Made by a program: the position numbers and the translations under genes
Assembly: GCA_903835685.1 (NCBI GenBank)
Contig: CAILNX010000026.1
Coordinates: 124,001 to 188,000, forward strand
Length of the DNA stretch: 64,000 nt
From: an uncultured delta proteobacterium
GTDB taxonomy: Bacteria; Desulfobacterota; Desulfovibrionia; Desulfovibrionales; Desulfovibrionaceae
Direction of reading: 5' to 3'
Part shown: positions 1-64,000 of the stretch, one piece after another
How the letters are laid out: every line of letters starts with the position of its first letter
Numbering within the stretch: position 1 is the stretch's first letter
Notes under the pieces: generated by a model
What the model saw: the letters and a program-made list of their open reading frames with translations, nothing else
Told to the model about the DNA's origin: nothing
The model's database searches: none

Positions 1-474
1 GAGACCCGGCCCTTTCTCCAGGGCGCGCGGCTTACGGCCTATGAGGTGCACAAGGCCTGCATCCCGGTGACCGTGGCCTGCGACAACGCCTGCGCCCTGC
101 TCATGCACAAGGGGCTGGTGCAAAAGGTGGTGGTGGGCGCGGATCGCATCGCGGCCAACGGCGACGCGGCCAACAAGATCGGCACCTTCGGGGTGGCCAT
201 CATCGCCAAGGAATTCGGCATTCCCTTCTACGTGGCCGCGCCCGTGAGCACCATCGACCCCGAGACCTTGACCGGCGCGGAAATCCCCATCGAGGAGCGC
301 CCCGCCCGGGAGGTCACTCATGTGGGCGACACCCAGATCACGCCCAGCGAGGTGCCGGTGTACAATTTCGCCTTTGACGTGACCCCCAACCGGCTCATCG
401 CCGGGATCATCACGGACAAGGGCGTGCTGCGGCCCCCGTACACCGAGGCCATCAAGAAGCTGTTCGAGAAATAG
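1..474 (+). CDS. mtnA: Methylthioribose-1-phosphate isomerase, 3' part
   Basis: The reading frame is open from the first base, so the gene begins upstream of the window; about 157 C-terminal residues are present. MtnA isomerises 5-methylthioribose-1-phosphate to the ribulose form in methionine salvage and belongs to the eIF2B-alpha-like family. Seen here are [13 protein letters not shown], the strongly conserved [11 protein letters not shown] (the family's catalytic Asp region), and the [11 protein letters not shown] block near the C-terminus. A GC-rich hairpin with a T-run follows. The family call is secure; a related aldose-isomerase of the same fold is the only alternative. Confidence 0.9.
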
Positions 475-518
475 ACGCCCCCGGCCCGAAAAGGGCAGGG
501 CGGCAGGATGAAATGAAG

Positions 519-556
519 AACCGGCTCCGGGGGATGACCCTGGGGCCGGTTTTTTT
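519..556 (+). terminator. Rho-independent terminator of mtnA
   Basis: AACCGGC pairs with GCCGGTT, extended inward by a G-T wobble and two G-C pairs, and is followed by seven T residues. It lies 45 bases after the mtnA stop and before the convergent mazF-like gene. Confidence 0.85.
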
Positions 557-597
557 GTTCGCGGAGGTTCCCGCAGCCAGGGTGATCCCGGAAGGTC

Positions 598-921
598 CTA
601 CTCAGTGAACATTTCTTGGAGTTTGGCCAGAAGGGAAGGTTGGTCGTGAGGATCAAGGGGACCGAGGTCCGCAAGCAGGCGGGTTTTGTCCACGACCCTG
701 AGTTGATCCAGGGCCACCTGGCCGTCCTTGCCCGCGAAGGTTGTGTTCTGGCGAAAAGGGTAGGCGCGTTTGCGGCTGGTCAGAGGGGCGATGATGACCG
801 TGCCCATGGTCCTGTTGATTTCGTTCGGAGAGACCACCACCGCCGGTCTGGTCTTGCGCATTTCATGGCCCTGGGTTGGGTCCAGGGCCACCAGATACAC
901 GCCGAATCTCTGGATTACCAT
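598..921 (-). CDS. MazF/PemK-like mRNA interferase toxin
   Basis: A 107-residue protein of the PemK/MazF fold, expected to cleave mRNA and to be neutralised by the gene upstream. Family features seen are the N-terminal strand QRFGVYLVALDPTQGHEMRKTRPAVVV (given in part: TRPAVVVSPNEIN), the VIIAPLTS strand and the C-terminal LDQLRVVDKTRL. The start is set by the ATGGTAA overlap with the antitoxin stop, the usual translational coupling in such pairs; seven more upstream codons are open but lie inside the antitoxin. It is convergent with mtnA. Confidence 0.85.
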   Translation of the reverse strand: MVIQRFGVYLVALDPTQGHEMRKTRPAVVVSPNEINRTMGTVIIAPLTSRKRAYPFRQNTTFAGKDGQVALDQLRVVDKTRLLADLGPLDPHDQPSLLAKLQEMFTE

Positions 922-1160
922 TCCCATTCGGTGAGGTCCCATTGGGTGGGAACGTCAGCCAGAAGGGGCGGTTCCCCGGACTCGGCCAGTTCCTGCGCCG
1001 CCTCGGCCCATCCCTGGCGCACCGGGCGCACCGGCTCGACGAACAGGCCGCCGTTCTTCATGGTCAGGCGCGCCTCGTCCGTGAAGCCGCATTGGGCCAT
1101 GAGGTCCTCAGGGAGCTGAATGCCCCTGGCGTTGTCCATGTCCACGATCTTGACGAGCAT
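915..1160 (-). CDS. MazE/AbrB-like antitoxin
   Basis: An 81-residue protein with an N-terminal swapped-hairpin AbrB/MazE-type strand pattern (LVKIVDMDNARGIQLPEDLM) and an acidic, Trp-rich C-terminus (WDLTEWEW), the part that usually wraps the toxin. It is the first gene of the pair and overlaps the toxin by seven bases. The start is supported by GGGAGGAA six to seven bases upstream. A longer upstream frame is open but lacks a ribosome site and would cover the promoter. Expected to autorepress the operon, by analogy with the family. Confidence 0.85.
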   Translation of the reverse strand: MLVKIVDMDNARGIQLPEDLMAQCGFTDEARLTMKNGGLFVEPVRPVRQGWAEAAQELAESGEPPLLADVPTQWDLTEWEW

Positions 1161-1192
1161 ACCCTGTTTCCTCCCTGCCGGACGCTTTCTCT

Positions 1193-1222
1193 CATATATG
1201 GGTATCCTTGGGGAACGGTCAA
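1193..1222 (-). promoter_or_regulatory. Sigma-70-type promoter of the mazEF-like pair
   Basis: On the minus strand TTGACC (1222-1217) and TATATG (1198-1193) are separated by 18 bases, about 35 bases upstream of the antitoxin start. It points away from the thi4 leader. Confidence 0.55.
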
Positions 1223-1300
1223 GACCGGGGGCCGGGCGCATGTCCGTGAGCCAGGGCTTGGCCTTGCCATCACCCCCGCCCCCTGCTACTCTCCTTCTAA

Positions 1301-1382
1301 CCGATTGGGGTGCCCCGGAAAGCCCGGGGCTGAGATCATACCCATGGAACCTGACGCAGTTCGTACTGCCGGAGGGAATCGG
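1301..1382 (+). promoter_or_regulatory. TPP riboswitch (THI element) upstream of thi4
   Basis: The thi-box core is clear in order: GGGGTGCCC, GGGGCTGAGA, ATACCC, GAACCTGA and ACTGCCGGAGGGAAT. The outer P1 helix is formed by CCGATT (1301-1306) and AATCGG (1377-1382). The element binds thiamine pyrophosphate and represses downstream expression. It lies about 190 bases ahead of thi4; the intervening leader holds GC-rich short hairpins but no textbook terminator, so translational or Rho-linked control is possible. Confidence 0.93.
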
Positions 1383-1574
1383 GGCCGCGTTTCCTGCCTT
1401 GTTCGCCGCGCCGCCCGTTTTCCCGGGCCGTGGCCCGGTTCATGCCTGTCTCTCCCGTTCCTGGTCATCCCCTCGGTTTTCGGCCCTGGCGCGCCCTTTG
1501 GGCGCTCGGCGGAAAACCCCTTTCCGCGCAACCGGGCGGTCCCTGGCCGCCCCTTACCAAACGGGAGAATCCTC

Positions 1575-2366
1575 ATGTCCCTGGACGAACGCGTCATCAC
1601 CGAGGCCATTGCCTCCACCTATTTCGAGAAATTCACCAGCAGCCTGGACCTGGACGTGGCCATCGTGGGCGGCGGGCCGTCGGGCTTGACGGCTGCCTGG
1701 AAACTGGCCGAGCAGGGCTTCAACGTGGCCCTGTTCGAACGCAAGCTGTCCATGGGCGGGGGCATGTGGGGCGGGGGCATGACCTGGAACTTCGTGGTGG
1801 TCCAGGAGGAGTCCCGGCACATCCTGGACGCGGCCGGGGTGCCCATGAAGGAGTTCAAGCCCGGGTATCTGACGGCCGACGCCGTGTGCGCCACGGCCGC
1901 CCTGACTTTCAAGGCCGCCGTGGCCGGGGCCAAGATCTTCAACTGCATGAGCGTGGAGGACGTGGTCATCCGGGAGGAGGACGGGGTGAAGCGGGTCACG
2001 GGCATTGTCATCAATTCCAGCCCGGTGCTCATGGCCGGGCTGCACGTGGACCCCGTGGTCCTGTACTCCAAGTTCCTCATCGAGTGCACCGGGCATGACG
2101 TGGAGGTCCTGAAAACCCTGGTGCGCAAGAACGATGTGCGCCTGAATACCCCCTCGGGACAGATCGAGGGCGAGCAGTCCATGTGGGCCGAAGTGGCCGA
2201 GGCCAACACCGTGCGCCATACCCGGGAGGTCTTTCCGGGCGTGTACGTGGCCGGCATGGCCGCCAACGCCACTTTCGGGTCCTACCGCATGGGTCCCATC
2301 TTCGGGGGCATGCTCCTGTCCGGGGAGAAGGTGGCGGCCGAGATCGCCCTGCGGCTGGGAAGGTAA
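1575..2366 (+). CDS. thi4: Sulfide-dependent thiazole synthase Thi4
   Basis: A 263-residue FAD/NAD-fold protein of the Thi4 family, which makes the thiamine thiazole phosphate precursor from NAD, glycine and sulfur. An N-terminal dinucleotide-binding GGGPSGL motif, GGGMWGGGM, and the C-terminal GSYRMGPIFGGML are present. At the position of the yeast suicidal Cys the sequence reads AGLHVDP, with His at residue 157; this is the archaeal form that uses free sulfide with iron and turns over catalytically. The start follows a weak GGGAG site; earlier in-frame codons lie in the riboswitch leader. Control by the upstream TPP riboswitch is expected. Confidence 0.93.
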   Translation: MSLDERVITEAIASTYFEKFTSSLDLDVAIVGGGPSGLTAAWKLAEQGFNVALFERKLSMGGGMWGGGMTWNFVVVQEESRHILDAAGVPMKEFKPGYLTADAVCATAALTFKAAVAGAKIFNCMSVEDVVIREEDGVKRVTGIVINSSPVLMAGLHVDPVVLYSKFLIECTGHDVEVLKTLVRKNDVRLNTPSGQIEGEQSMWAEVAEANTVRHTREVFPGVYVAGMAANATFGSYRMGPIFGGMLLSGEKVAAEIALRLGR

Positions 2367-2382
2367 AGGAACAAACTGTGGA

Positions 2383-2419
2383 AAAGTCCAGTCCCAGCCC
2401 GGGACTGGACTTTCTTTTT
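2383..2419 (+). terminator. Rho-independent terminator of thi4
   Basis: A perfect AAGTCCAGTCCC/GGGACTGGACTT stem with a short loop is followed by a T-rich run (TTCTTTTTC). It separates thi4 from metY. Confidence 0.92.
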
Positions 2420-2484
2420 CGTGGACCAGGGCGCTTCTTTCTCCTATGAAAAAGAAAATCACAACTTTCGCAAGGAGCCCAGCC

Positions 2485-3786
2485 ATGCCTCATCACTGCC
2501 ATCTGGAGACCAAGGTCCTGCACGCCGGGCACTCGCCCGACTCGACCCTGTCCCGGGCCGTGCCCATTTTTCAGACCAGCAGCTATCTCTTCCGGGACAC
2601 CGAGCACGCGGCCAATCTCTTTGCCCTGAAGGAACCCGGGAACATCTACACCCGGATCATGAACCCGACCACGGACGTGCTGGAGAAACGCCTGGCGGCC
2701 ATTCACGACGCCAGCGCCGCCCTGGTCACCTCCGCGGGCATGGCGGCCATCTTCTACACCGTGGCGGCCATCACCAAGGCGGGCCAGAACATCGTGTCCG
2801 GGGCCAACCTCTACGGAGGGACCCGGGCCTTGTTCGAGAACACCCTGTCCCGCTTCGGCATCGAGGTCCGCTTCGTGGACTCCTCGAACCCGGCCAATTT
2901 CGAGGCGGCCATTGACCAGAACACCCGGCTGCTGTTTTCCGAAACCATCGGCAACCCCCGGTGCAATGTGGACGATCTGGAGGGCATCGCGGCCGTGGCC
3001 CACGCCCACGGCATCCCCTTTGTCCTGGACAACACCGTGGCCCCGCCGCCCATCTGCAACCCCTTTGAGTTCGGGGCCGACATCGCGGTGTACTCCCTGA
3101 CCAAGATCATCGGCGGGCACGGCACGAGCATCGGCGGGGCCGTGGTGGAAAAGGGCTCCTTTGACTGGGCCGCTTCGGGCAAGTTCCCGGAGATCACCGA
3201 CCCGGACCCGGCCTATCACGGGGCCAATTTCTGGCAGGCCCTGTGTACGCTGGAAGGCACGCCCTGCACGGCCTTTTGCGTCAAGCTGCGCACCGGGCTC
3301 ATGCGCGATATCGGGGCCGCGCCCTCGCCCTTCAACAGCTTTTTGTTCATTCAGGGTCTGGAGACCCTGCCGCTACGCGCCCGGGAGCACTGCAAGAACG
3401 CCCAGATCGTGGCCGAGTTCCTGGACGGGCATCCGGCCGTGACCTGGGTGAACTACGCCGGGCTGCCGGGGCACAAGGACCACGCCCGGTCCAAGCAGTA
3501 CTTCCCCATCGGGCCGAGCGCGGTGTTCGGGTTCGGGATCAAGGGAGGCCTTGAGGCCGGGCGCAAGTTCATCGATTCGGTGAAGCTCTGCTCGCATCTG
3601 GCCAACATCCTGGACGCCAAGACCCTGGTCATCCATCCGGCCACCACCACCCACTCCCAGCTCTCCGAAGCCCAACTGGCCGAGGCCGGGGTGAGCCCGG
3701 ACCTGGTGCGCATTTCCGTGGGCATCGAGCACGCGGACGACATCATGGCCGACCTGGACCAGGCCCTGGCGATCTCCCAGGGTTAG
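2485..3786 (+). CDS. metY: O-acetylhomoserine sulfhydrylase (MetY type)
   Basis: A 433-residue PLP enzyme of the Cys/Met metabolism family. It joins O-acetylhomoserine with sulfide to make homocysteine, a direct sulfhydrylation route suited to a sulfide-rich cell. The N-terminal ETKVLHAG, the PLP-binding SLTK with Lys at residue 207, and HGTSIGGAVV are seen; the length matches MetY rather than shorter MetB/MetC proteins. The start is chosen after AAGGAG seven bases upstream; an upstream in-frame ATG at 2446 lies in the thi4 terminator region. Cystathionine synthase activity cannot be ruled out from sequence. Confidence 0.88.
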   Translation: MPHHCHLETKVLHAGHSPDSTLSRAVPIFQTSSYLFRDTEHAANLFALKEPGNIYTRIMNPTTDVLEKRLAAIHDASAALVTSAGMAAIFYTVAAITKAGQNIVSGANLYGGTRALFENTLSRFGIEVRFVDSSNPANFEAAIDQNTRLLFSETIGNPRCNVDDLEGIAAVAHAHGIPFVLDNTVAPPPICNPFEFGADIAVYSLTKIIGGHGTSIGGAVVEKGSFDWAASGKFPEITDPDPAYHGANFWQALCTLEGTPCTAFCVKLRTGLMRDIGAAPSPFNSFLFIQGLETLPLRAREHCKNAQIVAEFLDGHPAVTWVNYAGLPGHKDHARSKQYFPIGPSAVFGFGIKGGLEAGRKFIDSVKLCSHLANILDAKTLVIHPATTTHSQLSEAQLAEAGVSPDLVRISVGIEHADDIMADLDQALAISQG

Positions 3787-3799
3787 GGGCGGCTGCGTT

Positions 3800-4897
3800 A
3801 TGAAGGAGCGGAGCCACTGGGGAGCGATCTTCTTGCTGGTCCTGCTGCCGGGAGTGATCCTGGCCTGGGCCGGATCGGCCTTGGGTCTTGCGCCCTGGGT
3901 CTTTCGCCTGGAGTCGCCCCTGCATTGCGAACCGGCCACCTCCTGCTATGTCATGAACTACGTGGATCATGACCAGGGGCCAGGGGCCAGGGATTTCCTG
4001 GGCGGGGGCCTGACCTACAACGGGCACAACGGCACGGATTTCCGCGTGCCCCTGGAGGCCATGCGGGCCGGGTTCCCGGTGCTGGCGGCCAGTGCGGGCC
4101 GGGTGTCCCGGGTGGTGTCCTGGGAGCCCGACGCCACGCCCGAGGCCGTGGCCCAGAGGACTGACACCTCGGATCGGCACAAGTTCCAGCCGAATGTCGT
4201 TCTCCTGGACCATGGCGGCGGGTGGGAGACCGAATACGCCCATCTGCGCCAGGGCAGCGTGCGGGTTTCCCCTGGCCAGGATGTGGAAGCCGGGCAGGTC
4301 CTGGGCCTGGTGGGCCTTTCGGGCTGGACCTCCTTTCCCCACCTGCATTTTGAGGTGCGTTTCCAGGGCCGACCCGTGGACCCCTTTGTGGGGCTGACCG
4401 TGGACTGGCCAGGGCAGGTCAAGGGACCGCTCTGGACTCCTGCCGCCCTGGCCGCTTGGCCCACGGGCCTGGTGCGGGAGCTTTCCTCCGGATTCTCGGA
4501 AGCCGTCCCGGACGTGAAGGCCATGCTCTGGGGGGTGGATCACCCGGCCTCGGCCCACCCGACCGGCAAGGCCCTGGTGTACTGGATCAGGCTTCTCGGT
4601 CCCTGGCGCGGGGACGAGGTGGCGATATCCCTGCTCGGCCCAGCAGGGCAGGTCATGGGCGTACGGCAGAACCGCTATGACCACTCCGGGCCGGTTGCCG
4701 CTGAATACGTGGGCATGGCCCTGGAAGGCGTGCCCGCCTGGCCTCCGGGAAACTACACGGGCCATTGGGTCCTGCGCCGCACGGACTTGCACGGACACAC
4801 CCGGGAGTTCCGGGGCCAGCACAGCCTGGAGATGCCTGAGGTGGATACGACCCTCGGGGTTGGGCCAGGCCAAAAGAAGGCCGGAAAGATGCGCTAG
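3800..4897 (+). CDS. M23 (LytM-type) zinc metallopeptidase, membrane-anchored or secreted
   Basis: A 365-residue protein with an N-terminal hydrophobic segment (about residues 8-30), then an M23 domain (about 70-200) carrying HNGTDF and HLHFEV, the two zinc-ligand motifs of lysostaphin/LytM peptidases. The domain acts on peptidoglycan cross-links or regulates amidases; both ligand motifs are complete, so it is probably active. A C-terminal region of about 160 residues resembles no domain I recognise. It begins 13 bases after metY, which may reflect read-through only. Confidence 0.8.
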   Translation: MKERSHWGAIFLLVLLPGVILAWAGSALGLAPWVFRLESPLHCEPATSCYVMNYVDHDQGPGARDFLGGGLTYNGHNGTDFRVPLEAMRAGFPVLAASAGRVSRVVSWEPDATPEAVAQRTDTSDRHKFQPNVVLLDHGGGWETEYAHLRQGSVRVSPGQDVEAGQVLGLVGLSGWTSFPHLHFEVRFQGRPVDPFVGLTVDWPGQVKGPLWTPAALAAWPTGLVRELSSGFSEAVPDVKAMLWGVDHPASAHPTGKALVYWIRLLGPWRGDEVAISLLGPAGQVMGVRQNRYDHSGPVAAEYVGMALEGVPAWPPGNYTGHWVLRRTDLHGHTREFRGQHSLEMPEVDTTLGVGPGQKKAGKMR

Positions 4898-5166
4898 CCT
4901 CTCTTTGTTTTTCCTGGCCGGATGGCCTGGACCTTCCTGGGGCCTTCCTGGCCCTGGATCGGCCCGGCCAGGGCCATGGAAACAGGCTTGCCCGCCGGGC
5001 CGCTTGCGCGTATCATGCCACAATCCAGCCACCCCGGATTTCGCCCTCCTTGCGGCCGCCGGGCAAGTGGCTTTGGCCCCCATAACTACGCAATAATCAG
5101 AAATAATTAAATTTATTTTCCATTCTTGCCGGATCTGTTTTCGCGAAAGCGACCCGAGGAGTCTTC

Positions 5167-6852
5167 ATGCCCCCGATTATCGCCCTGGTGGGACGGCCCA
5201 ATGTGGGCAAGTCCACCCTGTTCAACCGCCTTCTGAGAAAAGCCGTGGCCATTATCCACGACCAGCCCGGCGTGACCCGGGACCGCATCCTGTCCGAGGC
5301 CCACTGGCACGACCGGGACTTCCTGCTGGTGGACACCGGCGGTCTGACCCTGGAGAAAGGCGAGGCAGGCCAGTCCGTGGCCTTTCAGGACGAAATATTC
5401 GACCAGGTGAACGAGGCCGTGGCCTCGGCCCAGGTGGTGGTGTTCATGGTGGACGGCCGCGAAGGCCTCACCCCCCTGGACCAGGAAGTGGGCGCCTATC
5501 TCCGCCCCCTGGGCAAGAACGTGCTCCTGGTGGTGAACAAGGTGGACGGCGTCGAGCGGGAGCCCTTTGTCACCGCCGAATTCCATAGTCTGGGCCTGCC
5601 CCTTCTGGCCATCTCCTCGGCCCACGGTTTCCACATGGAGGAGTTCAAGGAGCGGCTGGCCGAGATGACCGCTGACTTTCCCGAGCCTGAGGAGCGGCCG
5701 GAAAAGGAAGTGGGCCTGCGCATCGCGGTCCTGGGGCGGCCCAATGCCGGGAAATCCAGCATCATCAACGCCATGGTGGGCGAGCAGCGGCTCATCGTCA
5801 GCGCGGTGCCCGGGACCACCCGGGACGCGGTGGACGTGACCTTTACGGCCGGGGACAAGCACTACACCTTTGTGGACACGGCCGGGGTGCGCCGCCGCAC
5901 GCACATCACCGACACGGTGGAGAAGTTCAGCGTGCTGCGCTCGCTCAGCTCCAGCCGCAAGGCCCAGGTCTCCCTCCTGGTCCTGGACGGCGTGGATGGT
6001 CTGGCCCGCCAGGACAAGCGCCTGCTGGAATTCTTGGAGAACGAGAAGGTCCCCTTTGCCGTGGTGGTGAACAAGATGGACCTGGTGGCCCCGGCCCAGG
6101 TCAAGGCCCTGAAGGAAGACTACAAGGAGACCCTGCGCTTCAGTCCGCACGTGCCGGTCCTGTACACCTCGGCCCTGGACCGCACGGGGCTTAAATCCAT
6201 CCTGCCCCTGGCCGAGGCCATGTGGAAGGAGACCAACGAGCGCATCCCCACGGCCAAGCTGAACAAGGCCATGGCCGAGGTCCTGGAGCGCCACGAGCCG
6301 CCCCTGGTCAAGGGCCGCCGGGCCAAATTCTACTACATGACCCAGGCCTCGGTGGCCCCCCAGACCTTTGTGCTCTTTGTCAACGACCCGGATCGGGTCA
6401 AGCCGAGCTACGCCAAATATCTGGAGAACGGGCTGCGCAAAATGTTCGGCATCCGCTACACGCCCATCAGCGTGGTGTTCCGGCCCAGCCACGCCCCGCG
6501 CGAGGAAGGGGAGCAGCCCGCCCGTCCCCGGCCCAGCAGGCCCAGGCCTGCGGACAAGGGATCGGCCCGGGGCAAGCCCGGCAAGGACGGCGAAAAACGT
6601 TCTCCGGCCCGGAAGTCTTCGGGCGGACAGGGGTCTTCTTCCGGAGGCAAGGGTGGCCAGGGCGCTCCTTCGGGCGGCAAGGGCGGCTCGGGCGCGCCCT
6701 CTGGTGGCCGGAGCGGACGCGGCGGAACGTCCCGTGGTGGTTCCGGCCGGGACGGCAGCGGGGGCTCGGCCAATGGACGCGGCTCCCAGGGACGGGGCCA
6801 GGGGGGCCAGGGCCGTTCGGGCCGTCCCCGTTCAGGTCGGGGCAAGGGCTAA
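5167..6852 (+). CDS. der: Ribosome-assembly GTPase Der with long low-complexity tail
   Basis: Der (EngA) is a two-GTPase-domain protein needed for 50S subunit assembly. Seen are G1 motifs GRPNVGKS and GRPNAGKS, G3 motifs DTGG and DTAG, G4 motifs NKVD and NKMD, then the KH-like domain ending near residue 437. The remaining 120 or so residues are a Gly/Ser/Arg/Lys tail with repeats such as SSGGKGGQGAPSGGKGG, unlike the short basic tail usual in the family. Start follows GAGGAG. The tail is in frame and keeps the GC-rich codon use of the gene, so it is probably real. Confidence 0.95.
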   Translation: MPPIIALVGRPNVGKSTLFNRLLRKAVAIIHDQPGVTRDRILSEAHWHDRDFLLVDTGGLTLEKGEAGQSVAFQDEIFDQVNEAVASAQVVVFMVDGREGLTPLDQEVGAYLRPLGKNVLLVVNKVDGVEREPFVTAEFHSLGLPLLAISSAHGFHMEEFKERLAEMTADFPEPEERPEKEVGLRIAVLGRPNAGKSSIINAMVGEQRLIVSAVPGTTRDAVDVTFTAGDKHYTFVDTAGVRRRTHITDTVEKFSVLRSLSSSRKAQVSLLVLDGVDGLARQDKRLLEFLENEKVPFAVVVNKMDLVAPAQVKALKEDYKETLRFSPHVPVLYTSALDRTGLKSILPLAEAMWKETNERIPTAKLNKAMAEVLERHEPPLVKGRRAKFYYMTQASVAPQTFVLFVNDPDRVKPSYAKYLENGLRKMFGIRYTPISVVFRPSHAPREEGEQPARPRPSRPRPADKGSARGKPGKDGEKRSPARKSSGGQGSSSGGKGGQGAPSGGKGGSGAPSGGRSGRGGTSRGGSGRDGSGGSANGRGSQGRGQGGQGRSGRPRSGRGKG

Positions 6853-6876
6853 GACCCCTCCGCGCGTCCCTTTCGC

Positions 6877-6905
6877 TTGACAGGTCCGGGGGAAGCCCCT
6901 AAAAG
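6877..6905 (+). promoter_or_regulatory. Sigma-70-type promoter of tRNA-Ser
   Basis: A perfect TTGACA is separated by 17 bases from TAAAAG, ending 39 bases before the tRNA. The spacer contains a GC-rich GGGG...CCCC stretch. Confidence 0.65.
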
Positions 6906-6944
6906 CTGTGTTTCCGTTCGGCTCTGCAAGGCCGGACTTCCCAG

Positions 6945-7041
<97 letters not shown>

Positions 7042-7046
7042 ATTCT

Positions 7047-7080
7047 AAGGGGCCACGGTATAAAATCCGTGGCCCCTTTT
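7047..7080 (+). terminator. Rho-independent terminator after tRNA-Ser
   Basis: AAGGGGCCACGG pairs with CCGTGGCCCCTT over an eight-base loop and is followed by a T-rich run, 7 bases after the tRNA CCA. Confidence 0.92.
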
Positions 7081-7283
7081 CTCCTTTTTTTCCGCCCCGT
7101 TTCCCTGCTCATGCCTCCCTCAATGCTCCCTTCGATCTGCTCCGGCCCGGACGCGGATATCATCTGGCCCGCCGGGCAAGGGCTCCCCTCCAAGGTGATT
7201 TTGTCCGTGGATTGTGCCAGAGTGGGCCAGGGCCGGTGGAGGGCGACGCCCCGCTGGATGAACCGTTGAAGAGAGGAGGCGAC

Positions 7284-9059
7284 ATGCCCTCGGCTCGATC
7301 TTGGAAGACGAAAATCCTGGCCTGGGTCCTGGTTCTGGTCTGGCTGGGCTGCCCCTGGGCCGTCCGGGCCGACGAACCCGGCCCCTTCACCCTGCGCGTC
7401 CTGCACGTGAACGACACCCATTCCCATCTGGAGCCCACGGAGATGGCCCTCCTTTTGGGCGGGGAAAAGGTCCTGGTCCGGGACGGGGGCTATCCGGCGC
7501 TCATCGCCCGGGTCAAGGCCGTGCGCGGCCAGGAGCGCGGCCCCCTGCTCCTGCTCCACGCCGGGGACGCCGTGCAGGGGACCCTGTACTACAGCAAGTA
7601 CCTGGGCCAGGCGGACATGGCCCTCCTGAACCTCCTGGGCATCGAGGCCATGGCCGTGGGCAACCACGAGTTCGACCTGGGGCCAGGGCAACTGGCCCGG
7701 CTGGTGGACCTGGCCGCCTTCCCCCTGCTTTCGGCCAATGTGGACGCCACACGCGAACCGGCCCTGGTCGGCAAGATTAAGCCCGCCATCATCCGCGAGA
7801 TCCAGGGCCAGAAAGTGGGCATCCTGGGCCTGACCACCACCCTGACCCCGGGGATTTCCAGCCCTGGCCCCAATGTCTCCTTTGAGGACCAGGTCGCGGC
7901 CGCTGACCGGGCGGTCAAGGCCCTGACCAGCCAGGGGGTGGACAAGATCATCGCCCTGACCCATCTGGGCTATGACCAGGACCTGGAGCTGGCCAGCCGG
8001 GTGCCCGGCCTGGATCTGGTGGTGGGCGGGCATTCCCACACCCGCCTGGACGGTTTCGAGGCCCAGGGGCTGGCGGGCGATGGACCCTATCCCACGAAAA
8101 TTTCCGGGGCCGACGGCCAGACCGTGTGCGTGGTCCAGGCCTGGGAGTGGGGCAAGATCCTGGGAGATGTGACCGTGACTTTCGACGCCAAGGGCCAGGT
8201 CACGGACTGCGTGGGGCGGCCGGTCATGCTCCTGTCCGGGGAGTACCGGGCCGGTGAGTTGCGGGCCGAGGACCCGGCAGGCGCGAAAAAGGTCCTGGCG
8301 GGCCAGAGGCTGGCCGGGGTGGAGCGGGCCGTGGCCGCCTCGCCCAACCTGGTCCGGGTCCAGGAGGACCCCGAGGCCCTGGCCCTCCTGGCCCCGTACC
8401 GCCAGGGATTGGAGCAATTCCGGCGGCAGACCGTGGCCCTGGCCGAGGAGGACCTGACCCGGGAAAAGGAGCTGGCCGGGCGGACCCGCCAGCACCCGGT
8501 GAAACCCGAGGAGATACGGGGCGTGGGCGCGCTCACGGCCGAGGCCATGCTCTGGAAGATGAACCACATGGGCCTGGGCGTGGCCATGGCCTTTCACAAC
8601 CGGGGCGGGTGCCGCATCGACATCCCCCGGGGCAATGTGACCATGGCCCAGATCAACGAACTTTTGCCCTTTGGCAACACCCTGTTCCTGGCCACGCTCA
8701 AGGGCGTGGACATCCGGCAGATCCTTGCGCAGGGCCTGGCCGGGGGCCGGGCCGAGCTGTTGTGCCTGGCCGGGATTCGGGTTCGCACGGAGGCGGCCGG
8801 GGCCTCGGGCTTTGTCCTGGTCTCGGCCGAGGTGCGCCAGGAAGAGACCTGGGTCCCCCTGGATGACCCGGCCGAGTACCGGGTGGTGCTCAATTCCTAT
8901 CTGGCCCGGGGAGGGGACGGGTACGCCTTGTTCAAAGAACGGGGCGTATCCCTGACGGACACGGGGTTCGGGGACGTGGAGGCCTTTGCCGAGTACGCCA
9001 CTGCCCGGAAGCGCTTGGCCATTTCCACGGACCCTGCCTTTCTCCCTCCCTTGAGGTAG
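7284..9059 (+). CDS. Secreted 5'-nucleotidase / UshA-like metallophosphoesterase
   Basis: A 591-residue protein with a Sec signal peptide (hydrophobic segment about residues 10-28, ending AVRADEP). The calcineurin-like domain has HVNDTHSHLEP, GDAVQGT, GNHEFDLG and GGHSHT, the metal-binding motifs of the 5'-nucleotidase family. The C-terminal domain carries NRGGCRIDIP and LLPFGNTL, which form the nucleoside-binding site. It should release phosphate from nucleotides in the periplasm. The start follows GAGGAGG; an apparently longer open frame runs back through the tRNA and is not coding. Confidence 0.9.
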   Translation: MPSARSWKTKILAWVLVLVWLGCPWAVRADEPGPFTLRVLHVNDTHSHLEPTEMALLLGGEKVLVRDGGYPALIARVKAVRGQERGPLLLLHAGDAVQGTLYYSKYLGQADMALLNLLGIEAMAVGNHEFDLGPGQLARLVDLAAFPLLSANVDATREPALVGKIKPAIIREIQGQKVGILGLTTTLTPGISSPGPNVSFEDQVAAADRAVKALTSQGVDKIIALTHLGYDQDLELASRVPGLDLVVGGHSHTRLDGFEAQGLAGDGPYPTKISGADGQTVCVVQAWEWGKILGDVTVTFDAKGQVTDCVGRPVMLLSGEYRAGELRAEDPAGAKKVLAGQRLAGVERAVAASPNLVRVQEDPEALALLAPYRQGLEQFRRQTVALAEEDLTREKELAGRTRQHPVKPEEIRGVGALTAEAMLWKMNHMGLGVAMAFHNRGGCRIDIPRGNVTMAQINELLPFGNTLFLATLKGVDIRQILAQGLAGGRAELLCLAGIRVRTEAAGASGFVLVSAEVRQEETWVPLDDPAEYRVVLNSYLARGGDGYALFKERGVSLTDTGFGDVEAFAEYATARKRLAISTDPAFLPPLR

Positions 9060-9202
9060 GGAGAAGATTCTTGACAAGGACGCGCGAAAGATAAAGAATG
9101 TGAGAGAATTGAAGGGATGGGCTCCGGCCCGGTCCCGGACGCGGGAAAGACCAGGCCGTGTCGGTTCAGCGAACCTTGAGCGTCCCCGGAGGAAAGGCAT
9201 TG

Positions 9203-10696
9203 ATGGACACCCCGCAACCCTGTCGTCCCATGGCCATGAAAGGGGCCTCCAAAAAGCGCCTGGCCGTGATCTTGAGCGCCGTCCTGTTGGTGGCCATCCT
9301 GGCCATCAGCCTGGGCAACTACACCGTGTCCCGGGAGGCGGTGCGCAACGAGATACTGGACAGCGGCCTGCCGCTCACCCGCGACACCATCTATTCCGAA
9401 ATCCACAGCGGAATGATGGAGCCCATTTTCATCTCCTCCCTCATGGCCCACGACACCTTTCTCAAGGACTGGTCCCTGGACGGGGAGCGGGATATCTCCC
9501 AGGTCACGAAATACCTGAAGGAAATCCGGGACCGCTACGACTATTTCTCCACCTTTTTCGTCTCGGCCCGTTCGGGAAACTATTACCACTTCAAGGGCCT
9601 GCACAAGAAGATCAGCCCTGATGACAACCACGACGTCTGGTTCTATAATTTCGTAGCCCAAAAGGTCCCCTATGCCCTGGACGTGGACACGGACGAGGCT
9701 TCGAACAACGTCCTGACCATCTTCATCAACTACCGGATGGAGGACTACCAGGGGAACCTCATCGGGGTGGCCGGGGTGGGCATCAAGCTGGACCTGATGG
9801 CCGCCCTGCTGGAAAAGACCCAGCAGAAGTACAAGCGCAAGATCTTTCTGGTGGACACCGACGGGCTGGTTCAGGTCCATGCCCAGCGCACCCTGGTCCG
9901 GCATTCCTCCATCCTGGAGATGGACGGGCTGCGCACCGTGGCCCGGGCCTTGCTGGCCTCCAAGGAGGGCACGCCCAATTTCGAGTACGAGACCGAGGGG
10001 CGGCACATCCTGCTCACCTCCCGCTACATCCCGGAACTCAACTGGTTCCTGCTGGTGGAACAGGACGAGGGCGCGGCCCTGGCCTCGGTGCGGGACACGC
10101 TTTTCCGCAGCCTGATCTTCGGTCTCCTGGCCTCGGTGGTGGTCATCAGCGTGAGCCTGTCCGTGGTCAGCCGCTACCAGCGCATCCTGGAGTTTCAGGC
10201 CACCACCGACGAGTTGACCGGGCTGTCCAACCGGCGGGATTTCCAGCGGCGCTTCGACATGGCCGTGTCCATGCACGCCCGAGGGCTTTCGGCCGTGAGC
10301 CTGGTGCTCCTGGACATCGACGGGCTTAAAAGCATCAACGACACCCTGGGCCATCTGGCCGGGGACGCGGCCATCTCCGGCGTGGGCAACATGGCCCTGA
10401 CCGTGGTCCGGCCCAGCGACATCCTGGCCCGCTGGGGCGGGGATGAGTTCGTGGCCCTGACCCTGTGCCCCTTGGACGACGCCCTGGCCGTGGCCGAACG
10501 CATCCGCGCCCTGGTGGCTGAGACGGACCTGGCCGCAGTCCATCCCGGATTTAAGGACACGGCCTTTCGTCTGTCCGTAAGCTGCGGGGTGGCCGAGTTC
10601 GCGGCCGGGGACACCCTGGACAGCCTCATCTACCGGGTGGACCAGGCCATGTACCAGGCCAAGGCCGAGGGCCGCGACCGGGTGGTGGCGGGGTAG
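9203..10696 (+). CDS. Membrane diguanylate cyclase with periplasmic Cache-type sensor
   Basis: A 497-residue protein: TM helix near residues 17-36, a periplasmic region of about 270 residues with a double-Cache look, a second TM helix near 300-325, then a GGDEF domain. The active-site motif is intact (GGDEF at residues 412-416) and is preceded by RPSD five residues upstream, the inhibitory I-site RxxD, so product feedback is expected. It makes cyclic-di-GMP from GTP. The start has GGAGGAAAG upstream; a preceding TTG is an alternative. It stands alone, convergent with the glcD-like gene. Confidence 0.9.
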   Translation: MDTPQPCRPMAMKGASKKRLAVILSAVLLVAILAISLGNYTVSREAVRNEILDSGLPLTRDTIYSEIHSGMMEPIFISSLMAHDTFLKDWSLDGERDISQVTKYLKEIRDRYDYFSTFFVSARSGNYYHFKGLHKKISPDDNHDVWFYNFVAQKVPYALDVDTDEASNNVLTIFINYRMEDYQGNLIGVAGVGIKLDLMAALLEKTQQKYKRKIFLVDTDGLVQVHAQRTLVRHSSILEMDGLRTVARALLASKEGTPNFEYETEGRHILLTSRYIPELNWFLLVEQDEGAALASVRDTLFRSLIFGLLASVVVISVSLSVVSRYQRILEFQATTDELTGLSNRRDFQRRFDMAVSMHARGLSAVSLVLLDIDGLKSINDTLGHLAGDAAISGVGNMALTVVRPSDILARWGGDEFVALTLCPLDDALAVAERIRALVAETDLAAVHPGFKDTAFRLSVSCGVAEFAAGDTLDSLIYRVDQAMYQAKAEGRDRVVAG

Positions 10697-10735
10697 GAAC
10701 CGGGGACTCCGCGCCAGACGGAGCGGAAAAGAAGC

Positions 10736-12151
10736 TTATTTTTTGAGGTCTTGGTCGCGCACGAGGGCCGAGGCCGTCCTGTCCGGCAGCACCTTGCCGG
10801 GATTCAGCACGTTGTTCGGGTCGAGCAGGGCCTTGATGCCCTGTTGCAGGGCCAGGTTGGCCGGGGAAAGCTCCAGGGGCAGGAATTTCTTCTTGGCCAG
10901 GCCCACCCCGTGCTCGCCGGAGATGGTCCCGCCCATGGCCAGGACGTCGGTCACCAGGGCGCTCGCGCATTCCTCGGCGCGCTCCCGGCCGGACTCGGCC
11001 TCGGCCGTGATGTTCACGTGGATGTTCCCGTCCCCGGCATGGCCAAAGGCGAAGATGCTTAAGGAGAAGCGCTGTCCCAACTCGGCCAGACGGTCGATCA
11101 AATCCGGGATGCGGGACAGGGGCACGGCCACGTCCTCGGGCAGGTAGACCGCTGCCTGTTCGTGGATGCGCAGGGAAATCTGGCGGCGCACGGCCCACAG
11201 GTTTTCGCGCTCCTGGCCCGAGACCGGGGGCAGGACCCGGGTGGCCCCGGCCTGGTCCATGATCCAGGCCGCGCGTTCGGCGTCCAGGGCCGCAGCCTGG
11301 GGCGAGCCGTCCAGCTCCACCAGGAGCATGGCCGCCCCGGGGCCGGTGATGGGGAAGGGCAGGAGATCGGCCACCAGGGTCAGGCAGGCCCGGTCCATGA
11401 ACTCCAGGGCGCAGGGGAAGACCCCGGCCTGGAACACCGCAGTCACGGCCCGGGTGGCCGTGGCCGGGTCCGGGAACAGGGCGGCCAGGGCCACGGCGGC
11501 CTGGGGCTTGGGGATGAGCTTCAAGGTCAGGGCGGTGATGACCGCGAGCGTCCCTTCGCTGCCCACCAGGAGCCGGGTCAGGTCCAGCCCGGCCACGCTC
11601 TTGCGCGTGCCCGCGCCGGTGCGGATGATCTCCCCGCTGGGCAGGACAGCCTGAAGGCCCAGGACATAGTCCCGGGTCACCCCGTATTTCAGGCAGGACG
11701 GGCCGCCTGCATTGGTGGCCGCGTTCCCGCCGATGGTGCTTAGGTCCATGCCCGCCGGGTCCGGGGGATAGCACAGGCCGAGCTTTTCGGCCTCCTGGCG
11801 TAAGCTCAGGGTGATGACCCCGGGCTCCACCTCGGCAATCATGTCCGCCGGGGATATGCGCAGGATGCGGCTTAAGCCCGCCAGGGACAGGACCACGCCG
11901 CCCCTGTGGGCCACGGCCCCTCCGGCCAGGCCCGAGCCCCCGCCGCGCGGGATGACCGGAAATCCGTGCTCGTTGGCCAGGATGAGGAGCCGGGACACGT
12001 CGGCCGCGTCCTGGGCCAGGAGCACGGCCTCAGGCACGCCCGCGATCCCGCTGGCGTCCGCCGCGCATTCGGCCAAAATTTGGGGAGAAAGGTCCAGGCG
12101 CTCCCCGAATTCCCGGGAGAGCAGGCTCAGAATTTCTGGCGAGAGGGCCAT
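10736..12151 (-). CDS. FAD-linked D-lactate/glycolate dehydrogenase (GlcD-like)
   Basis: A 471-residue protein of the FAD-linked oxidase family that oxidises 2-hydroxy acids to 2-oxo acids. The PCMH-type FAD domain has VIPRGGGSGLAGGAV and NAATNAGGPSC; the C-terminal FAD-oxidase domain has GHAGDGNIHVN and ISGEHGVG. No Fe-S cluster motifs are present, so electrons must pass to a partner. The ATG overlaps the stop of the ABC permease gene (TGATG) with AGGAGGAG upstream, so it is the last gene of the transporter operon. Lactate is the likely substrate, given lutABC nearby, but glycolate or 2-hydroxyglutarate cannot be excluded. Confidence 0.85.
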   Translation of the reverse strand: MALSPEILSLLSREFGERLDLSPQILAECAADASGIAGVPEAVLLAQDAADVSRLLILANEHGFPVIPRGGGSGLAGGAVAHRGGVVLSLAGLSRILRISPADMIAEVEPGVITLSLRQEAEKLGLCYPPDPAGMDLSTIGGNAATNAGGPSCLKYGVTRDYVLGLQAVLPSGEIIRTGAGTRKSVAGLDLTRLLVGSEGTLAVITALTLKLIPKPQAAVALAALFPDPATATRAVTAVFQAGVFPCALEFMDRACLTLVADLLPFPITGPGAAMLLVELDGSPQAAALDAERAAWIMDQAGATRVLPPVSGQERENLWAVRRQISLRIHEQAAVYLPEDVAVPLSRIPDLIDRLAELGQRFSLSIFAFGHAGDGNIHVNITAEAESGRERAEECASALVTDVLAMGGTISGEHGVGLAKKKFLPLELSPANLALQQGIKALLDPNNVLNPGKVLPDRTASALVRDQDLKK

Positions 12152-12843
12152 CACTCCTCCTGATACTCGAAGCCGGGGATGCTGAAGCGGCGCTCGGCCC
12201 AGCGCAGGGCCAGGGTGGCCACGGTGACCAGGGCCAGGTAGTACAGCCCGACCACCAGGTAGGTCTCGGTGTTCTTGAAGGTGGCCTTGGCGATGCCCCG
12301 GCCGATGCCGGTCAGCTCATTGACCGTGATGATGGAGGCCAGGGAGGAGTATTTGATGAGGTAGATGATCTCGTTGCCGCACCCGGGAAAGGCCCGGCGG
12401 ATGGCCTGGGGCAGGACGATGCGGGTCACGGCCTGGAAGGCGGTCATGCCCAGGGCCTGGGCGGCCTTGAGCTGGCCCTTGCGGATGGAGAGCAGGCCGC
12501 CGCGCACGTATTCGGACTGGTAGGCCCCACTGCACAGGGAAAAGCCCAGGACGCAGGCCGCAAAGGGCGAGAGCACCAGGGCGAACTCCCCGACATGGAC
12601 GTAGGGCAGGGCGAAATACCAGAAATAGAGCTGGACCACCAGGGGCGTGCCCCGGAACAGGGACACGTAGGTGTCGGTCAAGCGCCGGACGAGCGGGCTG
12701 CCGTAGACCCGCAAGGCCCCGGCGGTCAGCCCGATGAGCACCCCGAAAAAGGCCGAGGGCAGGATGAGCTCCAGGCTGGCGACGAGCCCCTGATTGAGGG
12801 CCGGGGCCACCTCGGTGAGCACGAAGTCCACAAACTCGGTCAT
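12151..12843 (-). CDS. ABC transporter permease, polar amino acid (HisM/GlnP) family
   Basis: A 230-residue membrane protein with about five TM helices and the permease loop ALGMTAFQAVTRIVLPQA, the EAA motif that contacts the ATPase. It shares its family with the other permease in the operon, and the two probably form a heterodimeric channel. It overlaps the ATPase gene by four bases (ATGA) and is overlapped by the dehydrogenase start. The substrate cannot be read from the permease. Confidence 0.88.
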   Translation of the reverse strand: MTEFVDFVLTEVAPALNQGLVASLELILPSAFFGVLIGLTAGALRVYGSPLVRRLTDTYVSLFRGTPLVVQLYFWYFALPYVHVGEFALVLSPFAACVLGFSLCSGAYQSEYVRGGLLSIRKGQLKAAQALGMTAFQAVTRIVLPQAIRRAFPGCGNEIIYLIKYSSLASIITVNELTGIGRGIAKATFKNTETYLVVGLYYLALVTVATLALRWAERRFSIPGFEYQEE

Positions 12844-13604
12844 TCGCCCATCTCGCAGGTCAGCTCGCTGATCTTGGCCGAAAAGGCCCGGGTACGGGAT
12901 TCCGAGCCCTTGGCCAGGAGGTCGGCCGGGGAGCCGTGCTCCACGATGACCCCGTGGTCCATGAACAGGAATTCATCGGCCAGGGAGGCGGCGAACCCGA
13001 TCTGGTGGGTGGCCATGATCATGGGCATGCCCAAGGTGGCCAGGTCCCGGATCACGGCCAGGACCTCGCCAATGAGTTCGGGGTCGAGCGCGCTGGTGGG
13101 CTCGTCCAGGAGCATGACCTTGGGGTCCATGGCCAGGGCCCGGGCCACGGAGACCCGCTGCTTCTGCCCGCCCGAGAGCTGGGCCGGATAGTGCCCGGCC
13201 CGGGATTGTAAGCCCACCCGGGTCAGTTCGGCCATGGCCCGCTCCGTGGCCTGGGCCTTGGAGAAGCCGCGCACCAGGCCTAAGGCCACGCGTACGTTGT
13301 CCAGGGCGCTCAAATGCTCGAAGAGGTTGAAATCCTGGAAGATCATGCCCACCTGGCGGCGGAAGGAGCGCAGGTTCTGTTTGCTGGCCGGGTTCAATCG
13401 CTCGCCCTCCAGATAGACCTGGCCCGAATCCGGGGGGATCAGGTGGTTGATGCACTGCAAGAGTGTGCTCTTGCCCCCGCCCGAGGGGCCGATGAGCACC
13501 TTCAAATTTCCCGGGAACAGCTCCAGGGACACCCCTTTCAGGATGGGCTGGCCGCCAAAGGCCTTGGTGATGTGCTCCACGCGGAGCACGGCGAAATCGG
13601 ACAT
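12840..13604 (-). CDS. ABC transporter ATP-binding protein, polar amino acid (GlnQ/HisP) family
   Basis: A 254-residue ATPase with Walker A GPSGGGKST, the signature LSGGQKQR, Walker B VMLLDEPTSALDPE and the switch His in MATHQ. It powers the importer encoded around it. It starts one base after the upstream permease stop and overlaps the downstream permease by four bases, which indicates tight coupling in one transcript. Confidence 0.92.
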   Translation of the reverse strand: MSDFAVLRVEHITKAFGGQPILKGVSLELFPGNLKVLIGPSGGGKSTLLQCINHLIPPDSGQVYLEGERLNPASKQNLRSFRRQVGMIFQDFNLFEHLSALDNVRVALGLVRGFSKAQATERAMAELTRVGLQSRAGHYPAQLSGGQKQRVSVARALAMDPKVMLLDEPTSALDPELIGEVLAVIRDLATLGMPMIMATHQIGFAASLADEFLFMDHGVIVEHGSPADLLAKGSESRTRAFSAKISELTCEMGE

Positions 13605-13605
13605 G

Positions 13606-14313
13606 TCAGATGGACCCCTGCTGGGTGTAGCCCTTGATGCGCACTCTGTCCTCCACGACCCGCATGGCCTTTAAGCCGATCCAGGTCAGGGCGAAAAATA
13701 TGATCCCGGCCACCAGGGAGAGGGGCAGGGGCTGGTGGGTGGCCGAGGCCACGGCCCGGGTCCGGGACATGATCTCCATGACCCCGATGACAAAGGCCAG
13801 GGCCGAATCCTTGAGCAGGATGGAGTATTCGTTGGACCAGGCCGGGATGGCCAGGCGCAGGGCCTGGGGCAGAATGATCCGCCAGATGGCCGTGGTCGGG
13901 CTCATGCCCAGGGCCAGGGCGGCCTTGAGCTGTCCCGAAGGGAGGCTTGCGATGGCCCCTTTAAATATCTGGCACTGGTAGGCCGCGCTGGTCAGGCCCA
14001 GGACCAGGATGGCGGCCAGAAAGGCGCTGTCCAGGTGCAGGAAGGACAGGCCCGGCAGGCTGGACAGCCAGGCCAGGATGCCGAAATAAAAGAGATACAT
14101 CTGCACCAGGATAGGCACGCCCCGGAAAAGCCAGACGTAGAGCTTGACCAGGGTGCGGGTGGTCCGGCCGCCGTAGACCCGGCCCACGGCCAGGGGAACC
14201 CCCAGGACAAAGCCCACGGCCAAGGCCCCCAGGATGAGCCCCAGGGTGGCCGGGAGACCGCCCAGGATATAGGGCAGGGATTCGAGGGCGCTGTGCAGTT
14301 CCTGAATGTCCAT
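13606..14313 (-). CDS. ABC transporter permease, polar amino acid family (first permease)
   Basis: A 235-residue membrane protein with the same HisM-type architecture as its partner, including the EAA loop ALGMSPTTAIWRIILPQA. It lies 76 bases downstream of the binding-protein gene, with a hairpin in the gap. The short N-terminus and TM spacing match the family's usual length. Confidence 0.88.
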   Translation of the reverse strand: MDIQELHSALESLPYILGGLPATLGLILGALAVGFVLGVPLAVGRVYGGRTTRTLVKLYVWLFRGVPILVQMYLFYFGILAWLSSLPGLSFLHLDSAFLAAILVLGLTSAAYQCQIFKGAIASLPSGQLKAALALGMSPTTAIWRIILPQALRLAIPAWSNEYSILLKDSALAFVIGVMEIMSRTRAVASATHQPLPLSLVAGIIFFALTWIGLKAMRVVEDRVRIKGYTQQGSI

Positions 14314-14329
14314 GGAGGCCTTTTCACGA

Positions 14330-14369
14330 AAAAGCCGAAAGGCCCGGGGAGCGCCCGGAACCTTTCGGC
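14330..14369 (-). terminator. Intra-operon terminator/attenuator after the binding-protein gene
   Basis: On the minus strand GCCGAAAGG (14369-14361) pairs with CCTTTCGGC (14342-14334) and is followed by TTTTT. A partial terminator here would give more binding protein than membrane components, a common arrangement in ABC importers; a protective 3' hairpin would look the same. Confidence 0.75.
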
Positions 14370-14389
14370 CGTGTTGCCAGGGGAGACCC

Positions 14390-15142
14390 CTATTTCACGT
14401 CGTACTTCTTCTTGAGTTCCGCCCAGTGGGGGTCCTTCATGAGCATTTCCAGGCCCTTGTTCAACTTGTCCAGCAGCTCCTTGTCTTCCTTGCGCACGGC
14501 GTAGCCGTACACCTCGGGCGGAGCGTCAAAGGTGCCAGCCACCTTGAAGGGCTTCTTGATCATCTCGGCGGCAATGGTGCTGTCCATGCCCGAGGCCACG
14601 ATGCGGCCGTTGGCCACGTCTTCCATGGACAGGTCCGTGGAGTCGTACAGGGCCAGTTCGAACTTGTACTCGGGCTTCTTGACCAGCTCCTCCAGGAGCT
14701 TGTTGGTCACGGTGCCGCGCTGCACGCCGATCTTCTTGCCCGAGGTGAGCAGATCCTTGAAGGGCGTGGCCATGTCCTTCTTGACCACCAGGACCTGGGT
14801 GACTTCGAAATAGGGGATGGTGAAGTTCACGATCTTGGCCCGTTCGGCCGTGGCGCTCATGCCCGAGGCGATGAGGTCGATCTTCTTGGAGGTCAGGGCC
14901 GGGATGATGCCGTCCCAGTCCATGGGCTGGTGTTTGACCTTAAATCCCATCTTCTGGGCGATCCAGTCCACGGCCTCGACATCCAGACCGGCGGGCTTGC
15001 CGTCCTTGCCCACGAAGCCAAAGGGCGGGAACCCGAAGTCGATGCCGTTCACGTAGACCTTCTCTTCGGCCTGGGCCACGCCGCCCAGGACCATGAACAA
15101 GGCGGCCAGGAAAAACGACAGCAGAATGGATTTTTTGAACAT
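14390..15142 (-). CDS. Periplasmic amino-acid-type substrate-binding protein (SBP_bac_3)
   Basis: A 250-residue protein with a Sec signal peptide (MFKKSILLSFFLAALFM, cleavage near AQA-EE) and the two-lobed family-3 binding fold (GFPPFGFVGKDGKPAGLDVE near the start of the mature chain; SGMSATAERAKIVNFT in the middle). It should capture a small amino-acid-like solute and feed the permease pair. The start at MFKK has AGAGGAG nine bases upstream; ten more codons are open before it without a ribosome site. The ligand is unknown; the operon's dehydrogenase raises the chance of a hydroxy- or oxo-acid. Confidence 0.88.
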   Translation of the reverse strand: MFKKSILLSFFLAALFMVLGGVAQAEEKVYVNGIDFGFPPFGFVGKDGKPAGLDVEAVDWIAQKMGFKVKHQPMDWDGIIPALTSKKIDLIASGMSATAERAKIVNFTIPYFEVTQVLVVKKDMATPFKDLLTSGKKIGVQRGTVTNKLLEELVKKPEYKFELALYDSTDLSMEDVANGRIVASGMDSTIAAEMIKKPFKVAGTFDAPPEVYGYAVRKEDKELLDKLNKGLEMLMKDPHWAELKKKYDVK

Positions 15143-15550
15143 GGGGTGTTTTCTCCTCTTGAGGTTGTCCAATCCAGCAGAACCTCTTGTCGCCGCAAGC
15201 CTCGGGCGTCATGCGCCAGGGCCGAGAGAAGCTAGCAAACTCCGGGGGGGGACGCAAGGACGGCGAGGGTTGCTGCGGCCATTGTGGTGATCAGCGAGGC
15301 GGATCGGATTGAGACATTGCGGGAGGAACCGAGGCTGGAACGCCCGGGGAAACACGTGGCGCGTCCTGGCCGCCCGGGGTCTCCTGGGACTGAGATATTT
15401 TACCCTGGCTTTTCAGGACGGGCAGAGGTAAATTTCGCGGCCTCGGGGCTTTCCGGGCCTACTCCCAAGAAGAAAGATAATAATAAGGTTTCCTTTGTCT
15501 TGTATATGTTCCGACCACCTGTCCTTTGCGAGGCCCCCACGTTCCCGATC
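15143..15550. other. Divergent intergenic region between the ABC operon and lutABC
   Basis: About 408 bases without a gene. It must hold both promoters, yet I see no strong -35/-10 pair; a TATATG with an extended TG (15501-15508) just before lutA is the best -10 candidate. One AT-rich palindrome (15466-15502) lies on the lutA side. Confidence 0.5.
15466..15502. repeat. AT-rich imperfect palindrome (copy 1), upstream of lutA
   Basis: CAAGAAGAAAG (15466-15476) and CTTTGTCTTG (15493-15502) are imperfect inverted repeats around an AT-only-rich centre. It resembles the palindromes at 17822, 18604, 19978, 46240 and 52418. Possible operator or promoter-proximal element; function unknown. Confidence 0.5.
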
Positions 15551-16360
15551 ATGAACATCACCGACACAGTCCACCTCTTTGTGCCCTGCCTGGTCCGGGA
15601 CGCGCTTCCGGGCATCGGGCGGGCCACCCTGGCTCTGCTCCGGTCCCTGGGCCTGGGCGTGATGGTCCCCAAGGACCAGACCTGCTGCGGCCAGCTTCTG
15701 TATAAACAGGGCCAGGGCCAAGGACAGAATCGGGACGGCCGTTTGGCCCCGGTGGCCCGGCGGTTCATGGATATTTTCGGGCAGGCCCGGGCCGTGGTGG
15801 CCCCGTCGTCCTCGTGCGTGGCCATGGTCCGGGCCTATCCCGGGCTGTTCGCCCCGGGCTCGGCCGACCAAGCCCGGGCCATGGACCTGGCGGCCAAGAC
15901 CTTCGAGCTTTCGGAATTTCTGGTCAACGTGCTTGGGGTCACGGATCTGGGCGCGGCCCTGGGCCTGACCTTGAACACGATCGTCATCTACCACGGCTCC
16001 TGCCAGGCCGAGCAGGCCCTGGGCCTTGTCGAGTCCCCGCGCCGCCTTCTGGCCGGGGTGCGGGGGCTGACCGTGCTGGAGCCGTCCCGGGCCTCCTGCT
16101 GCGGATTCGGCGGCGGGTTCAGCCTGGCCTTCCCGGATATCTCCCGGGCCATCCTGGAGGACAAGACCGCTGATTTTCTGGCTCTCGGGGCCGAGGTCGT
16201 GGTGGGCCTGGAGCCGAGCTGCCTGGCCCATATGGACGGGTATTTCCGCAAGCAGGGGCTCCCGTTGCGGGCCGTGCACCTGGCCGAGTTGCTGATGCAG
16301 GGCCTGGAATCCTCCGCAGGGTCCGACCGCCTGAATTCTGGCCCGGGAGTGCGGCCATGA
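15551..16360 (+). CDS. lutA: LutA-like Fe-S (CCG-domain) subunit of lactate oxidation complex
   Basis: A 269-residue protein with two cysteine-rich CCG domains: FVPCLVRDALP...DQTCCGQ in the first half and YHGSCQAEQ...SCCGFGGGFS in the second, typical of LutA/YkgE and heterodisulfide-reductase-like subunits. With LutB and LutC it oxidises lactate to pyruvate, passing electrons to the membrane. The start MNITDTVHLFVPC matches the family's short N-terminus; an upstream ATG at 15506 would add 15 residues. It overlaps lutB by four bases. Confidence 0.88.
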   Translation: MNITDTVHLFVPCLVRDALPGIGRATLALLRSLGLGVMVPKDQTCCGQLLYKQGQGQGQNRDGRLAPVARRFMDIFGQARAVVAPSSSCVAMVRAYPGLFAPGSADQARAMDLAAKTFELSEFLVNVLGVTDLGAALGLTLNTIVIYHGSCQAEQALGLVESPRRLLAGVRGLTVLEPSRASCCGFGGGFSLAFPDISRAILEDKTADFLALGAEVVVGLEPSCLAHMDGYFRKQGLPLRAVHLAELLMQGLESSAGSDRLNSGPGVRP

Positions 16361-17763
16361 GCGCCAGGCCGGGTCGTTTTTCCGAGCAGGCCTCCCGGGC
16401 CGTGGCCAACCCGGGCCTGCGCGCGGTCATGCGCCGGGCCGTGGCCCATCTGGCCGGGCTGAGGGCCAAGGCCCTGGCCGCCATGCCGGACGTGGAGGCC
16501 CGCCGGGACCGGGCCGCCGCCGTGCGCCAGCGTACCCTGGACAACCTGCCGGACCTCCTGGAAAGGCTGGAAGAGACCCTGACCCGGGCCGGGGTCCAGG
16601 TCCACTACGCCCTGGACGCGGCCGAGGCCAACGCCTTCATCGGGGGCCTGGCCCTGGACCGGGGCGTGACCCGGGTGGTCAAGGGTAAGTCCATGGTCAC
16701 CGAGGAGTTGGGCTTGAACGCCTATTTGCAGGGCCTGGGCGTCGAGGTCTTCGAGACCGATCTGGGCGAGTACATCGTGCAACTGGCCGGGCAGCCGCCC
16801 TCCCACATCATTTCCCCGGCCCTGCACCTCTCCCGGGCGGAGATCGCCGACCTCTTCGCCCGCAAGCTGGGCCAGGGCGGGGAGACCGCCTCGGAACTGA
16901 CCCAGGTGGCCCGCCGGGAGTTGCGGGAGAAATTCGTCACCGCTGGCATGGGCGTCACCGGGGTCAACGTGGCCGTGGCCGCGAGCGGGACCCTGGTCCT
17001 GGTGGAGAACGAGGGCAACATCCGTTTGTCCACGGCCTGCCCGGACATCCATGTGGCGGTCATGACCTTGGAGAAGGTCGTGGGGAATTTCGCGGACCTG
17101 GCCGACATCCTGGACGTGCTCCCGCCATTCGCCACGGGCCAGACCATGCCCGGGAGCCTGTCCCTGTTCTTTGGCCCGAGACGGCTCGGCGAGTCTGACG
17201 GCCCCCGGGAGGTCCATCTGGTCATTCTGGACAACGGCCGCAGCCGCGTCCTGGCCGACCCGGTCCTGGCCCAGATTCTGCGCTGCATCCGCTGCGGGGC
17301 CTGCCTGAACGTCTGTCCGGTGTACGCGGCTGTGGGCGGGCACGCTTACGGCTCCACCTATCCTGGCCCCATGGGTGCGGTGCTGGCCGGGGCCCTGGAG
17401 CCCCTGGACTCGTCCGTGCCTCTGGCCTTCGCCTGCACCATGTGCGGGGCCTGCGCCCAGGCCTGCCCGGTGCGCATCGACCATCCGGCCGTGCTCCTGG
17501 AACTGCGGCGGCGCGCGACAGCGGCCGGGCTGGCCCCCTTGCCCGAGGTCCTGGCCTGGGCCTACGCCTTTGCCCTGCGCCATCCGGCGGCCTATCGGGC
17601 GGCCGTGGGGCTTCTGCGCGGCCTGGACCCGGAATTGACGCGGGTGGCGGCCATGCCGGGCCTGGAAGGGCTGGCCGCCTACCTGGGGCAGCGGGAAGGG
17701 CTGGGGCTCAAGCCGCCCTTTGCGTCGGAAGATGAAAAGAAGGAAAATGGAGGTGGGAAATGA
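16357..17763 (+). CDS. lutB: LutB-like iron-sulfur protein of lactate oxidation
   Basis: A 468-residue protein: an N-terminal LUD domain (KGKSMVTEELGLN, GVTGVNVAVAASGTLVL) and a C-terminal pair of [4Fe-4S] motifs, CIRCGACLNVCPVY from Cys310 and CTMCGACAQACPV from Cys360. This is the core electron-transfer subunit of the LutABC complex. It overlaps lutA (ATGA) and lutC (ATGA), so the three are translationally coupled. Length and domain order match LutB/YkgF. Confidence 0.92.
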   Translation: MSARPGRFSEQASRAVANPGLRAVMRRAVAHLAGLRAKALAAMPDVEARRDRAAAVRQRTLDNLPDLLERLEETLTRAGVQVHYALDAAEANAFIGGLALDRGVTRVVKGKSMVTEELGLNAYLQGLGVEVFETDLGEYIVQLAGQPPSHIISPALHLSRAEIADLFARKLGQGGETASELTQVARRELREKFVTAGMGVTGVNVAVAASGTLVLVENEGNIRLSTACPDIHVAVMTLEKVVGNFADLADILDVLPPFATGQTMPGSLSLFFGPRRLGESDGPREVHLVILDNGRSRVLADPVLAQILRCIRCGACLNVCPVYAAVGGHAYGSTYPGPMGAVLAGALEPLDSSVPLAFACTMCGACAQACPVRIDHPAVLLELRRRATAAGLAPLPEVLAWAYAFALRHPAAYRAAVGLLRGLDPELTRVAAMPGLEGLAAYLGQREGLGLKPPFASEDEKKENGGGK

Positions 17764-18548
17764 GCGGCTCCCGCGCCCTCATCCTGGAGAACCTGCGCCG
17801 GGCCGTGGCGGTTCGGCAGGAAGAAGCAGGAAGAGAACCAGAGAAGAATATTAAAATAAACCAATATGCTTCTGCTGGGTTTGGCGGCGCTCCCGATTCT
17901 GGCCCGGCCGAACCCGCCGAACCACTCCCAACTTGGACCCAGCCAGCGGCCGAGGCCCTGATCCCGGCCCTGGAAGCGTCCGGGGCCGTGGCTCGGGTCA
18001 GTCGGAGCCCCGAAGATTTGGCCCGGGATTTGGCCTGGGTGGTGCGGGAATATGGGGTGAAGAGCGTGGCGGCCTGGCGGCACCCGTTGTTGGAGTGGTT
18101 CGGCGCGGCGGAGATTTTGGATGGATTGGGGGTTGAGGTCTGGCAGGCGGACCTGGCGGACCAGGCTGCGGACTCGCGCGGGCATCAGGAAACGGCGTCC
18201 GCGATTCCAGGCCGTGGCGTCTGCCGACAGGCCGAGGGCATGGACCTGGGCCTGTGCGCGGCCGAGGCTGTGCTGGCGGCCACCGGGACCGTGGTGCTTG
18301 CGCCCGGGCCGGGGCGGCCCCGGTCCACGGCCCTGCTGCCCCCGGTGTTCCTGGTCCTGGCCGATCCGGCCATGGTAATGTCCGACCTGCGGGCCTTCCT
18401 GCCCCTGGCCGAGGCCTGGCGCACGGAGTCCGCGCCCTCGGGGATTTTCTGCGTCACCGGACCCAGCGCCACCGGGGACATCGAATTCGTGCTCGTGCGC
18501 GGGGCGCACGGCCCGCCCACGGTCATTGTCCTGCTCGTGGATTTCTGA
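17760..18548 (+). CDS. lutC: LutC-like LUD-domain protein of lactate oxidation
   Basis: A 262-residue LUD-domain protein (YkgG/LutC). The C-terminal core TGTVVLAPGPGRPRSTALLPP and CVTGPSATGDIEFVLVRGAHGP is typical. Residues about 21-45 (EEAGREPEKNIKINQYASAG) are encoded by an AT-rich segment with inverted repeat AGAAGCA/TGCTTCT at its ends, unlike the GC-rich codons around it; the family is variable here, so function need not suffer. Last gene of lutABC. Confidence 0.88.
   Translation: MSGSRALILENLRRAVAVRQEEAGREPEKNIKINQYASAGFGGAPDSGPAEPAEPLPTWTQPAAEALIPALEASGAVARVSRSPEDLARDLAWVVREYGVKSVAAWRHPLLEWFGAAEILDGLGVEVWQADLADQAADSRGHQETASAIPGRGVCRQAEGMDLGLCAAEAVLAATGTVVLAPGPGRPRSTALLPPVFLVLADPAMVMSDLRAFLPLAEAWRTESAPSGIFCVTGPSATGDIEFVLVRGAHGPPTVIVLLVDF
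17822..17873. repeat. AT-rich palindromic segment inside lutC (copy 2)
   Basis: AGAAGCA (17822-17828) and TGCTTCT (17867-17873) flank an AT-rich core containing AGAAGAATATT. It keeps the lutC frame open. Similar in composition to the intergenic palindromes, which suggests a small inserted element; this is inference. Confidence 0.4.
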
Positions 18549-18603
18549 ACTGCGCGCCGTCTGGGACGGTATCCGCGAAATGCGACCCGGAGCAGAAAGA
18601 GCG

Positions 18604-18631
18604 GAAGAAGAAATATAATAAATTCTTCTTC
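18604..18631. repeat. AT-rich palindrome between convergent lutC and aminotransferase (copy 3)
   Basis: GAAGAAGAA pairs with TTCTTCTTC around ATATAATAAA. It lies between two convergent genes, so it could act as a weak bidirectional terminator, though the stem contains few G-C pairs. Confidence 0.55.
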
Positions 18632-18655
18632 TTGGATTGACTCGAAGGGCCGGGC

Positions 18656-19849
18656 TTATTTCAAATTCCCAAATTCCTTCTTCACCCACCCCTCGATGCG
18701 GTCAAAGGCCTCGTTCAGGTCCTTCTCCTCGGCCCCGAAAGACAGGCGCAGGCTGCTCGCCCCGCCCGGGCCAAAGGCGTCCCCGGGCACGGTGATGACC
18801 TTGGCCTCGTGGATCAGGCGCACGGCCATGTCCCGGGAGGGGATGTCCAGGCCTTCCGGCAGGTGGTAGCGGGCCATGATGTAGAAGGCCCCGCCCGGCC
18901 GCACGTAGGAGAAAAAGGGGGCCAGGGCGTCCAGGCGGGCGCAGGCCAGGTCCCGGCGTCGCCGCAGGGCGTCCAGGAACTCCCGGCACATGGACTCGGG
19001 CGCGGCCAGGGCGGCCAGGGCCGCGTGCTGAGACGGGGTGGGCGCGCAAATGGCCACGCAGTCGTGGACCTTCAGCATCTCGGCCATGAGCCCGGCCGGG
19101 GCGAAGAAAAAGCCCACCCGCCAGCCCGTGAGGGCGTAGCGCTTGGAAAAGCTGCCCACGCCGATGAGCCGGTCCCGTATCTCGGGAATCTGAGCCAGGC
19201 TGAAGGCCGGGGCGTCGTAGCTCAGATAATCGTAAGTGTCGTCGCAGATGATGGCCAGATTATGCTCGACGGCCAACTCCGCAGCCTGGCGCAGGTCGGC
19301 CTCGGCGAATACCGCGCCCGTGGGGTTGTGCGGGGAGCTGATGAGCATGGCCCGGGTGCGCGGGGTCACGGCCCGGCGCATGGCCTCCACGTCCAGGCCC
19401 CAGTCCGTACGGCGCAAGGGGGTGAGCACCGGGCGTCCCTCGGCCATGAGAATCTGCTCCACGTGGGAGGGGTAGAAGGGCTCAGGCACCAGGACCTCGT
19501 CGCCCCGGTCCACCAGGGTGGACACGGCGCAGAACAGGGCCTCCATGGCCCCCACGGTGATGCCCATTTCGGTCTCGGGATCGAGGACCACCCCCTTCTC
19601 CCGGGCGATCAGGTCCGCGCAGGCCCGGCGCAGATCGGTCAGGCCGGGTTGCAGGGAGTATTTCCCGGCCGAGGGGTTTTCGGCCAACTCGCGCATGAGG
19701 GCCACCACCACCAGGGGCGGGGTGACGAAAGAGGGCACGCCCTGGCCCAGGGACACGCAGCCCCCGACCTTGGCCGCGATCATGGGCATTTCCTTGGTGG
19801 CCGAAATCTTGATGGCCTGAACCCGGGCGCTGATGCGGGGAGCGAACAT
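18656..19849 (-). CDS. Class I/II PLP-dependent aminotransferase (AspC-like)
   Basis: A 397-residue fold-type I aminotransferase. Seen are SSPHNPTGAVF, DDTYDYLSY and the PLP-lysine motif SFSKRYALTGWRVG, then the substrate-Arg region LRLSFG near the C-terminus. The family includes aspartate, alanine and aromatic aminotransferases; substrate cannot be decided. The start has AGGAGAG eight bases upstream. It is convergent with lutC; a link to pyruvate from lactate (as an alanine aminotransferase) is possible but speculative. Confidence 0.85.
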   Translation of the reverse strand: MFAPRISARVQAIKISATKEMPMIAAKVGGCVSLGQGVPSFVTPPLVVVALMRELAENPSAGKYSLQPGLTDLRRACADLIAREKGVVLDPETEMGITVGAMEALFCAVSTLVDRGDEVLVPEPFYPSHVEQILMAEGRPVLTPLRRTDWGLDVEAMRRAVTPRTRAMLISSPHNPTGAVFAEADLRQAAELAVEHNLAIICDDTYDYLSYDAPAFSLAQIPEIRDRLIGVGSFSKRYALTGWRVGFFFAPAGLMAEMLKVHDCVAICAPTPSQHAALAALAAPESMCREFLDALRRRRDLACARLDALAPFFSYVRPGGAFYIMARYHLPEGLDIPSRDMAVRLIHEAKVITVPGDAFGPGGASSLRLSFGAEEKDLNEAFDRIEGWVKKEFGNLK

Positions 19850-19977
19850 ATGAATATCTCTCCTGGCAGGAAGTTGCGGGAATTCTGCCGCCCAAGCCCT
19901 TCCGAGGCGCCGCCTCGTGCAGCGCTTTCCATGCAGGGGCGTTGGAAACGTATCGTTTTCTGGCGCGAGCGCGCAAC

Positions 19978-20004
19978 ATGAAGAAAATATTATTCTTTAT
20001 TCAT
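19978..20004. repeat. AT-rich palindrome between tag and aminotransferase (copy 4)
   Basis: ATGAAGAA (from 19978) and TTCTT...TTCAT (to 20004) are imperfect inverted repeats around AATATTA. It lies after the tag gene and before the aminotransferase gene on the minus strand. Confidence 0.5.
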
Positions 20005-20046
20005 ATTTCTGGGGGGGCATTTTGAGCGCGTCGGTTCAAAGCTCGG

Positions 20047-20661
20047 TCAGGCCGCGTCTCCCTTGCACCAGCAGCCTACAATATGATCGTCCACCATTCC
20101 CGCAGATTGCATGAAGGCGTAGCAGATGGTGCTGCCCACGAAACGGAACCCGGCCTTTTTCAGTTCCTTGGCCATGCGGTCGCTCTTCGGCGTGCTGGCC
20201 GGGATTTCGCCCAGGGATTTCCAGTTGTTGCGCAGGGTCCGGCCCTCGGTGAAACGCCAGAGGTAGTCCCGGAAATCTCCCGGGGCTTGGACAATAGCCA
20301 GATAGGCCCGGGCGTTGTCGATAAAAGCCTGAACCTTGAGCCGGTTGCGCACGATTCCTGCATCGGCCAGAAGGCTGGCGGTCTTTTCCGGGCCATAGGC
20401 CGCCATCTTTTCCGGGTCGAAGCGGTCAAAGGCCTGGCGGTAGTTCTCCCGCTTCTTCAGGATGGTGAACCAGCTCAAGCCCGCCTGGGCGCCCTCCAGG
20501 CACAGAAGCTCGAACAGGGCCAGGTCGTCGCTTAAGGGGCGGCCCCATTCCTGGTCGTGGTAGGCCAGGTACAGGGGGTCCTGGGTGCACCAGGCGCAAC
20601 GCGGCCTGCTGTCAGGACCAGGGAAGACGCTGGCCAGGAGCCAGTCAGGGTCGCGGGGCAT
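20047..20661 (-). CDS. tag: DNA-3-methyladenine glycosylase I
   Basis: A 204-residue protein that excises 3-methyladenine from DNA. The zinc site of Tag is present: CAWC near residue 23 with the His of YHDQEWG, and DDHIVGCWC at the C-terminus. WFTILKKRENYRQAF is the conserved helix region. About 19 extra N-terminal residues precede the usual start at RCAWC. It is a stand-alone gene; start has GGAGGC upstream. Confidence 0.92.
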   Translation of the reverse strand: MPRDPDWLLASVFPGPDSRPRCAWCTQDPLYLAYHDQEWGRPLSDDLALFELLCLEGAQAGLSWFTILKKRENYRQAFDRFDPEKMAAYGPEKTASLLADAGIVRNRLKVQAFIDNARAYLAIVQAPGDFRDYLWRFTEGRTLRNNWKSLGEIPASTPKSDRMAKELKKAGFRFVGSTICYAFMQSAGMVDDHIVGCWCKGDAA

Positions 20662-20889
20662 GGGGCCTCCTTGGAAGCACGGGCTGCGGGCGCTGGGCAG
20701 GACCGGCCTTGTCTAGCGCAATCCCGGGGAGGGGGCAATCGGCTCACGGACAGGCGCGTGGCGCGCAGGGATATCCTTGGTCTGGTCCGTGAGCGCCCAC
20801 TTCATTTTTGTATTGACCAGAAGCGATAAAATATGCTAACAATTCACGTGGATAAACACGTATAAAAGCCCTCATTTGGGAGTTTCGGG

Positions 20890-22728
20890 ATGAATATCTT
20901 CAAGAATGTCCGTGTCTCGGTGCGCATTTTCGGCATCGCCTTGGTCATCATCACCCTGTTCCTCGGGGTGATTTTCTTTCAGTTCCTGCCCGTGCTCGAA
21001 GAGGAGCTGCTCCAGGGTCGCCGGGCCGGGCTGACCAACCTGGTGGACACCACCTACAAGCTTCTCGAGGAGTACGAGGCCCGCATCCAGAAGGGCGAAT
21101 TCTCCAAGGAGGAGGGCCAGAACCGGGCCATGACCCGCTTGAAGTCCATGCGCTATGGGAACAACGACTATTTCTGGATCAATGACGACACGCTCCCGTA
21201 TCCGACCATGATCATGCACCCCCTGGTCCCGGCTCTGGATGGCAAGGTTCTGGACAGCGAGAAGTTCAACTGCGCCACCCAGTCCACCCTGGGCCGGGGC
21301 GGGCAGATCGTGCTCTATCCCGGAGGCAAGAAGAACCTGTTCCAGGCCATGGTGGAGATGTGCGTCAAGAACGGACAGGGCTACGTGACCTATTTCTGGC
21401 CCAAGCCCACCAAGGACGGCCCGTCCAAGGAGCTCTACCCCAAAGAGTCCTACGTGCGGCTGTACAAGTCCTGGGGCTGGATCGTGGGCACCGGGGTGTA
21501 CGTGGACGACATCTATGCCCGCATGGCCGAGGTGCGCACCCTGGTGGGCATGGTCTCCGGCGGGATTTTCCTGGTGGCCCTGTTGCTGGTCTGGCTGCTG
21601 GCCCGCAGCGTGGCCCGGCCCATGGGCAGCCTGGTCCGGTTCACCACCGAGGTGGCCGGGGGCAACCTGCAGGCCTCCATGGAAGGGGCCTTCACCGGGG
21701 AGTTCCTGGAGTTGCGGAGCGCGGTGGAGCGCATGGTCCTGGCCTTGAAGGACAAGATTTCCGAGGCGGACAATTCCTGCCGTTCCGCTGAGATCGAAGC
21801 GGAAAAGACCCAGATCGCCGTGAAGGAGGCCCAGGAGGCCAAGCTCCAGGCCGAACGGGCCAAGCAGGAGGGCATGCTCCAGGCCGCCGTCCGGCTGGAG
21901 ACCGTGGCCGCGCAGCTCACCGAGATTTCGGCCGGACTGTCCGCCCAGGTCCAGGATTCCAGCCAGGGGGCCGAGGTGCAGAAGGCCAAGGTGGAGGAAA
22001 CCGCCGCAGCCATGGAGCAGATGACCGCCACGGTGCTGGAGGTGGCCCGGAACGCCGCCCAGGCTGCGGCCAGTTCGGACCAGACCCGGGGCAAGGCCCA
22101 GGCCGGGGCCGAGGTGGTGGACCGGCTCATCGACGGAATCCAGCAGGTGCGCGGCCTGACCCTGGGCCTGCGCGAGAGCATGCATTCCCTGGGCAAGCAG
22201 GCCGAAGGCATCGGCCAGGTCATGAACGTGATTTCGGACATCGCCGACCAGACCAACCTCCTGGCCTTGAACGCGGCCATCGAGGCGGCCCGGGCCGGGG
22301 AGCACGGCCGGGGTTTCGCCGTGGTGGCCGACGAGGTCAGAAAGCTCGCGGAAAAGACCATGACCGCCACCCACGAGGTGGAGCAGTCCATAGGCCTCAT
22401 CCAGCAGGGCTCGCGCAAGAACGTGGACGGCGTGGACGAGGCGGCCCGCAGCATCGAGAAGGCCACGGCCCTGGCCGAGGAATCCGGCTCGGCCCTGCGG
22501 GAGATCGTCACCCTGGTGGACCACGCCTCGGCCCAGGTCACCTCCATCGCCACCGCGGCCGAGGAGCAGTCCCAGACCACCGAGGGCATCAACAGCGCGG
22601 TGGCTGAGATCAGCCGGGTGTCCGTGCACACCTCCGAGGGCATGCAGCGTTCCAGCCAGGACGTCAAAAGCCTCACCAATCAGGCGGAAATACTGAAAAA
22701 TCTCATCGGAGAATTGAAAGGCGGCTGA
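20890..22728 (+). CDS. Methyl-accepting chemotaxis protein with single-Cache sensor
   Basis: A 612-residue chemoreceptor: TM helix about 11-33, periplasmic sensor of about 180 residues with the single-Cache motif [14 protein letters not shown] helix about 215-237, HAMP region, and a signalling domain whose hairpin tip reads [20 protein letters not shown]. The final GELKGG has no CheR-tethering pentapeptide. Upstream, TTGACC (20813) and AGCGATAA (20822) hint at a promoter, the latter recalling the FliA -10 GCCGATAA, but neither match is complete. Start follows GGGAG. Confidence 0.93.
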
Positions 22729-22810
22729 GCCCGGGCCTTTTTCCGGTCTTGATCCCCGGCCAGGAAAGGGCTACCGTCCCAGCATCCGTTCGATTCCCTG
22801 AGGTGGGCCA

Positions 22811-23170
22811 ATGAAGGCGTTTATGGAACGCCGCAGCCGGGCGAGAACGCCTGTCTGCGGCCTGGAGCAGGTTTTCCGGCAATGTGACGTACAGCTCATC
22901 ATGGCCGAGGAAGACCGCGACGCGCTCATCGAGGACATCTCCCCCCTGGGGGTGCGCTTTGCCCTGTTAGGCAAGACCAACGGGCTGGCCCGGGGGGACC
23001 GGGTGTTCATCCGGGGCTGCGCCTTCCATGACTTGATCGGCTTTTTGAGCAGCGCCACCGGCACGGTGAAATGGGCCAGGGACGGGCGCTGCGGGGTGCA
23101 GTTCGACCACCCCCTGGTCCTGGACGATCCCGATCTGGCGGCCATCATCGAGGCCGCCTGCCAGATTTAG
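22811..23170 (+). CDS. PilZ-domain protein (probable c-di-GMP receptor)
   Basis: A 119-residue protein with the two PilZ motifs: RSRAR (RxxxR) at residues 8-12 and DISPLG (DxSxxG) about 30 residues later. Such single-domain proteins bind cyclic-di-GMP and act on motility or secretion targets. It lies 82 bases after the chemoreceptor and is convergent with the next gene. GAGGTGGG precedes the ATG. The sequence after the second motif is divergent, so ligand binding is probable but not certain. Confidence 0.75.
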   Translation: MKAFMERRSRARTPVCGLEQVFRQCDVQLIMAEEDRDALIEDISPLGVRFALLGKTNGLARGDRVFIRGCAFHDLIGFLSSATGTVKWARDGRCGVQFDHPLVLDDPDLAAIIEAACQI

Positions 23171-23175
23171 CCTCC

Positions 23176-24690
23176 CTACATATTCCCGATTTCCAGCAGG
23201 GCCAGGAAGAAGTCCACGGGCGCGTAGTCGTCGGTCAGGACCAGTCCTTTGGCGCGTTCCGGGTCCGGTCCTGGCACGCGCTGGGAGAGAAAGCCACCCA
23301 GTTCAGGGTCGGCGCTTTCAAGGGCGGCTGGCTCAAGGCTGTCCAGGCCAGCCAGGATGATGTTCTGGACTGGGCCGGGGTCCTCGGGTGAATCCACGGC
23401 AAAGGCGTGCACCTGGGGGAAGACCCGGGCGTAAGTGGCGTATTCGGCCTCGTAGAACCGCGCCCCGCCGCCTTCCCGGGCCGAGACCAGGTTGGCCAGG
23501 ACCACCCCGCCCGGGGTCAGGCTCTTGGACAGGTCCTGCACGGCCTCCAGGGTGGTCAGGTGGAAGGGCACGGAGTAGATGGAGCTGAAGGCGTCGCACA
23601 GGATGACGTCGTAGCGCTCGGCCTGCCGGTTCAGGAAGGTGCGGGCGTCCTCGTGAAAGATGCGCAGCCTGGGGTCCTCGGTCAGGCCGAAATGCCGCCG
23701 GGCCGCCTCGGTCATGCCCGGATCAAGCTCCACCACGTCCACGCTTACGTTCGGGTAGGCGGCCAGGGCGTATTTGGGAAAGGAGTAGCCCGCGCCTCCG
23801 ATGACCAGCATGCGCCGCATCTCGGGCCGGAAATACGCGGCCAGCTTGTAGACCTTGGTGTAGTCCAGGACCAGGACGCTCGGATCGTACACGTACATGG
23901 CCGACTGCAGAAAGCGCAGGCTGGTGGACAGGGTGCGCACCTCCAGGCCGGTTCGGCGGTCCACCCCGGGCTGGATCAGTATGCGGTTGTACAGGGTGTC
24001 CAGGTCGTGCACGCCCATGGCCGCCACGGACGCGTCGTAGGTCCCGGCCGCGTGCAGGAACAGGCCCATGGCCAGGGCCGTGGCTGCCCCGGGCAGGGGG
24101 CGCGAGGGCCGGGCGGCCACGGAGGTGGCGGCCAGGATCAGGGCCAGGAGCAGCAGGATGTTGGTGCTGCCCAGGCTGGCGATGAGCACGAACCCGGCCA
24201 GGAAAGTCCCCAGGATGCCGCCCACCGTGGCCAGGGCCTGGAAGGTTCCCAGGGTGCGGCCCGGGGTGGCGGAGCCGCTTAAGGCCAGTTTGGTGGCCAG
24301 GGGCGAGACCATGCCCAGAAGCACGGCCGGAGGCGCGAAGAGCAGCACCGTGGCCAGCACGGCCCCGGCCTGGATGCTGCCCGCCGTGCGTTGCAGATAC
24401 GGCAGGATGAGGACCTTGGACAGGGCGATGGCCCCGGTGCACACTGCGGCCAGCAGGATGAGGTTGGCCAAGAGGGCCAGCCCGGCCTTGGAGTCGGCCT
24501 TGGGATCGTCAGTACGGTCGGCCAGTCGTCCGCCCCACCAGGAGCCCAGGCTCAAGCACCCCAGAATCACCCCGATGAGCGCGGTCCAGACCAGGATGGA
24601 GGTCCCCAGGTAGGGGGCCAGCACCCGGGACCCGACCATTTCCAGGATCATGACCACGGCTCCGCATACAAAGACGATGAGCTTCAGCAC
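23176..24690 (-). CDS. Membrane protein fused to a spermidine-synthase-like domain
   Basis: A 504-residue protein. The N-terminal 200 or so residues form about six TM helices (EMVGSRVLAPYLGTS, GVILGCLSLGSWWGGRLAD). The C-terminal half is a Rossmann methyltransferase-like fold of the polyamine synthase family (VIGGAGYSFPKYAL, VDVVELDPGM, VILCDAF). This fused class is widespread but uncharacterised; aminopropyl transfer is not proven. In other bacteria the family is called a fused MFS/spermidine synthase. It overlaps nothing and ends five bases after the convergent PilZ gene. Confidence 0.8.
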   Translation of the reverse strand: MLKLIVFVCGAVVMILEMVGSRVLAPYLGTSILVWTALIGVILGCLSLGSWWGGRLADRTDDPKADSKAGLALLANLILLAAVCTGAIALSKVLILPYLQRTAGSIQAGAVLATVLLFAPPAVLLGMVSPLATKLALSGSATPGRTLGTFQALATVGGILGTFLAGFVLIASLGSTNILLLLALILAATSVAARPSRPLPGAATALAMGLFLHAAGTYDASVAAMGVHDLDTLYNRILIQPGVDRRTGLEVRTLSTSLRFLQSAMYVYDPSVLVLDYTKVYKLAAYFRPEMRRMLVIGGAGYSFPKYALAAYPNVSVDVVELDPGMTEAARRHFGLTEDPRLRIFHEDARTFLNRQAERYDVILCDAFSSIYSVPFHLTTLEAVQDLSKSLTPGGVVLANLVSAREGGGARFYEAEYATYARVFPQVHAFAVDSPEDPGPVQNIILAGLDSLEPAALESADPELGGFLSQRVPGPDPERAKGLVLTDDYAPVDFFLALLEIGNM

Positions 24691-24734
24691 GGCGACCTCC
24701 GGGGAAGAGGCGGACCATGGGGGTCCGGGGGGAA

Positions 24735-25538
24735 TCAGGCCCGGTGCGGGCCAGGGGTCACGGCCGCCAGGGAGCCGATGTGCACGGCCGATCCCGCCGG
24801 GGCCAGGGCCGTGCAGGACCCTGGGCGCACTTCCTGGATACGGGCCGTGGTGGTCACTCTTCCGGCCTCGTCCAGGATGTCCGCCCTATCGCCGACAGAA
24901 AGTCCGTGATCCTTTCCCAGGCCGAAGGTGAGGAGCAGGCCTTCGGGTGCGGTCTTGACCACGTAGATTTCGGCCTTGTGGTCCCGGGCCAGGGCGGTCT
25001 CCAGTTGCTGGGAGACCACGAAGTTGCCCAGTCCGGCCAGAAGGGCGCAGGGCAGGAGCCAAGCGGCCAGGATGAAGGGATGGGGGCCGAGAAATTTGTG
25101 GATGTACGAGAGGGATTGGAGGCGTTGGTCCTCGGCATCGGCGAAGACCCGGATCTTGAAGACCAGGGCCGGGTTGGCCTCGGCCTCGCCCGGGCCGCGC
25201 ACCCCCAGGATGTACTGCCCGGCCGGGCTGCCTGAAGCGACCTGGACCTGACCCTTCCACATGCTGCCGCCCATCCAGAACCCGGTATAGGTCTCTTCCA
25301 GGTTCAGGGAAAGGGCCTCCGAGGAGAGGTCCACGATCAGTTCGCGTAAAGAGGCGGTCATGCGCGGCATGGGGCCGTTGACCACCTGCCGTTGGCCCGG
25401 GACTATTTCGATGAGGTTGAATTCCTGGCGGATCTGGGCGGACATGCCGTCGATGACGGCCAGGACGATGCCCAAGAGGAGGAGCCCGCTCAACCGGCCG
25501 AAAAATTTTCGCCAGAAGGCGGCGCTCGCTTGGGTCAT
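24735..25538 (-). CDS. Membrane protein of unknown function in the TauE operon
   Basis: A 267-residue protein with one TM helix near residues 15-35 (SGLLLLGIVLAVIDG), an extracytoplasmic region of about 130 residues, a second TM near 175-195 (ILAAWLLPCALLAGL) and a C-terminal beta-rich domain (VVKTAPEGLLLTFGLGKDHG). I recognise no family. It overlaps the preceding 78-residue membrane protein by four bases, so the two are made together. Its start is fixed by that ATGA overlap; a longer frame upstream would run across the neighbouring gene. Confidence 0.7.
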   Translation of the reverse strand: MTQASAAFWRKFFGRLSGLLLLGIVLAVIDGMSAQIRQEFNLIEIVPGQRQVVNGPMPRMTASLRELIVDLSSEALSLNLEETYTGFWMGGSMWKGQVQVASGSPAGQYILGVRGPGEAEANPALVFKIRVFADAEDQRLQSLSYIHKFLGPHPFILAAWLLPCALLAGLGNFVVSQQLETALARDHKAEIYVVKTAPEGLLLTFGLGKDHGLSVGDRADILDEAGRVTTTARIQEVRPGSCTALAPAGSAVHIGSLAAVTPGPHRA

Positions 25539-25771
25539 GACTGGGCTTGGCCCCTGGGGGAACGCAGCAGGCGGTTGGCCACGAAGCCGATGACCAGCGT
25601 GGGGAGCAGCATGCTGAAAAAGGCCTTGATGAAGGTCGGGGTGAAGGTGTCCGGGGTCTGCACGGCCATGCTCATGCCCACGCATAGCTCCGCGAGCACG
25701 ACGATGTCCAGAAGAATGACCAGAACCTTCTGTCTCGCGTTCATCCGAATCTCGACCTGGGTCTCGTCCAT
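25535..25771 (-). CDS. Small two-helix membrane protein
   Basis: A 78-residue protein: a short polar N-terminus, then two TM helices (KVLVILLDIVVLAELCVGMSM; FFSMLLPTLVIGFVANRLL, quoted in part). Unknown function. It sits between the lipoprotein gene and the 267-residue membrane protein and overlaps the latter by four bases, which suggests one membrane complex. The start at MDETQ is preferred over an in-frame ATG 19 codons upstream because the upstream stretch looks like a terminator-type GGGGGGACCG/CGGTCCCCCC inverted repeat. Confidence 0.7.
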   Translation of the reverse strand: MDETQVEIRMNARQKVLVILLDIVVLAELCVGMSMAVQTPDTFTPTFIKAFFSMLLPTLVIGFVANRLLRSPRGQAQS

Positions 25772-25843
25772 GTGGGCATCCTTTGGTTTGAAGGGGGGGA
25801 CCGGTCTTGCCGGATCGGTCCCCCCCATGGCCAGGGGGTCAGG

Positions 25844-26455
25844 CTACTTCTTGAAGATGTTCGTCTTGGAGATGTTCATGAAACGCAGGGCCTTGCCTTC
25901 TTCCTTGTAGTAGAAGCGGACTTCGTCGCCCGCGTCCCAGGTGGCCTCGGGCAATTCCAGGTACTCGTCGGGCAGGGAGAAGGTCACCAGCATTTTCTGG
26001 CGGGCCGAGTAGATGGCGATGGTCTTCTTGGCCTTGTCCACGGCCGGGAACTTCTTGGCCTTTTCCTGTTCCTTGTCAAAGACCAGGGGATGGTCCCGGT
26101 CGATGTTCTCCTGGAGGTCCACCAGGGTGTAGTCAATGGTCTTGAAGTTCTGGGCCTTGGTGTCGAAGATGGTGATCTGGTTCTTCTTGGTGTCCAGCTT
26201 CATGCGGCCGCCGGGCTTGGGCTCGGGACCGGTCTCCTGAGGGTCGGTGGGCAGGGTGTACAGCGCGGGCGGCAGGCCGGTGTAGTCCGGGGTCTGGGCG
26301 TCATTGGCCTTGTCCCGGATGATGGTCACGAGCCTTTTGGCCTGATCGAAGGCGATAACCCGGCCCTGATCCACCTTGCCGTATTCGGAGCACCCGAAGA
26401 GCAGCAGGAGCGGCAGGGAGGCCAAGAGAGTCATCCAAGAACGTTTGCAGGTCAT
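25844..26455 (-). CDS. Lipoprotein of unknown function, sulfate-reducer type
   Basis: A 203-residue protein with a lipoprotein signal peptide and lipobox LLLLFGC (Cys at residue 22). The mature part is hydrophilic and Lys/Asp-rich with no domain I can name. A GGGGGGACCG...CGGTCCCCCC hairpin (25796-25825) lies just downstream. It sits between the TauE exporter and the two small membrane proteins, all on one strand, so an envelope role linked to export is likely. Confidence 0.75.
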   Translation of the reverse strand: MTCKRSWMTLLASLPLLLLFGCSEYGKVDQGRVIAFDQAKRLVTIIRDKANDAQTPDYTGLPPALYTLPTDPQETGPEPKPGGRMKLDTKKNQITIFDTKAQNFKTIDYTLVDLQENIDRDHPLVFDKEQEKAKKFPAVDKAKKTIAIYSARQKMLVTFSLPDEYLELPEATWDAGDEVRFYYKEEGKALRFMNISKTNIFKK

Positions 26456-26500
26456 ATTCCTCTCCTTGATCTCTTTTGGTTGCGGCCTAAAGGGCCGGGG

Positions 26501-27559
26501 TTACGCGTTCCTGGCGGCCTTGGCGGCCAGTTCGGCCTTGGCGCCCTGGAGCATCTTGATGAAGATATAGAAGGACATGGCTGCCACCAAGCCCAGGATG
26601 AGCACCGTGGCCGCTCCGTCAAAGAGGTCGCCCACGGATGGATAGGCCTTGGCGATCATCTTGAGCACGATGGACAGGGCGCAGCCCGCCACGGCCAGGC
26701 CGAAGGCGATGCGGATGCCGTATCCCTTGATGTACTTGGTGGCCACGGTGCCCACCTGGGCTCCGATGGAGGCGCCCACCAGCATGATGATGGCGGCCAC
26801 CAGCTCGGTGCGGCCCTTGTAGGTGTAGCTGCCCGCGCCGTAGATGCCGGAGATCATGACTTCAAAGAGGTCGGTGCCGACGGCCACATGGGTCGGGCAG
26901 CCCAGGAGGTAGATCAGGGCGGGCATGCGGATCAGACCGCCGCCGATGCCCAGGATGCCGGCCAGCCAGCCGGTGAAGAAGCTCACCAGGATGGGCAGCC
27001 AGACCGAGCAGGTGATCCCGGCTTCCTTCAGGGTGACCATGGGCGGGATCTTGATCTTGTGCAGGGTCTTGTGCCACTCGATGCCCGTGGCCAGCTTGTC
27101 CACTTCCTGGCCGGCGGCCAGGGCGGCCTTTTCCTTCTGTCTGCGCTTGTTGACGTCGTGGAAGACCATCCAGGTGATGAGGAAGAGCAGGACCAGGTAG
27201 ATGTACCGGACCACCTTCTCCACATTCCCGAGTCGTTCGAGCCACATGACCATCTGGGCCCCGCATTCGAAGCCCCCGACCGTGCCGATGATCATGATGA
27301 ACCCGAGTTTGTAGTCCACGTTGCCGAACTTGCCGTGGCGCATGGTGGCGATGAGGGACTTGCCGGCCATGTGCGCGATGTCGGTGCCGATGGCGAAGGC
27401 CATGGGGAAGCCGAGGATGTTCAGGCCGGGGGTGACCATCCAGGCCCCGCCCATGCCGAAGAATCCGCCGATGATGCCCACGCCGACGCCCAGGATGATG
27501 AGTCCGGGCCAGAAGATTTTAACGCCCGCGATGGGCATGAGGACGTATAACCATTCCAT
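26501..27559 (-). CDS. TauE/SafE-family sulfite/sulfonate exporter
   Basis: A 352-residue membrane protein with about eight to nine TM helices. The duplicated TauE motif is visible: GGFFGMGGAWMVTP near the N-terminus and GILGIGGGLIRMPAL in the second half. The family exports organosulfonate-derived or inorganic sulfur anions (proton-coupled). The central cytoplasmic loop is unusually long and charged (DVNKRRQKEKAALAAGQE). It lies in a minus-strand operon with uspA, a small membrane protein and the lipoprotein. Substrate is not determined; sulfite or thiosulfate would fit a sulfate reducer. Confidence 0.85.
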   Translation of the reverse strand: MEWLYVLMPIAGVKIFWPGLIILGVGVGIIGGFFGMGGAWMVTPGLNILGFPMAFAIGTDIAHMAGKSLIATMRHGKFGNVDYKLGFIMIIGTVGGFECGAQMVMWLERLGNVEKVVRYIYLVLLFLITWMVFHDVNKRRQKEKAALAAGQEVDKLATGIEWHKTLHKIKIPPMVTLKEAGITCSVWLPILVSFFTGWLAGILGIGGGLIRMPALIYLLGCPTHVAVGTDLFEVMISGIYGAGSYTYKGRTELVAAIIMLVGASIGAQVGTVATKYIKGYGIRIAFGLAVAGCALSIVLKMIAKAYPSVGDLFDGAATVLILGLVAAMSFYIFIKMLQGAKAELAAKAARNA

Positions 27560-27620
27560 GCGACTGCTCCTTTGGTGTCGATGTTGTCTTCAGGTCCTAT
27601 TCGTTTCGCCCTGAATCGGC

Positions 27621-27920
27621 CTAGTGTTCCGCCAAATCGCGGTTCTTCAGGTCCAGGCCGATGAAGTGCATGGCGATGTCGGCCATCACGCCAAAGAGGA
27701 TGCCGATGGTCGGAATGAGCGCACAGGTGAGCAGGGTGAAGTAGAGGTGGCTTTCATTGTACAGGTTCACCCACCAGGCTTCCAGGCCGGTGAACTTGCG
27801 GGTGTCGGCCACGATGACCAGGGGGGCGATGGCGCCGCCGCCAGCAGCCATGGCCAGTTCAGGCAGCAGCATGCAGGCGAGCATTGCCCAGGCGAATATC
27901 TTGGCAAGACGTGAATTCAT
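27621..27920 (-). CDS. Small membrane protein preceding TauE (DVU0150-like)
   Basis: A 99-residue protein with a signal-like N-terminal helix (IFAWAMLACMLLPELAMAAGG) and a second TM helix (YFTLLTCALIPTIGILFG). It resembles small proteins found beside TauE in Desulfovibrio, named after locus tags only. It lies 61 bases before tauE and 26 bases after uspA. Role unknown; an accessory subunit of the exporter is plausible. Start MNSRLAK has GGAGG upstream. Confidence 0.75.
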   Translation of the reverse strand: MNSRLAKIFAWAMLACMLLPELAMAAGGGAIAPLVIVADTRKFTGLEAWWVNLYNESHLYFTLLTCALIPTIGILFGVMADIAMHFIGLDLKNRDLAEH

Positions 27921-27946
27921 GAACCTCCTCCTTCGACGTTGGATGG

Positions 27947-28363
27947 TTAGCGCAGGACCAGGACCGAGCACGGCGCATGGCCAGCAACAGCGGCCGCCAC
28001 GCTTCCGGTAAGGAACCTGTCCATACCCTTCTTGCCTCGGGTCCCCATGATGATCAGGTCGGCCTTGATCTTCTCGGCCTTGTCCACAATGAGATCAGCC
28101 GGGGACACTCCGGACTCCACAACCAGCTTTGGCGTGAGGCCCAATTTCTGGGCTTGCGCCTTGTATCCTTCAGCCGCTGTCTTGACCCCTTCCAGAAGCT
28201 TGTCGGACAGCGCCGCGGCGTCGAAATAATCCCCGAAATCCTGAAAAACCTCGGCCACGCAAAGGATGGTCAAGGACGCCCCCTCCCGCTTGGCGACTTC
28301 CACGGCCTTGGCCAGCACGGTCGGCGCCAGAGTGGTCTGATCCAGAGCAACAAGTATCTCCAT
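27947..28363 (-). CDS. Universal stress protein (UspA family)
   Basis: A 138-residue single-domain Usp protein. It begins EILVALDQTTLAP and carries the ATP-binding motif GTRGKKGMDRFLTGSVAAAV (G-2x-G-9x-G(S/T)), so it probably binds ATP. First gene of the TauE operon. The start has GGGGGAGG seven bases upstream; 17 earlier in-frame codons are upstream of that site and overlap the promoter region. Confidence 0.9.
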   Translation of the reverse strand: MEILVALDQTTLAPTVLAKAVEVAKREGASLTILCVAEVFQDFGDYFDAAALSDKLLEGVKTAAEGYKAQAQKLGLTPKLVVESGVSPADLIVDKAEKIKADLIIMGTRGKKGMDRFLTGSVAAAVAGHAPCSVLVLR

Positions 28364-28422
28364 TTCAACCTCCCCCTTGGGTCTAGAGTTGGACAATGCG
28401 TCTTTCACGGACATTTCTTCCT

Positions 28423-28438
28423 ATCAAGACCCGTGCCA
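28423..28438 (-). promoter_or_regulatory. Sigma-54-like -24/-12 element before uspA
   Basis: On the minus strand TGGCACGGGTCTTGAT has a perfect -24 box (TGGCAC), the correct ten-base spacing from GG to the -12 doublet, and TTGA in place of TTGC. It lies 60 bases before the uspA start and faces the TauE operon; a sigma-54-type activator is encoded divergently. The -12 mismatch (GA for GC) lowers confidence. Confidence 0.45.
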
Positions 28439-28500
28439 TGCAATTTAACTAATTAAAATATAATAATATTTGTATTTATTGCGCAAGTGGGCTTGACGCT

Positions 28501-28578
28501 GGCGCGAAAAAATGAAAGAAGGATCGTGCTTGAAGGATTGAGTTTTTTTGTTAAGGCGCAAAATCGCATTTATCGCGC
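28501..28578. promoter_or_regulatory. Repeated GGCGCGAAAA-type motif, divergent regulatory region
   Basis: GGCGCGAAAA (28501-28510), GGCGCAAAATCGC (28555-28567) and ATCGCGC (28572-28578) lie between uspA and the activator gene. The same motif recurs inverted at 31105-31131 before the next gene. Position and repetition suggest a binding site (enhancer or autoregulatory operator) of the neighbouring activator; this is inference. Confidence 0.4.
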
Positions 28579-28605
28579 AGGCGCTCTTGGCACGATGGAG
28601 GGGCT

Positions 28606-31086
28606 ATGTTCGGATGGCATAAGGAGTTGTTCAGCAAGATCGGTTTTTTCGCCGATTGGGGCATCCGGAAAAAGCTGCTGGTCACGCTCATCCCGGTGGT
28701 CATTTTCATGCTCGTGGTCACGGGCTACGCCACGCATCACTTCTCTTCGGGGTACTTGATCCAGGCCCTGGAGCGGACCTCGCGCATCTACACCATGGCC
28801 CAGGCCCACAACGTGGAGGTGTTCCTCCAGCAGGCCGTGGATGACCTGCGCTTGTTGGCCAAGACGGCCGAGGACAAGGACGATCTGGTCCGGTTTCTGG
28901 TCGGCAACCGCGAATTGCATGGGGAAGCGTACCGGGAGTTGGCCCTGGTCGCTGCGGCTGGGATCGAGCCTGTGCTCCTCCTAAACACAGGTCAGGAAGT
29001 GGTGGATATCCCGGCGGCCAAGACCAAGCAGATCAAGAACAGTCCCCTGGACCTGCCACCCCGCATGCGCGATCTCAAGCCGGGCGTCGTGTTCTTGGGC
29101 GGTCTCCTGGAGGCGGTCTATCCCCTGTCCCTGCTTCCTCCCAGCGCTACGAGCTCGTCCGTGGCCGTATTCCGGCTGATCACCCCCTTGGTGGCCAAGG
29201 ATGGCACCCAGCGCGGCTTTCTCATCCTGTCCCTCGACGCCCGGGAAATCCGCAACATCCTGTCCATCTTCAATTCACCGAAATCGCCTCTGTACGCCTT
29301 TCCCCGCACCTCGGAGAAGCGGTACAGCTTCTTTTTCGACGAGCAGGGCTGGATCCTCTTCCAGTCCGAGAACCCCGAGGACGTCTCCCGGGAATTGTCC
29401 GTGGAATCCGCTCGGGCCGGGATGAACGGGGCCCTCGGCAAACCCGGATACGACCCGGCCTTCCGGCCCTCGCCCAAGCATGAGCTCTACTGGAAGATGG
29501 TGGTGGACACCCAGGCCGGAATCAGCGGCCTGGAGACGGTCACGGCCCAATACGAGCCCAACGGAGGGGAATTGCCGTATTTCCTGGGCTATTGTCCGGT
29601 GCGCTTCAGCGCAGAGGCGGACAAGGAGCCCGAGGTCATCGGCGGCGTGGCCTACATGGACCGCACCCGTTTGAGCGCCGCGGCGGAGTTCCGCCAACTG
29701 GACGTCATGTTCGTGATCACCATCTGCGCCATCATCGTCATATCCTGCGTCATTTTCATCCTGGGCCAGGTCATCACCAACCCCATCCACAGGCTGGTGG
29801 GCGAGGTGCAGCGAATCATGGGCGAGGACGTGCCCCAGGAGATCGACCTGCCTGACGCGGATTTCGAGACCACCCTGCTCAAGCGCTCCATCAATTCCAT
29901 GATTGACTCCCTCCTTCACAAGGACCGGGAATTGCTCCTGAAAAACGAGGATCTCCTGCGCAACCGGCTGCGGGAAAAGGTGGATCTGGAGGGCATGGTG
30001 GCCGGGATGGCGTACCAGTCCGGAGCCAACCGGCTGCCTGAAATCGTCGGGGCCAGTCCGGTGATGGTCGAGCTCAAGCACCGCATCCTGAAAGCCGCCT
30101 CCACGGACGCGGACGTGCTCATCAAGGGCGAAACCGGCACGGGCAAGGAGCTGACGGCCGAAGCCATCCACCAGGCCAGCAGCCGGGCCGGGAAGCCCTT
30201 CATCACCATCAACTGCGGGGCCCTGGACGAAAACCTGCTCCTGGACGAGCTCTTCGGGCATGTGAAGGGGGCCTTTTCCGAGGCCAAGTCTGAACGCAAG
30301 GGGGCTTTTTTGGCCGCCAATGGCGGGACCCTCCTGCTGGACGAGATCGGCAACGCATCCAGCAAGGTCCAGCAGGCCCTGCTGCGCACCCTGTCCGTGC
30401 GCCGGATTACCCCCCTGGGCAGCGATCAGGACGTAAACATCGACGTCCGGGTGCTGGCCGCCACCAATGTGAACCTCCAGGACAGCGTGCAGCGCGGGGA
30501 ATTCCGAGAGGATCTCTACTACCGCTTGAAGGTCATCACCATCGTCACCCCTCCCTTGCGTGAGCGCAAGGGGGACATTCCCCTTTTGACCGCCCATTTC
30601 CTCAAGCAAAATGCCGGGATGCGCGCTGGAATGGAGATGGCCTTGAGCCGGGGGGCCTTGGCCCAACTGCACGCCTACGACTGGCCCGGCAATGTCCGGG
30701 AACTCAAGCATACCCTGACCCGGGCCGTGGCCATGGCCGAGCACGACGCGCTCTATGCCGAGGACCTGTTCTTTGACGGCAGCAACGCCGCAGCCCGACT
30801 TCCCCACTCGGTTCCTTCCTATCCCCTCCCCAAGGCCAGACCCCGCCCGGGGGAGGATTCCGCCTTGCCTCCGGTCGAGGTCGGGGTGTATGGACTCAAT
30901 GCGCGTCAGCAAAAGGCCGTGGAATATCTTCGTTTTCATGGTTCGATCACCCGCAAGCAGTATCAAGGCCTGCTCGGTGAAGGCACGCCGCCGCGTACGG
31001 CCCAGCATGACCTGAAGGATTTAACCGTCCGGGGCCTCTTGCAAAAGAACGGGAGCGGCCCGGCCACGAAGTATATTTTGGCGTGA
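28606..31086 (+). CDS. Membrane-bound sigma-54-type AAA+ transcription activator with sensor domain
   Basis: An 826-residue protein: TM helix about 21-45, an extracytoplasmic Cache-like sensor to about 365, TM helix about 366-390 (ITICAIIVISCVIFILG), HAMP, a short coiled linker, a sigma-54 AAA+ domain (Walker A GETGTGKE near residue 508, Walker B LLLDEIGN near 577, REDLYYRL) and a C-terminal winged-helix-like region. The sigma-54 contact loop reads GAFSEA (555-560) instead of GAFTGA. The usual Fis-type HTH is absent; the end (LNARQQKAVEYLRFHG...TRKQYQGLL) looks like a winged helix. Direct membrane sensing with transcription output is inferred. Divergent from uspA. Confidence 0.85.
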   Translation: MFGWHKELFSKIGFFADWGIRKKLLVTLIPVVIFMLVVTGYATHHFSSGYLIQALERTSRIYTMAQAHNVEVFLQQAVDDLRLLAKTAEDKDDLVRFLVGNRELHGEAYRELALVAAAGIEPVLLLNTGQEVVDIPAAKTKQIKNSPLDLPPRMRDLKPGVVFLGGLLEAVYPLSLLPPSATSSSVAVFRLITPLVAKDGTQRGFLILSLDAREIRNILSIFNSPKSPLYAFPRTSEKRYSFFFDEQGWILFQSENPEDVSRELSVESARAGMNGALGKPGYDPAFRPSPKHELYWKMVVDTQAGISGLETVTAQYEPNGGELPYFLGYCPVRFSAEADKEPEVIGGVAYMDRTRLSAAAEFRQLDVMFVITICAIIVISCVIFILGQVITNPIHRLVGEVQRIMGEDVPQEIDLPDADFETTLLKRSINSMIDSLLHKDRELLLKNEDLLRNRLREKVDLEGMVAGMAYQSGANRLPEIVGASPVMVELKHRILKAASTDADVLIKGETGTGKELTAEAIHQASSRAGKPFITINCGALDENLLLDELFGHVKGAFSEAKSERKGAFLAANGGTLLLDEIGNASSKVQQALLRTLSVRRITPLGSDQDVNIDVRVLAATNVNLQDSVQRGEFREDLYYRLKVITIVTPPLRERKGDIPLLTAHFLKQNAGMRAGMEMALSRGALAQLHAYDWPGNVRELKHTLTRAVAMAEHDALYAEDLFFDGSNAAARLPHSVPSYPLPKARPRPGEDSALPPVEVGVYGLNARQQKAVEYLRFHGSITRKQYQGLLGEGTPPRTAQHDLKDLTVRGLLQKNGSGPATKYILA

Positions 31087-31092
31087 TAGGTT

Positions 31093-31131
31093 GGCGTGAA
31101 TTCCTTTTCGCGCCAATCGCGATTTTCGCGC
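31093..31131. promoter_or_regulatory. Inverted GGCGCGAAAA-type motifs before the PEP-synthase-like gene
   Basis: TTTTCGCGCC (31105-31114) is the exact inverse complement of the element at 28501, and GATTTTCGCGC (31121-31131) matches GCGCAAAATC at 28556 closely; GGCGTGAA (31093-31100) is a weaker copy. They end 12 bases before the chosen start at 31144, which favours that start over the ATG at 31096. Confidence 0.4.
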
Positions 31132-31143
31132 AAAGAAGTGGGT

Positions 31144-33777
31144 ATGGCACGATTCGAGAGCCCGGTCCTTTCCTTCCTTGGTGACCTCCTGGCCCCTTTG
31201 CTGGGGGGGCGAAAAACCCCCTGCACGGATGTGGTCCAGGACACCTTTCGGAAGAAGTACAACTGCTTTCAGGAGTTGCTGGAGTCCAATTCCGAGCTCT
31301 TGCGCATCATCTCTGATTTTGAACTCAAGCTCACGGGCCAGGAGGTTTTCGGCCTGGCTTACGTCCGCTCCCAGACCACCCGCCTGGTGTTCCACTGCAT
31401 GCGCATGATCCGGGCCTTCGAGGGCCTTTCCGGAAAACCCTGCCCGGTTCTGGGGAACCGTCTGGTCGAGATCCAGGAAGGGATCAAGGCCGCCCTGGAA
31501 ACCCGCCCGGAGAGCGAGGTCACGGACTTCATCCTGGACTACGGCTGCATCACCCGGGACATGGTGGACGCCGTGGGCGGGAAGAGCGCCAACCTGGGGG
31601 AGATCCACAGCCGGGTGGGCCTGCCCATTCCCGATGGATTCGCCATCACCACCGCGGCCTTCAGGGCCTTTTTCGATGCGGCCGGACTCTGGGACGAGGT
31701 CCGTTCCCGCAAATTTTCCATATCCCCGGAAGACCCGGCCTCGCTTCAAGCCGGAAGCGAGGAAATCCAGGCCCTGATCCTGTCCGCTGCCCTGCCTGCG
31801 GAGCTTGAGACCGCCATCCTGACGGCCCACTCCGACCTGTGCGACCGCCTGGGACTGGCCATCCGGGACGCCCGGGTGGCCATGCGCAGCAGCGCCATCG
31901 GCGAGGACGGTGAATTGTCCTTTGCCGGACAGTACCTGACCATGCTCAATGTCTCGGCCGAGCGGCTCATCACCACGTACAAATACGTGGTGGCCAGCCT
32001 GTACACCCCCCGGGCCATGTCCTACCGTCTGCTCAAGGGCATCCCGGACGAGGGCATCGCCATGAGCGTGGCCTGCCTCCAGATGGTGGACAGCCGGGCC
32101 GCCGGGGTCATGTTCACCCGCCATCCCTTTGAGCGTGGAGCCGACCGCATCATCATCAACGCGGTCTGGGGCCTGGGGGCGAGTGTGGTGGACGGCAAGG
32201 TGGAGCCCGACGCCTATGTGCTGGACAAGGCCCCCCTGACCCTGGTCGAGCGCAAGGTGGCCCACAAGCCCTTCCTCCTGGCCGGGACCGGCCGGGCCGG
32301 ACTGGCCGAGACCCCGGTGCCCGAAGAGGAGCAGGACGCGCCCTGTCTGGACGAGGTCCAGATTCTGGCCCTGGCCCGGCTGGGACTCGAACTGGAGGCC
32401 CACTACGGATCACCCCAGGACGTGGAGTGGAGTCTGGATATGACCGGGCGTCTGGTGGTGCTCCAGTCCCGGCCCCTGGCGGTCAGCCCGGCCGGGGGGC
32501 AGCAAGGCTGCGGCGCCACGCCTGCCGTTGAGGGTCAGACGGTCCTGGTCCAGGGCGGGGAGACCGCCTGTCCGGGCGCGGGATCAGGCCCGGTGCACCT
32601 GGTGCGCCGGGACGAGGACCTGGACAGCTTTCCCCCGGGCGGGGTGCTGGTGGCCGCCCAGGCTTCGCCCAAATTCATGGTGGTCATGCCCCGGGCTCAG
32701 GCCATTCTGACGGATTACGGCAGCGTCACCGGGCACATGGCCGCCCTGTCCCGGGAATTCAAGGTGCCCACCATCCTGGGCCTCAAAACCGTGACCCGGG
32801 ACCTGGCCCAGGGCCAGGAGGTGACCGTGGACGCCCATGGCGGCAGGGTCTATGCCGGGCGGGTGGACTCCCTGCTGGCCGAGCGGCCCGCCCTGACCCC
32901 GCTCATGGCCGGAACCCCGGTCCACGCCATCCTCAAGCAGATGGCTGCCCTGGTGGTCCCGCTGAATCTGCTCGACCCCAAATCCCCGGTCTTTGCGCCC
33001 CAGTCCTGCCTGACCGTGCACGACATCATGCGCTATCTGCACGAAATGTCCTATGCCGAGATGTTCCGCATCAGCGACCTGGTCTCGGGCCAGCAGGGCG
33101 TGGCCATGCGCCTGGATGCGCCCACGGGCCTGGACCTGTACATCATCGACCTGGGCGGCGGGGTGCTCGGCGAGGGGGTCAGCAGCCGGGGCGTTCCCCC
33201 GGAGGCCGTGGTCTCGGCCCCTTTCAAGGCCTTGCTGGATGGTCTGGTGCTGGCCCACTGCCAGATCGCCGCGCCCCGGCCGGTGCACTTAAAGGGGTTC
33301 ATGTCCGTGCTGGGCGAGCAGATGCTGGCCACCAACCAGGTGGGCACGGATCGCTTCGGGGAGAAGAGTTACGCCATCATTTCGGACAAGTACGTGAATT
33401 TCAGCTCCCGGGTGGGCTACCATTACGGGGTGCTGGACTGCTATTGCGGCCGCACGGCCAGCAAGAACTACATCACCTTTTCCTTTAAGGGCGGGGCGGC
33501 CGACGACGTGAAGCGCGGCCGCAGGGCCCGGGCCATCGCGCTCATGCTGGAGGCCCAGGGTTTCATGGTGGAGACCCTGGCCGACCGGGTGGTGGGGCGG
33601 TTCACCAAATGCGAGGCGGAGATCATCGCCGAAAAGCTCCAGGTCATGGGGCGGCTCTTGCAGTTCACCCGGCAGACGGACATGCTCATGACCAGCGAGG
33701 AGAGCGTGCAGGCCATGGCCGACAGTTTCCAGGCCGGCCACGACCATTTCGACCCGGCCCGGGACATGCCCCGGTAG
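31144..33777 (+). CDS. PEP synthase / pyruvate phosphate dikinase-like protein, atypical
   Basis: An 877-residue protein. After an N-terminal region of about 130 residues of unknown type comes the ATP-grasp domain of PEP synthase (VGGKSANLGEIH, AMRSSAIGEDGELSFAGQY, GVMFTRHPF, EWSLD). A swivelling phospho-His domain follows with YGSVTGHMAALSREF (His531) in place of GGRTCHAAI. The C-terminal 280 residues contain VHDIMRYLHEMSYAEMF and NYITFSFKGGAADD rather than the PEP/pyruvate TIM barrel. It probably transfers phosphate via His, but the acceptor may not be pyruvate. Start chosen at 31144, with GAAGTGGG upstream. Confidence 0.75.
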   Translation: MARFESPVLSFLGDLLAPLLGGRKTPCTDVVQDTFRKKYNCFQELLESNSELLRIISDFELKLTGQEVFGLAYVRSQTTRLVFHCMRMIRAFEGLSGKPCPVLGNRLVEIQEGIKAALETRPESEVTDFILDYGCITRDMVDAVGGKSANLGEIHSRVGLPIPDGFAITTAAFRAFFDAAGLWDEVRSRKFSISPEDPASLQAGSEEIQALILSAALPAELETAILTAHSDLCDRLGLAIRDARVAMRSSAIGEDGELSFAGQYLTMLNVSAERLITTYKYVVASLYTPRAMSYRLLKGIPDEGIAMSVACLQMVDSRAAGVMFTRHPFERGADRIIINAVWGLGASVVDGKVEPDAYVLDKAPLTLVERKVAHKPFLLAGTGRAGLAETPVPEEEQDAPCLDEVQILALARLGLELEAHYGSPQDVEWSLDMTGRLVVLQSRPLAVSPAGGQQGCGATPAVEGQTVLVQGGETACPGAGSGPVHLVRRDEDLDSFPPGGVLVAAQASPKFMVVMPRAQAILTDYGSVTGHMAALSREFKVPTILGLKTVTRDLAQGQEVTVDAHGGRVYAGRVDSLLAERPALTPLMAGTPVHAILKQMAALVVPLNLLDPKSPVFAPQSCLTVHDIMRYLHEMSYAEMFRISDLVSGQQGVAMRLDAPTGLDLYIIDLGGGVLGEGVSSRGVPPEAVVSAPFKALLDGLVLAHCQIAAPRPVHLKGFMSVLGEQMLATNQVGTDRFGEKSYAIISDKYVNFSSRVGYHYGVLDCYCGRTASKNYITFSFKGGAADDVKRGRRARAIALMLEAQGFMVETLADRVVGRFTKCEAEIIAEKLQVMGRLLQFTRQTDMLMTSEESVQAMADSFQAGHDHFDPARDMPR

Positions 33778-33807
33778 CGGAAGCCTGCAAGAGAAGGATG
33801 GGGGACC

Positions 33808-34200
33808 CTAGCCGCCCGCGCGCTGGGTGGCCTTTCTCCGGTCAAAGGCCACGGCCATGAGGTCCAGGAGCTCCTGGATGCGGTAGGGCTTGACCAGATA
33901 GTCGGCCGCGCCGTGGCTGATGAGTTCGGCCGCGATGTCCACCGAGGCATGGCCCGTGAGCACGATGACCTCGATGGCCGGGTCGATGGTCTTGATTTTG
34001 GGCAGGACCTCGGTGCCGCTCATGCCCGGCATTTTCACGTCCAGCAGCACGATATCATAGGACTCCCTGGCCAGTTCGTCCAGGGCCTCCTGTCCCGAGC
34101 CCACGTCCTTGACCACCAGCCCGTGGGAGGCCAGAAGCTTGCCCAGGGTGAGGCGGAACCGTTCCTCGTCGTCCACGATCAGGGTCTTGATGGCTTCCAT
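33808..34200 (-). CDS. Stand-alone receiver-domain response regulator
   Basis: A 130-residue CheY-like receiver with no output domain. The acidic pocket (VDDEER), phospho-acceptor Asp in IVLLDVKMPG, and the conserved Thr (LTGHAS) and Lys (YLVKPY) are present. The gene start overlaps the stop of the upstream kinase by one base (TAATG), so it is the kinase's partner. It may pass phosphate on or act by protein binding. Confidence 0.9.
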   Translation of the reverse strand: MEAIKTLIVDDEERFRLTLGKLLASHGLVVKDVGSGQEALDELARESYDIVLLDVKMPGMSGTEVLPKIKTIDPAIEVIVLTGHASVDIAAELISHGAADYLVKPYRIQELLDLMAVAFDRRKATQRAGG

Positions 34201-35120
34201 TATGCCCTCCCGGCAGACTGGATCGGCAGGGTGACGGTAAAGACCGTGCCCTTGCCCACCGTACTCTCCACCCCGATGCGTCCGCCCAGACGGTCCACGA
34301 TGGCGTGGCACATGGACAGGCCGAGCCCGGTGCCTTGTCCGGGCTCCTTGGTGGTGAAGAAGGGGTTGAATATTTTGGTCAGGTTTTCCTTGGGAATGCC
34401 CATCCCGTTGTCCTCCACGCGGATCTCCACGTGGCCGGGGTCGCACTGTCTGGCCGTGACCCGGATGAACCCGCCCCGGCCCACGGCCTGCAGGGCGTTG
34501 GTCAAAAGGTTCAGGATGACCTGGCGCAGGAGCGGGGCGTCGGTGCACACCCCGGGCAGGTCGGCCGGGAAGTCCCGGATCAGGGACACGTCCCGGTTGG
34601 CCGCCTCCCGCTCGACCAGGATGGACATGTCCGCCACCAGGGAGGAGAGGTCCTCCACCTGATAGACCGGGTCCATCCTGCGGGCGAAGTTTAAGAGCTT
34701 GTGGGTGATGGTCCGGCAGCGGTCCACCTGCTTTTCGATCTGCTTTACGGAGTCCCGCACCTCGAGAAGTTCCGGCTGGTCTCCCAGGGGGGGCTGTCCC
34801 AGGAGATGGGTCATCCACTCGGCCTCCTGGGAGATGACCGCCAGCGGGTTGTTGATCTCGTGCGCGATGCCCGAGGAGAGTTCGCCGATGGCCGCCAGCT
34901 TCTGGGACTGGATGAGCTGTTCGTCCAGATCGCATTTTTCCTGGCGGACCCGGTCCACGATTTCAGCCACGCGCCGGAAGGAGGTGAGGCAGGCCCCCAG
35001 GGCCAGCATGACCGGCAGGAAAAGCCAGTGGGGGGGCAGGATGTGGGCCAGGCCCACGGCCAGGAGCACCAGGGCCGTGGCCCCCAGGGTGTTGCGTTTG
35101 ATGGTGCTTGCGGAAATCAT
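34200..35120 (-). CDS. Histidine kinase (NtrB-like, short membrane anchor)
   Basis: A 306-residue kinase: two close TM helices in residues about 10-48, a coiled linker, H-box GELSSGIAHEINNPLAV with the phospho-His, then N, G1 and G2 boxes (NLLTNALQAV, VEDNGMGIPKENL, GTGLGLSMCHAIV). It lacks a large sensor domain. It is translationally coupled to the receiver downstream. Its H-box and linker resemble those of the second kinase in the same cluster, suggesting duplication. Confidence 0.9.
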   Translation of the reverse strand: MISASTIKRNTLGATALVLLAVGLAHILPPHWLFLPVMLALGACLTSFRRVAEIVDRVRQEKCDLDEQLIQSQKLAAIGELSSGIAHEINNPLAVISQEAEWMTHLLGQPPLGDQPELLEVRDSVKQIEKQVDRCRTITHKLLNFARRMDPVYQVEDLSSLVADMSILVEREAANRDVSLIRDFPADLPGVCTDAPLLRQVILNLLTNALQAVGRGGFIRVTARQCDPGHVEIRVEDNGMGIPKENLTKIFNPFFTTKEPGQGTGLGLSMCHAIVDRLGGRIGVESTVGKGTVFTVTLPIQSAGRA

Positions 35121-35174
35121 GGCCCATGCCGTCCGATGGTTGGCAGGCAGGCGTCCAGGGGTGGAACAAATGCC

Positions 35175-35570
35175 CTAGGTCCGTCCGCTCTGCTTCTCGT
35201 TGATTTTTTTGCGTTCAAAGGCCTTGCGCACCTTGTCCAGGAGCAGGTCGAAATCCGTGGGCTTCAAGATGTAGTCGTAGGCCCCCATGGTCATGCCCTG
35301 CATGCCGGTCTCGATGGAGGCATGCCCGGTGAGCATGATGACCTCCACCAGGGGATGGCGCTTCTTGATCTCTTTTAAGGTCTCGATCCCGTCCAGGCCG
35401 GGCATGCGTACGTCCAGAATCACCACGTCGATGGGCTCGCGGGCCAGCAGGTCCAGGGCGTCCTGGCCGTTGTGCACGGCCTTGGCCGGGATTTTGCGGA
35501 AGGTGAACCGTTTCAGGACGGTTTCGATGAAATCGACTTCGTCGTCCACCAGCAGGATGCGGATGTCCAT
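35175..35570 (-). CDS. Stand-alone receiver-domain response regulator (second)
   Basis: A 131-residue receiver: VDDEVDF acidic pocket, phospho-Asp in VVILDVRMPG, Thr in LTGHAS and Lys in ILKPTDF. No DNA-binding domain. It follows the second kinase gene by 30 bases on the minus strand and is followed by the first kinase/receiver pair 55 bases on, so four signalling genes run in one direction. Confidence 0.9.
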   Translation of the reverse strand: MDIRILLVDDEVDFIETVLKRFTFRKIPAKAVHNGQDALDLLAREPIDVVILDVRMPGLDGIETLKEIKKRHPLVEVIMLTGHASIETGMQGMTMGAYDYILKPTDFDLLLDKVRKAFERKKINEKQSGRT

Positions 35571-35600
35571 GGCGTGTCCCCTTGCGCGGATGTCCCGGCC

Positions 35601-37253
35601 CTATTTGGCGGGCAACAGAATGATGAAGGTGGCGCCCTTTCCCGGCTCGCTCTCGACCAGGAGCTGGCCCCCCAGTTTCTCGATGATGCTGTAGCTGATG
35701 GCCAGGCCCAGCCCGGTCCCTTCGCCCACCGCCTTGGTGGTGAAGAAGGGGTCGAATATCCGGTCCAGCTTTTCCTTGGAAATTCCCGGGCCAGTGTCGG
35801 AAATGGCCACTTTCACCTGGTTGGACTCGCGCAGATAGTCGGTCAGGATGGTCACGCTGCCGTTCTTCTCGATGGCGTCCAGGGCGTTGTCGATGATGTT
35901 CAAGAACACCTGCTGGAGTTGGGAGGGATCGCTGGCGATGAGCGGCAGGTCTTCCATATACCTGGAGCGCAGCTCGATCTCCCGGAACCGGGCCTCGGTC
36001 TCCAGGAAGGTGATGGTCTGGGACAGGAGGTTGTTGACGTTCACGTCCTCCTGCACCGGGTCCATGCGGCGGGCGAATCCGAGCAGGCGGTGGGTGATGT
36101 CCTTGGCCCGGCCCACGTGGAACTCGATCTTGCTCACGGCCTCGTCGAATTCCTGGAAATTGGGGGAGAGCTTCAAGTCCGTTTCGCTCAAAAGGTCGCG
36201 CATCCAGCCGGCCTGTTCCTTGATGATGGCCAGGGGGTTGTTCACCTCGTGGGCCACGCCCGCGGCCAGCTTGCCCAGGGCGGCCATCTTGCTGGACTGG
36301 GTCAGGGAGGCGTCCAGGGTGGCCCGCTTGCGTTCGGCCTGGATGAGCTGCTCGATCATGGAGCGGCTGATGAGCACCGCCCCGGCGCATAAAAGGGCGA
36401 TGCCTCCGAACAGGGCGGCGAATCCCGTGGAGCGGGCCTTGGCCAGGGGAAGGAGCTCTTCGGTGGGGTCGTCGCGCAGGACCAGGAGCCAGTTCTTGTT
36501 GTCCAGCCAGGTGGAGGCGTACAGGCTGGTCACTCCGCTTAAGGTCAAGGTCTCCACATGGCTGTCGGAGAAATGGCTGAAGCGCGGGAATTCCATGGGT
36601 TCCAGCATCTTGCCGCCAAAAAGGCTTCTGGTCTGCAAGACGTTGTCCGTGTTCAGGATGAAGGCCTCCCCCCGCTTGCCCAGCTGGACGCTCTGGACCA
36701 GACTCTCGAACACGTCGGAATCGATGGTGGCCCGCAGTATCCAGGTGGTGTCCCCCTCCCGCCGGGACACGGCGATGATGAAGTGGGGGTATTTGCGAAA
36801 GCCCAGGAATACGTCGCTGACGTAGACCCCCTGGGCCATGCACTTGATGAACCAGTCCTCGTGTTTGTAATTGACCCCTTTGAGTTGGTAGGGGCCGGAA
36901 TAGGCCACGTGGTTGCCGTCCTGATCGATGACCCCTAAGTCGATGTAGTATTTGGAGCGGGATTGGACCACGGACATGATCCGTTCCAAGGTGGCGGGAT
37001 CGCACAGGGCCTTCAAGTTCTGGGTGTTGGCGATGGTGGCCAACTGGGCGATGCGTTCGTTCAGGAACAGGTCGATGGTGCGTTTCTTGTTTTCGACCAG
37101 ATAGTGGAGGTTGGAGTTGACCTTGCCGGTATAGGCGGCCTCGAAGCGATAGACCAGGGTGTATCCGAGGATCAGGAGCGGGATGAGGGAGAAACCCAGG
37201 GTGGTCAGGATGATCTTGATGCGCAGTCGGGTGAAATAGCTTTTGTCCATCAT
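35601..37253 (-). CDS. Sensor histidine kinase with double-Cache extracytoplasmic domain
   Basis: A 550-residue kinase: TM helix about 9-33, a periplasmic sensor of about 260 residues with the dCache signature ([19 protein letters not shown]), TM helix near 295-315, then H-box [16 protein letters not shown] and the catalytic boxes [29 protein letters not shown]. It should sense a small ligand in the periplasm and phosphorylate the receiver downstream. The start is the first of two adjacent ATGs after GGTGGGTGGAG. Confidence 0.92.
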
Positions 37254-37471
37254 GGCTCCACCCACCAAGCAATGGGGTTGCAATCTGGCCAGCGGATGAA
37301 TTTTTTACAAAATTCAGATCCGGTGTGAAACTTCCCAATATTAACGGTCGGTAACTGGAATGGCAAGGAGAATAAAGCCGGGACGCGGAGGATTGAGGGC
37401 CGGTCTGGCCGAGTTCCGGGAGGGGGGCTCAGTCCAGGAGGGCTGGCGATCAATGTTCCGAGGCCAGGGGC

Positions 37472-38095
37472 TTAAGGCTTGAGCCCGCCGGGCGCGGTTC
37501 CGTTTTCCGTGAAAAAGGACTCGGGCGAGTCGGCGATCTCGGGCATGCCCGAGGCCAGGGCCGTGGCCAGCCGGTCCATGCTGCCCTTGATCAGGGCCAG
37601 TTCCTCGGCGGGCAACTCCTCGATCTGGCGCAACATGTCCTGCTTGCTCTCGATGAGTTCGTTGAACTGGGCGGCGATGTCCTTTTTCTGCTCTTCGCTG
37701 GCGGTTTCCTGGGTCAGGTAGCGGTCCCGTTCGGCCTGAAGCTCCGCGATCTGCTTTTTGGCCTGGGGAATCTGGTCCTTCATGCGCACGGCCATGCTGC
37801 CCACCATGACCTGATTCATGACGTAGCTGAAACGGATGACCTGCCAGTTCAGGCTCTGGATGAAGGACTCGATCTCCTGCTCGCTGGGCTCGGACTCGCC
37901 CTTGGAAATGGCCCAGCGCACGTAAGCAGGGTAGTCGATGATGAATTTGTCCAGTTCGGCCTGGGTCAGGAGATTCTGCCCCTTGAAGGGATTGTCCGAC
38001 ACCTGGGGCTTTTCGGCCTGTTCGTTGGAGCAGGCATAGGCCATGAAGATGAGGACCAGGGCCGGAAGGCACACGGCGGCCATGAGTTTTTTCAT
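37472..38095 (-). CDS. Coiled-coil lipoprotein of unknown function
   Basis: A 207-residue protein with lipoprotein signal MKKLMAAVCLPALVLIFM and lipobox AYAC (Cys at residue 22). The mature chain has charged helical segments (KKQIAELQAERDRYLTQETA), so an alpha-helical or coiled form is likely. No family is recognised. It is isolated: 218 bases before the kinase gene start and 244 bases after ilvC. Start has AGAAC.. no strong ribosome site, but the signal peptide fixes the N-terminus. Confidence 0.7.
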   Translation of the reverse strand: MKKLMAAVCLPALVLIFMAYACSNEQAEKPQVSDNPFKGQNLLTQAELDKFIIDYPAYVRWAISKGESEPSEQEIESFIQSLNWQVIRFSYVMNQVMVGSMAVRMKDQIPQAKKQIAELQAERDRYLTQETASEEQKKDIAAQFNELIESKQDMLRQIEELPAEELALIKGSMDRLATALASGMPEIADSPESFFTENGTAPGGLKP

Positions 38096-38282
38096 AAAGT
38101 TCTCCGGGCGGCTTTTAAGGAGTCGCCTGCAAAGTGGACTTCCAAGGCCGGGGCGCAGCCAGGAATCGGCTCTCGTGGCCCGTCACTGCTGGTTTAGCCC
38201 GAGCCGGGGGAATGCGCAATGGGCGAGGCCCCTGGTTTCAAGAAAAAATCTAGATTTCCGCAAATTTTTTCCCGGTGGGACG

Positions 38283-38320
38283 AAAAAGGCGGCGCGCCCC
38301 CGGGGGGGACACGCCGCCTG
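38283..38320 (-). terminator. Rho-independent terminator of the ilv operon
   Basis: On the minus strand AGGCGGCGTG pairs with the CGCGCCGCCT arm, followed by TTTTTC. It lies 20 bases after the ilvC stop. Confidence 0.8.
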
Positions 38321-38339
38321 ACAGGCCGGGGCAAGCGGG

Positions 38340-39338
<999 letters not shown>

Positions 39339-39824
39339 TTAGTCTTGCATGGCCCGCTTTAAGGCCACGGTGCCGGTGCGGGCGATTTCCTTGATGCCAA
39401 AACGGGTGAGCAGGTTGATCAGGGCCTGGATCTTGCCAAAGTCTCCGATGGCTTCCAGGGTCAGATCACCATGGCCCACGTCCACCACCTTGCAGCGGAA
39501 GATGTCCACGATGCGCAGGATCTCCGCGCGGTTGCGGTCCTCGGCCAGGACCTTCATGAGGGCCATCTCGCGCTGCACGGCCTTGTGTTCGGTCAAATCC
39601 ACCACCTTGATGACCGTGATGAGCTTGCGGAGCTGCTTCACAATCTGCTCGATGATTGCATCGTCGCCAATGGTGGTGATGGTCATGTGGGAGACATCGG
39701 GCTCCAGCGTGGGGGCCACGTTCAGGGATTCGATGTTGAATCCCCGGCCCGAAAAAAGGCCGGCCACCCGCGAGAGCACGCCCGGTTCGTTTTCCACGGT
39801 CACGGAGAGGATGTGGCGATGCAT
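39339..39824 (-). CDS. ilvN: Acetolactate synthase small (regulatory) subunit
   Basis: A 161-residue protein with an N-terminal ACT domain (HILSVTVENEPGVLSRVAGLFSGRG, quoted in part) and a C-terminal second ACT-like domain. It confers valine feedback on the large subunit encoded nine bases upstream. Length matches IlvH/IlvN (about 160 residues). Confidence 0.95.
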   Translation of the reverse strand: MHRHILSVTVENEPGVLSRVAGLFSGRGFNIESLNVAPTLEPDVSHMTITTIGDDAIIEQIVKQLRKLITVIKVVDLTEHKAVQREMALMKVLAEDRNRAEILRIVDIFRCKVVDVGHGDLTLEAIGDFGKIQALINLLTRFGIKEIARTGTVALKRAMQD

Positions 39825-39833
39825 GGGGGCCTC

Positions 39834-41525
39834 CTACACCAAGAGCATGTCGGCCAGGGAGGCCCCGGCCGGGACCATGGGATAGACGTTCTCTTCGCGC
39901 TCCACGCGCACGTCCACGATGACCGTATTGTTGATGGCAAAGGCTTTCTTGAGCACCGGCTCCACGTCCTTGGGCTTGGTGATCCGGAATCCGACCGCGC
40001 CGTAAGCCTCGGCCAGTTTGACGAAGTCCGGCTGGGCCTCCATGCAGGTCTCGGAATAGCATCTGTCGTAGAAGAGTTCCTGCCACTGCCGGACCATGCC
40101 CAGATAGCCGTTGTTCAAAATGATGATCTTGACCGGGAGCTTCTGGCACACGGCCGTGGCCAGCTCCTGGATGTTCATCTGGATGGAGCCGTCGCCAGCG
40201 ATGTCGATGACCAAGCGGTCGGGAAAGGCCATCTGGGCCCCGATGGCCGCCGGAAAGCCGTAGCCCATGGTCCCAAGGCCCCCCGAGGACAGGAAGGACT
40301 TGGGCCGGTGGAATTTGTAGAACTGGGCCGCCCACATCTGGTTCTGGCCCACCTCGGTGGTGATGATGGCCTCGCCCTTGGTCAGTTCGTAGATCTTCTC
40401 CACCACGAACTGGGGCTTCACCGTCTTGGAGGAAGGCTTGTATTTCAGGGGCTGGGCCTCGTTCCACACGCTGATCTGGTCCAGCCAGTCCTTGCGGATG
40501 GCCGGATAGTCCACGTCCTTGGCCGTGCCCTTCAAGGCCTCGTTCAAGGCGGTCAGGGCGCTCTTGCAGTCGGCCACGATCGGCACGTGAACGCTCACGT
40601 TCTTCTGGATCGAAGTGGGGTCGATGTCGATATGCACCAGGGTGGCCTTGGGCGCGAAGGTGGACACCTTGCCCGTGACCCGGTCGTCGAAGCGCGCGCC
40701 GATGGCCAGGACCAGGTCGGCGTTGTTCACGGCCATGTTGGCCGCGTACGTTCCGTGCATGCCGAGCATGCCCAGCCACAGGGGATCGTTGCCCGGAAAG
40801 GCCCCCAGGCCCATGAGGGTGGAGGTGACCGGAATGTGCCGCCGATGGGCCAGGGTGACCAACTCCTCGTGGGCGTCGGCGCTGATGACCCCGCCCCCGG
40901 AGTAGATGACCGGCCGCTGGGCCTTCTGGATGAGCTTGGCCACCCGTGATATCTGCTTGGGATGCGGATCGCAGTGCGGGTTGTAGCTGCGCATGCTGAT
41001 GTCGTCGGGATAGATGAACTTGGCCTTGGCCTGCATGATGTCCTTGGGCAGGTCCACCAGGACCGGTCCAGGGCGGCCGGACCTGGCCAGGTAGAAGGCC
41101 TGCTTGATGGTGTAGGCCAGCTTGTGGATGTCTTTGACCAGGGTGTTGTGCTTGGTGCAGGGACGGGTGATGCCCACGATATCCACTTCCTGAAAGGCGT
41201 CGTTGCCGATCAGGGGAGTGGGCACCTGGCCGGTCAAGATGACCACCGGGATGGAATCCATGTAGGCCGTGGCGATGCCCGTGACCGTGTTGGTGGCCCC
41301 GGGTCCGGAGGTGACCAGACAGACGCCGACCTGGCCCGTGGCCCGGGCGTACCCGTCCGCAGCGTGAATGGCGCCTTGTTCGTGGCGGACCAGCACGTGC
41401 TTGAACGGGTAGTTGGGCAGCTCGTGATAGATGTCGATCACTGCCCCGCCCGGAAAGCCGAAGATGGTGGTGACACCCTCAAGCTTCAGGCATTCCATGA
41501 GGATTTGAGCCCCGGTGAGCTCCAT
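39834..41525 (-). CDS. ilvB: Acetolactate synthase large (catalytic) subunit
   Basis: A 563-residue ThDP enzyme. The catalytic Glu lies in [18 protein letters not shown], and the ThDP/Mg motif [15 protein letters not shown] and [12 protein letters not shown] are present. It condenses pyruvate to acetolactate (or with 2-oxobutyrate). It starts five bases after the DUF465 gene stop, and is part of a seven-gene minus-strand run starting at yggT. Confidence 0.96.
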
Positions 41526-41529
41526 GCCT

Positions 41530-41760
41530 TTATCCCTCCGCTTTAATGCACTGGTCGATGATCGACTGCAGTTTGGTTTTTCCAGCCAGCTTCTTCTTCT
41601 TGAGCTGCTTGAGCTCCTGTTCTTGGGCCGGGCTCAAATAGGACTTGCCTTCCAGCTTTTCGAGCATGCGCTCGTATTCGATGTGCTGGTCATACAGGGC
41701 CTGGAGCTCGGCGTTGTCCGGGCCGTACTTCTTGACGAGTTCGATTTCTCTGGCTTCCAT
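41530..41760 (-). CDS. Small coiled-coil protein (DUF465/YdcH-like)
   Basis: A 76-residue, highly charged helical protein ([38 protein letters not shown]), typical of the YdcH/DUF465 family. Function is unknown in the family. It is directly ahead of ilvB, with a 4-base gap, and is probably co-transcribed. Confidence 0.8.
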
Positions 41761-41796
41761 GCAACTTCTCCTCGTTGGGGTTGTCGCTGGTCGGGC

Positions 41797-42132
41797 TCAA
41801 CGCCCGGTTGGTTCCGGGGCCATGGCGGCCCACGACGGTTCGTTTTCGGTTTCAATGACCAGGGTCTTGCCCCTGGTGGTTTTTCCGGCTGAGAGGCTCA
41901 CCTGGCTCTTTTTCAGTCCCAGGGTCCGGGCCACGTAGTCCACAAGGGCTGCGTTGGCCTTGTTGTCCACGGCCGGGGCCTCGATCCGGATCTTCAGCCG
42001 GTCCTGATACAGCCCGGCCACGGCGGATTTCTTGGCCCCGGGCTGGACCCAGACCAGGAGCCGCCAGGCCCCGGGTCCCAGGCGGGTCAGATAGGGCGGC
42101 AGGCCCTGGTCTCCGCTCGTTTTCCCGCTCAC
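41797..42132 (-). CDS. DUF167 (YggU-like) protein
   Basis: A 111-residue protein with the DUF167 pattern: VWVQPGAKKSAVAG, LKIRIEAPAVDNKANAALV and the C-terminal SAGKTTRGKTLVI. The family often lies beside yggT, as here. Biochemical role is unknown. It overlaps divIVA by four bases. Confidence 0.88.
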   Translation of the reverse strand: MSGKTSGDQGLPPYLTRLGPGAWRLLVWVQPGAKKSAVAGLYQDRLKIRIEAPAVDNKANAALVDYVARTLGLKKSQVSLSAGKTTRGKTLVIETENEPSWAAMAPEPTGR

Positions 42133-42632
42133 TTGACCTTTTTCAGGAAGGTGAGCTTGGATTCCATTTCTTCCATCTTCTCCACGTCCGGGTCCCGGGT
42201 CTCCAGGAGGCGGCCGTAGGTTTCCAGCAGTCCCCGGAAGCGGGTCTGGAACTCCGTGCGCCAGCGTTTGACGTTGGCGATGTCTTCATGCACCTGGCCC
42301 AGGCGCTGGTGGGCCTGTCGAACGATGTCCGAGGCCTTGGACTGGGCCTCGTCCAGGATGAGCTGGGCCTCCTTGCGGGCCTGGGCGGTCATCTCGTCCA
42401 CCATGCGCTGGGTGGAGACCAGGGTCTCGCGCATGGATTCCTCGCGCTTGCGATAGCCCTCCAGGGTCTCTTCCAGATGGCGGACCTTCTGGCGCAACTC
42501 TTTGCGCTCCTCGGCCATCTGGCCCAGGGTCTCGGCCATGCCCTGGACCAGGGTGTCCACCTCGGGCTTGGCGTATCCGAGCACGCTGGTGGAAAAGGCC
42601 ACGTTCAAGAGATCGATCTTGGACAGGGACAT
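42129..42632 (-). CDS. DivIVA-domain protein
   Basis: A 167-residue coiled-coil protein. The N-terminal SKIDLLNVAFSTSVLGYAKPEVD corresponds to the DivIVA membrane-binding segment; the rest is continuous coiled coil. DivIVA-type proteins mark curved membrane and organise division or polar growth; in Gram-negatives the role is little known. It follows yggT by ten bases, a conserved pairing. Confidence 0.88.
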   Translation of the reverse strand: MSLSKIDLLNVAFSTSVLGYAKPEVDTLVQGMAETLGQMAEERKELRQKVRHLEETLEGYRKREESMRETLVSTQRMVDEMTAQARKEAQLILDEAQSKASDIVRQAHQRLGQVHEDIANVKRWRTEFQTRFRGLLETYGRLLETRDPDVEKMEEMESKLTFLKKVK

Positions 42633-42641
42633 GGATGCCTC

Positions 42642-42971
42642 CTATCGGACCATCATGCCGGGCATGCCGTAGCCCATGCTGAAGGCCAGCCGGACCAGAT
42701 TGTCCACGACCACGATGTCCGCCACCTGGATGACCAGGATGAGGAGTATCGGGGACAGGTCGAAGCCGCCGATCATGGTAAAGGGCACCCAGCGCCGCAC
42801 CTTGGCGTACACCGGGTCCGTGGCCCCCCGCAGGAAGCGCACGATGGGATTGTAGGGATCGGGGTTGACCCAGGACAACAGCGCGGAAATAATCACGATC
42901 CACATGTAGGCGTTGAGCAGGACCCCCAGCACTTTGGCCAGGGCCACGATCACGCTGGCGAGGAAGGACAA
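42642..42971 (-). CDS. YggT-family membrane protein
   Basis: A 109-residue protein with two hydrophobic segments (IVALAKVLGVLLNAYMWIV; DLSPILLILVIQVADIVV) and the YggT signature LLSWVNPDPYNPIVRFLRG. The start is judged to be TTG at 42971, because AAGGAGG lies five bases upstream and the family's N-terminus begins here; an ATG at 43052 would add 27 polar residues without a ribosome site. First gene of the yggT-divIVA-DUF167-DUF465-ilvBNC run. Role in osmotic or envelope functions is suggested for the family only. Confidence 0.85.
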   Translation of the reverse strand: MSFLASVIVALAKVLGVLLNAYMWIVIISALLSWVNPDPYNPIVRFLRGATDPVYAKVRRWVPFTMIGGFDLSPILLILVIQVADIVVVDNLVRLAFSMGYGMPGMMVR

Positions 42972-43154
42972 GACGGCCTCCTTGGCTCGGAGACTTGTGT
43001 CTCCGCTGCAATTCTGTTCAGGATTTTTGTCACAGGGTCCGGCGCAAATCAAGGTTTTTTTTCAGGATGGGCGAGCGCTCGCTGCTTTACGGGGCCGGAC
43101 AAAAACGGTAGAAATCCGCCTTTTGCGCCCATTTCGGGCTGGAGAACGCGCCAA

Positions 43155-43946
43155 ATGACCTTCATGGATGTCCATACCCACGCCTTCCATCCCAAGATCG
43201 CGGACAAGGTGCTGTCCCAGCTTGAGGCCCATTACGGCATCCTGCCCGTGGGCAACGGGCTGGTGGAGGACCTTCTGGCCCGCCTGGACCGCGCCGGGAT
43301 CGACCAGGCCGTGGTGCACACCGCGGCCACGGACGCCGCCCAGGTCATCCCGGCCAACAACTGGGCCTTGTCTCTCCAGGCCGGGTACGACGGCCGCATC
43401 CGGGCCTTCGGGACCATGCACCCGGACTATCCCGAGCCCGAGAAGGAACTCGCGCGCATCGCCCGCAAGGGAATCAAGGGGCTCAAGTTCCACAACGATT
43501 TCCAGGGATTTCCCATGGACGACCCCCGTCTGGTGGACATCCTGGCCCTGGCCGGGGACCGCTTCGCCATCATGTTCCACGTGGGCGACAGGCACGCGCC
43601 CGAGCAGAACCCCTCCTGCCCCATGAAAATGGCCGCCCTGCATGAGCGTTTCCCGGACCTGCCCATGATCGTGGCCCATCTGGGCGGCTATCTGCACTGG
43701 AAATGGGCCTTGGACTGCCTGGTGGGCACCGGGGTGTATCTGGACACCTCCAGCTCCCTGGCCTTTATCGACGACGAGACCTTGAAGACCATCTTCGCCC
43801 GCCACCCCCGGGAGCGCATCCTGTTCGGCAGCGACTACCCCCTGTTCGACCCGGCCGACGAGGCCTGGAAACTCCAGAAGCGCCTGAATTTGACCGATTC
43901 GGAGCTGGAGGACATCCTGGCCAACGGGGCCAGGCTTCTGGGCTGA
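43155..43946 (+). CDS. Amidohydrolase-2 family metal-dependent hydrolase
   Basis: A 263-residue TIM-barrel hydrolase: N-terminal metal motif DVHTHAFHP, then KGLKFHNDFQG, HVGDRHAPEQN, VAHLGGY and C-terminal FGSDYPLFD, the five-strand metal pattern of the amidohydrolase superfamily (COG2159 type). Substrate is unknown; relatives include decarboxylases. GGAGAACGC precedes the ATG. Upstream open frame is not coding, as it crosses yggT and divIVA. Confidence 0.85.
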   Translation: MTFMDVHTHAFHPKIADKVLSQLEAHYGILPVGNGLVEDLLARLDRAGIDQAVVHTAATDAAQVIPANNWALSLQAGYDGRIRAFGTMHPDYPEPEKELARIARKGIKGLKFHNDFQGFPMDDPRLVDILALAGDRFAIMFHVGDRHAPEQNPSCPMKMAALHERFPDLPMIVAHLGGYLHWKWALDCLVGTGVYLDTSSSLAFIDDETLKTIFARHPRERILFGSDYPLFDPADEAWKLQKRLNLTDSELEDILANGARLLG

Positions 43947-43991
43947 CGGCCAGGGAACCTTGTCCCGGCCCCCGGCCCTTGGCGGGAGTCA

Positions 43992-44282
43992 TCAGCAGAA
44001 CCGCTGATAGTCCGCGCTTTCGTGGGTTCCGACATAGGTCACTTCCCGCTTCCCCTCACCGCACTCTCTCCAAACGGCGACGAACGTCGGACGGCCCCCC
44101 CGGAGGTGGCAATGATGGCAGCCCAAGGCACCCTTGATTTTGCCGTAGTGGGGCCATTCGGGATGGGCCGGGCCTGATTCGGACAAGGAAGAAATAAGAA
44201 TTTCAAATGTCTCTCTGACCTCTTCAGGCAATCGCAAGGCCTGCTTGGCCACCTTCCCGGGTATGGTCACTTCCCATTTCAT
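43992..44282 (-). CDS. Orphan RelE-like toxin (cytotoxic translational repressor family)
   Basis: A 96-residue protein with the family pattern KWEVTIPGKVAKQALRLPEE, HPEWPHYGKIKGALGCHHCHL, PTFVAVW and TYVGTHESADY. Such toxins cut mRNA on the ribosome and usually have an HTH antitoxin immediately adjacent. None fits here: 45 bases downstream is the convergent amidohydrolase end and 53 bases upstream is a terminator. GC content is lower than neighbours, which suggests acquisition. The start MKWE is preferred over an ATG six codons earlier. Confidence 0.75.
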   Translation of the reverse strand: MKWEVTIPGKVAKQALRLPEEVRETFEILISSLSESGPAHPEWPHYGKIKGALGCHHCHLRGGRPTFVAVWRECGEGKREVTYVGTHESADYQRFC

Positions 44283-44335
44283 GACCCGATCAGTACGCAA
44301 TATTGGGAACTCGTCAATACTCAGCTTAGGAGCGA

Positions 44336-44377
44336 CAAAAAGAGAAAGGCGGCCAGGATGTTCCTGCCGCCTTTCTT
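44336..44377 (-). terminator. Rho-independent terminator after motA, possibly bidirectional
   Basis: AAAGGCGGC (44345-44353) and GCCGCCTTT (44366-44374) form a stem extended by AGGA/TTCCT; on the minus strand TCTCTTTTT follows. It lies 20 bases after the motA stop. Confidence 0.88.
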
Positions 44378-44396
44378 GTGTTTCGATTCGTTCCCC

Positions 44397-45284
44397 CTAC
44401 GAAGCCCGGGCCAGGGTCACTTCCTTGAGCGGGGTGGCCGGGGGCGGGATTTGGCCCAGTTCGGTCTCCATGAGCGGGTCCTGGCGTTGCTTCAGGTAGC
44501 GGCGGGACAGGGCGCGCAGGGCGTCGGCCTTGCCGTTCCGGTCCCCCAGGCTCAGGAAGGAGACCAGTTTCTTTTCCAGCTTGTAGGGGTTCTGCTCCTT
44601 GCGGATGGCGATGACCCCCTCCATGATGATCTTGTGGTTCAGCAGCTCGGCCCGGGTCCGGAAATGCACGCATTCGGCCAGGGGGGAGAAGAGCAGGTTG
44701 CTCAGCACGATGCCGTACAGGGTGGAGACAAAGGCCACCGGGATGTGCTTCAAGATGACCCCGGTGTCGCCCACGCCCGTGAGCAGCCCGGCCAGGCCGA
44801 TGACGCTGCCGGCCACGCCCAGGGCCGGGGCGATGCGGGCCATGGTCAGGAAGATGCGCTCCATCTGGCTGCGGCGCAGGCTGAAAAAGGTCATTTCCGA
44901 GGTCAGGATGTCCCGGATCTCCCGCTCCTTGTAGTTGTCCACCAGGAACATGAGGGCATTGCGCAAAAAGGGATTGCCGCTGCTTTCCCCCACCTTCTCC
45001 AGGCACAGGACCCCGTTGATCCGGGACTGCACGGCCATGTCCAGCAGAGCGTGCACCAGGTCGGCCGGGGTTTCCAGCTCGTTCATGTAGGCGTTTCTGA
45101 CCACGCTGAACGCGTTTTTGATCCGCTCCAGGGGGTAGCTTAAGAGCAGGGCGGCGGCCACGCCGGAACTGACGATGGCAAAGGCCACCAGGTTCCAGAT
45201 CACGGACACGCCCCCGGCCAGGGCGAAGCCCCCGGCGAAAATGGCCAGGCAGATTGCCGCGGCGGCGATGTTCTTGCGGTACAT
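44397..45284 (-). CDS. motA: MotA/TolQ/ExbB-type proton-channel subunit
   Basis: A 295-residue membrane protein. Two N-terminal TM helices precede a cytoplasmic loop; the C-terminal pair (LGVAGSVIGLAGLL; STLYGIVLSNLLFSPL) carry the Pro and Thr/Ser pattern of MotA. The cytoplasmic loop has charged residues (RRSQMERIFL). It powers flagellar rotation with MotB, encoded directly upstream. A non-flagellar MotA/TolQ role is possible, since order is motB-motA and no flagellar gene adjoins. Confidence 0.78.
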   Translation of the reverse strand: MYRKNIAAAAICLAIFAGGFALAGGVSVIWNLVAFAIVSSGVAAALLLSYPLERIKNAFSVVRNAYMNELETPADLVHALLDMAVQSRINGVLCLEKVGESSGNPFLRNALMFLVDNYKEREIRDILTSEMTFFSLRRSQMERIFLTMARIAPALGVAGSVIGLAGLLTGVGDTGVILKHIPVAFVSTLYGIVLSNLLFSPLAECVHFRTRAELLNHKIIMEGVIAIRKEQNPYKLEKKLVSFLSLGDRNGKADALRALSRRYLKQRQDPLMETELGQIPPPATPLKEVTLARAS

Positions 45285-45295
45285 GGTCGGCCTCC

Positions 45296-46024
45296 TTAAG
45301 GGGTCGGCAGGGCGTCGCTCAAAATGACGATCTCGACCCGCCGGTTCTTGTGTTGTTCCTGTTCGGACAAGGGCGCGGCCTCGGGGCGGGATGCGCCCAG
45401 GCCCGTGGCCATGAAGCGGCGGGGCGCAAGCCCCGTGCGGATGAAGAATTCAGCCACCGTGGCCGCTCGCTGGGTGGAGAGGCGCAGGTCGTCCCCGGCC
45501 TTGGTCTCGCTCTCCTCGGCATGGCCCACGATGTGCACGGTGTTCTGGCTCAGGCGGATGACCTCGGCCACTTCCTTGAGAAAATTTAAGGATTCCGGAG
45601 ACAGGTCCGAATGGCCTTTGGCAAAGGCTATGTCCCCGCGCAGGACCACCCGCACGCCCCCGTCCGCCTCCATGATCACCGAAACCCCCTTGGGGTCGGA
45701 TTTGTAGATGATCTCCCGGGTGCGCTCGTAGGTCCGCAGATTGGCCCCCGGGGTCAGCCCGCGTCCGGCGAAAATCTGGAGGAAGTCCTCGATGGAGCCC
45801 ATGACCCCTTCCCGGGGCGCGGTCTCGGCCCTGGTCCCGGAAGCGAAGATGGGGGCCGTGTCCTTGCGGTTGTTGGCGTAGATGAACAGGGCCACGAACA
45901 GGACGAACATGATCATCATGAGGTCCGCCCAGGGCAGAACCCAGGAGGTCATGGGGTTCTTGTCCAGCAGGGACTCGTCATGGTCGAACAGGACCATATC
46001 CTGGGTTCGGTGCGTATGGGGCAT
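45296..46024 (-). CDS. motB: MotB-type stator protein with OmpA domain
   Basis: A 242-residue protein with one TM helix (WADLMMIMFVLFVALFIY) carrying the proton-binding Asp of MotB (WADL), then a periplasmic linker and OmpA-like peptidoglycan-binding domain (VHIVGHAEESETKAGDDLRLSTQRA; GLGASRP). It anchors the stator to the cell wall. It is the first gene, with motA 11 bases downstream, the reverse of the classical order. Confidence 0.82.
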   Translation of the reverse strand: MPHTHRTQDMVLFDHDESLLDKNPMTSWVLPWADLMMIMFVLFVALFIYANNRKDTAPIFASGTRAETAPREGVMGSIEDFLQIFAGRGLTPGANLRTYERTREIIYKSDPKGVSVIMEADGGVRVVLRGDIAFAKGHSDLSPESLNFLKEVAEVIRLSQNTVHIVGHAEESETKAGDDLRLSTQRAATVAEFFIRTGLAPRRFMATGLGASRPEAAPLSEQEQHKNRRVEIVILSDALPTP

Positions 46025-46239
46025 GGGTCCTCCATTTAACCGGGCTGTCCGGCTGCCCGCACCGATGCAAGGGCTTTGCCAGCGGTGGCAACATGATGAA
46101 GTTGCACGCGATTTTATGCGAATGGAGCGGGCGGCGCAGGCCGGAGCAGGCCTGATGTCGGAAAAATGGCGGGGGGAGAGAGGCGGGCAGGGCAGTCAAG
46201 CCTGGTGTGGTGTTTCTCGAATGAAATCAGACCAGAACG

Positions 46240-46269
46240 AAGAATAAGAATAATTATTTCTTACTCTTG
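46240..46269. repeat. AT-rich palindrome between metallo-beta-lactamase and motB genes (copy 5)
   Basis: AAGAATAAGAATAAT (from 46240) and TATTTCTTACTCTT (to about 46268) are imperfect inverted repeats around AATT. It lies about 40 bases after the upstream gene stop and about 215 bases before motB; the rest of the gap (46025-46309) shows nothing else distinct. Confidence 0.5.
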
Positions 46270-46309
46270 CATGGCTTACAAGGGGACGCTCATCTCGGGA
46301 AGTGACTCC

Positions 46310-47269
46310 CTAGAACGGAATGGCCAGCCCGTCCTGGGCCATGCTCACCTTGAGGGGCCAGTCCGGGTCGAACATGGTGGCGTAGCGCTGGGTGTCGCTT
46401 AAGTAGGCGTCCAGGTCCTGGTCCTTGATGGCCGGGTCCAGGTGGAACATGCACAGGTGCTTGACCCGGGCCTTCTTGGCCAGTTCCACGGCCACGATGT
46501 TGCTGGAGTGGCCCCAGCCCGCCCGGATGGAGGAGGCCTCGGCCCAGGTGTACTGGGAGTCGAAGATGAGCAGGTCGGCCTGGCGCACGAAGGGCAGGTA
46601 GGGCGAGGTGTCCAGGTCCGAGTTGGGGTCGTGCTCGGTGTCCGTGGCGTAGACCACGGCGTGGCCCTCCCGCTCGAAGCGGAAGGCGTAGGAGTCCCCG
46701 GGGTGCTCCTGGCGCAGGGTGGTGACCAGGAATCCGCCGATGTCATGCACGTCCCCGGGGGTCAGGTGCACGAAGCGGATGTGGGAGGCCAGGGCCTTGA
46801 AATCCACCGGGAAGAAAGGGTGGCTTTGTTGCAGGGACATGGCCTCTTTCAGGGTGTCGTGGCCGCCGTACACCGTGATGGAGTTGCCGGGCACGTAGGC
46901 CGGGACAAAGAAGGGGAAGCCCTGGAGATGGTCCCAGTGCGGATGGGAGATGAACAGGTTGATGCGATGGGGACCTGGCCCGGTCTTCATGATCTGGTTG
47001 CCCATCTCGCGCAGGCCGCTTCCGGCGTCGCAGACCATGTATTCCCGGCCTCCGGCGATCTCCACGCAGGGGGTGTTGGTTCCGTAGACCCCCCTGGCCC
47101 AGAAGGGCAGGTAGTCCAGAAAGGCGTCCAGGTCGTCGCCGGGCGCAAGCCCCCGGGCCAGGGCCTTTTCCAGGACAAACCGGAGCTTGGCCCGGATGTC
47201 CGCAGAATTCACCGAGGAGGGCAGGGAACCTCGGCCTCCCCAGATGCGCGCTTCTCTTGGCGTGTCCAT
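46310..47269 (-). CDS. Metallo-beta-lactamase-fold hydrolase
   Basis: A 319-residue protein with the MBL motif HPHWDH (His109, His111, Asp113, His114), later HPGDSYAFRF, DTEHD and GHSSNIVAVEL. The set resembles RNase Z/phosphodiesterase-like MBL proteins, some acting on cyclic nucleotides or phosphonates, but I cannot name a substrate. The start has GAGGGGGG upstream. It follows the TPR gene by 65 bases. Confidence 0.82.
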   Translation of the reverse strand: MDTPREARIWGGRGSLPSSVNSADIRAKLRFVLEKALARGLAPGDDLDAFLDYLPFWARGVYGTNTPCVEIAGGREYMVCDAGSGLREMGNQIMKTGPGPHRINLFISHPHWDHLQGFPFFVPAYVPGNSITVYGGHDTLKEAMSLQQSHPFFPVDFKALASHIRFVHLTPGDVHDIGGFLVTTLRQEHPGDSYAFRFEREGHAVVYATDTEHDPNSDLDTSPYLPFVRQADLLIFDSQYTWAEASSIRAGWGHSSNIVAVELAKKARVKHLCMFHLDPAIKDQDLDAYLSDTQRYATMFDPDWPLKVSMAQDGLAIPF

Positions 47270-47334
47270 ATCGCCCCCCTCATGGGACAGACGGCCGGGC
47301 ATTGTCAATGAGTTTGGCTTTCGGCCCAGGGGAC

Positions 47335-48333
47335 TTAGGCCAGTCCCTTGACCCGGCCCGCGCGCTCCAGTTTGGCCCGGATGTCCGTGCGCATCCGGGC
47401 CACGGTCTGGTCCGGGAATCCGGCGGCCGCAAGCATCTGGTCCAGGAGCTTGCGGCTCTCGGCCATGATGATCTTGGCCATGTTGGGGTGGGTCTTTTCC
47501 AGCCGGGCGGTCTTTTCCTCTTCCCGGCGGAGCAGGTAGAGGCAGAATTTGCGGGCTGCGGCCACTTCCTGGTTGCGCGCCAGGCACTCGGTCAGAGCCT
47601 TGACGCAGCCGGTCCAGTCGCCCTTGGCGTGGTGGGCCCGGGCCATGTTGAAATACACGTGCTCGTCGTCCTGGCCCAGGGCAACGGCCCGCTGATAGTG
47701 CTCCAGGGCCTCTTCGTAGAGGTGGCTCTTGCGCAGGGCGATACCGAACTCGTTGAACAGGTGCTTGTGGGCCTGCTCAAAGGGACCCGGGAGGTGGGCC
47801 AGATCCCGGAACACCGCCCGGGAGCGGGTCTCGTCCTGACCTTTCAGATAGAACATGCCCAGATCGAACAGGGCGCGCGCGCCGTTTTCCTGGGGGCGGG
47901 CCTGGGCCGCCCGTGCGCCCGGGTCCTGGGCCTGGCCGCGCCGGGCGTCCCCCCGGGCCAGGCTGTCGGCCTGATTGTTCTGGGTCAGATTGGGCAGGAT
48001 GCGCTGCCCGAAATATTCCACCTCGGGCTCGAAGCGGCGCAGGAATTCCTCGGCCGTGCAGGGCATGGGCAGGCCCGTGGGCTGTCCGTTCTGGTCCAGG
48101 GTTCGGGCCGAAAAGCTGCTCGGGCCGGTCTGCTCCACCATCCAATAGGTCTTGCGCGAGGGGTCTTTGGCCTGCTCCTTGGTGGAGAACACGCCCAGGG
48201 AGCGCGGGGAGAACGCGCCCCGATTTCCAGACGATGCTTCGTGGACCGGGTTGCTGTGGGAATCCAGTCGGATCTCGGGCAGTTCCTCTTCCAGATCAAA
48301 AAAATGGCGGGGCAGGGGCGGAGTGTCGCGCAT
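47335..48333 (-). CDS. TPR-repeat protein of unknown function
   Basis: A 332-residue soluble protein. The N-terminal half is disordered or of unknown fold; the C-terminal half has TPR-type helices (ALFDLGMFYLKGQDETRSRAV; YEEALEHYQRAVALGQDDEH; VYFNMARAHHAKGDW). No signal peptide is visible. It may scaffold a partner; no family name can be given. It is divergent from the lytic transglycosylase gene. Confidence 0.75.
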   Translation of the reverse strand: MRDTPPLPRHFFDLEEELPEIRLDSHSNPVHEASSGNRGAFSPRSLGVFSTKEQAKDPSRKTYWMVEQTGPSSFSARTLDQNGQPTGLPMPCTAEEFLRRFEPEVEYFGQRILPNLTQNNQADSLARGDARRGQAQDPGARAAQARPQENGARALFDLGMFYLKGQDETRSRAVFRDLAHLPGPFEQAHKHLFNEFGIALRKSHLYEEALEHYQRAVALGQDDEHVYFNMARAHHAKGDWTGCVKALTECLARNQEVAAARKFCLYLLRREEEKTARLEKTHPNMAKIIMAESRKLLDQMLAAAGFPDQTVARMRTDIRAKLERAGRVKGLA

Positions 48334-48446
48334 GGGGGTCCTCGTGTCCTAAATGTTGAGCCAGCAGGGTTGGCGTTGCCATCCTGGGCCGGTTGGAGTA
48401 GATTTGCATCCTCCTGAAAACAGGCTCCAAAACCCTTCGGGCAGTC

Positions 48447-49967
48447 ATGAAAACAGCGCTTCAGGCCTTTTTTGCAATTTGCGTGCTATGTCTGGTCGGC
48501 CCCTGCCTGGCCCAGGACGAGGCGCCCTCCCTGGCCGCGCACCTCCTGGCCCCGCGCACCGGGGACCTCCCGGAAATGGACCAGAACCGGCTCATCCGGG
48601 TCCTCACCGTGGTGTCCATGACCAACTACTATCTCATGCCCGGCGAGAACCTGGGCTATGAGTACGCCATGTTCAAGGAGTTCGAGTCCTTTCTGGGCAA
48701 GGGGCGGGGGAACCGGAATCCCGGTCCCCGGGTCCTGTTCATTCCCACGCCCTACAACAAGCTCATCCCCTCCCTGCTGGCCGGCAAGGGGGACGTGATC
48801 GCGGCCGGGCTCACGGCCACCCCGGAGCGCAAGCGTCTGGTGGACTTCACCCGGCCCTACATCCCCCGGGTGAACGAGGTAGTGGTCACCAACGCTGCAG
48901 TCCGGCCCGTGCCCACGGCCGAGGACCTCTCGGGCCGCACGGTGCTGGTCCTGGCCAGCAGCAGCTACCGCCAGAGCCTGGACGAGTTGAACCGCCGCCT
49001 GGCCGAAAAGGGCCGGGAGCCCGTGCGCATCATCGCGGCCAACGAGTATCTCACCCCCGAGGACCTTCTGGAGATCGTGGCCTCGGGCGCGGTGGAGGCC
49101 ACGGTCATGGACAGCCACGTGGCCGAGCTCTGGGCCAAGGTCATGCCCGGGCTGGTCGTCAACGAGGGAGCCGTGCTGCGCAAGGAGGGCGCGCTGGTCT
49201 GGATGGTGCGCAAGACCAACCCCCAGCTTAAGGAGAAGCTCGACCTCTTTCTGTCCACGCACCGCCAGGGCACGGCCATGGGCGACGCCGCCTTCCGCCG
49301 GGTGTTCGAGAGGACCGAATGGATCAGGAATCCCCTGTCCGGCGCGGATCTGGCTCGGTTCCTCCTGTACAAGCCCATGTTCCAGAAATACGGGGCCATG
49401 TACGGAGTGGATTGGCGTCTTCTGATCTGCCAGGCCTACCGTGAATCCGGGCTCAATCCCCAGGCCCGCTCCCCGTCCGGGCACATCGGGCTGCTCCAGC
49501 TCGACCCGAACCTGGTGAACCACCCCAAACTCGGGGTGAAGAACATCCAGGAGCCCGAGCGCAACATCCAGGCCGGGGCCAAGTACCTGGCCCTGATCCG
49601 GAACACCCATTTCGATGACGGGGAGATGAACCCCGACGAGGCCACCCGCTACGCCCTGGCCGGGTACAACGCCGGGCCGAACCGTATCGTCAGGGCCCGT
49701 TCCGCAGCCGAAGACATGGGATTCGACCCCAATGTCTGGTTCGGCAACGGAGAGGTCGCGGCCATGAAGGTGGCCGGACCCGAGCCGGTGCGCTACGTGA
49801 GCGAGATCAACAAGTATTTCTTGATCTACAGCCTGACCAGCCAGTTCAAGGAGGAAAAAGGCCGGGCTCGCGCCCAGTTGGGGCTCAACGGAACGGCCCC
49901 GGTCCCCTTAAGCGCCTCGGGCAAGGGCAAAGACAAGAAAGCACGCTTGCCCAGCATGGCCCAATAG
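48447..49967 (+). CDS. MltF-like membrane-bound lytic murein transglycosylase
   Basis: A 506-residue protein: signal peptide (residues 1-22), a family-3 solute-binding-like domain (about 45-285; GLTATPERKRLVDFTRPY) and an SLT domain (about 305-460) with catalytic Glu333 in YRESGLNPQARSPSGHIGLLQL (quoted in part) and YNAGPNRIV. This is the MltF order. It cleaves peptidoglycan glycan strands. The N-terminus has no lipobox Cys, so it is secreted rather than lipid-anchored. Confidence 0.9.
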   Translation: MKTALQAFFAICVLCLVGPCLAQDEAPSLAAHLLAPRTGDLPEMDQNRLIRVLTVVSMTNYYLMPGENLGYEYAMFKEFESFLGKGRGNRNPGPRVLFIPTPYNKLIPSLLAGKGDVIAAGLTATPERKRLVDFTRPYIPRVNEVVVTNAAVRPVPTAEDLSGRTVLVLASSSYRQSLDELNRRLAEKGREPVRIIAANEYLTPEDLLEIVASGAVEATVMDSHVAELWAKVMPGLVVNEGAVLRKEGALVWMVRKTNPQLKEKLDLFLSTHRQGTAMGDAAFRRVFERTEWIRNPLSGADLARFLLYKPMFQKYGAMYGVDWRLLICQAYRESGLNPQARSPSGHIGLLQLDPNLVNHPKLGVKNIQEPERNIQAGAKYLALIRNTHFDDGEMNPDEATRYALAGYNAGPNRIVRARSAAEDMGFDPNVWFGNGEVAAMKVAGPEPVRYVSEINKYFLIYSLTSQFKEEKGRARAQLGLNGTAPVPLSASGKGKDKKARLPSMAQ

Positions 49968-50031
49968 CCGAGGACGGCCCGGGCCTGCCGGAACGGTCGG
50001 GACCACGGCGGTCCCGGAGGCCTGATTTTGG

Positions 50032-51411
50032 TTAGGCGACTTCGGTCTGCAAGGCGTCCACGGCGAACACCGTGGCGATGGCCTGGCGGACCAGATGATG
50101 GACCCCGCTGCGCCGGACTTCCTCCACCAGGTCCTTGATCTGGGCTTCGGGGATGGACAGGAAGGCCTCCACCACGGCCGGGTCGAAATGCTTTCCCTGG
50201 CCCTCAAGGATGATGCCCCGGGATTTTTCGTAGGAAAAGGCCGGTTTGTAGGGCCGTTTGCTCATGAGCGCGTCGAACACGTCCACCAGGGCGAAGATGC
50301 GGGCCGTGATGGGGATGTCCTGGCCCGCAAGCCCTTGGGAATAGCCGGTGCCGTCCCATTTTTCGTGGTGGGAGAGGACCACGTCCTCGCCCAGGCGCAA
50401 AAATTCCACCTCGTGCACGATATCCTGGCCCTTGCGCACATGGGTCTCGATGATGACCCGCTCCTCCGGGGTAAGAGCGCCGGGTTTGAGCAGGACCCCG
50501 TCCGGCACCCCGATCTTGCCCACGTCGTGCAAGTAGGAGCCGATGACCAGCCTGGCCATTTCCTCCTGTTCCAGCCCGAGCTTCTGGGCGATGAGCACGG
50601 ACAGGGCCACCACCCGTTCCGAATGGCCTTCGGTTTCCTTGTCCCGCATTTCCAGGGCCGTGGTCAGGCTGCGGATGGTGTCGAAAGCGCCCTGGGCCAG
50701 AGCGTCGTACGCGGATTTCAGCAGGACCTGGGACTGGATGAGTTGCGCGGCCGCGATCTTGAACTGGCCGTGGAAGAAGAGGTGGATGAGCAGGGGCAGG
50801 ACCAGGGCTCCGACCGCGATGAGCAGGTTCTTGGGGTCCAGGAAGGTGATCTCCGGAGCCCGGCGGTAGACCTCCACGACTCCCACCAGTCGGTCGTGCT
50901 CCTTTACCGGCACGTACATCTCCACCAGGGTGCCGTATCCCCTCAGGGCTTCATGCTCGGATTTGACCGCCTCCTCGATCTCGGACTTGGCCTTGCCCGA
51001 GGAGAAGGTGATTTGAAGATCATCGTTGTCCGGGAAGCGCTTTCCGATGACCTCCTTGTCAATGTAGGAATAGACCACCGTGGAGTCGGTGTCCCAGATG
51101 CGGAATTCGACCAGATTGCTGTATTCCATGAAGATATTGATTCGTTCGAGAAGGGGGCGGTGCTCCTCGGGGTGCTCCAGGATGGCTCGCACGTCAAAGG
51201 ACATCTCCCGGACGATGAAATGGTCGATGATGTCCAGGGAGTCTTTCATGTAGTTGGAGACATTGTATGAATAGCGCAGGAAGGGCAGGCCGACGGTCAG
51301 GATCAGGGCGAAGGTGAGGGTCAGAAAAAAGCTTCTCCGGGAGAAATTGCGCAGGAGCGTGTGGGGATTGGTCCAGGAAGCTGGACGTTTGGCTGGTGCG
51401 GCTGCGGTCAT
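50032..51411 (-). CDS. Membrane HD-GYP domain protein (c-di-GMP phosphodiesterase type)
   Basis: A 459-residue protein: TM helix about 25-47, extracytoplasmic region of about 145 residues, TM near 195-213, then an HD-GYP domain with YLHDVGKIG (His-Asp at 295-296), HHEKWDG (348-) and GTGYSQGL in place of GYP-x-GL. The core HD and HHE residues are intact, so it may still hydrolyse c-di-GMP; the Pro to Ser change in the signature is unusual. It is convergent with the MltF-like gene. Confidence 0.88.
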   Translation of the reverse strand: MTAAAPAKRPASWTNPHTLLRNFSRRSFFLTLTFALILTVGLPFLRYSYNVSNYMKDSLDIIDHFIVREMSFDVRAILEHPEEHRPLLERINIFMEYSNLVEFRIWDTDSTVVYSYIDKEVIGKRFPDNDDLQITFSSGKAKSEIEEAVKSEHEALRGYGTLVEMYVPVKEHDRLVGVVEVYRRAPEITFLDPKNLLIAVGALVLPLLIHLFFHGQFKIAAAQLIQSQVLLKSAYDALAQGAFDTIRSLTTALEMRDKETEGHSERVVALSVLIAQKLGLEQEEMARLVIGSYLHDVGKIGVPDGVLLKPGALTPEERVIIETHVRKGQDIVHEVEFLRLGEDVVLSHHEKWDGTGYSQGLAGQDIPITARIFALVDVFDALMSKRPYKPAFSYEKSRGIILEGQGKHFDPAVVEAFLSIPEAQIKDLVEEVRRSGVHHLVRQAIATVFAVDALQTEVA

Positions 51412-51574
51412 GAGAGGTACTCCCGCCTAGGGTTATGAGGAGATGGATACCTCCAGACCTTAGCATGCCGTCGTGATATGGGGCAAGATCAAAGCCAAGG
51501 CCCAGGCAGAAACCAGGAAAGCCTTGGTCGGGCCGGGGTTGCTGGCGCGGCCAAGGGCCTGGACAGGCTGCTCC

Positions 51575-52357
51575 TCAGGCCGGAAAGGGCAGGTTCAGGC
51601 CTTGGGCCTGGACCAAAAATCCGGGATTGACGATGTCCGGCTTGTTGTAGCGGAAGGGTCGGCCGTCCAGGGTGGTGAACCTTCCTCCGGCCCCCTCCAC
51701 CACGGCCTGTCCGGCTGCCGTGTCCCATTCGCTGGTGGGGTTGAAGCGGGGATAGAGATGGGCGCGGCCCTCGGCCACCATGCAGAATTTGAGCGCGCTT
51801 CCGGCCGTGAGCCGCTCGCGCACGAAAAGTCCCTCCAGATAGGCGTCCAGGCGGGGGTCCGGGTGGGAGCGGCTGCCCACAACCACCAGGCCCTGGTCCG
51901 GGTCCGGGCCTTGGGCGCGGATGGCGGTCAGGGAGCCGCCGCTTCTCTGGACAAAGGCCCCCAGACCAGGCCCCCCGGCGTAGAGGGCGTCCTGCACCGG
52001 GACGTACACCGCGCCGAGCGTGGCCCGGCCCGCTTCGATGAGGGCCAGGCAGACGCAGAACTCCCCGTTGTCCTTGATGAATTCCTTTGTCCCGTCCAGG
52101 GGATCGACCAGAAAGAAGCGGGGCCAGGCCGCGCGCTCTTCGTGGGGCGGCAACGGGGTCTCTTCGGACACCACCGGGATGTCCGGGAAATGCTCGGCCA
52201 GGCCCTGGGCGATGACCCGGTTGGAGGCCAGGTCCGCCTCGGTGAGCGGGGACTGGTCGGCCTTGCGGGTGACGGTGAAGCCCTGCGCCCGGGTGGTCAT
52301 GATGGCCGCTCCGGCCTGGCGGGTGAGATCCGCGAGGATCTCCAGTGTGCGGTCCAT
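51575..52357 (-). CDS. cysQ: 3'(2'),5'-bisphosphate nucleotidase (CysQ)
   Basis: A 260-residue member of the Li-sensitive inositol-phosphatase family. Metal-site motifs SEETPLP, DPLDGTKEF and C-terminal SEWDTAAGQAV are present; the order and length match CysQ, which removes PAP, a by-product of PAPS-linked sulfur assimilation. Start ATG has GGGAGC upstream; 16 in-frame codons earlier are open but lie in an AT-rich leader. It is a stand-alone gene. Confidence 0.9.
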   Translation of the reverse strand: MDRTLEILADLTRQAGAAIMTTRAQGFTVTRKADQSPLTEADLASNRVIAQGLAEHFPDIPVVSEETPLPPHEERAAWPRFFLVDPLDGTKEFIKDNGEFCVCLALIEAGRATLGAVYVPVQDALYAGGPGLGAFVQRSGGSLTAIRAQGPDPDQGLVVVGSRSHPDPRLDAYLEGLFVRERLTAGSALKFCMVAEGRAHLYPRFNPTSEWDTAAGQAVVEGAGGRFTTLDGRPFRYNKPDIVNPGFLVQAQGLNLPFPA

Positions 52358-52417
52358 AGCGGATGCTCCCGGGGAGAGAAGTCCCGTATCGCGTGTGCGA
52401 AACAAGGTCCGGCACGA

Positions 52418-52448
52418 TTGAAGAATAAGAAAAAATATTAATCTTCAA
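52418..52448. repeat. AT-rich palindrome between divergent cysQ and ThiS-like genes (copy 6)
   Basis: TTGAAGA (52418-52424) and TCTTCAA (52442-52448) form a perfect 7-base inverted repeat around an AT-only-rich 17-base centre with AATAAGAAAAAATATT. Its position between divergent genes fits an operator or promoter region. Confidence 0.5.
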
Positions 52449-52532
52449 CCAGTTGTGAGCCATTTGCGGCCGACCGCAGTCTTTTCAGAAACGGACTCTA
52501 TCGTGAATTCGTCAGGAGGCCAAGCCGTGGCC

Positions 52533-52575
52533 CAGTCCCTTGCCAGTCCCTTGCAGTCCGCTTCCAGTCCCATGT
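52533..52575. repeat. Four tandem 11-base direct repeats upstream of the ThiS-like gene
   Basis: CAGTCCCTTGC is repeated exactly at 52533-52543 and 52544-52554, followed by two degenerate copies (AGTCCGCTTC and CAGTCCCATGT). The 11-base period is that of OmpR/PhoB-type operator boxes. It lies 70 bases before the ThiS-like start. Confidence 0.5.
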
Positions 52576-52644
52576 CAGCCAGCCGTCAGTTCTCTGCTCA
52601 TCCGTTGTCTTGCCTCCGGGCCGGACCCGAGGTAGGAAACAGGC

Positions 52645-52866
52645 ATGAGTATCACGGTCAAATGCTACGCCACCCTGGAGCCTTTCCAGCCCTCCTCGGA
52701 CTTGGCCTTCCGGCCGGGCGCGAGCGTGGCCCAGGTGGCCGAGGGCCTGGGCATCCCCCTGGACGAGGTGGCCATCGTGTTCCGCAATGCCGAGCCCGCC
52801 GCCCTGGAGACCGAGGTTCGGGACGGGGACGTGCTGAAACTGTTCCCGGTGATCGGGGGGGGGTAG
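52645..52866 (+). CDS. ThiS/MoaD-type beta-grasp sulfur-carrier protein
   Basis: A 73-residue protein with the ubiquitin-like beta-grasp pattern (ITVKCYATLEPF; VAIVFRNAEPAAL; EVRDGDVLKLFPVIGGG) ending in a Gly-Gly tail that an E1 enzyme can adenylate and thiolate. It is followed at once by an E1-like gene, its presumed activator. It could serve molybdopterin (MoaD) or other sulfur transfer; thiamine use is less likely, as Thi4 here uses sulfide. Confidence 0.85.
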   Translation: MSITVKCYATLEPFQPSSDLAFRPGASVAQVAEGLGIPLDEVAIVFRNAEPAALETEVRDGDVLKLFPVIGGG

Positions 52867-52868
52867 AG

Positions 52869-53723
52869 GTGGTGAACGAGCGCCTGGCCGATTTGGCCCG
52901 CGACACGCCGGAGACCCCGCCCGGGGTGCGCCTGGTGTCTGGCGGGGTTCTTGCCGACCTGGGCCTCGGGCTCGGCCTTGGGGCCAGGGAGATGGAGCTG
53001 GCCGCCCTTGCGGCCGGGTTGGTCCCGGCCCGCTACCTCCGCAACATGCGCACCTATGGCCCGGCGGCCCAGGCCAGATTCCTGCGCTCCCGGGTGGCCC
53101 TGGCCGGCCTGGGCGGCCTGGGCGGGCACCTTCTGGAACTCCTGGCCCGGGCCGGGGTGGGCGCGCTTGCGGCTGCTGACGGCGATGTTTTCGAGGAATC
53201 CAATCTGAACCGCCAGACCCTGTGCCTGGCCGACGGCCTGGGCCAGGCCAAGGCCGAGGCCGCCCGGCTGCGGGCCTCGGCCGTGAACCCGGCCATGGAT
53301 TGCGTGGTGCGGGCCGGGTTTCTGGACCAGCAGGGTTTTTCCGAACTGGTCCAGGGCGCGGACCTGGTCCTGGACGCCCTGGGCGGAGTGGCCCCGCGTC
53401 TGCTCCTGCGCCGGGCCGCTGCCCAGGCCGGGGTCCCTCTGCTCACCGCGGCCGTGGCCGGGACCTCGGGCTATGTGGCCCTGGTCAGGCCGGGCGACCC
53501 CTCGCCCACGGATTATTTCGGGACCGGGGCCGACGAGGCAAAGCCTCCGGCCGAGGTCCTGCTTGGCACTCCCCCGCCCACCGTGGCCCTGGCCGCCGCG
53601 CTCCAGGCCGCCCAGGCCCTGGCCTTTCTCTCGGACCAGGGCTCGACTGAAGGATCGGGCCTGGCCGGAAAAATGCTCCTCTTCGATCTCGCGGACATGA
53701 CCTTCGCCACGGTGAGTCTGTGA
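52869..53723 (+). CDS. ThiF/MoeB/HesA-family E1-like adenylyltransferase
   Basis: A protein of about 284 residues. Seen are the nucleotide-binding GLGGLGGH, DGDVFEESNLNRQTL (ATP-binding and Arg-finger region) and a Rossmann-like core. No CxxC zinc pair is visible, unlike MoeB. The start is one of two adjacent GTG codons (52869 or 52872), just after the carrier's stop. It should adenylate the carrier's C-terminal Gly-Gly. Partner and pathway are inferred from adjacency. Confidence 0.8.
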   Translation: MVNERLADLARDTPETPPGVRLVSGGVLADLGLGLGLGAREMELAALAAGLVPARYLRNMRTYGPAAQARFLRSRVALAGLGGLGGHLLELLARAGVGALAAADGDVFEESNLNRQTLCLADGLGQAKAEAARLRASAVNPAMDCVVRAGFLDQQGFSELVQGADLVLDALGGVAPRLLLRRAAAQAGVPLLTAAVAGTSGYVALVRPGDPSPTDYFGTGADEAKPPAEVLLGTPPPTVALAAALQAAQALAFLSDQGSTEGSGLAGKMLLFDLADMTFATVSL

Positions 53724-53854
53724 CGACCCCGCCATGAAAACGTGAACCTTCGTCAGATTCTGCATACTTCCTAATAATGCGTGCTATTTCCTTCGACGTT
53801 TGTCTATAGCTCCCGCAGACTTCTATTATTGGTTCAAATTGCAACGTTTTTATA

Positions 53855-53883
53855 TTGACGAAAGCAAGCCAAAGTGCTTTAGG
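53855..53883 (+). promoter_or_regulatory. Candidate promoter of the hyn operon
   Basis: TTGACG and TTTAGG are separated by 17 bases about 140 bases before hynB. The surrounding 53724-54021 region is AT-rich up to this point, then holds an untranslated leader in which I see no gene. The -10 match is poor. Confidence 0.35.
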
Positions 53884-54021
53884 CTTCCCAATGATCGTCC
53901 AGTGTTATTCCCAAGGACGAGCGTACCGCGATGAGCCGTCAACGTCTTGTCGGGTATCGCGAGGCGCTGGTCTCAGGCGATGACGGCGTGTATCGTTTCC
54001 ACTCAACGGATGGAGGTAGGT

Positions 54022-54970
54022 ATGAAATTCTCTGTGGGACTGGGAAGGGATGGAGCCGAGGAACGGCTCGAAGCGCACGGGGTCTCCCGCCGCGACTTCA
54101 TGAAATTCTGCGCCACGGTGGCCGCTCTTCTGGGCATGGGCCCGGAATTCGCCCCCCGGGTGGCCGAGGCTTTGACGGCCAAGAAACGGCCTTCGGTGGT
54201 CTATCTGCACATGGCCGAGTGCACGGGCTGCTCCGAGGCCGTGCTGCGCACCGTGGACCCCTACATCGATTCCCTGATTCTCGACACCATCTCCCTGGAC
54301 TACCATGAGACCATCATGGCGGCTGCGGGCGAAAAGGCCGAGGAAGCCCCTGCACCAGGCCTTAAGCTCTCCTGAGGGCTACATTTGCGTGGTTGAGGGC
54401 GGCATTCCGACCAAGGACAACGGCGCGTACGGCAAGGTCGGCGGCCGGACCATGCTCCAGATGGTCAAGGACATCGTGCCCAAAGCCATCGCCACCATCT
54501 GTATCGGCACCTGCTCCTGCTACGGCGGCGTCCAGGCGGCCAAGCCCAATCCCACCGGCGCCAAGAGCGTGAGCGAAGCCCTGGGCGGGATCACCACCGT
54601 GAACATCCCCGGCTGTCCGCCCAACCCCATCAACTTCGTGGGCGCAGTGGTGCATTTCCTGACCAAGGGCGTTCCGCCCCTGGACCAGTTCGGCCGTCCG
54701 CTCATCTTCTACGGGAAGACCGTGCACGACCAGTGTCCCCGTCTGCCGCATTTCGACGCGGGCGAATTCGCGCCCTCCTTCGGGTCGGCCGAGGCCAAAA
54801 AGGGCTGGTGCCTGTACAACCTGGGCTGCAAGGGACCCAACACCTACAACAATTGCCCCAAGGTCCTGTTCAACCAGGTCACCTTCCCCATTCAGGCCGG
54901 CCACCCCTGCATTGGTTGCAGCGAGCCGAACTTCTGGGACACCATGACCCCCTTCTACGAGGCGGGCTAA
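54022..54970 (+). CDS. hynB: Periplasmic [NiFe] hydrogenase small subunit, frameshifted in this sequence
   Basis: The electron-transfer subunit of a HynAB hydrogenase. A Tat signal (SRRDFMKF) opens it; Fe-S ligands follow in [37 protein letters not shown] and IGCSEPNFW. The frame from 54022 stops at 54375; homology continues one base shifted ([12 protein letters not shown] onward) to 54970. The break falls at CCCC (54347-54350): removing one C restores EEALHQAL and a 315-residue protein. A sequencing or assembly error in the C-run is likely; a real null allele or rare frameshifting are alternatives. Start after GGAGGT. Confidence 0.85.
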
Positions 54971-55028
54971 TCCCGGCTTCTATCAACGGAAATTGTATCC
55001 CGAACACGAGTAGAGCAAGGAGGAATAT

Positions 55029-56735
55029 ATGGCTGGCTGCAAAGTGAAGTCCGGACCGGGCGCCATCCCGGTCACCCCGAAAAGCAATTATACCGGGCCG
55101 GTCACCGTCGACCCGCTGACCCGGATTGAAGGCCACCTGCGCATCGATGTGGAAGTTGAGAACGGCCGCGTCAAGGACGTGCGTTCTAGCTCCCAGTTGT
55201 TCAGGGGCCTGGAGATCATCCTCAAGGGCCGCGATCCCCGCGACGCCCAGCACTTCACCCAGAGGGCCTGCGGCGTGTGCACCTACACCCACGCCTTGGC
55301 CTCCACCCGCTGCGTGGACAACGCCGTGGGGGTGAACATCCCGGACAACGCGCGCATCATGCGCAACCTGGTCATGGCCTCCCAGTACATGCACGACCAC
55401 ATCGTGCATTTCTATCACCTGCACGCCCTGGACTGGGTGGACGTGACCTCGGGCCTGAAAGCCGACCCCAAGAAGGCCGCTGAGATCGCCAACGCCATCT
55501 CCCCCAACCGCAAAACCACGCCCGAGGCCCTGAAAGCCGTTCAGGACAAGCTGAACGGATTTGTGGCCACCGGACAGTTGGGCATTTTCACCAATGCCTA
55601 CTTCCTGGGCGGACACCCGGCCTACTACCTGCCGCCCGAAGTCAACCTGGTGGCCACCTCCCACTACCTGGAGGCCCTGCGCCTGCAGGTCAAGGCCGCC
55701 CGGGCCATGGCCATCTTCGGTGGCAAGAACCCGCACACCCAGTTCACCGTGGTCGGCGGCTGCACCAACTACGACGCCCTGCGTCCTGAGATGCTCAAGC
55801 AGTACATCGAGCTGTACACCGAGACCAAGAAGTTCATCGACGAAGTGTACATCCCGGACCTCCTGGCCGTGGCCAGCTACTACAAGGACTGGGCGGGCAT
55901 CGGCGGAACCACCAACTTCATGAGCTTCGGCGAGTTCCCGGAAAAGGAAAGCGACATGAACAGCCGCTGGCTCCCGGCCGGCGTCATCATGAAGCGGAAC
56001 CTGGCCAAGGTCGACGCGTTCGACCCCAACCAGATCCTGGAGCACGTGGCCCACAGCTGGTACGAGGGCGAAGCCGCCCTGCATCCGTACAAGGGCGTCA
56101 CCGAGCCCAAGTACACCGCGCTCGAGGACAAGAACCGCTACTCCTGGATGAAGGCCCCCCGGTACATGGGCGAGCCCATGGAAGTCGGTCCCCTGGCCCA
56201 CGTGCTGGTGGCCTACGGCAAGGGCATGCCCGAAGCCAAGGCCCTGGTGGACATGGTCCTGGCCAAGCTGGGCGTCGGCCCCGAGGCCCTGTTCTCCACC
56301 CTGGGACGCACTGCGGCCCGCGGCATCCAGTGCAAGCTGGCCGCCGACAAGGCCCAGAGCTACGTGACCCAGCTCCAGGAGAACGTGAACAAGGGCAACA
56401 CCTCCATCTACGCCGACTGGAAGATGCCGGACGAGGCCATGGGCGTCGGCTTCGCGGGCGCTCCCCGCGGCGGATTGAGCCACTGGATCAAGATCAAGGG
56501 TGGCAAGATCGAGAACTTCCAGCTGGTGGTCCCCTCCACTTGGAACCTGGGACCCCGCTGCGGCGCCGGCAAGCTCGGCCCGGTGGAAGAGGCCCTCATG
56601 GGCACCCCCATCGCCGATCCCAAGCGGCCCGTGGAAATCCTGCGCACGGTCCACGCCTTTGACCCCTGCATCGCCTGCGGCGTGCACGTCATTGACTCCA
56701 AGACCAATGAAGTGCATAAGTTCAAGGTCCTGTAA
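55029..56735 (+). CDS. hynA: Periplasmic [NiFe] hydrogenase large subunit
   Basis: A 568-residue catalytic subunit that binds the NiFe(CN)2CO site. The N-terminal RIEGHLRI and RACGVC, and C-terminal DPCIACGVH, supply the four Cys ligands; the chain ends VIDSKTNEVHKFKVL, a 15-residue tail removed after His by the protease encoded downstream. All four ligands are Cys, so it is NiFe and not NiFeSe type. It reaches the periplasm with the Tat-tagged small subunit. Start follows AAGGAGG. Confidence 0.96.
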   Translation: MAGCKVKSGPGAIPVTPKSNYTGPVTVDPLTRIEGHLRIDVEVENGRVKDVRSSSQLFRGLEIILKGRDPRDAQHFTQRACGVCTYTHALASTRCVDNAVGVNIPDNARIMRNLVMASQYMHDHIVHFYHLHALDWVDVTSGLKADPKKAAEIANAISPNRKTTPEALKAVQDKLNGFVATGQLGIFTNAYFLGGHPAYYLPPEVNLVATSHYLEALRLQVKAARAMAIFGGKNPHTQFTVVGGCTNYDALRPEMLKQYIELYTETKKFIDEVYIPDLLAVASYYKDWAGIGGTTNFMSFGEFPEKESDMNSRWLPAGVIMKRNLAKVDAFDPNQILEHVAHSWYEGEAALHPYKGVTEPKYTALEDKNRYSWMKAPRYMGEPMEVGPLAHVLVAYGKGMPEAKALVDMVLAKLGVGPEALFSTLGRTAARGIQCKLAADKAQSYVTQLQENVNKGNTSIYADWKMPDEAMGVGFAGAPRGGLSHWIKIKGGKIENFQLVVPSTWNLGPRCGAGKLGPVEEALMGTPIADPKRPVEILRTVHAFDPCIACGVHVIDSKTNEVHKFKVL

Positions 56736-56749
56736 GTAAGACACAGCCG

Positions 56750-56789
56750 ACCGGGGGGAGGCTCGCGCCTTCCCCCGGTCTTTTTTTTT
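56750..56789 (+). terminator. Rho-independent terminator between hynA and hynC
   Basis: ACCGGGGGGAGG pairs with CCTTCCCCCGGT over a six-base loop and is followed by nine T residues. It would limit read-through to the protease gene, which begins 15 bases on. Confidence 0.92.
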
Positions 56790-56803
56790 AATCCTCAGCC
56801 AAG

Positions 56804-57301
56804 ATGGACGCAATGAAGCGAATTCTCGTGCTCGGCGTGGGCAACATTCTTTTCACTGACGAGGGGTTGGGCGTGCGCGCCGTGGGCATGCTGGAAGAGA
56901 CCTACGACTTCTCGGACAACGTCACCCTCATGGACGGCGGCACCCTGGGCTCCCGGCTCATGGAGCCCATCATGGAGTCGGATGTCCTCATCGTGGCTGA
57001 CGCGGTCCTGGGCAACGACCCTCCGGGCAGCCTCTACCGCCTGGTGGGCGACGATCTGCGCAAGAGCCTGGCCTTCAAGAACTCCATGCACCAGACCGAC
57101 CTGGTGGACACGCTCATCCAGTGCGACATCCTGGGCAACCGGCCCGACGCCGTGGTCATCGGCATGGAGCCCACGGACTACCACACCATGTGCGTGGAGG
57201 TGTCGGACGCGACCCTGGAGAAGCTCCCGGCCATGGTCACGGCCGTGCTGGCCGAGATCGAAAAGGCCGGAGGGACCTGCACCGCGCGCAAGCAGGGCTG
57301 A
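56804..57301 (+). CDS. hynC: Hydrogenase maturation endopeptidase (HyaD/HynC family)
   Basis: A 165-residue protease that clips the C-terminal tail of the large subunit after nickel insertion. Nickel-site residues of the family are present: Glu20 in FTDEGLG, Asp66 in VADAVLG and His96 in SMHQTDL. The N-terminus could also be the Met at residue 4. It follows the hynA terminator closely, so some read-through must feed it. Confidence 0.9.
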   Translation: MDAMKRILVLGVGNILFTDEGLGVRAVGMLEETYDFSDNVTLMDGGTLGSRLMEPIMESDVLIVADAVLGNDPPGSLYRLVGDDLRKSLAFKNSMHQTDLVDTLIQCDILGNRPDAVVIGMEPTDYHTMCVEVSDATLEKLPAMVTAVLAEIEKAGGTCTARKQG

Positions 57302-57333
57302 TTTTCCGTCCGGACGGGCGAACCGGACGCGAC

Positions 57334-57368
57334 AAGGCCGCCTCTCCTTTCGGAGGGGCGGCCTTTTT
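57334..57368 (+). terminator. Rho-independent terminator after hynC
   Basis: AAGGCCGCC pairs with GGCGGCCTT (57357-57365), extended inward by CTCC/GGAG, and is followed by TTTTT. Confidence 0.88.
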
Positions 57369-57372
57369 CGCG

Positions 57373-57412
57373 AAAAAAACCGCTTCAGTCCGAAGGGCGC
57401 GGACTGAAGCGG
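57373..57412 (-). terminator. Rho-independent terminator of pal
   Basis: CCGCTTCAGTCC (57380-57391) and GGACTGAAGCGG (57401-57412) form a perfect 12-base stem; on the minus strand seven T residues follow (57379-57373). It is back-to-back with the hynC terminator. Confidence 0.93.
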
Positions 57413-57440
57413 CTTTGTCGGCGTTTGTTAAAGCGGTTGC

Positions 57441-57953
57441 TTATTTAACCTTGAACTCGTCACGACGGTTCTTGGACCAAGCAGCCTCGTTCTTTCCCAT
57501 CTCGGCAGGACGCTCCTTGCCGAAGCTCACGGTCTCCAACTGGGAGGCCTTCACGCCGAGGATGACCAGGTAGTCATAAGCGGCCTTGGCGCGACGCTGA
57601 CCCAGGGCCATGTTGTATTCGGCGGTGCCGCGCTCGTCGCAGTTACCCTCGACCAGAACCTTGATCTCGGGGAACTTCTTGAGCAGTTCGGCCTTCTTGT
57701 TCAGGGCAGTGCGGCCCTCGGGCTTGATGTCGAACTTGTCGAAATCAAAAAACACTTTCTCGCCAGCGATGGCAGCCTTGGCCGCGGCCAGTTCCTTCTC
57801 CTTGCTCATGTCAGGGGCCGGAGCGGCCATCGGAGCGGGAGCCGGAGCCGGAGCGGGCTCGGCAGCGGTCTGCTTTTTCGCGCAGCCGCCCATCATCAGC
57901 GAGAAGGCCAGAACGACAAAAGCCGCCAGGCTAAGCCAGGTACGAGTTTTCAT
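57441..57953 (-). CDS. pal: Peptidoglycan-associated lipoprotein (Pal/OmpA domain)
   Basis: A 170-residue lipoprotein: signal MKTRTWLSLAAFVVLAFSL, lipobox MGGC (Cys 24), Ala/Pro-rich linker (AAEPAPAPAPAPMAAPAP), then an OmpA-like domain with FDFDKFDIKPEG, VEGNCDERGTAEYN and LGQRRAKAAYDYL. It tethers outer membrane to peptidoglycan. Start follows AAGGAGGAAGG. The gene is alone, with tol genes not in this window. Confidence 0.92.
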   Translation of the reverse strand: MKTRTWLSLAAFVVLAFSLMMGGCAKKQTAAEPAPAPAPAPMAAPAPDMSKEKELAAAKAAIAGEKVFFDFDKFDIKPEGRTALNKKAELLKKFPEIKVLVEGNCDERGTAEYNMALGQRRAKAAYDYLVILGVKASQLETVSFGKERPAEMGKNEAAWSKNRRDEFKVK

Positions 57954-58299
57954 TCCTTCCTCCTTCAATCCTTTGCTGTTGCATTTGATCAAAAAATTGC
58001 CCTTCGTTTCAGCCAAACCGTGCAATCCACTATCATACCTTACTTTCACTCCGCAAGGCCATTAGATGAAGAAAATCATCCAAGGACCTCCGTCTCCGGG
58101 CGGCGGGCCCGGCCCTGGCCGGGCAGATGCGCCAGCCAGGGTCGAAAAGAGCGAAACAAGCACGACGACGTCGTCCATCGTCCAAGTGGCAAAGTCCCTC
58201 TTACGCCAGTGAAAATTCTTTTGGCAAGAAAAAAATGCCAATTGTTTTTCACTGGATAGCAAATAAGGCAAAAAGCGAACAGATCAATGACGAAAACAG
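57954..58299. other. Intergenic region between psiF-like and pal genes
   Basis: About 345 bases with no supported gene. A TATGAT (minus strand, 58037-58032) may be the pal -10, but the -35 is poor. A GC-rich stretch (58085-58135) next to an AT-rich one (58205-58300) has no clear function. Confidence 0.35.
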
Positions 58300-58334
58300 A
58301 AAAAAACGAAAGGAGGCCGAAGCCCCCCTTCGTT
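58300..58334 (-). terminator. Rho-independent terminator of the PsiF-like gene
   Basis: On the minus strand AACGAAGGGGGGC pairs with GCCTCCTTTCGTT (one G-T and one mismatch) over a TTCG loop, followed by TTTT. Confidence 0.85.
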
Positions 58335-58358
58335 TTCATGGCTCAAGGAAATGTACGC

Positions 58359-58550
58359 TTATTTGCCTTTCTTGGCGGCCACGCACTCTTTCACGTACGC
58401 GCCCATCTTCTTCTTGGCGATGCCTTCCTTCTTGGCCTGGGCCTTGCACTCGGCCACGGCCGGGTTGGCGGCGGCTTTCTTCTTGGCGGCAAAGGCGACA
58501 CCGCCGAACAGGAAGGTGAGAACCAGGGTGGCGGCAACGATCTTTTTCAT
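58359..58550 (-). CDS. Small secreted PsiF-repeat-like protein
   Basis: A 63-residue protein with a signal peptide (MKKIVAATLVLTFLFGGVAFA) and a mature part with one PsiF-like repeat: AVAECKAQAKKEG ... YVKECVAA, the spaced Cys pair of the family. Function is unknown; the family name comes from phosphate-starvation expression in E. coli. Start follows AAAGGAG. Confidence 0.8.
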   Translation of the reverse strand: MKKIVAATLVLTFLFGGVAFAAKKKAAANPAVAECKAQAKKEGIAKKKMGAYVKECVAAKKGK

Positions 58551-58747
58551 CTCCAAACTCCTTTTGTCCTGAAACTGTTGATACGGCTCAAGGCGACCAC
58601 TCGATGCATTGAAAAACACGATCTTGTGCCGATGAAGCCTTTCCGGCGACTCGCCTCTCCTCCTCCAGCCACGCCCGTTTGAAGGTCGCGGCCTCTCCAT
58701 GAGAGACGGGATCAGGGGAGTTCCTCAATCGACATCAGTGATTAGGA

Positions 58748-58777
58748 CAATTACACCCGAGGGCTTTCCTTTGGCAA
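58748..58777 (-). promoter_or_regulatory. Candidate promoter of the PsiF-like gene
   Basis: On the minus strand TTGCCA (58777-58772) and TAATTG (58753-58748) are 18 bases apart, in the otherwise featureless gap 58551-58870. It would give a leader of about 190 bases. Confidence 0.35.
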
Positions 58778-58870
58778 GAGAAATAGATCACATTAAATGA
58801 GCATGTTAGACTTTATTGTGAGAATATCTAGGGTGCCCTTCCGGCCGCAAGCTCCGCAGGCCGCTATTTC

Positions 58871-59866
58871 CTAAAAATCGAAATTGAGCAGGCGGCGCAC
58901 TTCGGCCATGGTGGCTTCGGCCTCCTGGACAGCCTTGGCGTTGCCAGTCGCAAGAATGTCCCTCACCGAGTCCGGGTCGGCCTCAAGCTTGGCCCTGCGG
59001 GCGTGCAGGGGTTCCAGGAACCGGGCCAGGGACTCGATGAGCAGTTTCTTGCAGTCCACGCAGCCCCAGGTGGCCTTGCGGCAGCCTTCCTCGATGGCCG
59101 GCAGGCGCTCGGCCTCGGTCATGAGCTTGTGGTAGGGGTAGAGGTTGCACACCTCCGGGTCGCCCGGGTCGCTTTTCCTGGCCCTTCTTATGTCCGTGAG
59201 CATGCTCATGATCTTGGGCTTGATCTGGTCCAGGCTGTCGCCCAGGGCGATGGCGTTGCCGTAGCTCTTGCTCATCTTGCGGCCGTCCAGCCCCGGGAGC
59301 TTGGGGTCGGCCGTGAGCATGGCCGCCGGTTCCGGGAAAAACTCCCCGTTGATGGCGTTGAAGCGCCGGGCGATCTCCCGGGTCAGCTCCAGGTGGGGCA
59401 ACTGGTCCTGGCCCACGGGCACCGCGCCCGGCCGGTAGATGAGGATGTCCGAGGCCATGAGCACCGGATAACCCAGGAACCCGTAAGTGTTTAAGTCCTT
59501 GAGGGCCAGTTCCTGCTTGATCTCCTTGTAGGTCGGGCAGCGCTCCAGCCAGCCCAGGGGCGTGGCCATGGACAGAAGCAGGTGCAGCTCCGCGTGGGCC
59601 TTGACCTGGGACTGCTGAAAGATGACGCATTTGTCCGGGTTGAGCCCGGCGGCCACCCAGTCCAGGACCAGGCCGGGCACGAATCCCTTGATCTTCTTGG
59701 GATCGGCGTACTCGCTGGTCAGGGCGTGCCAGTCGGCCACGAACAGGAAGCACTGGTGGTCTTCCTGCAGGGCGATCCAGTTCTTGAGCACGCCGAAATA
59801 ATGGCCCAGATGGAGCGGGCCAGTGGGCCGCATGCCGGAGACGATGCGTTTGCTTACAGGGGTCAT
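58871..59866 (-). CDS. trpS: Tryptophanyl-tRNA synthetase
   Basis: A 331-residue class I synthetase that charges tRNA-Trp. The HIGH-type motif PLHLGHYFG and KMSKS (GRKMSKSYGN) are intact; GQDQLPHLELTREIA is the conserved dimer/active-site region. A WGCVDCK near the C-terminus is a small cysteine pair seen in some relatives. Start ATG has AAGGAA upstream. It lies 17 bases after the M50 protease gene. Confidence 0.95.
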   Translation of the reverse strand: MTPVSKRIVSGMRPTGPLHLGHYFGVLKNWIALQEDHQCFLFVADWHALTSEYADPKKIKGFVPGLVLDWVAAGLNPDKCVIFQQSQVKAHAELHLLLSMATPLGWLERCPTYKEIKQELALKDLNTYGFLGYPVLMASDILIYRPGAVPVGQDQLPHLELTREIARRFNAINGEFFPEPAAMLTADPKLPGLDGRKMSKSYGNAIALGDSLDQIKPKIMSMLTDIRRARKSDPGDPEVCNLYPYHKLMTEAERLPAIEEGCRKATWGCVDCKKLLIESLARFLEPLHARRAKLEADPDSVRDILATGNAKAVQEAEATMAEVRRLLNFDF

Positions 59867-59883
59867 GTCGCGTTCCTTGTGGC

Positions 59884-60561
59884 TTACAGACCTTCGGGCA
59901 GAAGAATCGAGGCCAGGCTCTCGATCAGGGGCCCCACGATGTCCCCCAGGAGTCCGGTCATGGCCAGGACGAGCACCACCAGAAGGCCGTACCGGCCCAC
60001 GGACATGTACCTGGCCCTGGCCTGGGGGGGCAGGAAGAAGGCCAAAATGTTGCTGCCGTCCAAGGGAGGGATGGGCAGGAGGTTGAACAGGGCCAGGGCG
60101 GCGTTGATGTACACCCCGTAATAGGCCGCGTTGGCCGCCCAGCGCAGGACGTCCAGGGAGGCCCCCTGGGGGGTCGGGTGCAAGATCAGGATGAGGTGCA
60201 GTATCTGCCCGAAGACCAGGCCCAAAAGGAAGTTGGAGCCCGGCCCGGCCAGGGCCACCAGCATCATGCCCAGGTTCTGGTTTTTGAAATATCCGGGATT
60301 CACGGGCACGGGCTTGGCCCAGCCGATGACCGCCCGCACCCCGGTGGCCAGGAGGATCATGGGCAGCAGGGTGCCCATGGGGTCCAGGTGCTTGAAGGGG
60401 TTTAGGGTCAGTCGTCCGGCCCGCTTGGCCGTGGGGTCGCCCAGCCACCAGGCCACCAGCCCGTGGGAGGCCTCGTGCACGGTCAGGGCCAGGAGCAGGG
60501 GCACGATGACCAGGCTCACGTTTTTGAGCATGCCGGGCAGGTGAGCGGTGAAGTCGGACAT
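59884..60561 (-). CDS. Site-2-protease-family (M50) membrane metalloprotease
   Basis: A 225-residue integral membrane protein with the zinc motif HEASH (His29, Glu30, His33) in the first helix region, and NLLPIPPLDGS, the distal metal-Asp motif. It is the short, cytosolic-domain-free type found with trpS in many deltaproteobacteria. It should cut within the membrane, but substrates are unknown. Confidence 0.88.
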   Translation of the reverse strand: MSDFTAHLPGMLKNVSLVIVPLLLALTVHEASHGLVAWWLGDPTAKRAGRLTLNPFKHLDPMGTLLPMILLATGVRAVIGWAKPVPVNPGYFKNQNLGMMLVALAGPGSNFLLGLVFGQILHLILILHPTPQGASLDVLRWAANAAYYGVYINAALALFNLLPIPPLDGSNILAFFLPPQARARYMSVGRYGLLVVLVLAMTGLLGDIVGPLIESLASILLPEGL

Positions 60562-60657
60562 GGGGGAGCGGCTAGCACGAAGCAGGGGGCGGCGGCAAGG
60601 AAAACCTGGGCGGATCGGTCCTGGTGGGGCCTGGTGGGGCCTGGCCCCGGGATGGGG

Positions 60658-61035
60658 CTAGGTCCGGCTGGCGGTCTTGGCCACGGCCAGGCGGGTCTTG
60701 CTTTTCAGTTCGGCCAGGTCCACGGACTTGACCACGTAGAAGTCCGCGGCGATGGACTTCAAATCGTGCTGGAAACTGTCGTAGGCCGTGCTCAAGATGA
60801 CCGGCACCACGGAGTCCTGCCCCCGGATTTCCTGGAGCAGGTCCAGGCCCGAGCGGTTGACCCCCAGCTTGATGTCCAGGATGACCACGTCGGGCTTCAC
60901 CCGGTCCAGAAGCTCCAGGATGTTGCCCTGGCCGTCGGATACGGTCACCTGGTATCCCTCGGCCTCCAGTTCCTCCTGGTACAGCATGCGGATATGCTTT
61001 TCGTCGTCCACCACCAGAATTCTTGGTTGGGCCAT
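60658..61035 (-). CDS. Stand-alone receiver-domain response regulator (third)
   Basis: A 125-residue receiver: ILVVDDEKHI, phospho-Asp in VVILDIKLGVN, STAYD and the Lys of YVVKSV. The acceptor loop reads LGVNRSG rather than MPGM, a divergent form. There is no adjacent kinase or output domain. Start MAQPR follows GGAG; an in-frame ATG nine codons upstream overlaps this site. Confidence 0.88.
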   Translation of the reverse strand: MAQPRILVVDDEKHIRMLYQEELEAEGYQVTVSDGQGNILELLDRVKPDVVILDIKLGVNRSGLDLLQEIRGQDSVVPVILSTAYDSFQHDLKSIAADFYVVKSVDLAELKSKTRLAVAKTASRT

Positions 61036-61232
61036 GACCCGCTCCTTTCTCCGGATACGCACAGGCCATTCCGGTTCCTTGGACCATACAGGAAGGTCTT
61101 CGCCATGGTCAATACAAATCGGAAACTCTCGGCCAATCGACGCGGACTCGACACATTTGCTTGAAGCCCTTCGGGCTTTGGGGCAACATGCCTGCCTCGC
61201 GGCCGTGAGGCTGCCTATCTCCCGGAGGAACC

Positions 61233-61430
61233 ATGATCACAGTGCGCATAGAGCCTGACAACGAGGTCAAGACCCTGGAAAAGATCAACACGACACAGCA
61301 GTTGCTGACCCGCCTGAATCTTTTGTCCACCCAGGCCCTGATCATCCGGGGCGAGGAGCTTTTGACCCCGGATCGGCGCATCGGGCAAGGGGACGAACTC
61401 GTGGTGCGCAAAGTCGTGTCCCTGGGCTAA
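61233..61430 (+). CDS. Small beta-grasp (ThiS/MoaD/TtuB-like) protein lacking a Gly-Gly tail
   Basis: A 65-residue protein with a ubiquitin-like pattern (LLTRLNLLSTQALIIRGEEL; RIGQGDELVVRKVVSLG). Carrier proteins of this fold usually end in Gly-Gly; here the end is Leu-Gly. It directly precedes the tRNA-thiolase gene (12-base gap). It is probably its sulfur-carrier partner, with a modified terminus, or a degenerate one. Start follows GGAGG. Confidence 0.7.
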   Translation: MITVRIEPDNEVKTLEKINTTQQLLTRLNLLSTQALIIRGEELLTPDRRIGQGDELVVRKVVSLG

Positions 61431-61442
61431 AGGAGAGAGTTC

Positions 61443-62372
61443 ATGAAATGCCGCCGCTGCAAGGAGCTGGCCCAGATCGCTCTGCCCAGCCACCATACCG
61501 CCTTTTGCCGGGACTGTTTCGAGCGCTATTTCATCCGCCAGATCGAGACCGGCATCCGCCGCCAGAAGATGTTCACCCACGAGGACCGCATCCTGTGCGC
61601 CCTGTCCGGGGGCAAGGACTCCCTGGCCCTCATGTGGGTCCTCTCCCACCTGGGCTATGACGTGACCGGCTTGCACGTGGACTTGGGCATCGAGGGCTCC
61701 TCGCCCATGGCCCGGGGCCAGGTGGAGGCCTTTTGTCAGGACCACGATCTCAAGCTCGTGGTGGTGGAGACCGCGCCCAAGGGCCTGGGCATCCCCGAGG
61801 TGTACAAGGCCCTCAAGCGACCCATTTGCCCGGTCTGCGGCAAGATCAAACGCTATTATTTCAACAAGACCGCCCTGGAAGGGGGGTACACGGCCCTGAC
61901 CACGGGTCACAACCTGGACGACGAGGTGGCCCGGCTGTTCGCCAACACCCTGCGCTGGGACCAGTCCTATCTCTCGGACCAGGGACCGGCCCTGCCCGCC
62001 GAGGCCGGGTTCGCGGCCAAGGTCAAACCCCTGTACCGGGTCACGGAGTTCGAGACTGCGGCCTTTTGCTTTCTCAAGAAAATTCCCCACGTCAAAGCGC
62101 CCTGTCCCTACAGCAAGGGGGCCAGTTTCACCTCCCACAAGGCCCTGTGGGCCACGCTGGAGGAAAAGAGCCCAGGCTCCAAGATCGCCTTTTACGACGG
62201 GTTCCTGGAGCGGGGCCGCCCGGCCTTTGCCGCTCTGGAGCCGGGCCACGGGACCAAGCTCTCGCCCTGCCGGACTTGCGGCTATCCCACCTCGGTCGAG
62301 TGGTGTGGGGTGTGCCGGTTGAAACGGCAGGTGGCCGGGTTGCCGCCGGAGGCAGCGGAAGCCGAAGAGTGA
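61443..62372 (+). CDS. TtuA/Ncs6-like tRNA 2-thiolation PP-loop protein
   Basis: A 309-residue PP-loop ATPase of the TtuA/Ncs6 class. Seen are an N-terminal zinc finger (CRRCKEL...FCRDCF), PP-loop SGGKDS at 55-60, CPVC (Cys129, Cys132) with CPYS (Cys221), which match the three [4Fe-4S] cysteines of TtuA, and a C-terminal zinc finger (CRTCGYP...WCGVC). It adds sulfur to uridine in tRNA, needing a carrier protein. The exact tRNA position is unknown. Start follows AGGAGAG. Confidence 0.88.
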   Translation: MKCRRCKELAQIALPSHHTAFCRDCFERYFIRQIETGIRRQKMFTHEDRILCALSGGKDSLALMWVLSHLGYDVTGLHVDLGIEGSSPMARGQVEAFCQDHDLKLVVVETAPKGLGIPEVYKALKRPICPVCGKIKRYYFNKTALEGGYTALTTGHNLDDEVARLFANTLRWDQSYLSDQGPALPAEAGFAAKVKPLYRVTEFETAAFCFLKKIPHVKAPCPYSKGASFTSHKALWATLEEKSPGSKIAFYDGFLERGRPAFAALEPGHGTKLSPCRTCGYPTSVEWCGVCRLKRQVAGLPPEAAEAEE

Positions 62373-62382
62373 TGCGGCGTCC

Positions 62383-63402
62383 ATGACTACTCCCCTGATC
62401 TCCGTGCTTCTGCCCTGCCGGGACTGCGCGGACAGCGTGGGCGCGGCCCTGGACAGCCTTCTGGCCCAGACCCTGGACGATTTCGAGATCCTGGCCGTGG
62501 ACGACGGCTCCCGGGACGCCACACCCGCCGTGCTGGCCAAATACGCCCGCCGTGACCCCCGGGTGCGCGTCCTGGCCCGGCCCCGGCAGGGGCTGGTGGC
62601 CGCCTTGAGCGCCGGGCTGACCGAGGCCCGGGCTCCGTTCATCGCCCGCATGGATGCTGACGATCTCTGCCTGCCCAAGCGCCTGGAACTCCAGGCCGTC
62701 CGCCTGGACGTGCGGCCGGACCTGGGCCTGGTGGCCTGCCGGGTGCGTTTCGGCGGAGACCGGGAGCGGGCCGGGGGCTACGCCGCGCACGTGGACTGGA
62801 CCAACTCCCTGCTGAGCGCCGAGGACATCGCCCTGAACCGTTTCGTGGAGTCGCCCCTGGCCCATCCTTCGGTCCTGTTCCGGGCCGAGACCGCGCGCCG
62901 GTTCGGGGGATACCGCGACGGTCCCTTTCCCGAGGACTACGAGCTGTGGCTGCGCTGGCTTGCGGCCGGGGTGGGCATGGAGAAGCTCGAAGAGGAGCTG
63001 GTGGTCTGGAACGATCCGCCGGGCCGGCTGTCCCGGTCGGACTCGCGCTATTCGGCCGAGGCCTTCTACCGGGTCAAGGCCGGGTACTTGGCCGGATGGC
63101 TTCAGGCCCATAACCCCTTGTGGCCCGAGGTGGCGGTCATCGGGGCCGGGCGGCCCACCCGCAAGCGGGCCGAGCTGCTCTGCGAACACGGGGCGCGCAT
63201 CACCGCCTATGTGGACATCGACCCGCGCAAGGTGGGCAAGAGCGTGCACGGGCGGCCGGTCCTGCACCGGGAGGACCTGCCCGGGCCGGGCCGTTTCTTT
63301 TTTTTGTCCTATGTGGCCAGCCGGGGCGCCCGGGAGGATATCACGGCCTTTCTCCTGGCCCGGGGGCACGTCCTTGGCCGGGATTTCCTGCTGGCGGCCT
63401 GA
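62383..63402 (+). CDS. Family 2 glycosyltransferase with C-terminal Rossmann-like domain
   Basis: A 339-residue GT2 protein: N-terminal LLPCRDCADSVG, VDDGSRDAT, and MDADDLCLPKRL (DxD metal site), with FPEDYELWLR near the acceptor site. About residues 245-339 add a second domain (VAVIGAGRPTRKRAELL; ITAYVDIDPRKVGKSV) that looks like a nucleotide-binding fold. Sugar and acceptor are unknown. It begins eleven bases after the thiolase gene. Confidence 0.85.
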   Translation: MTTPLISVLLPCRDCADSVGAALDSLLAQTLDDFEILAVDDGSRDATPAVLAKYARRDPRVRVLARPRQGLVAALSAGLTEARAPFIARMDADDLCLPKRLELQAVRLDVRPDLGLVACRVRFGGDRERAGGYAAHVDWTNSLLSAEDIALNRFVESPLAHPSVLFRAETARRFGGYRDGPFPEDYELWLRWLAAGVGMEKLEEELVVWNDPPGRLSRSDSRYSAEAFYRVKAGYLAGWLQAHNPLWPEVAVIGAGRPTRKRAELLCEHGARITAYVDIDPRKVGKSVHGRPVLHREDLPGPGRFFFLSYVASRGAREDITAFLLARGHVLGRDFLLAA

Positions 63403-63568
63403 TTGCTGGCCTGAATGATGGACTGATTGGCGGCCGCCCGGTCCACGGTTTTTGACCCGACCTGCCCGGCAATTTGTTTTGGCGGTGGACAAAACCATGG
63501 GCCGGGAGTATGGCCAAGAAAAAAACGTGGGCGGGCTTTCAGCCGTCCGGGTCGGGAAGTAGGCATCC

Positions 63569-64000
63569 ATGCTCCATGACGACGAAATGTCCCAGAAACT
63601 GGCCCTGTCTTCGGATCGGGCTGTCTTTACCGCGTATCTCCACGTCAAAAGCCCAGAGGCCGTGGCCCGGGAAGTGAAGACCATCCTGCACATCCTGTTT
63701 CGCAGGGCCGACGTCAGTCTGTTCGACCGGGTCCTGGCCGACGTTACCCGCCTTTTCCGGGGCCAGTACCCTGGCTACCGGTCCTGCAACACCGAATACC
63801 ACGACCTGACCCACACCCTGGACGTGCTCCTGGCCACGGCCCGGCTCATTCACGGAGCCCATGTGGAAGGCATCCCCTTTACCCCGGAGGACGTGCTCCT
63901 GGCCCTGACCGCGGCCCTGCTGCACGACGTGGGGTATCTGCAAAGCGATGGGGACGAGGAGGGCACCGGGGCCAAGTACACCCTGATCCACGTGCGCCGG
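63569..64000 (+). CDS. HD-domain phosphohydrolase, 5' part
   Basis: The frame is open from ATG 63569 to the window edge (144 codons) and continues beyond. Seen are YHDLTHTLDV and LLHDVGYLQ, the His...His-Asp pattern of HD-superfamily metal phosphohydrolases. Residue order (YHDLTH then HDVGY) fits small nucleotide phosphodiesterases of the family. Specificity cannot be told from this part. A Met six codons on (63587) is an alternative start. Confidence 0.75.
   Translation, partial: MLHDDEMSQKLALSSDRAVFTAYLHVKSPEAVAREVKTILHILFRRADVSLFDRVLADVTRLFRGQYPGYRSCNTEYHDLTHTLDVLLATARLIHGAHVEGIPFTPEDVLLALTAALLHDVGYLQSDGDEEGTGAKYTLIHVRR

Follow-up and report, generated by a model that had tools for sequence, protein, structure and literature searches.

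The der gene and its C-terminal tail

The der gene occupies positions 5167-6852 on the forward strand of the window, the 64,000-nucleotide stretch of a Desulfovibrionaceae genome analysed here, and encodes a protein of 561 amino acids terminated by a TAA stop codon (6850-6852). The Der/EngA core (residues 1-441; 5167-6489, forward strand) consists of GTPase domain 1, GTPase domain 2 and a KH-like domain, as defined by TIGR03594, PF01926, PF14714 and Foldseek. In the profile search TIGR03594 covered residues 3-439 with 494 bits against a cut-off of 306.7, PF01926 was found in two stretches representing two tandem GTPase domains of the EngA type, and the C-terminal KH-like domain PF14714 was located at residues 359-439 (E 2e-31). 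The same arrangement over residues 3-439 characterises the GTPase Der/EngA, which is called YphC in B. subtilis. The top Foldseek matches are Der structures, including 9bsl, 9bs0 and 3j8g on ribosomal particles, and the best of them, 9bsl_W, is YphC with RbgA in a 45S particle. Going by the titles of the structures 3j8g, 9bsl and 9bs0, binding to 50S precursors is known for Der homologues. A search of the organism's own genome with Der returned one full-length match and five partial ones with 30-38% identity. A tRNA-Ser gene with the anticodon GCT (6945-7039) is located downstream of der.

The window's Der is a complete protein with two GTPase domains and a KH domain, followed by an in-frame tail. 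The tail comprises 120 residues (442-561; 6490-6849, forward strand) of low complexity, is rich in Gly, Ser, Arg and Lys, and carries a net charge of +19, in agreement with the first-pass annotation, which had described about 120 low-complexity residues after the KH-like domain. B. subtilis YphC (436 aa, matched up to residue 433) ends with the KH domain, and the window's Der is 120 residues longer. The annotation had added that usual Der proteins lack such a tail; E. coli Der (490 aa) also has a basic end, of 30 residues with a net charge of +10 as against 120 residues in the window's protein.

It is highly improbable that a frameshift, a lost stop codon or an assembly error has fused non-coding DNA to a short Der. 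The source is a single draft genome of 65 contigs, and from core to tail GC3 drops from 0.90 to 0.74 while GC2 climbs from 0.39 to 0.81, which would fit such a fusion; the rise in GC2, however, follows from the Gly, Arg and Ser codons of the tail, which demand high GC2. A frameshift at the start of the tail, whose correction was expected by the annotation to yield a normal short end if the tail were spurious, would lengthen Der rather than shorten it, because the two remaining forward frames run on without a stop to 6880 and 6902. Since neither of these frames offers a short end, a frameshift or a lost stop was rejected. In addition, 120 codons without a hydrophobic residue are unlike random GC-rich DNA, comparable tails of relatives have dN/dS ratios well below 1, and two copies of a repeat inside the tail differ mostly at synonymous sites.

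The tail is composed of 40 Gly, 19 Ser, 18 Arg, 11 Pro, 8 Lys, 8 Ala and 6 Gln residues, the remainder being 4 Glu, 3 Asp, 1 His, 1 Thr and 1 Asn. The positive charge is distributed over the whole length, with +6 in the first 41 residues and +13 in the last 79. None of the 120 residues is I, L, V, M, F, W, Y or C, while about 28 such residues would be expected in 120 amino acids encoded by strand-symmetric random DNA of 67% GC. Relative to the same GC-matched expectation Gly (40 vs 13.8), Ser (19 vs 10.2) and Lys (8 vs 1.7) are in excess, whereas Arg is as frequent as expected (18 vs 17.2). The net charge lies mildly above the GC-matched value of +12 (z 1.4), and a Markov null built on the tail's own bases gives a mean of 18.1 against the observed 19; the other two forward frames of the same DNA encode net charges of +17 and +21. 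Because base composition alone predicts +12 or +18, depending on the null, the charge of the window's tail by itself proves no selection, and this argument was dropped.

A 30-bp tandem repeat with 2.5 copies and 77% match (6621-6695, forward strand) encodes decapeptides of the SGGKGG(Q/S)GAP type. The repeated units named by the annotation are indeed present, SGGKGG twice and SGGRSGRGG once, and SGG is mildly enriched (5 vs 2.09 in shuffled tails, p 0.03). The two best 10-codon copies (6640-6669 and 6670-6699) are distinguished by five synonymous third-position differences and one Q/S codon, a pattern that, on very few sites, is consistent with maintenance of the encoded peptide once the copies had arisen.

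According to the AlphaFold2 model, pLDDT is 81-92 at residues 351-440, falls below 50 at 448-561 and ranges from 32 to 45 at 451-561. The model as a whole, calculated from an alignment of 14 sequences from which L019 was omitted since its best match began at residue 162, has a mean pLDDT of 70.4 and a pTM of 0.48, and some switch loops of Der are also low (42-52). The tail is thus very probably intrinsically disordered: predicted disorder over residues 448-561 coincides with a net charge of +19 and zero hydrophobic residues, as anticipated by the annotation's description of a positively charged disordered region.

The same annotation had compared the tail to RGG-type RNA-binding tails. The comparison holds for composition and not for motif. 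The tail resembles eukaryotic RGG/GAR boxes in its Gly and Arg richness and low complexity, but differs from them in the lack of RGG and RG enrichment, the absence of aromatic residues, the many Ser and the presence of some Lys. In 10,000 shuffles of the tail the mean number of RGG was 1.98 against 2 observed, and that of RG was 6.01 against 6. One di-RGG was found against a mean of 0.14, a count reached in 13% of the shuffles, and two di-RG against 1.33. Interspersed aromatic residues are typical of RGG/GAR boxes, and none of the 120 residues is F, Y or W. Membership in the RGG-box class was rejected on these two grounds.

Long Der tails among relatives

The occurrence of the extension was surveyed within the phylum of the window's genome. 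The family sample comprised 99 Desulfovibrionaceae genomes drawn evenly from 44 genera, including the window's own. The Der end could be measured in 94 of them, which belong to 41 genera (no usable end was present in G022, G023, G034, G061 and G063), and tail length was taken as the number of residues beyond the point that matches residue 441 of the window's Der in the alignment, with an uncertainty of a few residues. The tail has at most 20 residues in 71 of the 94 proteins, 21-44 in three and at least 45 in 20, with four reaching at least 100; tails of at least 45 residues, referred to below as long, are found in 9 of the 41 genera. Of the 94 tails, 77 have a positive net charge, among them all 20 long ones. 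The view that usual Der proteins lack a tail therefore stands for the 71 short-ended members of the family, but not for the 20, the window's included, with 45-131 residues. In four Der proteins from other families of the order the chain ends 2-6 residues after the KH domain.

In the phylum-wide search, 141 of 148 genomes contained a match, and 135 of the 141 lie outside the family. Der ends were measured in 55 of these, a non-random set consisting of the 30 best-scoring matches and all 25 further ones whose open frame reaches 480 aa or more; in the remaining 80 the frames are shorter than 480 aa and the matched core takes up about 430 codons, which limits their tails to little more than 45 residues. 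One of the 55 proteins has a long tail, that of G427 (L174), and the other 54 have at most 30 residues. The Der tail of G427, which belongs to another order, is Arg/Gly/Pro-rich and has 120 residues with a net charge of +30. The comparison among relatives that the annotation had suggested shows the extension to be unusual, as was supposed, but neither unique nor confined to the window's species. In the literature search, which left most subscription papers outside its coverage, none of the listed titles or abstract openings concerned long Der tails.

Altogether, 33 distinct long tails with closed frames were compared, which are related in groups and do not constitute independent trials. The protein of G269 (L182) runs off its contig; it was excluded from the counts of 94 and 33 tails and included among the 32 long tails used for the larger of the two trees described below and for comparison of residue shares. 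The long-tailed Der proteins of genera g5, g10, g14, g21, g29, g33, g39 and g44 and of G427 carry the extension at the same place as the window's protein, and it is likewise basic and poor in hydrophobic residues, although the wording differs. All 33 long tails have a positive net charge, which in every case exceeds the GC-matched expectation (in 22 of them by more than 2 sd), and each of the 33 contains fewer hydrophobic residues than expected. In the Markov test, which is partly circular because the null is built from each tail's own bases, 15 of 16 long tails had a net charge that 5% or more of their nulls attained. An excess of Lys, with the observed number attained by no more than 5% of the nulls, was seen in 14 of the 16. 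Loci of 31-44% GC (L217, L007, L221 and L103) likewise encode long cationic tails, and tail length does not correlate with locus GC (rho 0.10, p 0.32, 107 rows, kinship ignored). Both facts disfavour GC drift as the sole cause.

The Gly share of the window's tail (0.33) is the highest among the 32 long tails, the next being 0.20. Other tails are built of Lys/Pro/Ser/Gly repeats such as KPGSKPKSGPK in G020, of Lys/Gly/Ala/Pro as in KGKGEAPKG of G043, or read GGQKSGGSKTGG in G251 and G252. The three Der tails of genus g39 (L103, L217 and L221; loci of 31-44% GC) have 73-95 residues and an end resembling TLKAALRNPNSPQSRSLKKALKK. The tails of genera g5, g14 and g33 differ from the others in sharing a motif, RGI(S/T)..G..GPG(R/H), a short way behind the KH domain. 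This motif, a candidate for a specific binding element, is carried by L033, L045, L113, L185, L186, L025, L027, L029, L007 and L040.

In a tree of 163 Der cores, from which the tails were omitted, the distribution of long tails needs seven changes, six of them forced by well-supported branches. In a second tree of 51 rows, from which g39 was filtered out, six changes are needed and three are forced; each tree came from a quick search and has many weakly supported branches. A single clade of all long tails was rejected by the AU test on the 51-row tree (p-AU 2.6e-46). One early gain followed by many losses may also account for the distribution; the trees do not separate gains from losses. Turnover is visible even within genus g10, where the tails have 8, 8, 64, 114, 114, 122 and 137 residues; the loci L056, L108, L031, L109 and L035 carry long tails (64-137) and L070 and L107 the short ones (8).

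Selection on the tails was estimated in 13 pairs from genera g5, g10, g14 and g29 by the Nei-Gojobori method on gapless columns of low-complexity alignments, with pairs sharing members and dS above 1 in 4 of the 13 tails. The dN/dS ratio was 0.05-0.36 for tails and 0.03-0.18 for cores in all 13 pairs. Since these tail values are well below 1, it is very likely that the tails of the four genera are translated and under constraint. This constraint is generally looser than that on the core, as the ratio was higher in the tail than in the core in 10 of 13 pairs. The window's genus is represented in the sample by one genome, and the estimates thus speak for the tails of relatives and not for the window's own.

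These data bear on the alternative that the tail is a nearly neutral, tolerated extension without a specific role. The end of Der would have been extended by repeat slippage, and with its C-terminus directed into free space the protein would accept any soluble disordered tail. This reading is unlikely, though by no means far-fetched. It would account for the 30-bp tandem repeat inside the tail, for the range from 8 to 137 residues within g10, for the charge of the window's tail lying within chance for its composition, and for the looser constraint on tail than on core. It is harder to reconcile with dN/dS below 0.4 for the tail in 13 of 13 pairs, with the cationic and hydrophobic-poor character of 33 of 33 long tails, retained even at low GC, and with a tail length that does not follow GC.

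A possible role in assembly of the 50S subunit

Der is an essential assembly factor acting at the catalytic centre of the ribosome. The tail is a genuine in-frame extension of Der. We propose, as an evenly balanced call, that it works as a sequence-unspecific electrostatic tether to rRNA. When the KH domain docks on the 50S precursor opposite the peptidyl-transferase centre, the flexible tail could touch nearby unfolded 23S rRNA. Such a contact may raise the affinity or the on-rate of Der and help rRNA helices to settle. Wording and length of the tail would turn over fast, the latter partly by repeat expansion, because selection would keep only a loose property, namely that the tail be basic, disordered and soluble. 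That the window's own tail is translated, contacts rRNA and affects assembly is what we infer. The proposal is supported by the in-frame reading, the predicted disorder, the recurrence of long tails with several gains or losses, dN/dS below 1 in relatives and the consistent charge. Against it stand the 71 of 94 family members with no more than 20 residues after the KH domain, and the chance-level charge of the window's tail and its lack of RGG enrichment; the span of 8-137 residues within g10 argues against a tether that is strictly needed.

In a study of M. smegmatis EngA, 50S binding is mapped to the C-terminal domains, which favours the proposal, and the authors argue for ribosome binding without direct binding of rRNA by the KH domain, which speaks against it (PMC3323550). 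Binding of YphC and RbgA is reported to help rRNA helices at the functional site to mature, and GTP hydrolysis is not needed for this (PMC12560758). The N-terminal domain of ObgE is described as close to the incompletely seen C-terminal region of Der (PMC13278734). Salmonella Der is predicted to be RNA-binding by TriPepSVM in a single mention that says nothing on a tail (PMC6511874).

In short, a known protein carries a basic, disordered extension that varies and recurs among relatives, probably an accessory with a loose grip on RNA rather than a new system. Tentatively, and with more doubt than for the tether itself, we suggest that long cationic disordered Der tails arose repeatedly in one family as a tunable aid that acts at the peptidyl-transferase centre and helps rRNA to fold while the 50S subunit is assembled. 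A tail acting on rRNA would give an essential and otherwise conserved GTPase a fast-evolving disordered module, which could set the efficiency of assembly or cooperate or compete with ObgE; an inert tail would be a clear example of an essential enzyme tolerating disorder. The species of g10 with and without a tail represent a natural experiment on its role.

A regulatory function is improbable. The tail would then be a built-in counterpart of regulators of the disordered, Lys-rich type exemplified by YihI, tuning the GTPase or binding polyphosphate under stress. According to one report, YihI is an activator of E. coli Der with disordered ends, binds polyphosphate via its Lys-rich N-terminus, and binds and activates Der more strongly when residues 1-45 are removed (PMC12345225). 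The window's genome has no match to YihI (PF04220), which fits this reading, but the family exceeded the cut-off in just 1 of 14 control genomes and its absence therefore carries little weight. The same report states that polyphosphate binding by YihI needs lysines, replacement of K by R abolishing the shift (PMC12345225), whereas Arg outnumbers Lys by 18 to 8 in the window's tail.

Basic tails on other RNA-acting proteins of the genome

An HMMER search of the genome with the tail returned Der itself and one weak match (E 2.7) containing a stop, which, given the handling of biased composition, is weak evidence of absence. Basic tails are known in bacterial DEAD-box helicases. Like that of the window's Der, these are low-complexity R-rich extensions following a folded core that acts on RNA; the window's tail sits instead on a GTPase of 50S assembly, and its wording is unrelated. 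No such tails were present in the four pseudouridine synthase matches of the genome. Among 12 Helicase_C matches, two have R-rich tails and nine lack them, while one (L200) is truncated at the end of its locus. Long basic ends on RNA proteins of this genome are thus not limited to Der, since the two DEAD-box helicases L192 and L193 are also R-rich-tailed.

The shared feature of Der and these helicases, together with the low complexity and the R- and G-richness of the Der tail, would suit an RGG-type condensate former that drives Der and rRNA into RNA-rich droplets. This is quite improbable, as the RGG and RG counts equal the shuffled expectation, Phe, Tyr and Trp are absent, and RGG is missing from 28 of the 33 long tails, with a maximum of two in the window's own.

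Both helicases contain PF00270 and PF00271. The product of L192 (G000:C2, around 30184-30504) carries a long Arg/Ser/Pro-rich low-complexity tail, and that of L193 (G000:C37, around 45139-45459) an Arg/Ser/Pro-rich tail ending with KKKRRRRRKGGPKPTEGQ.
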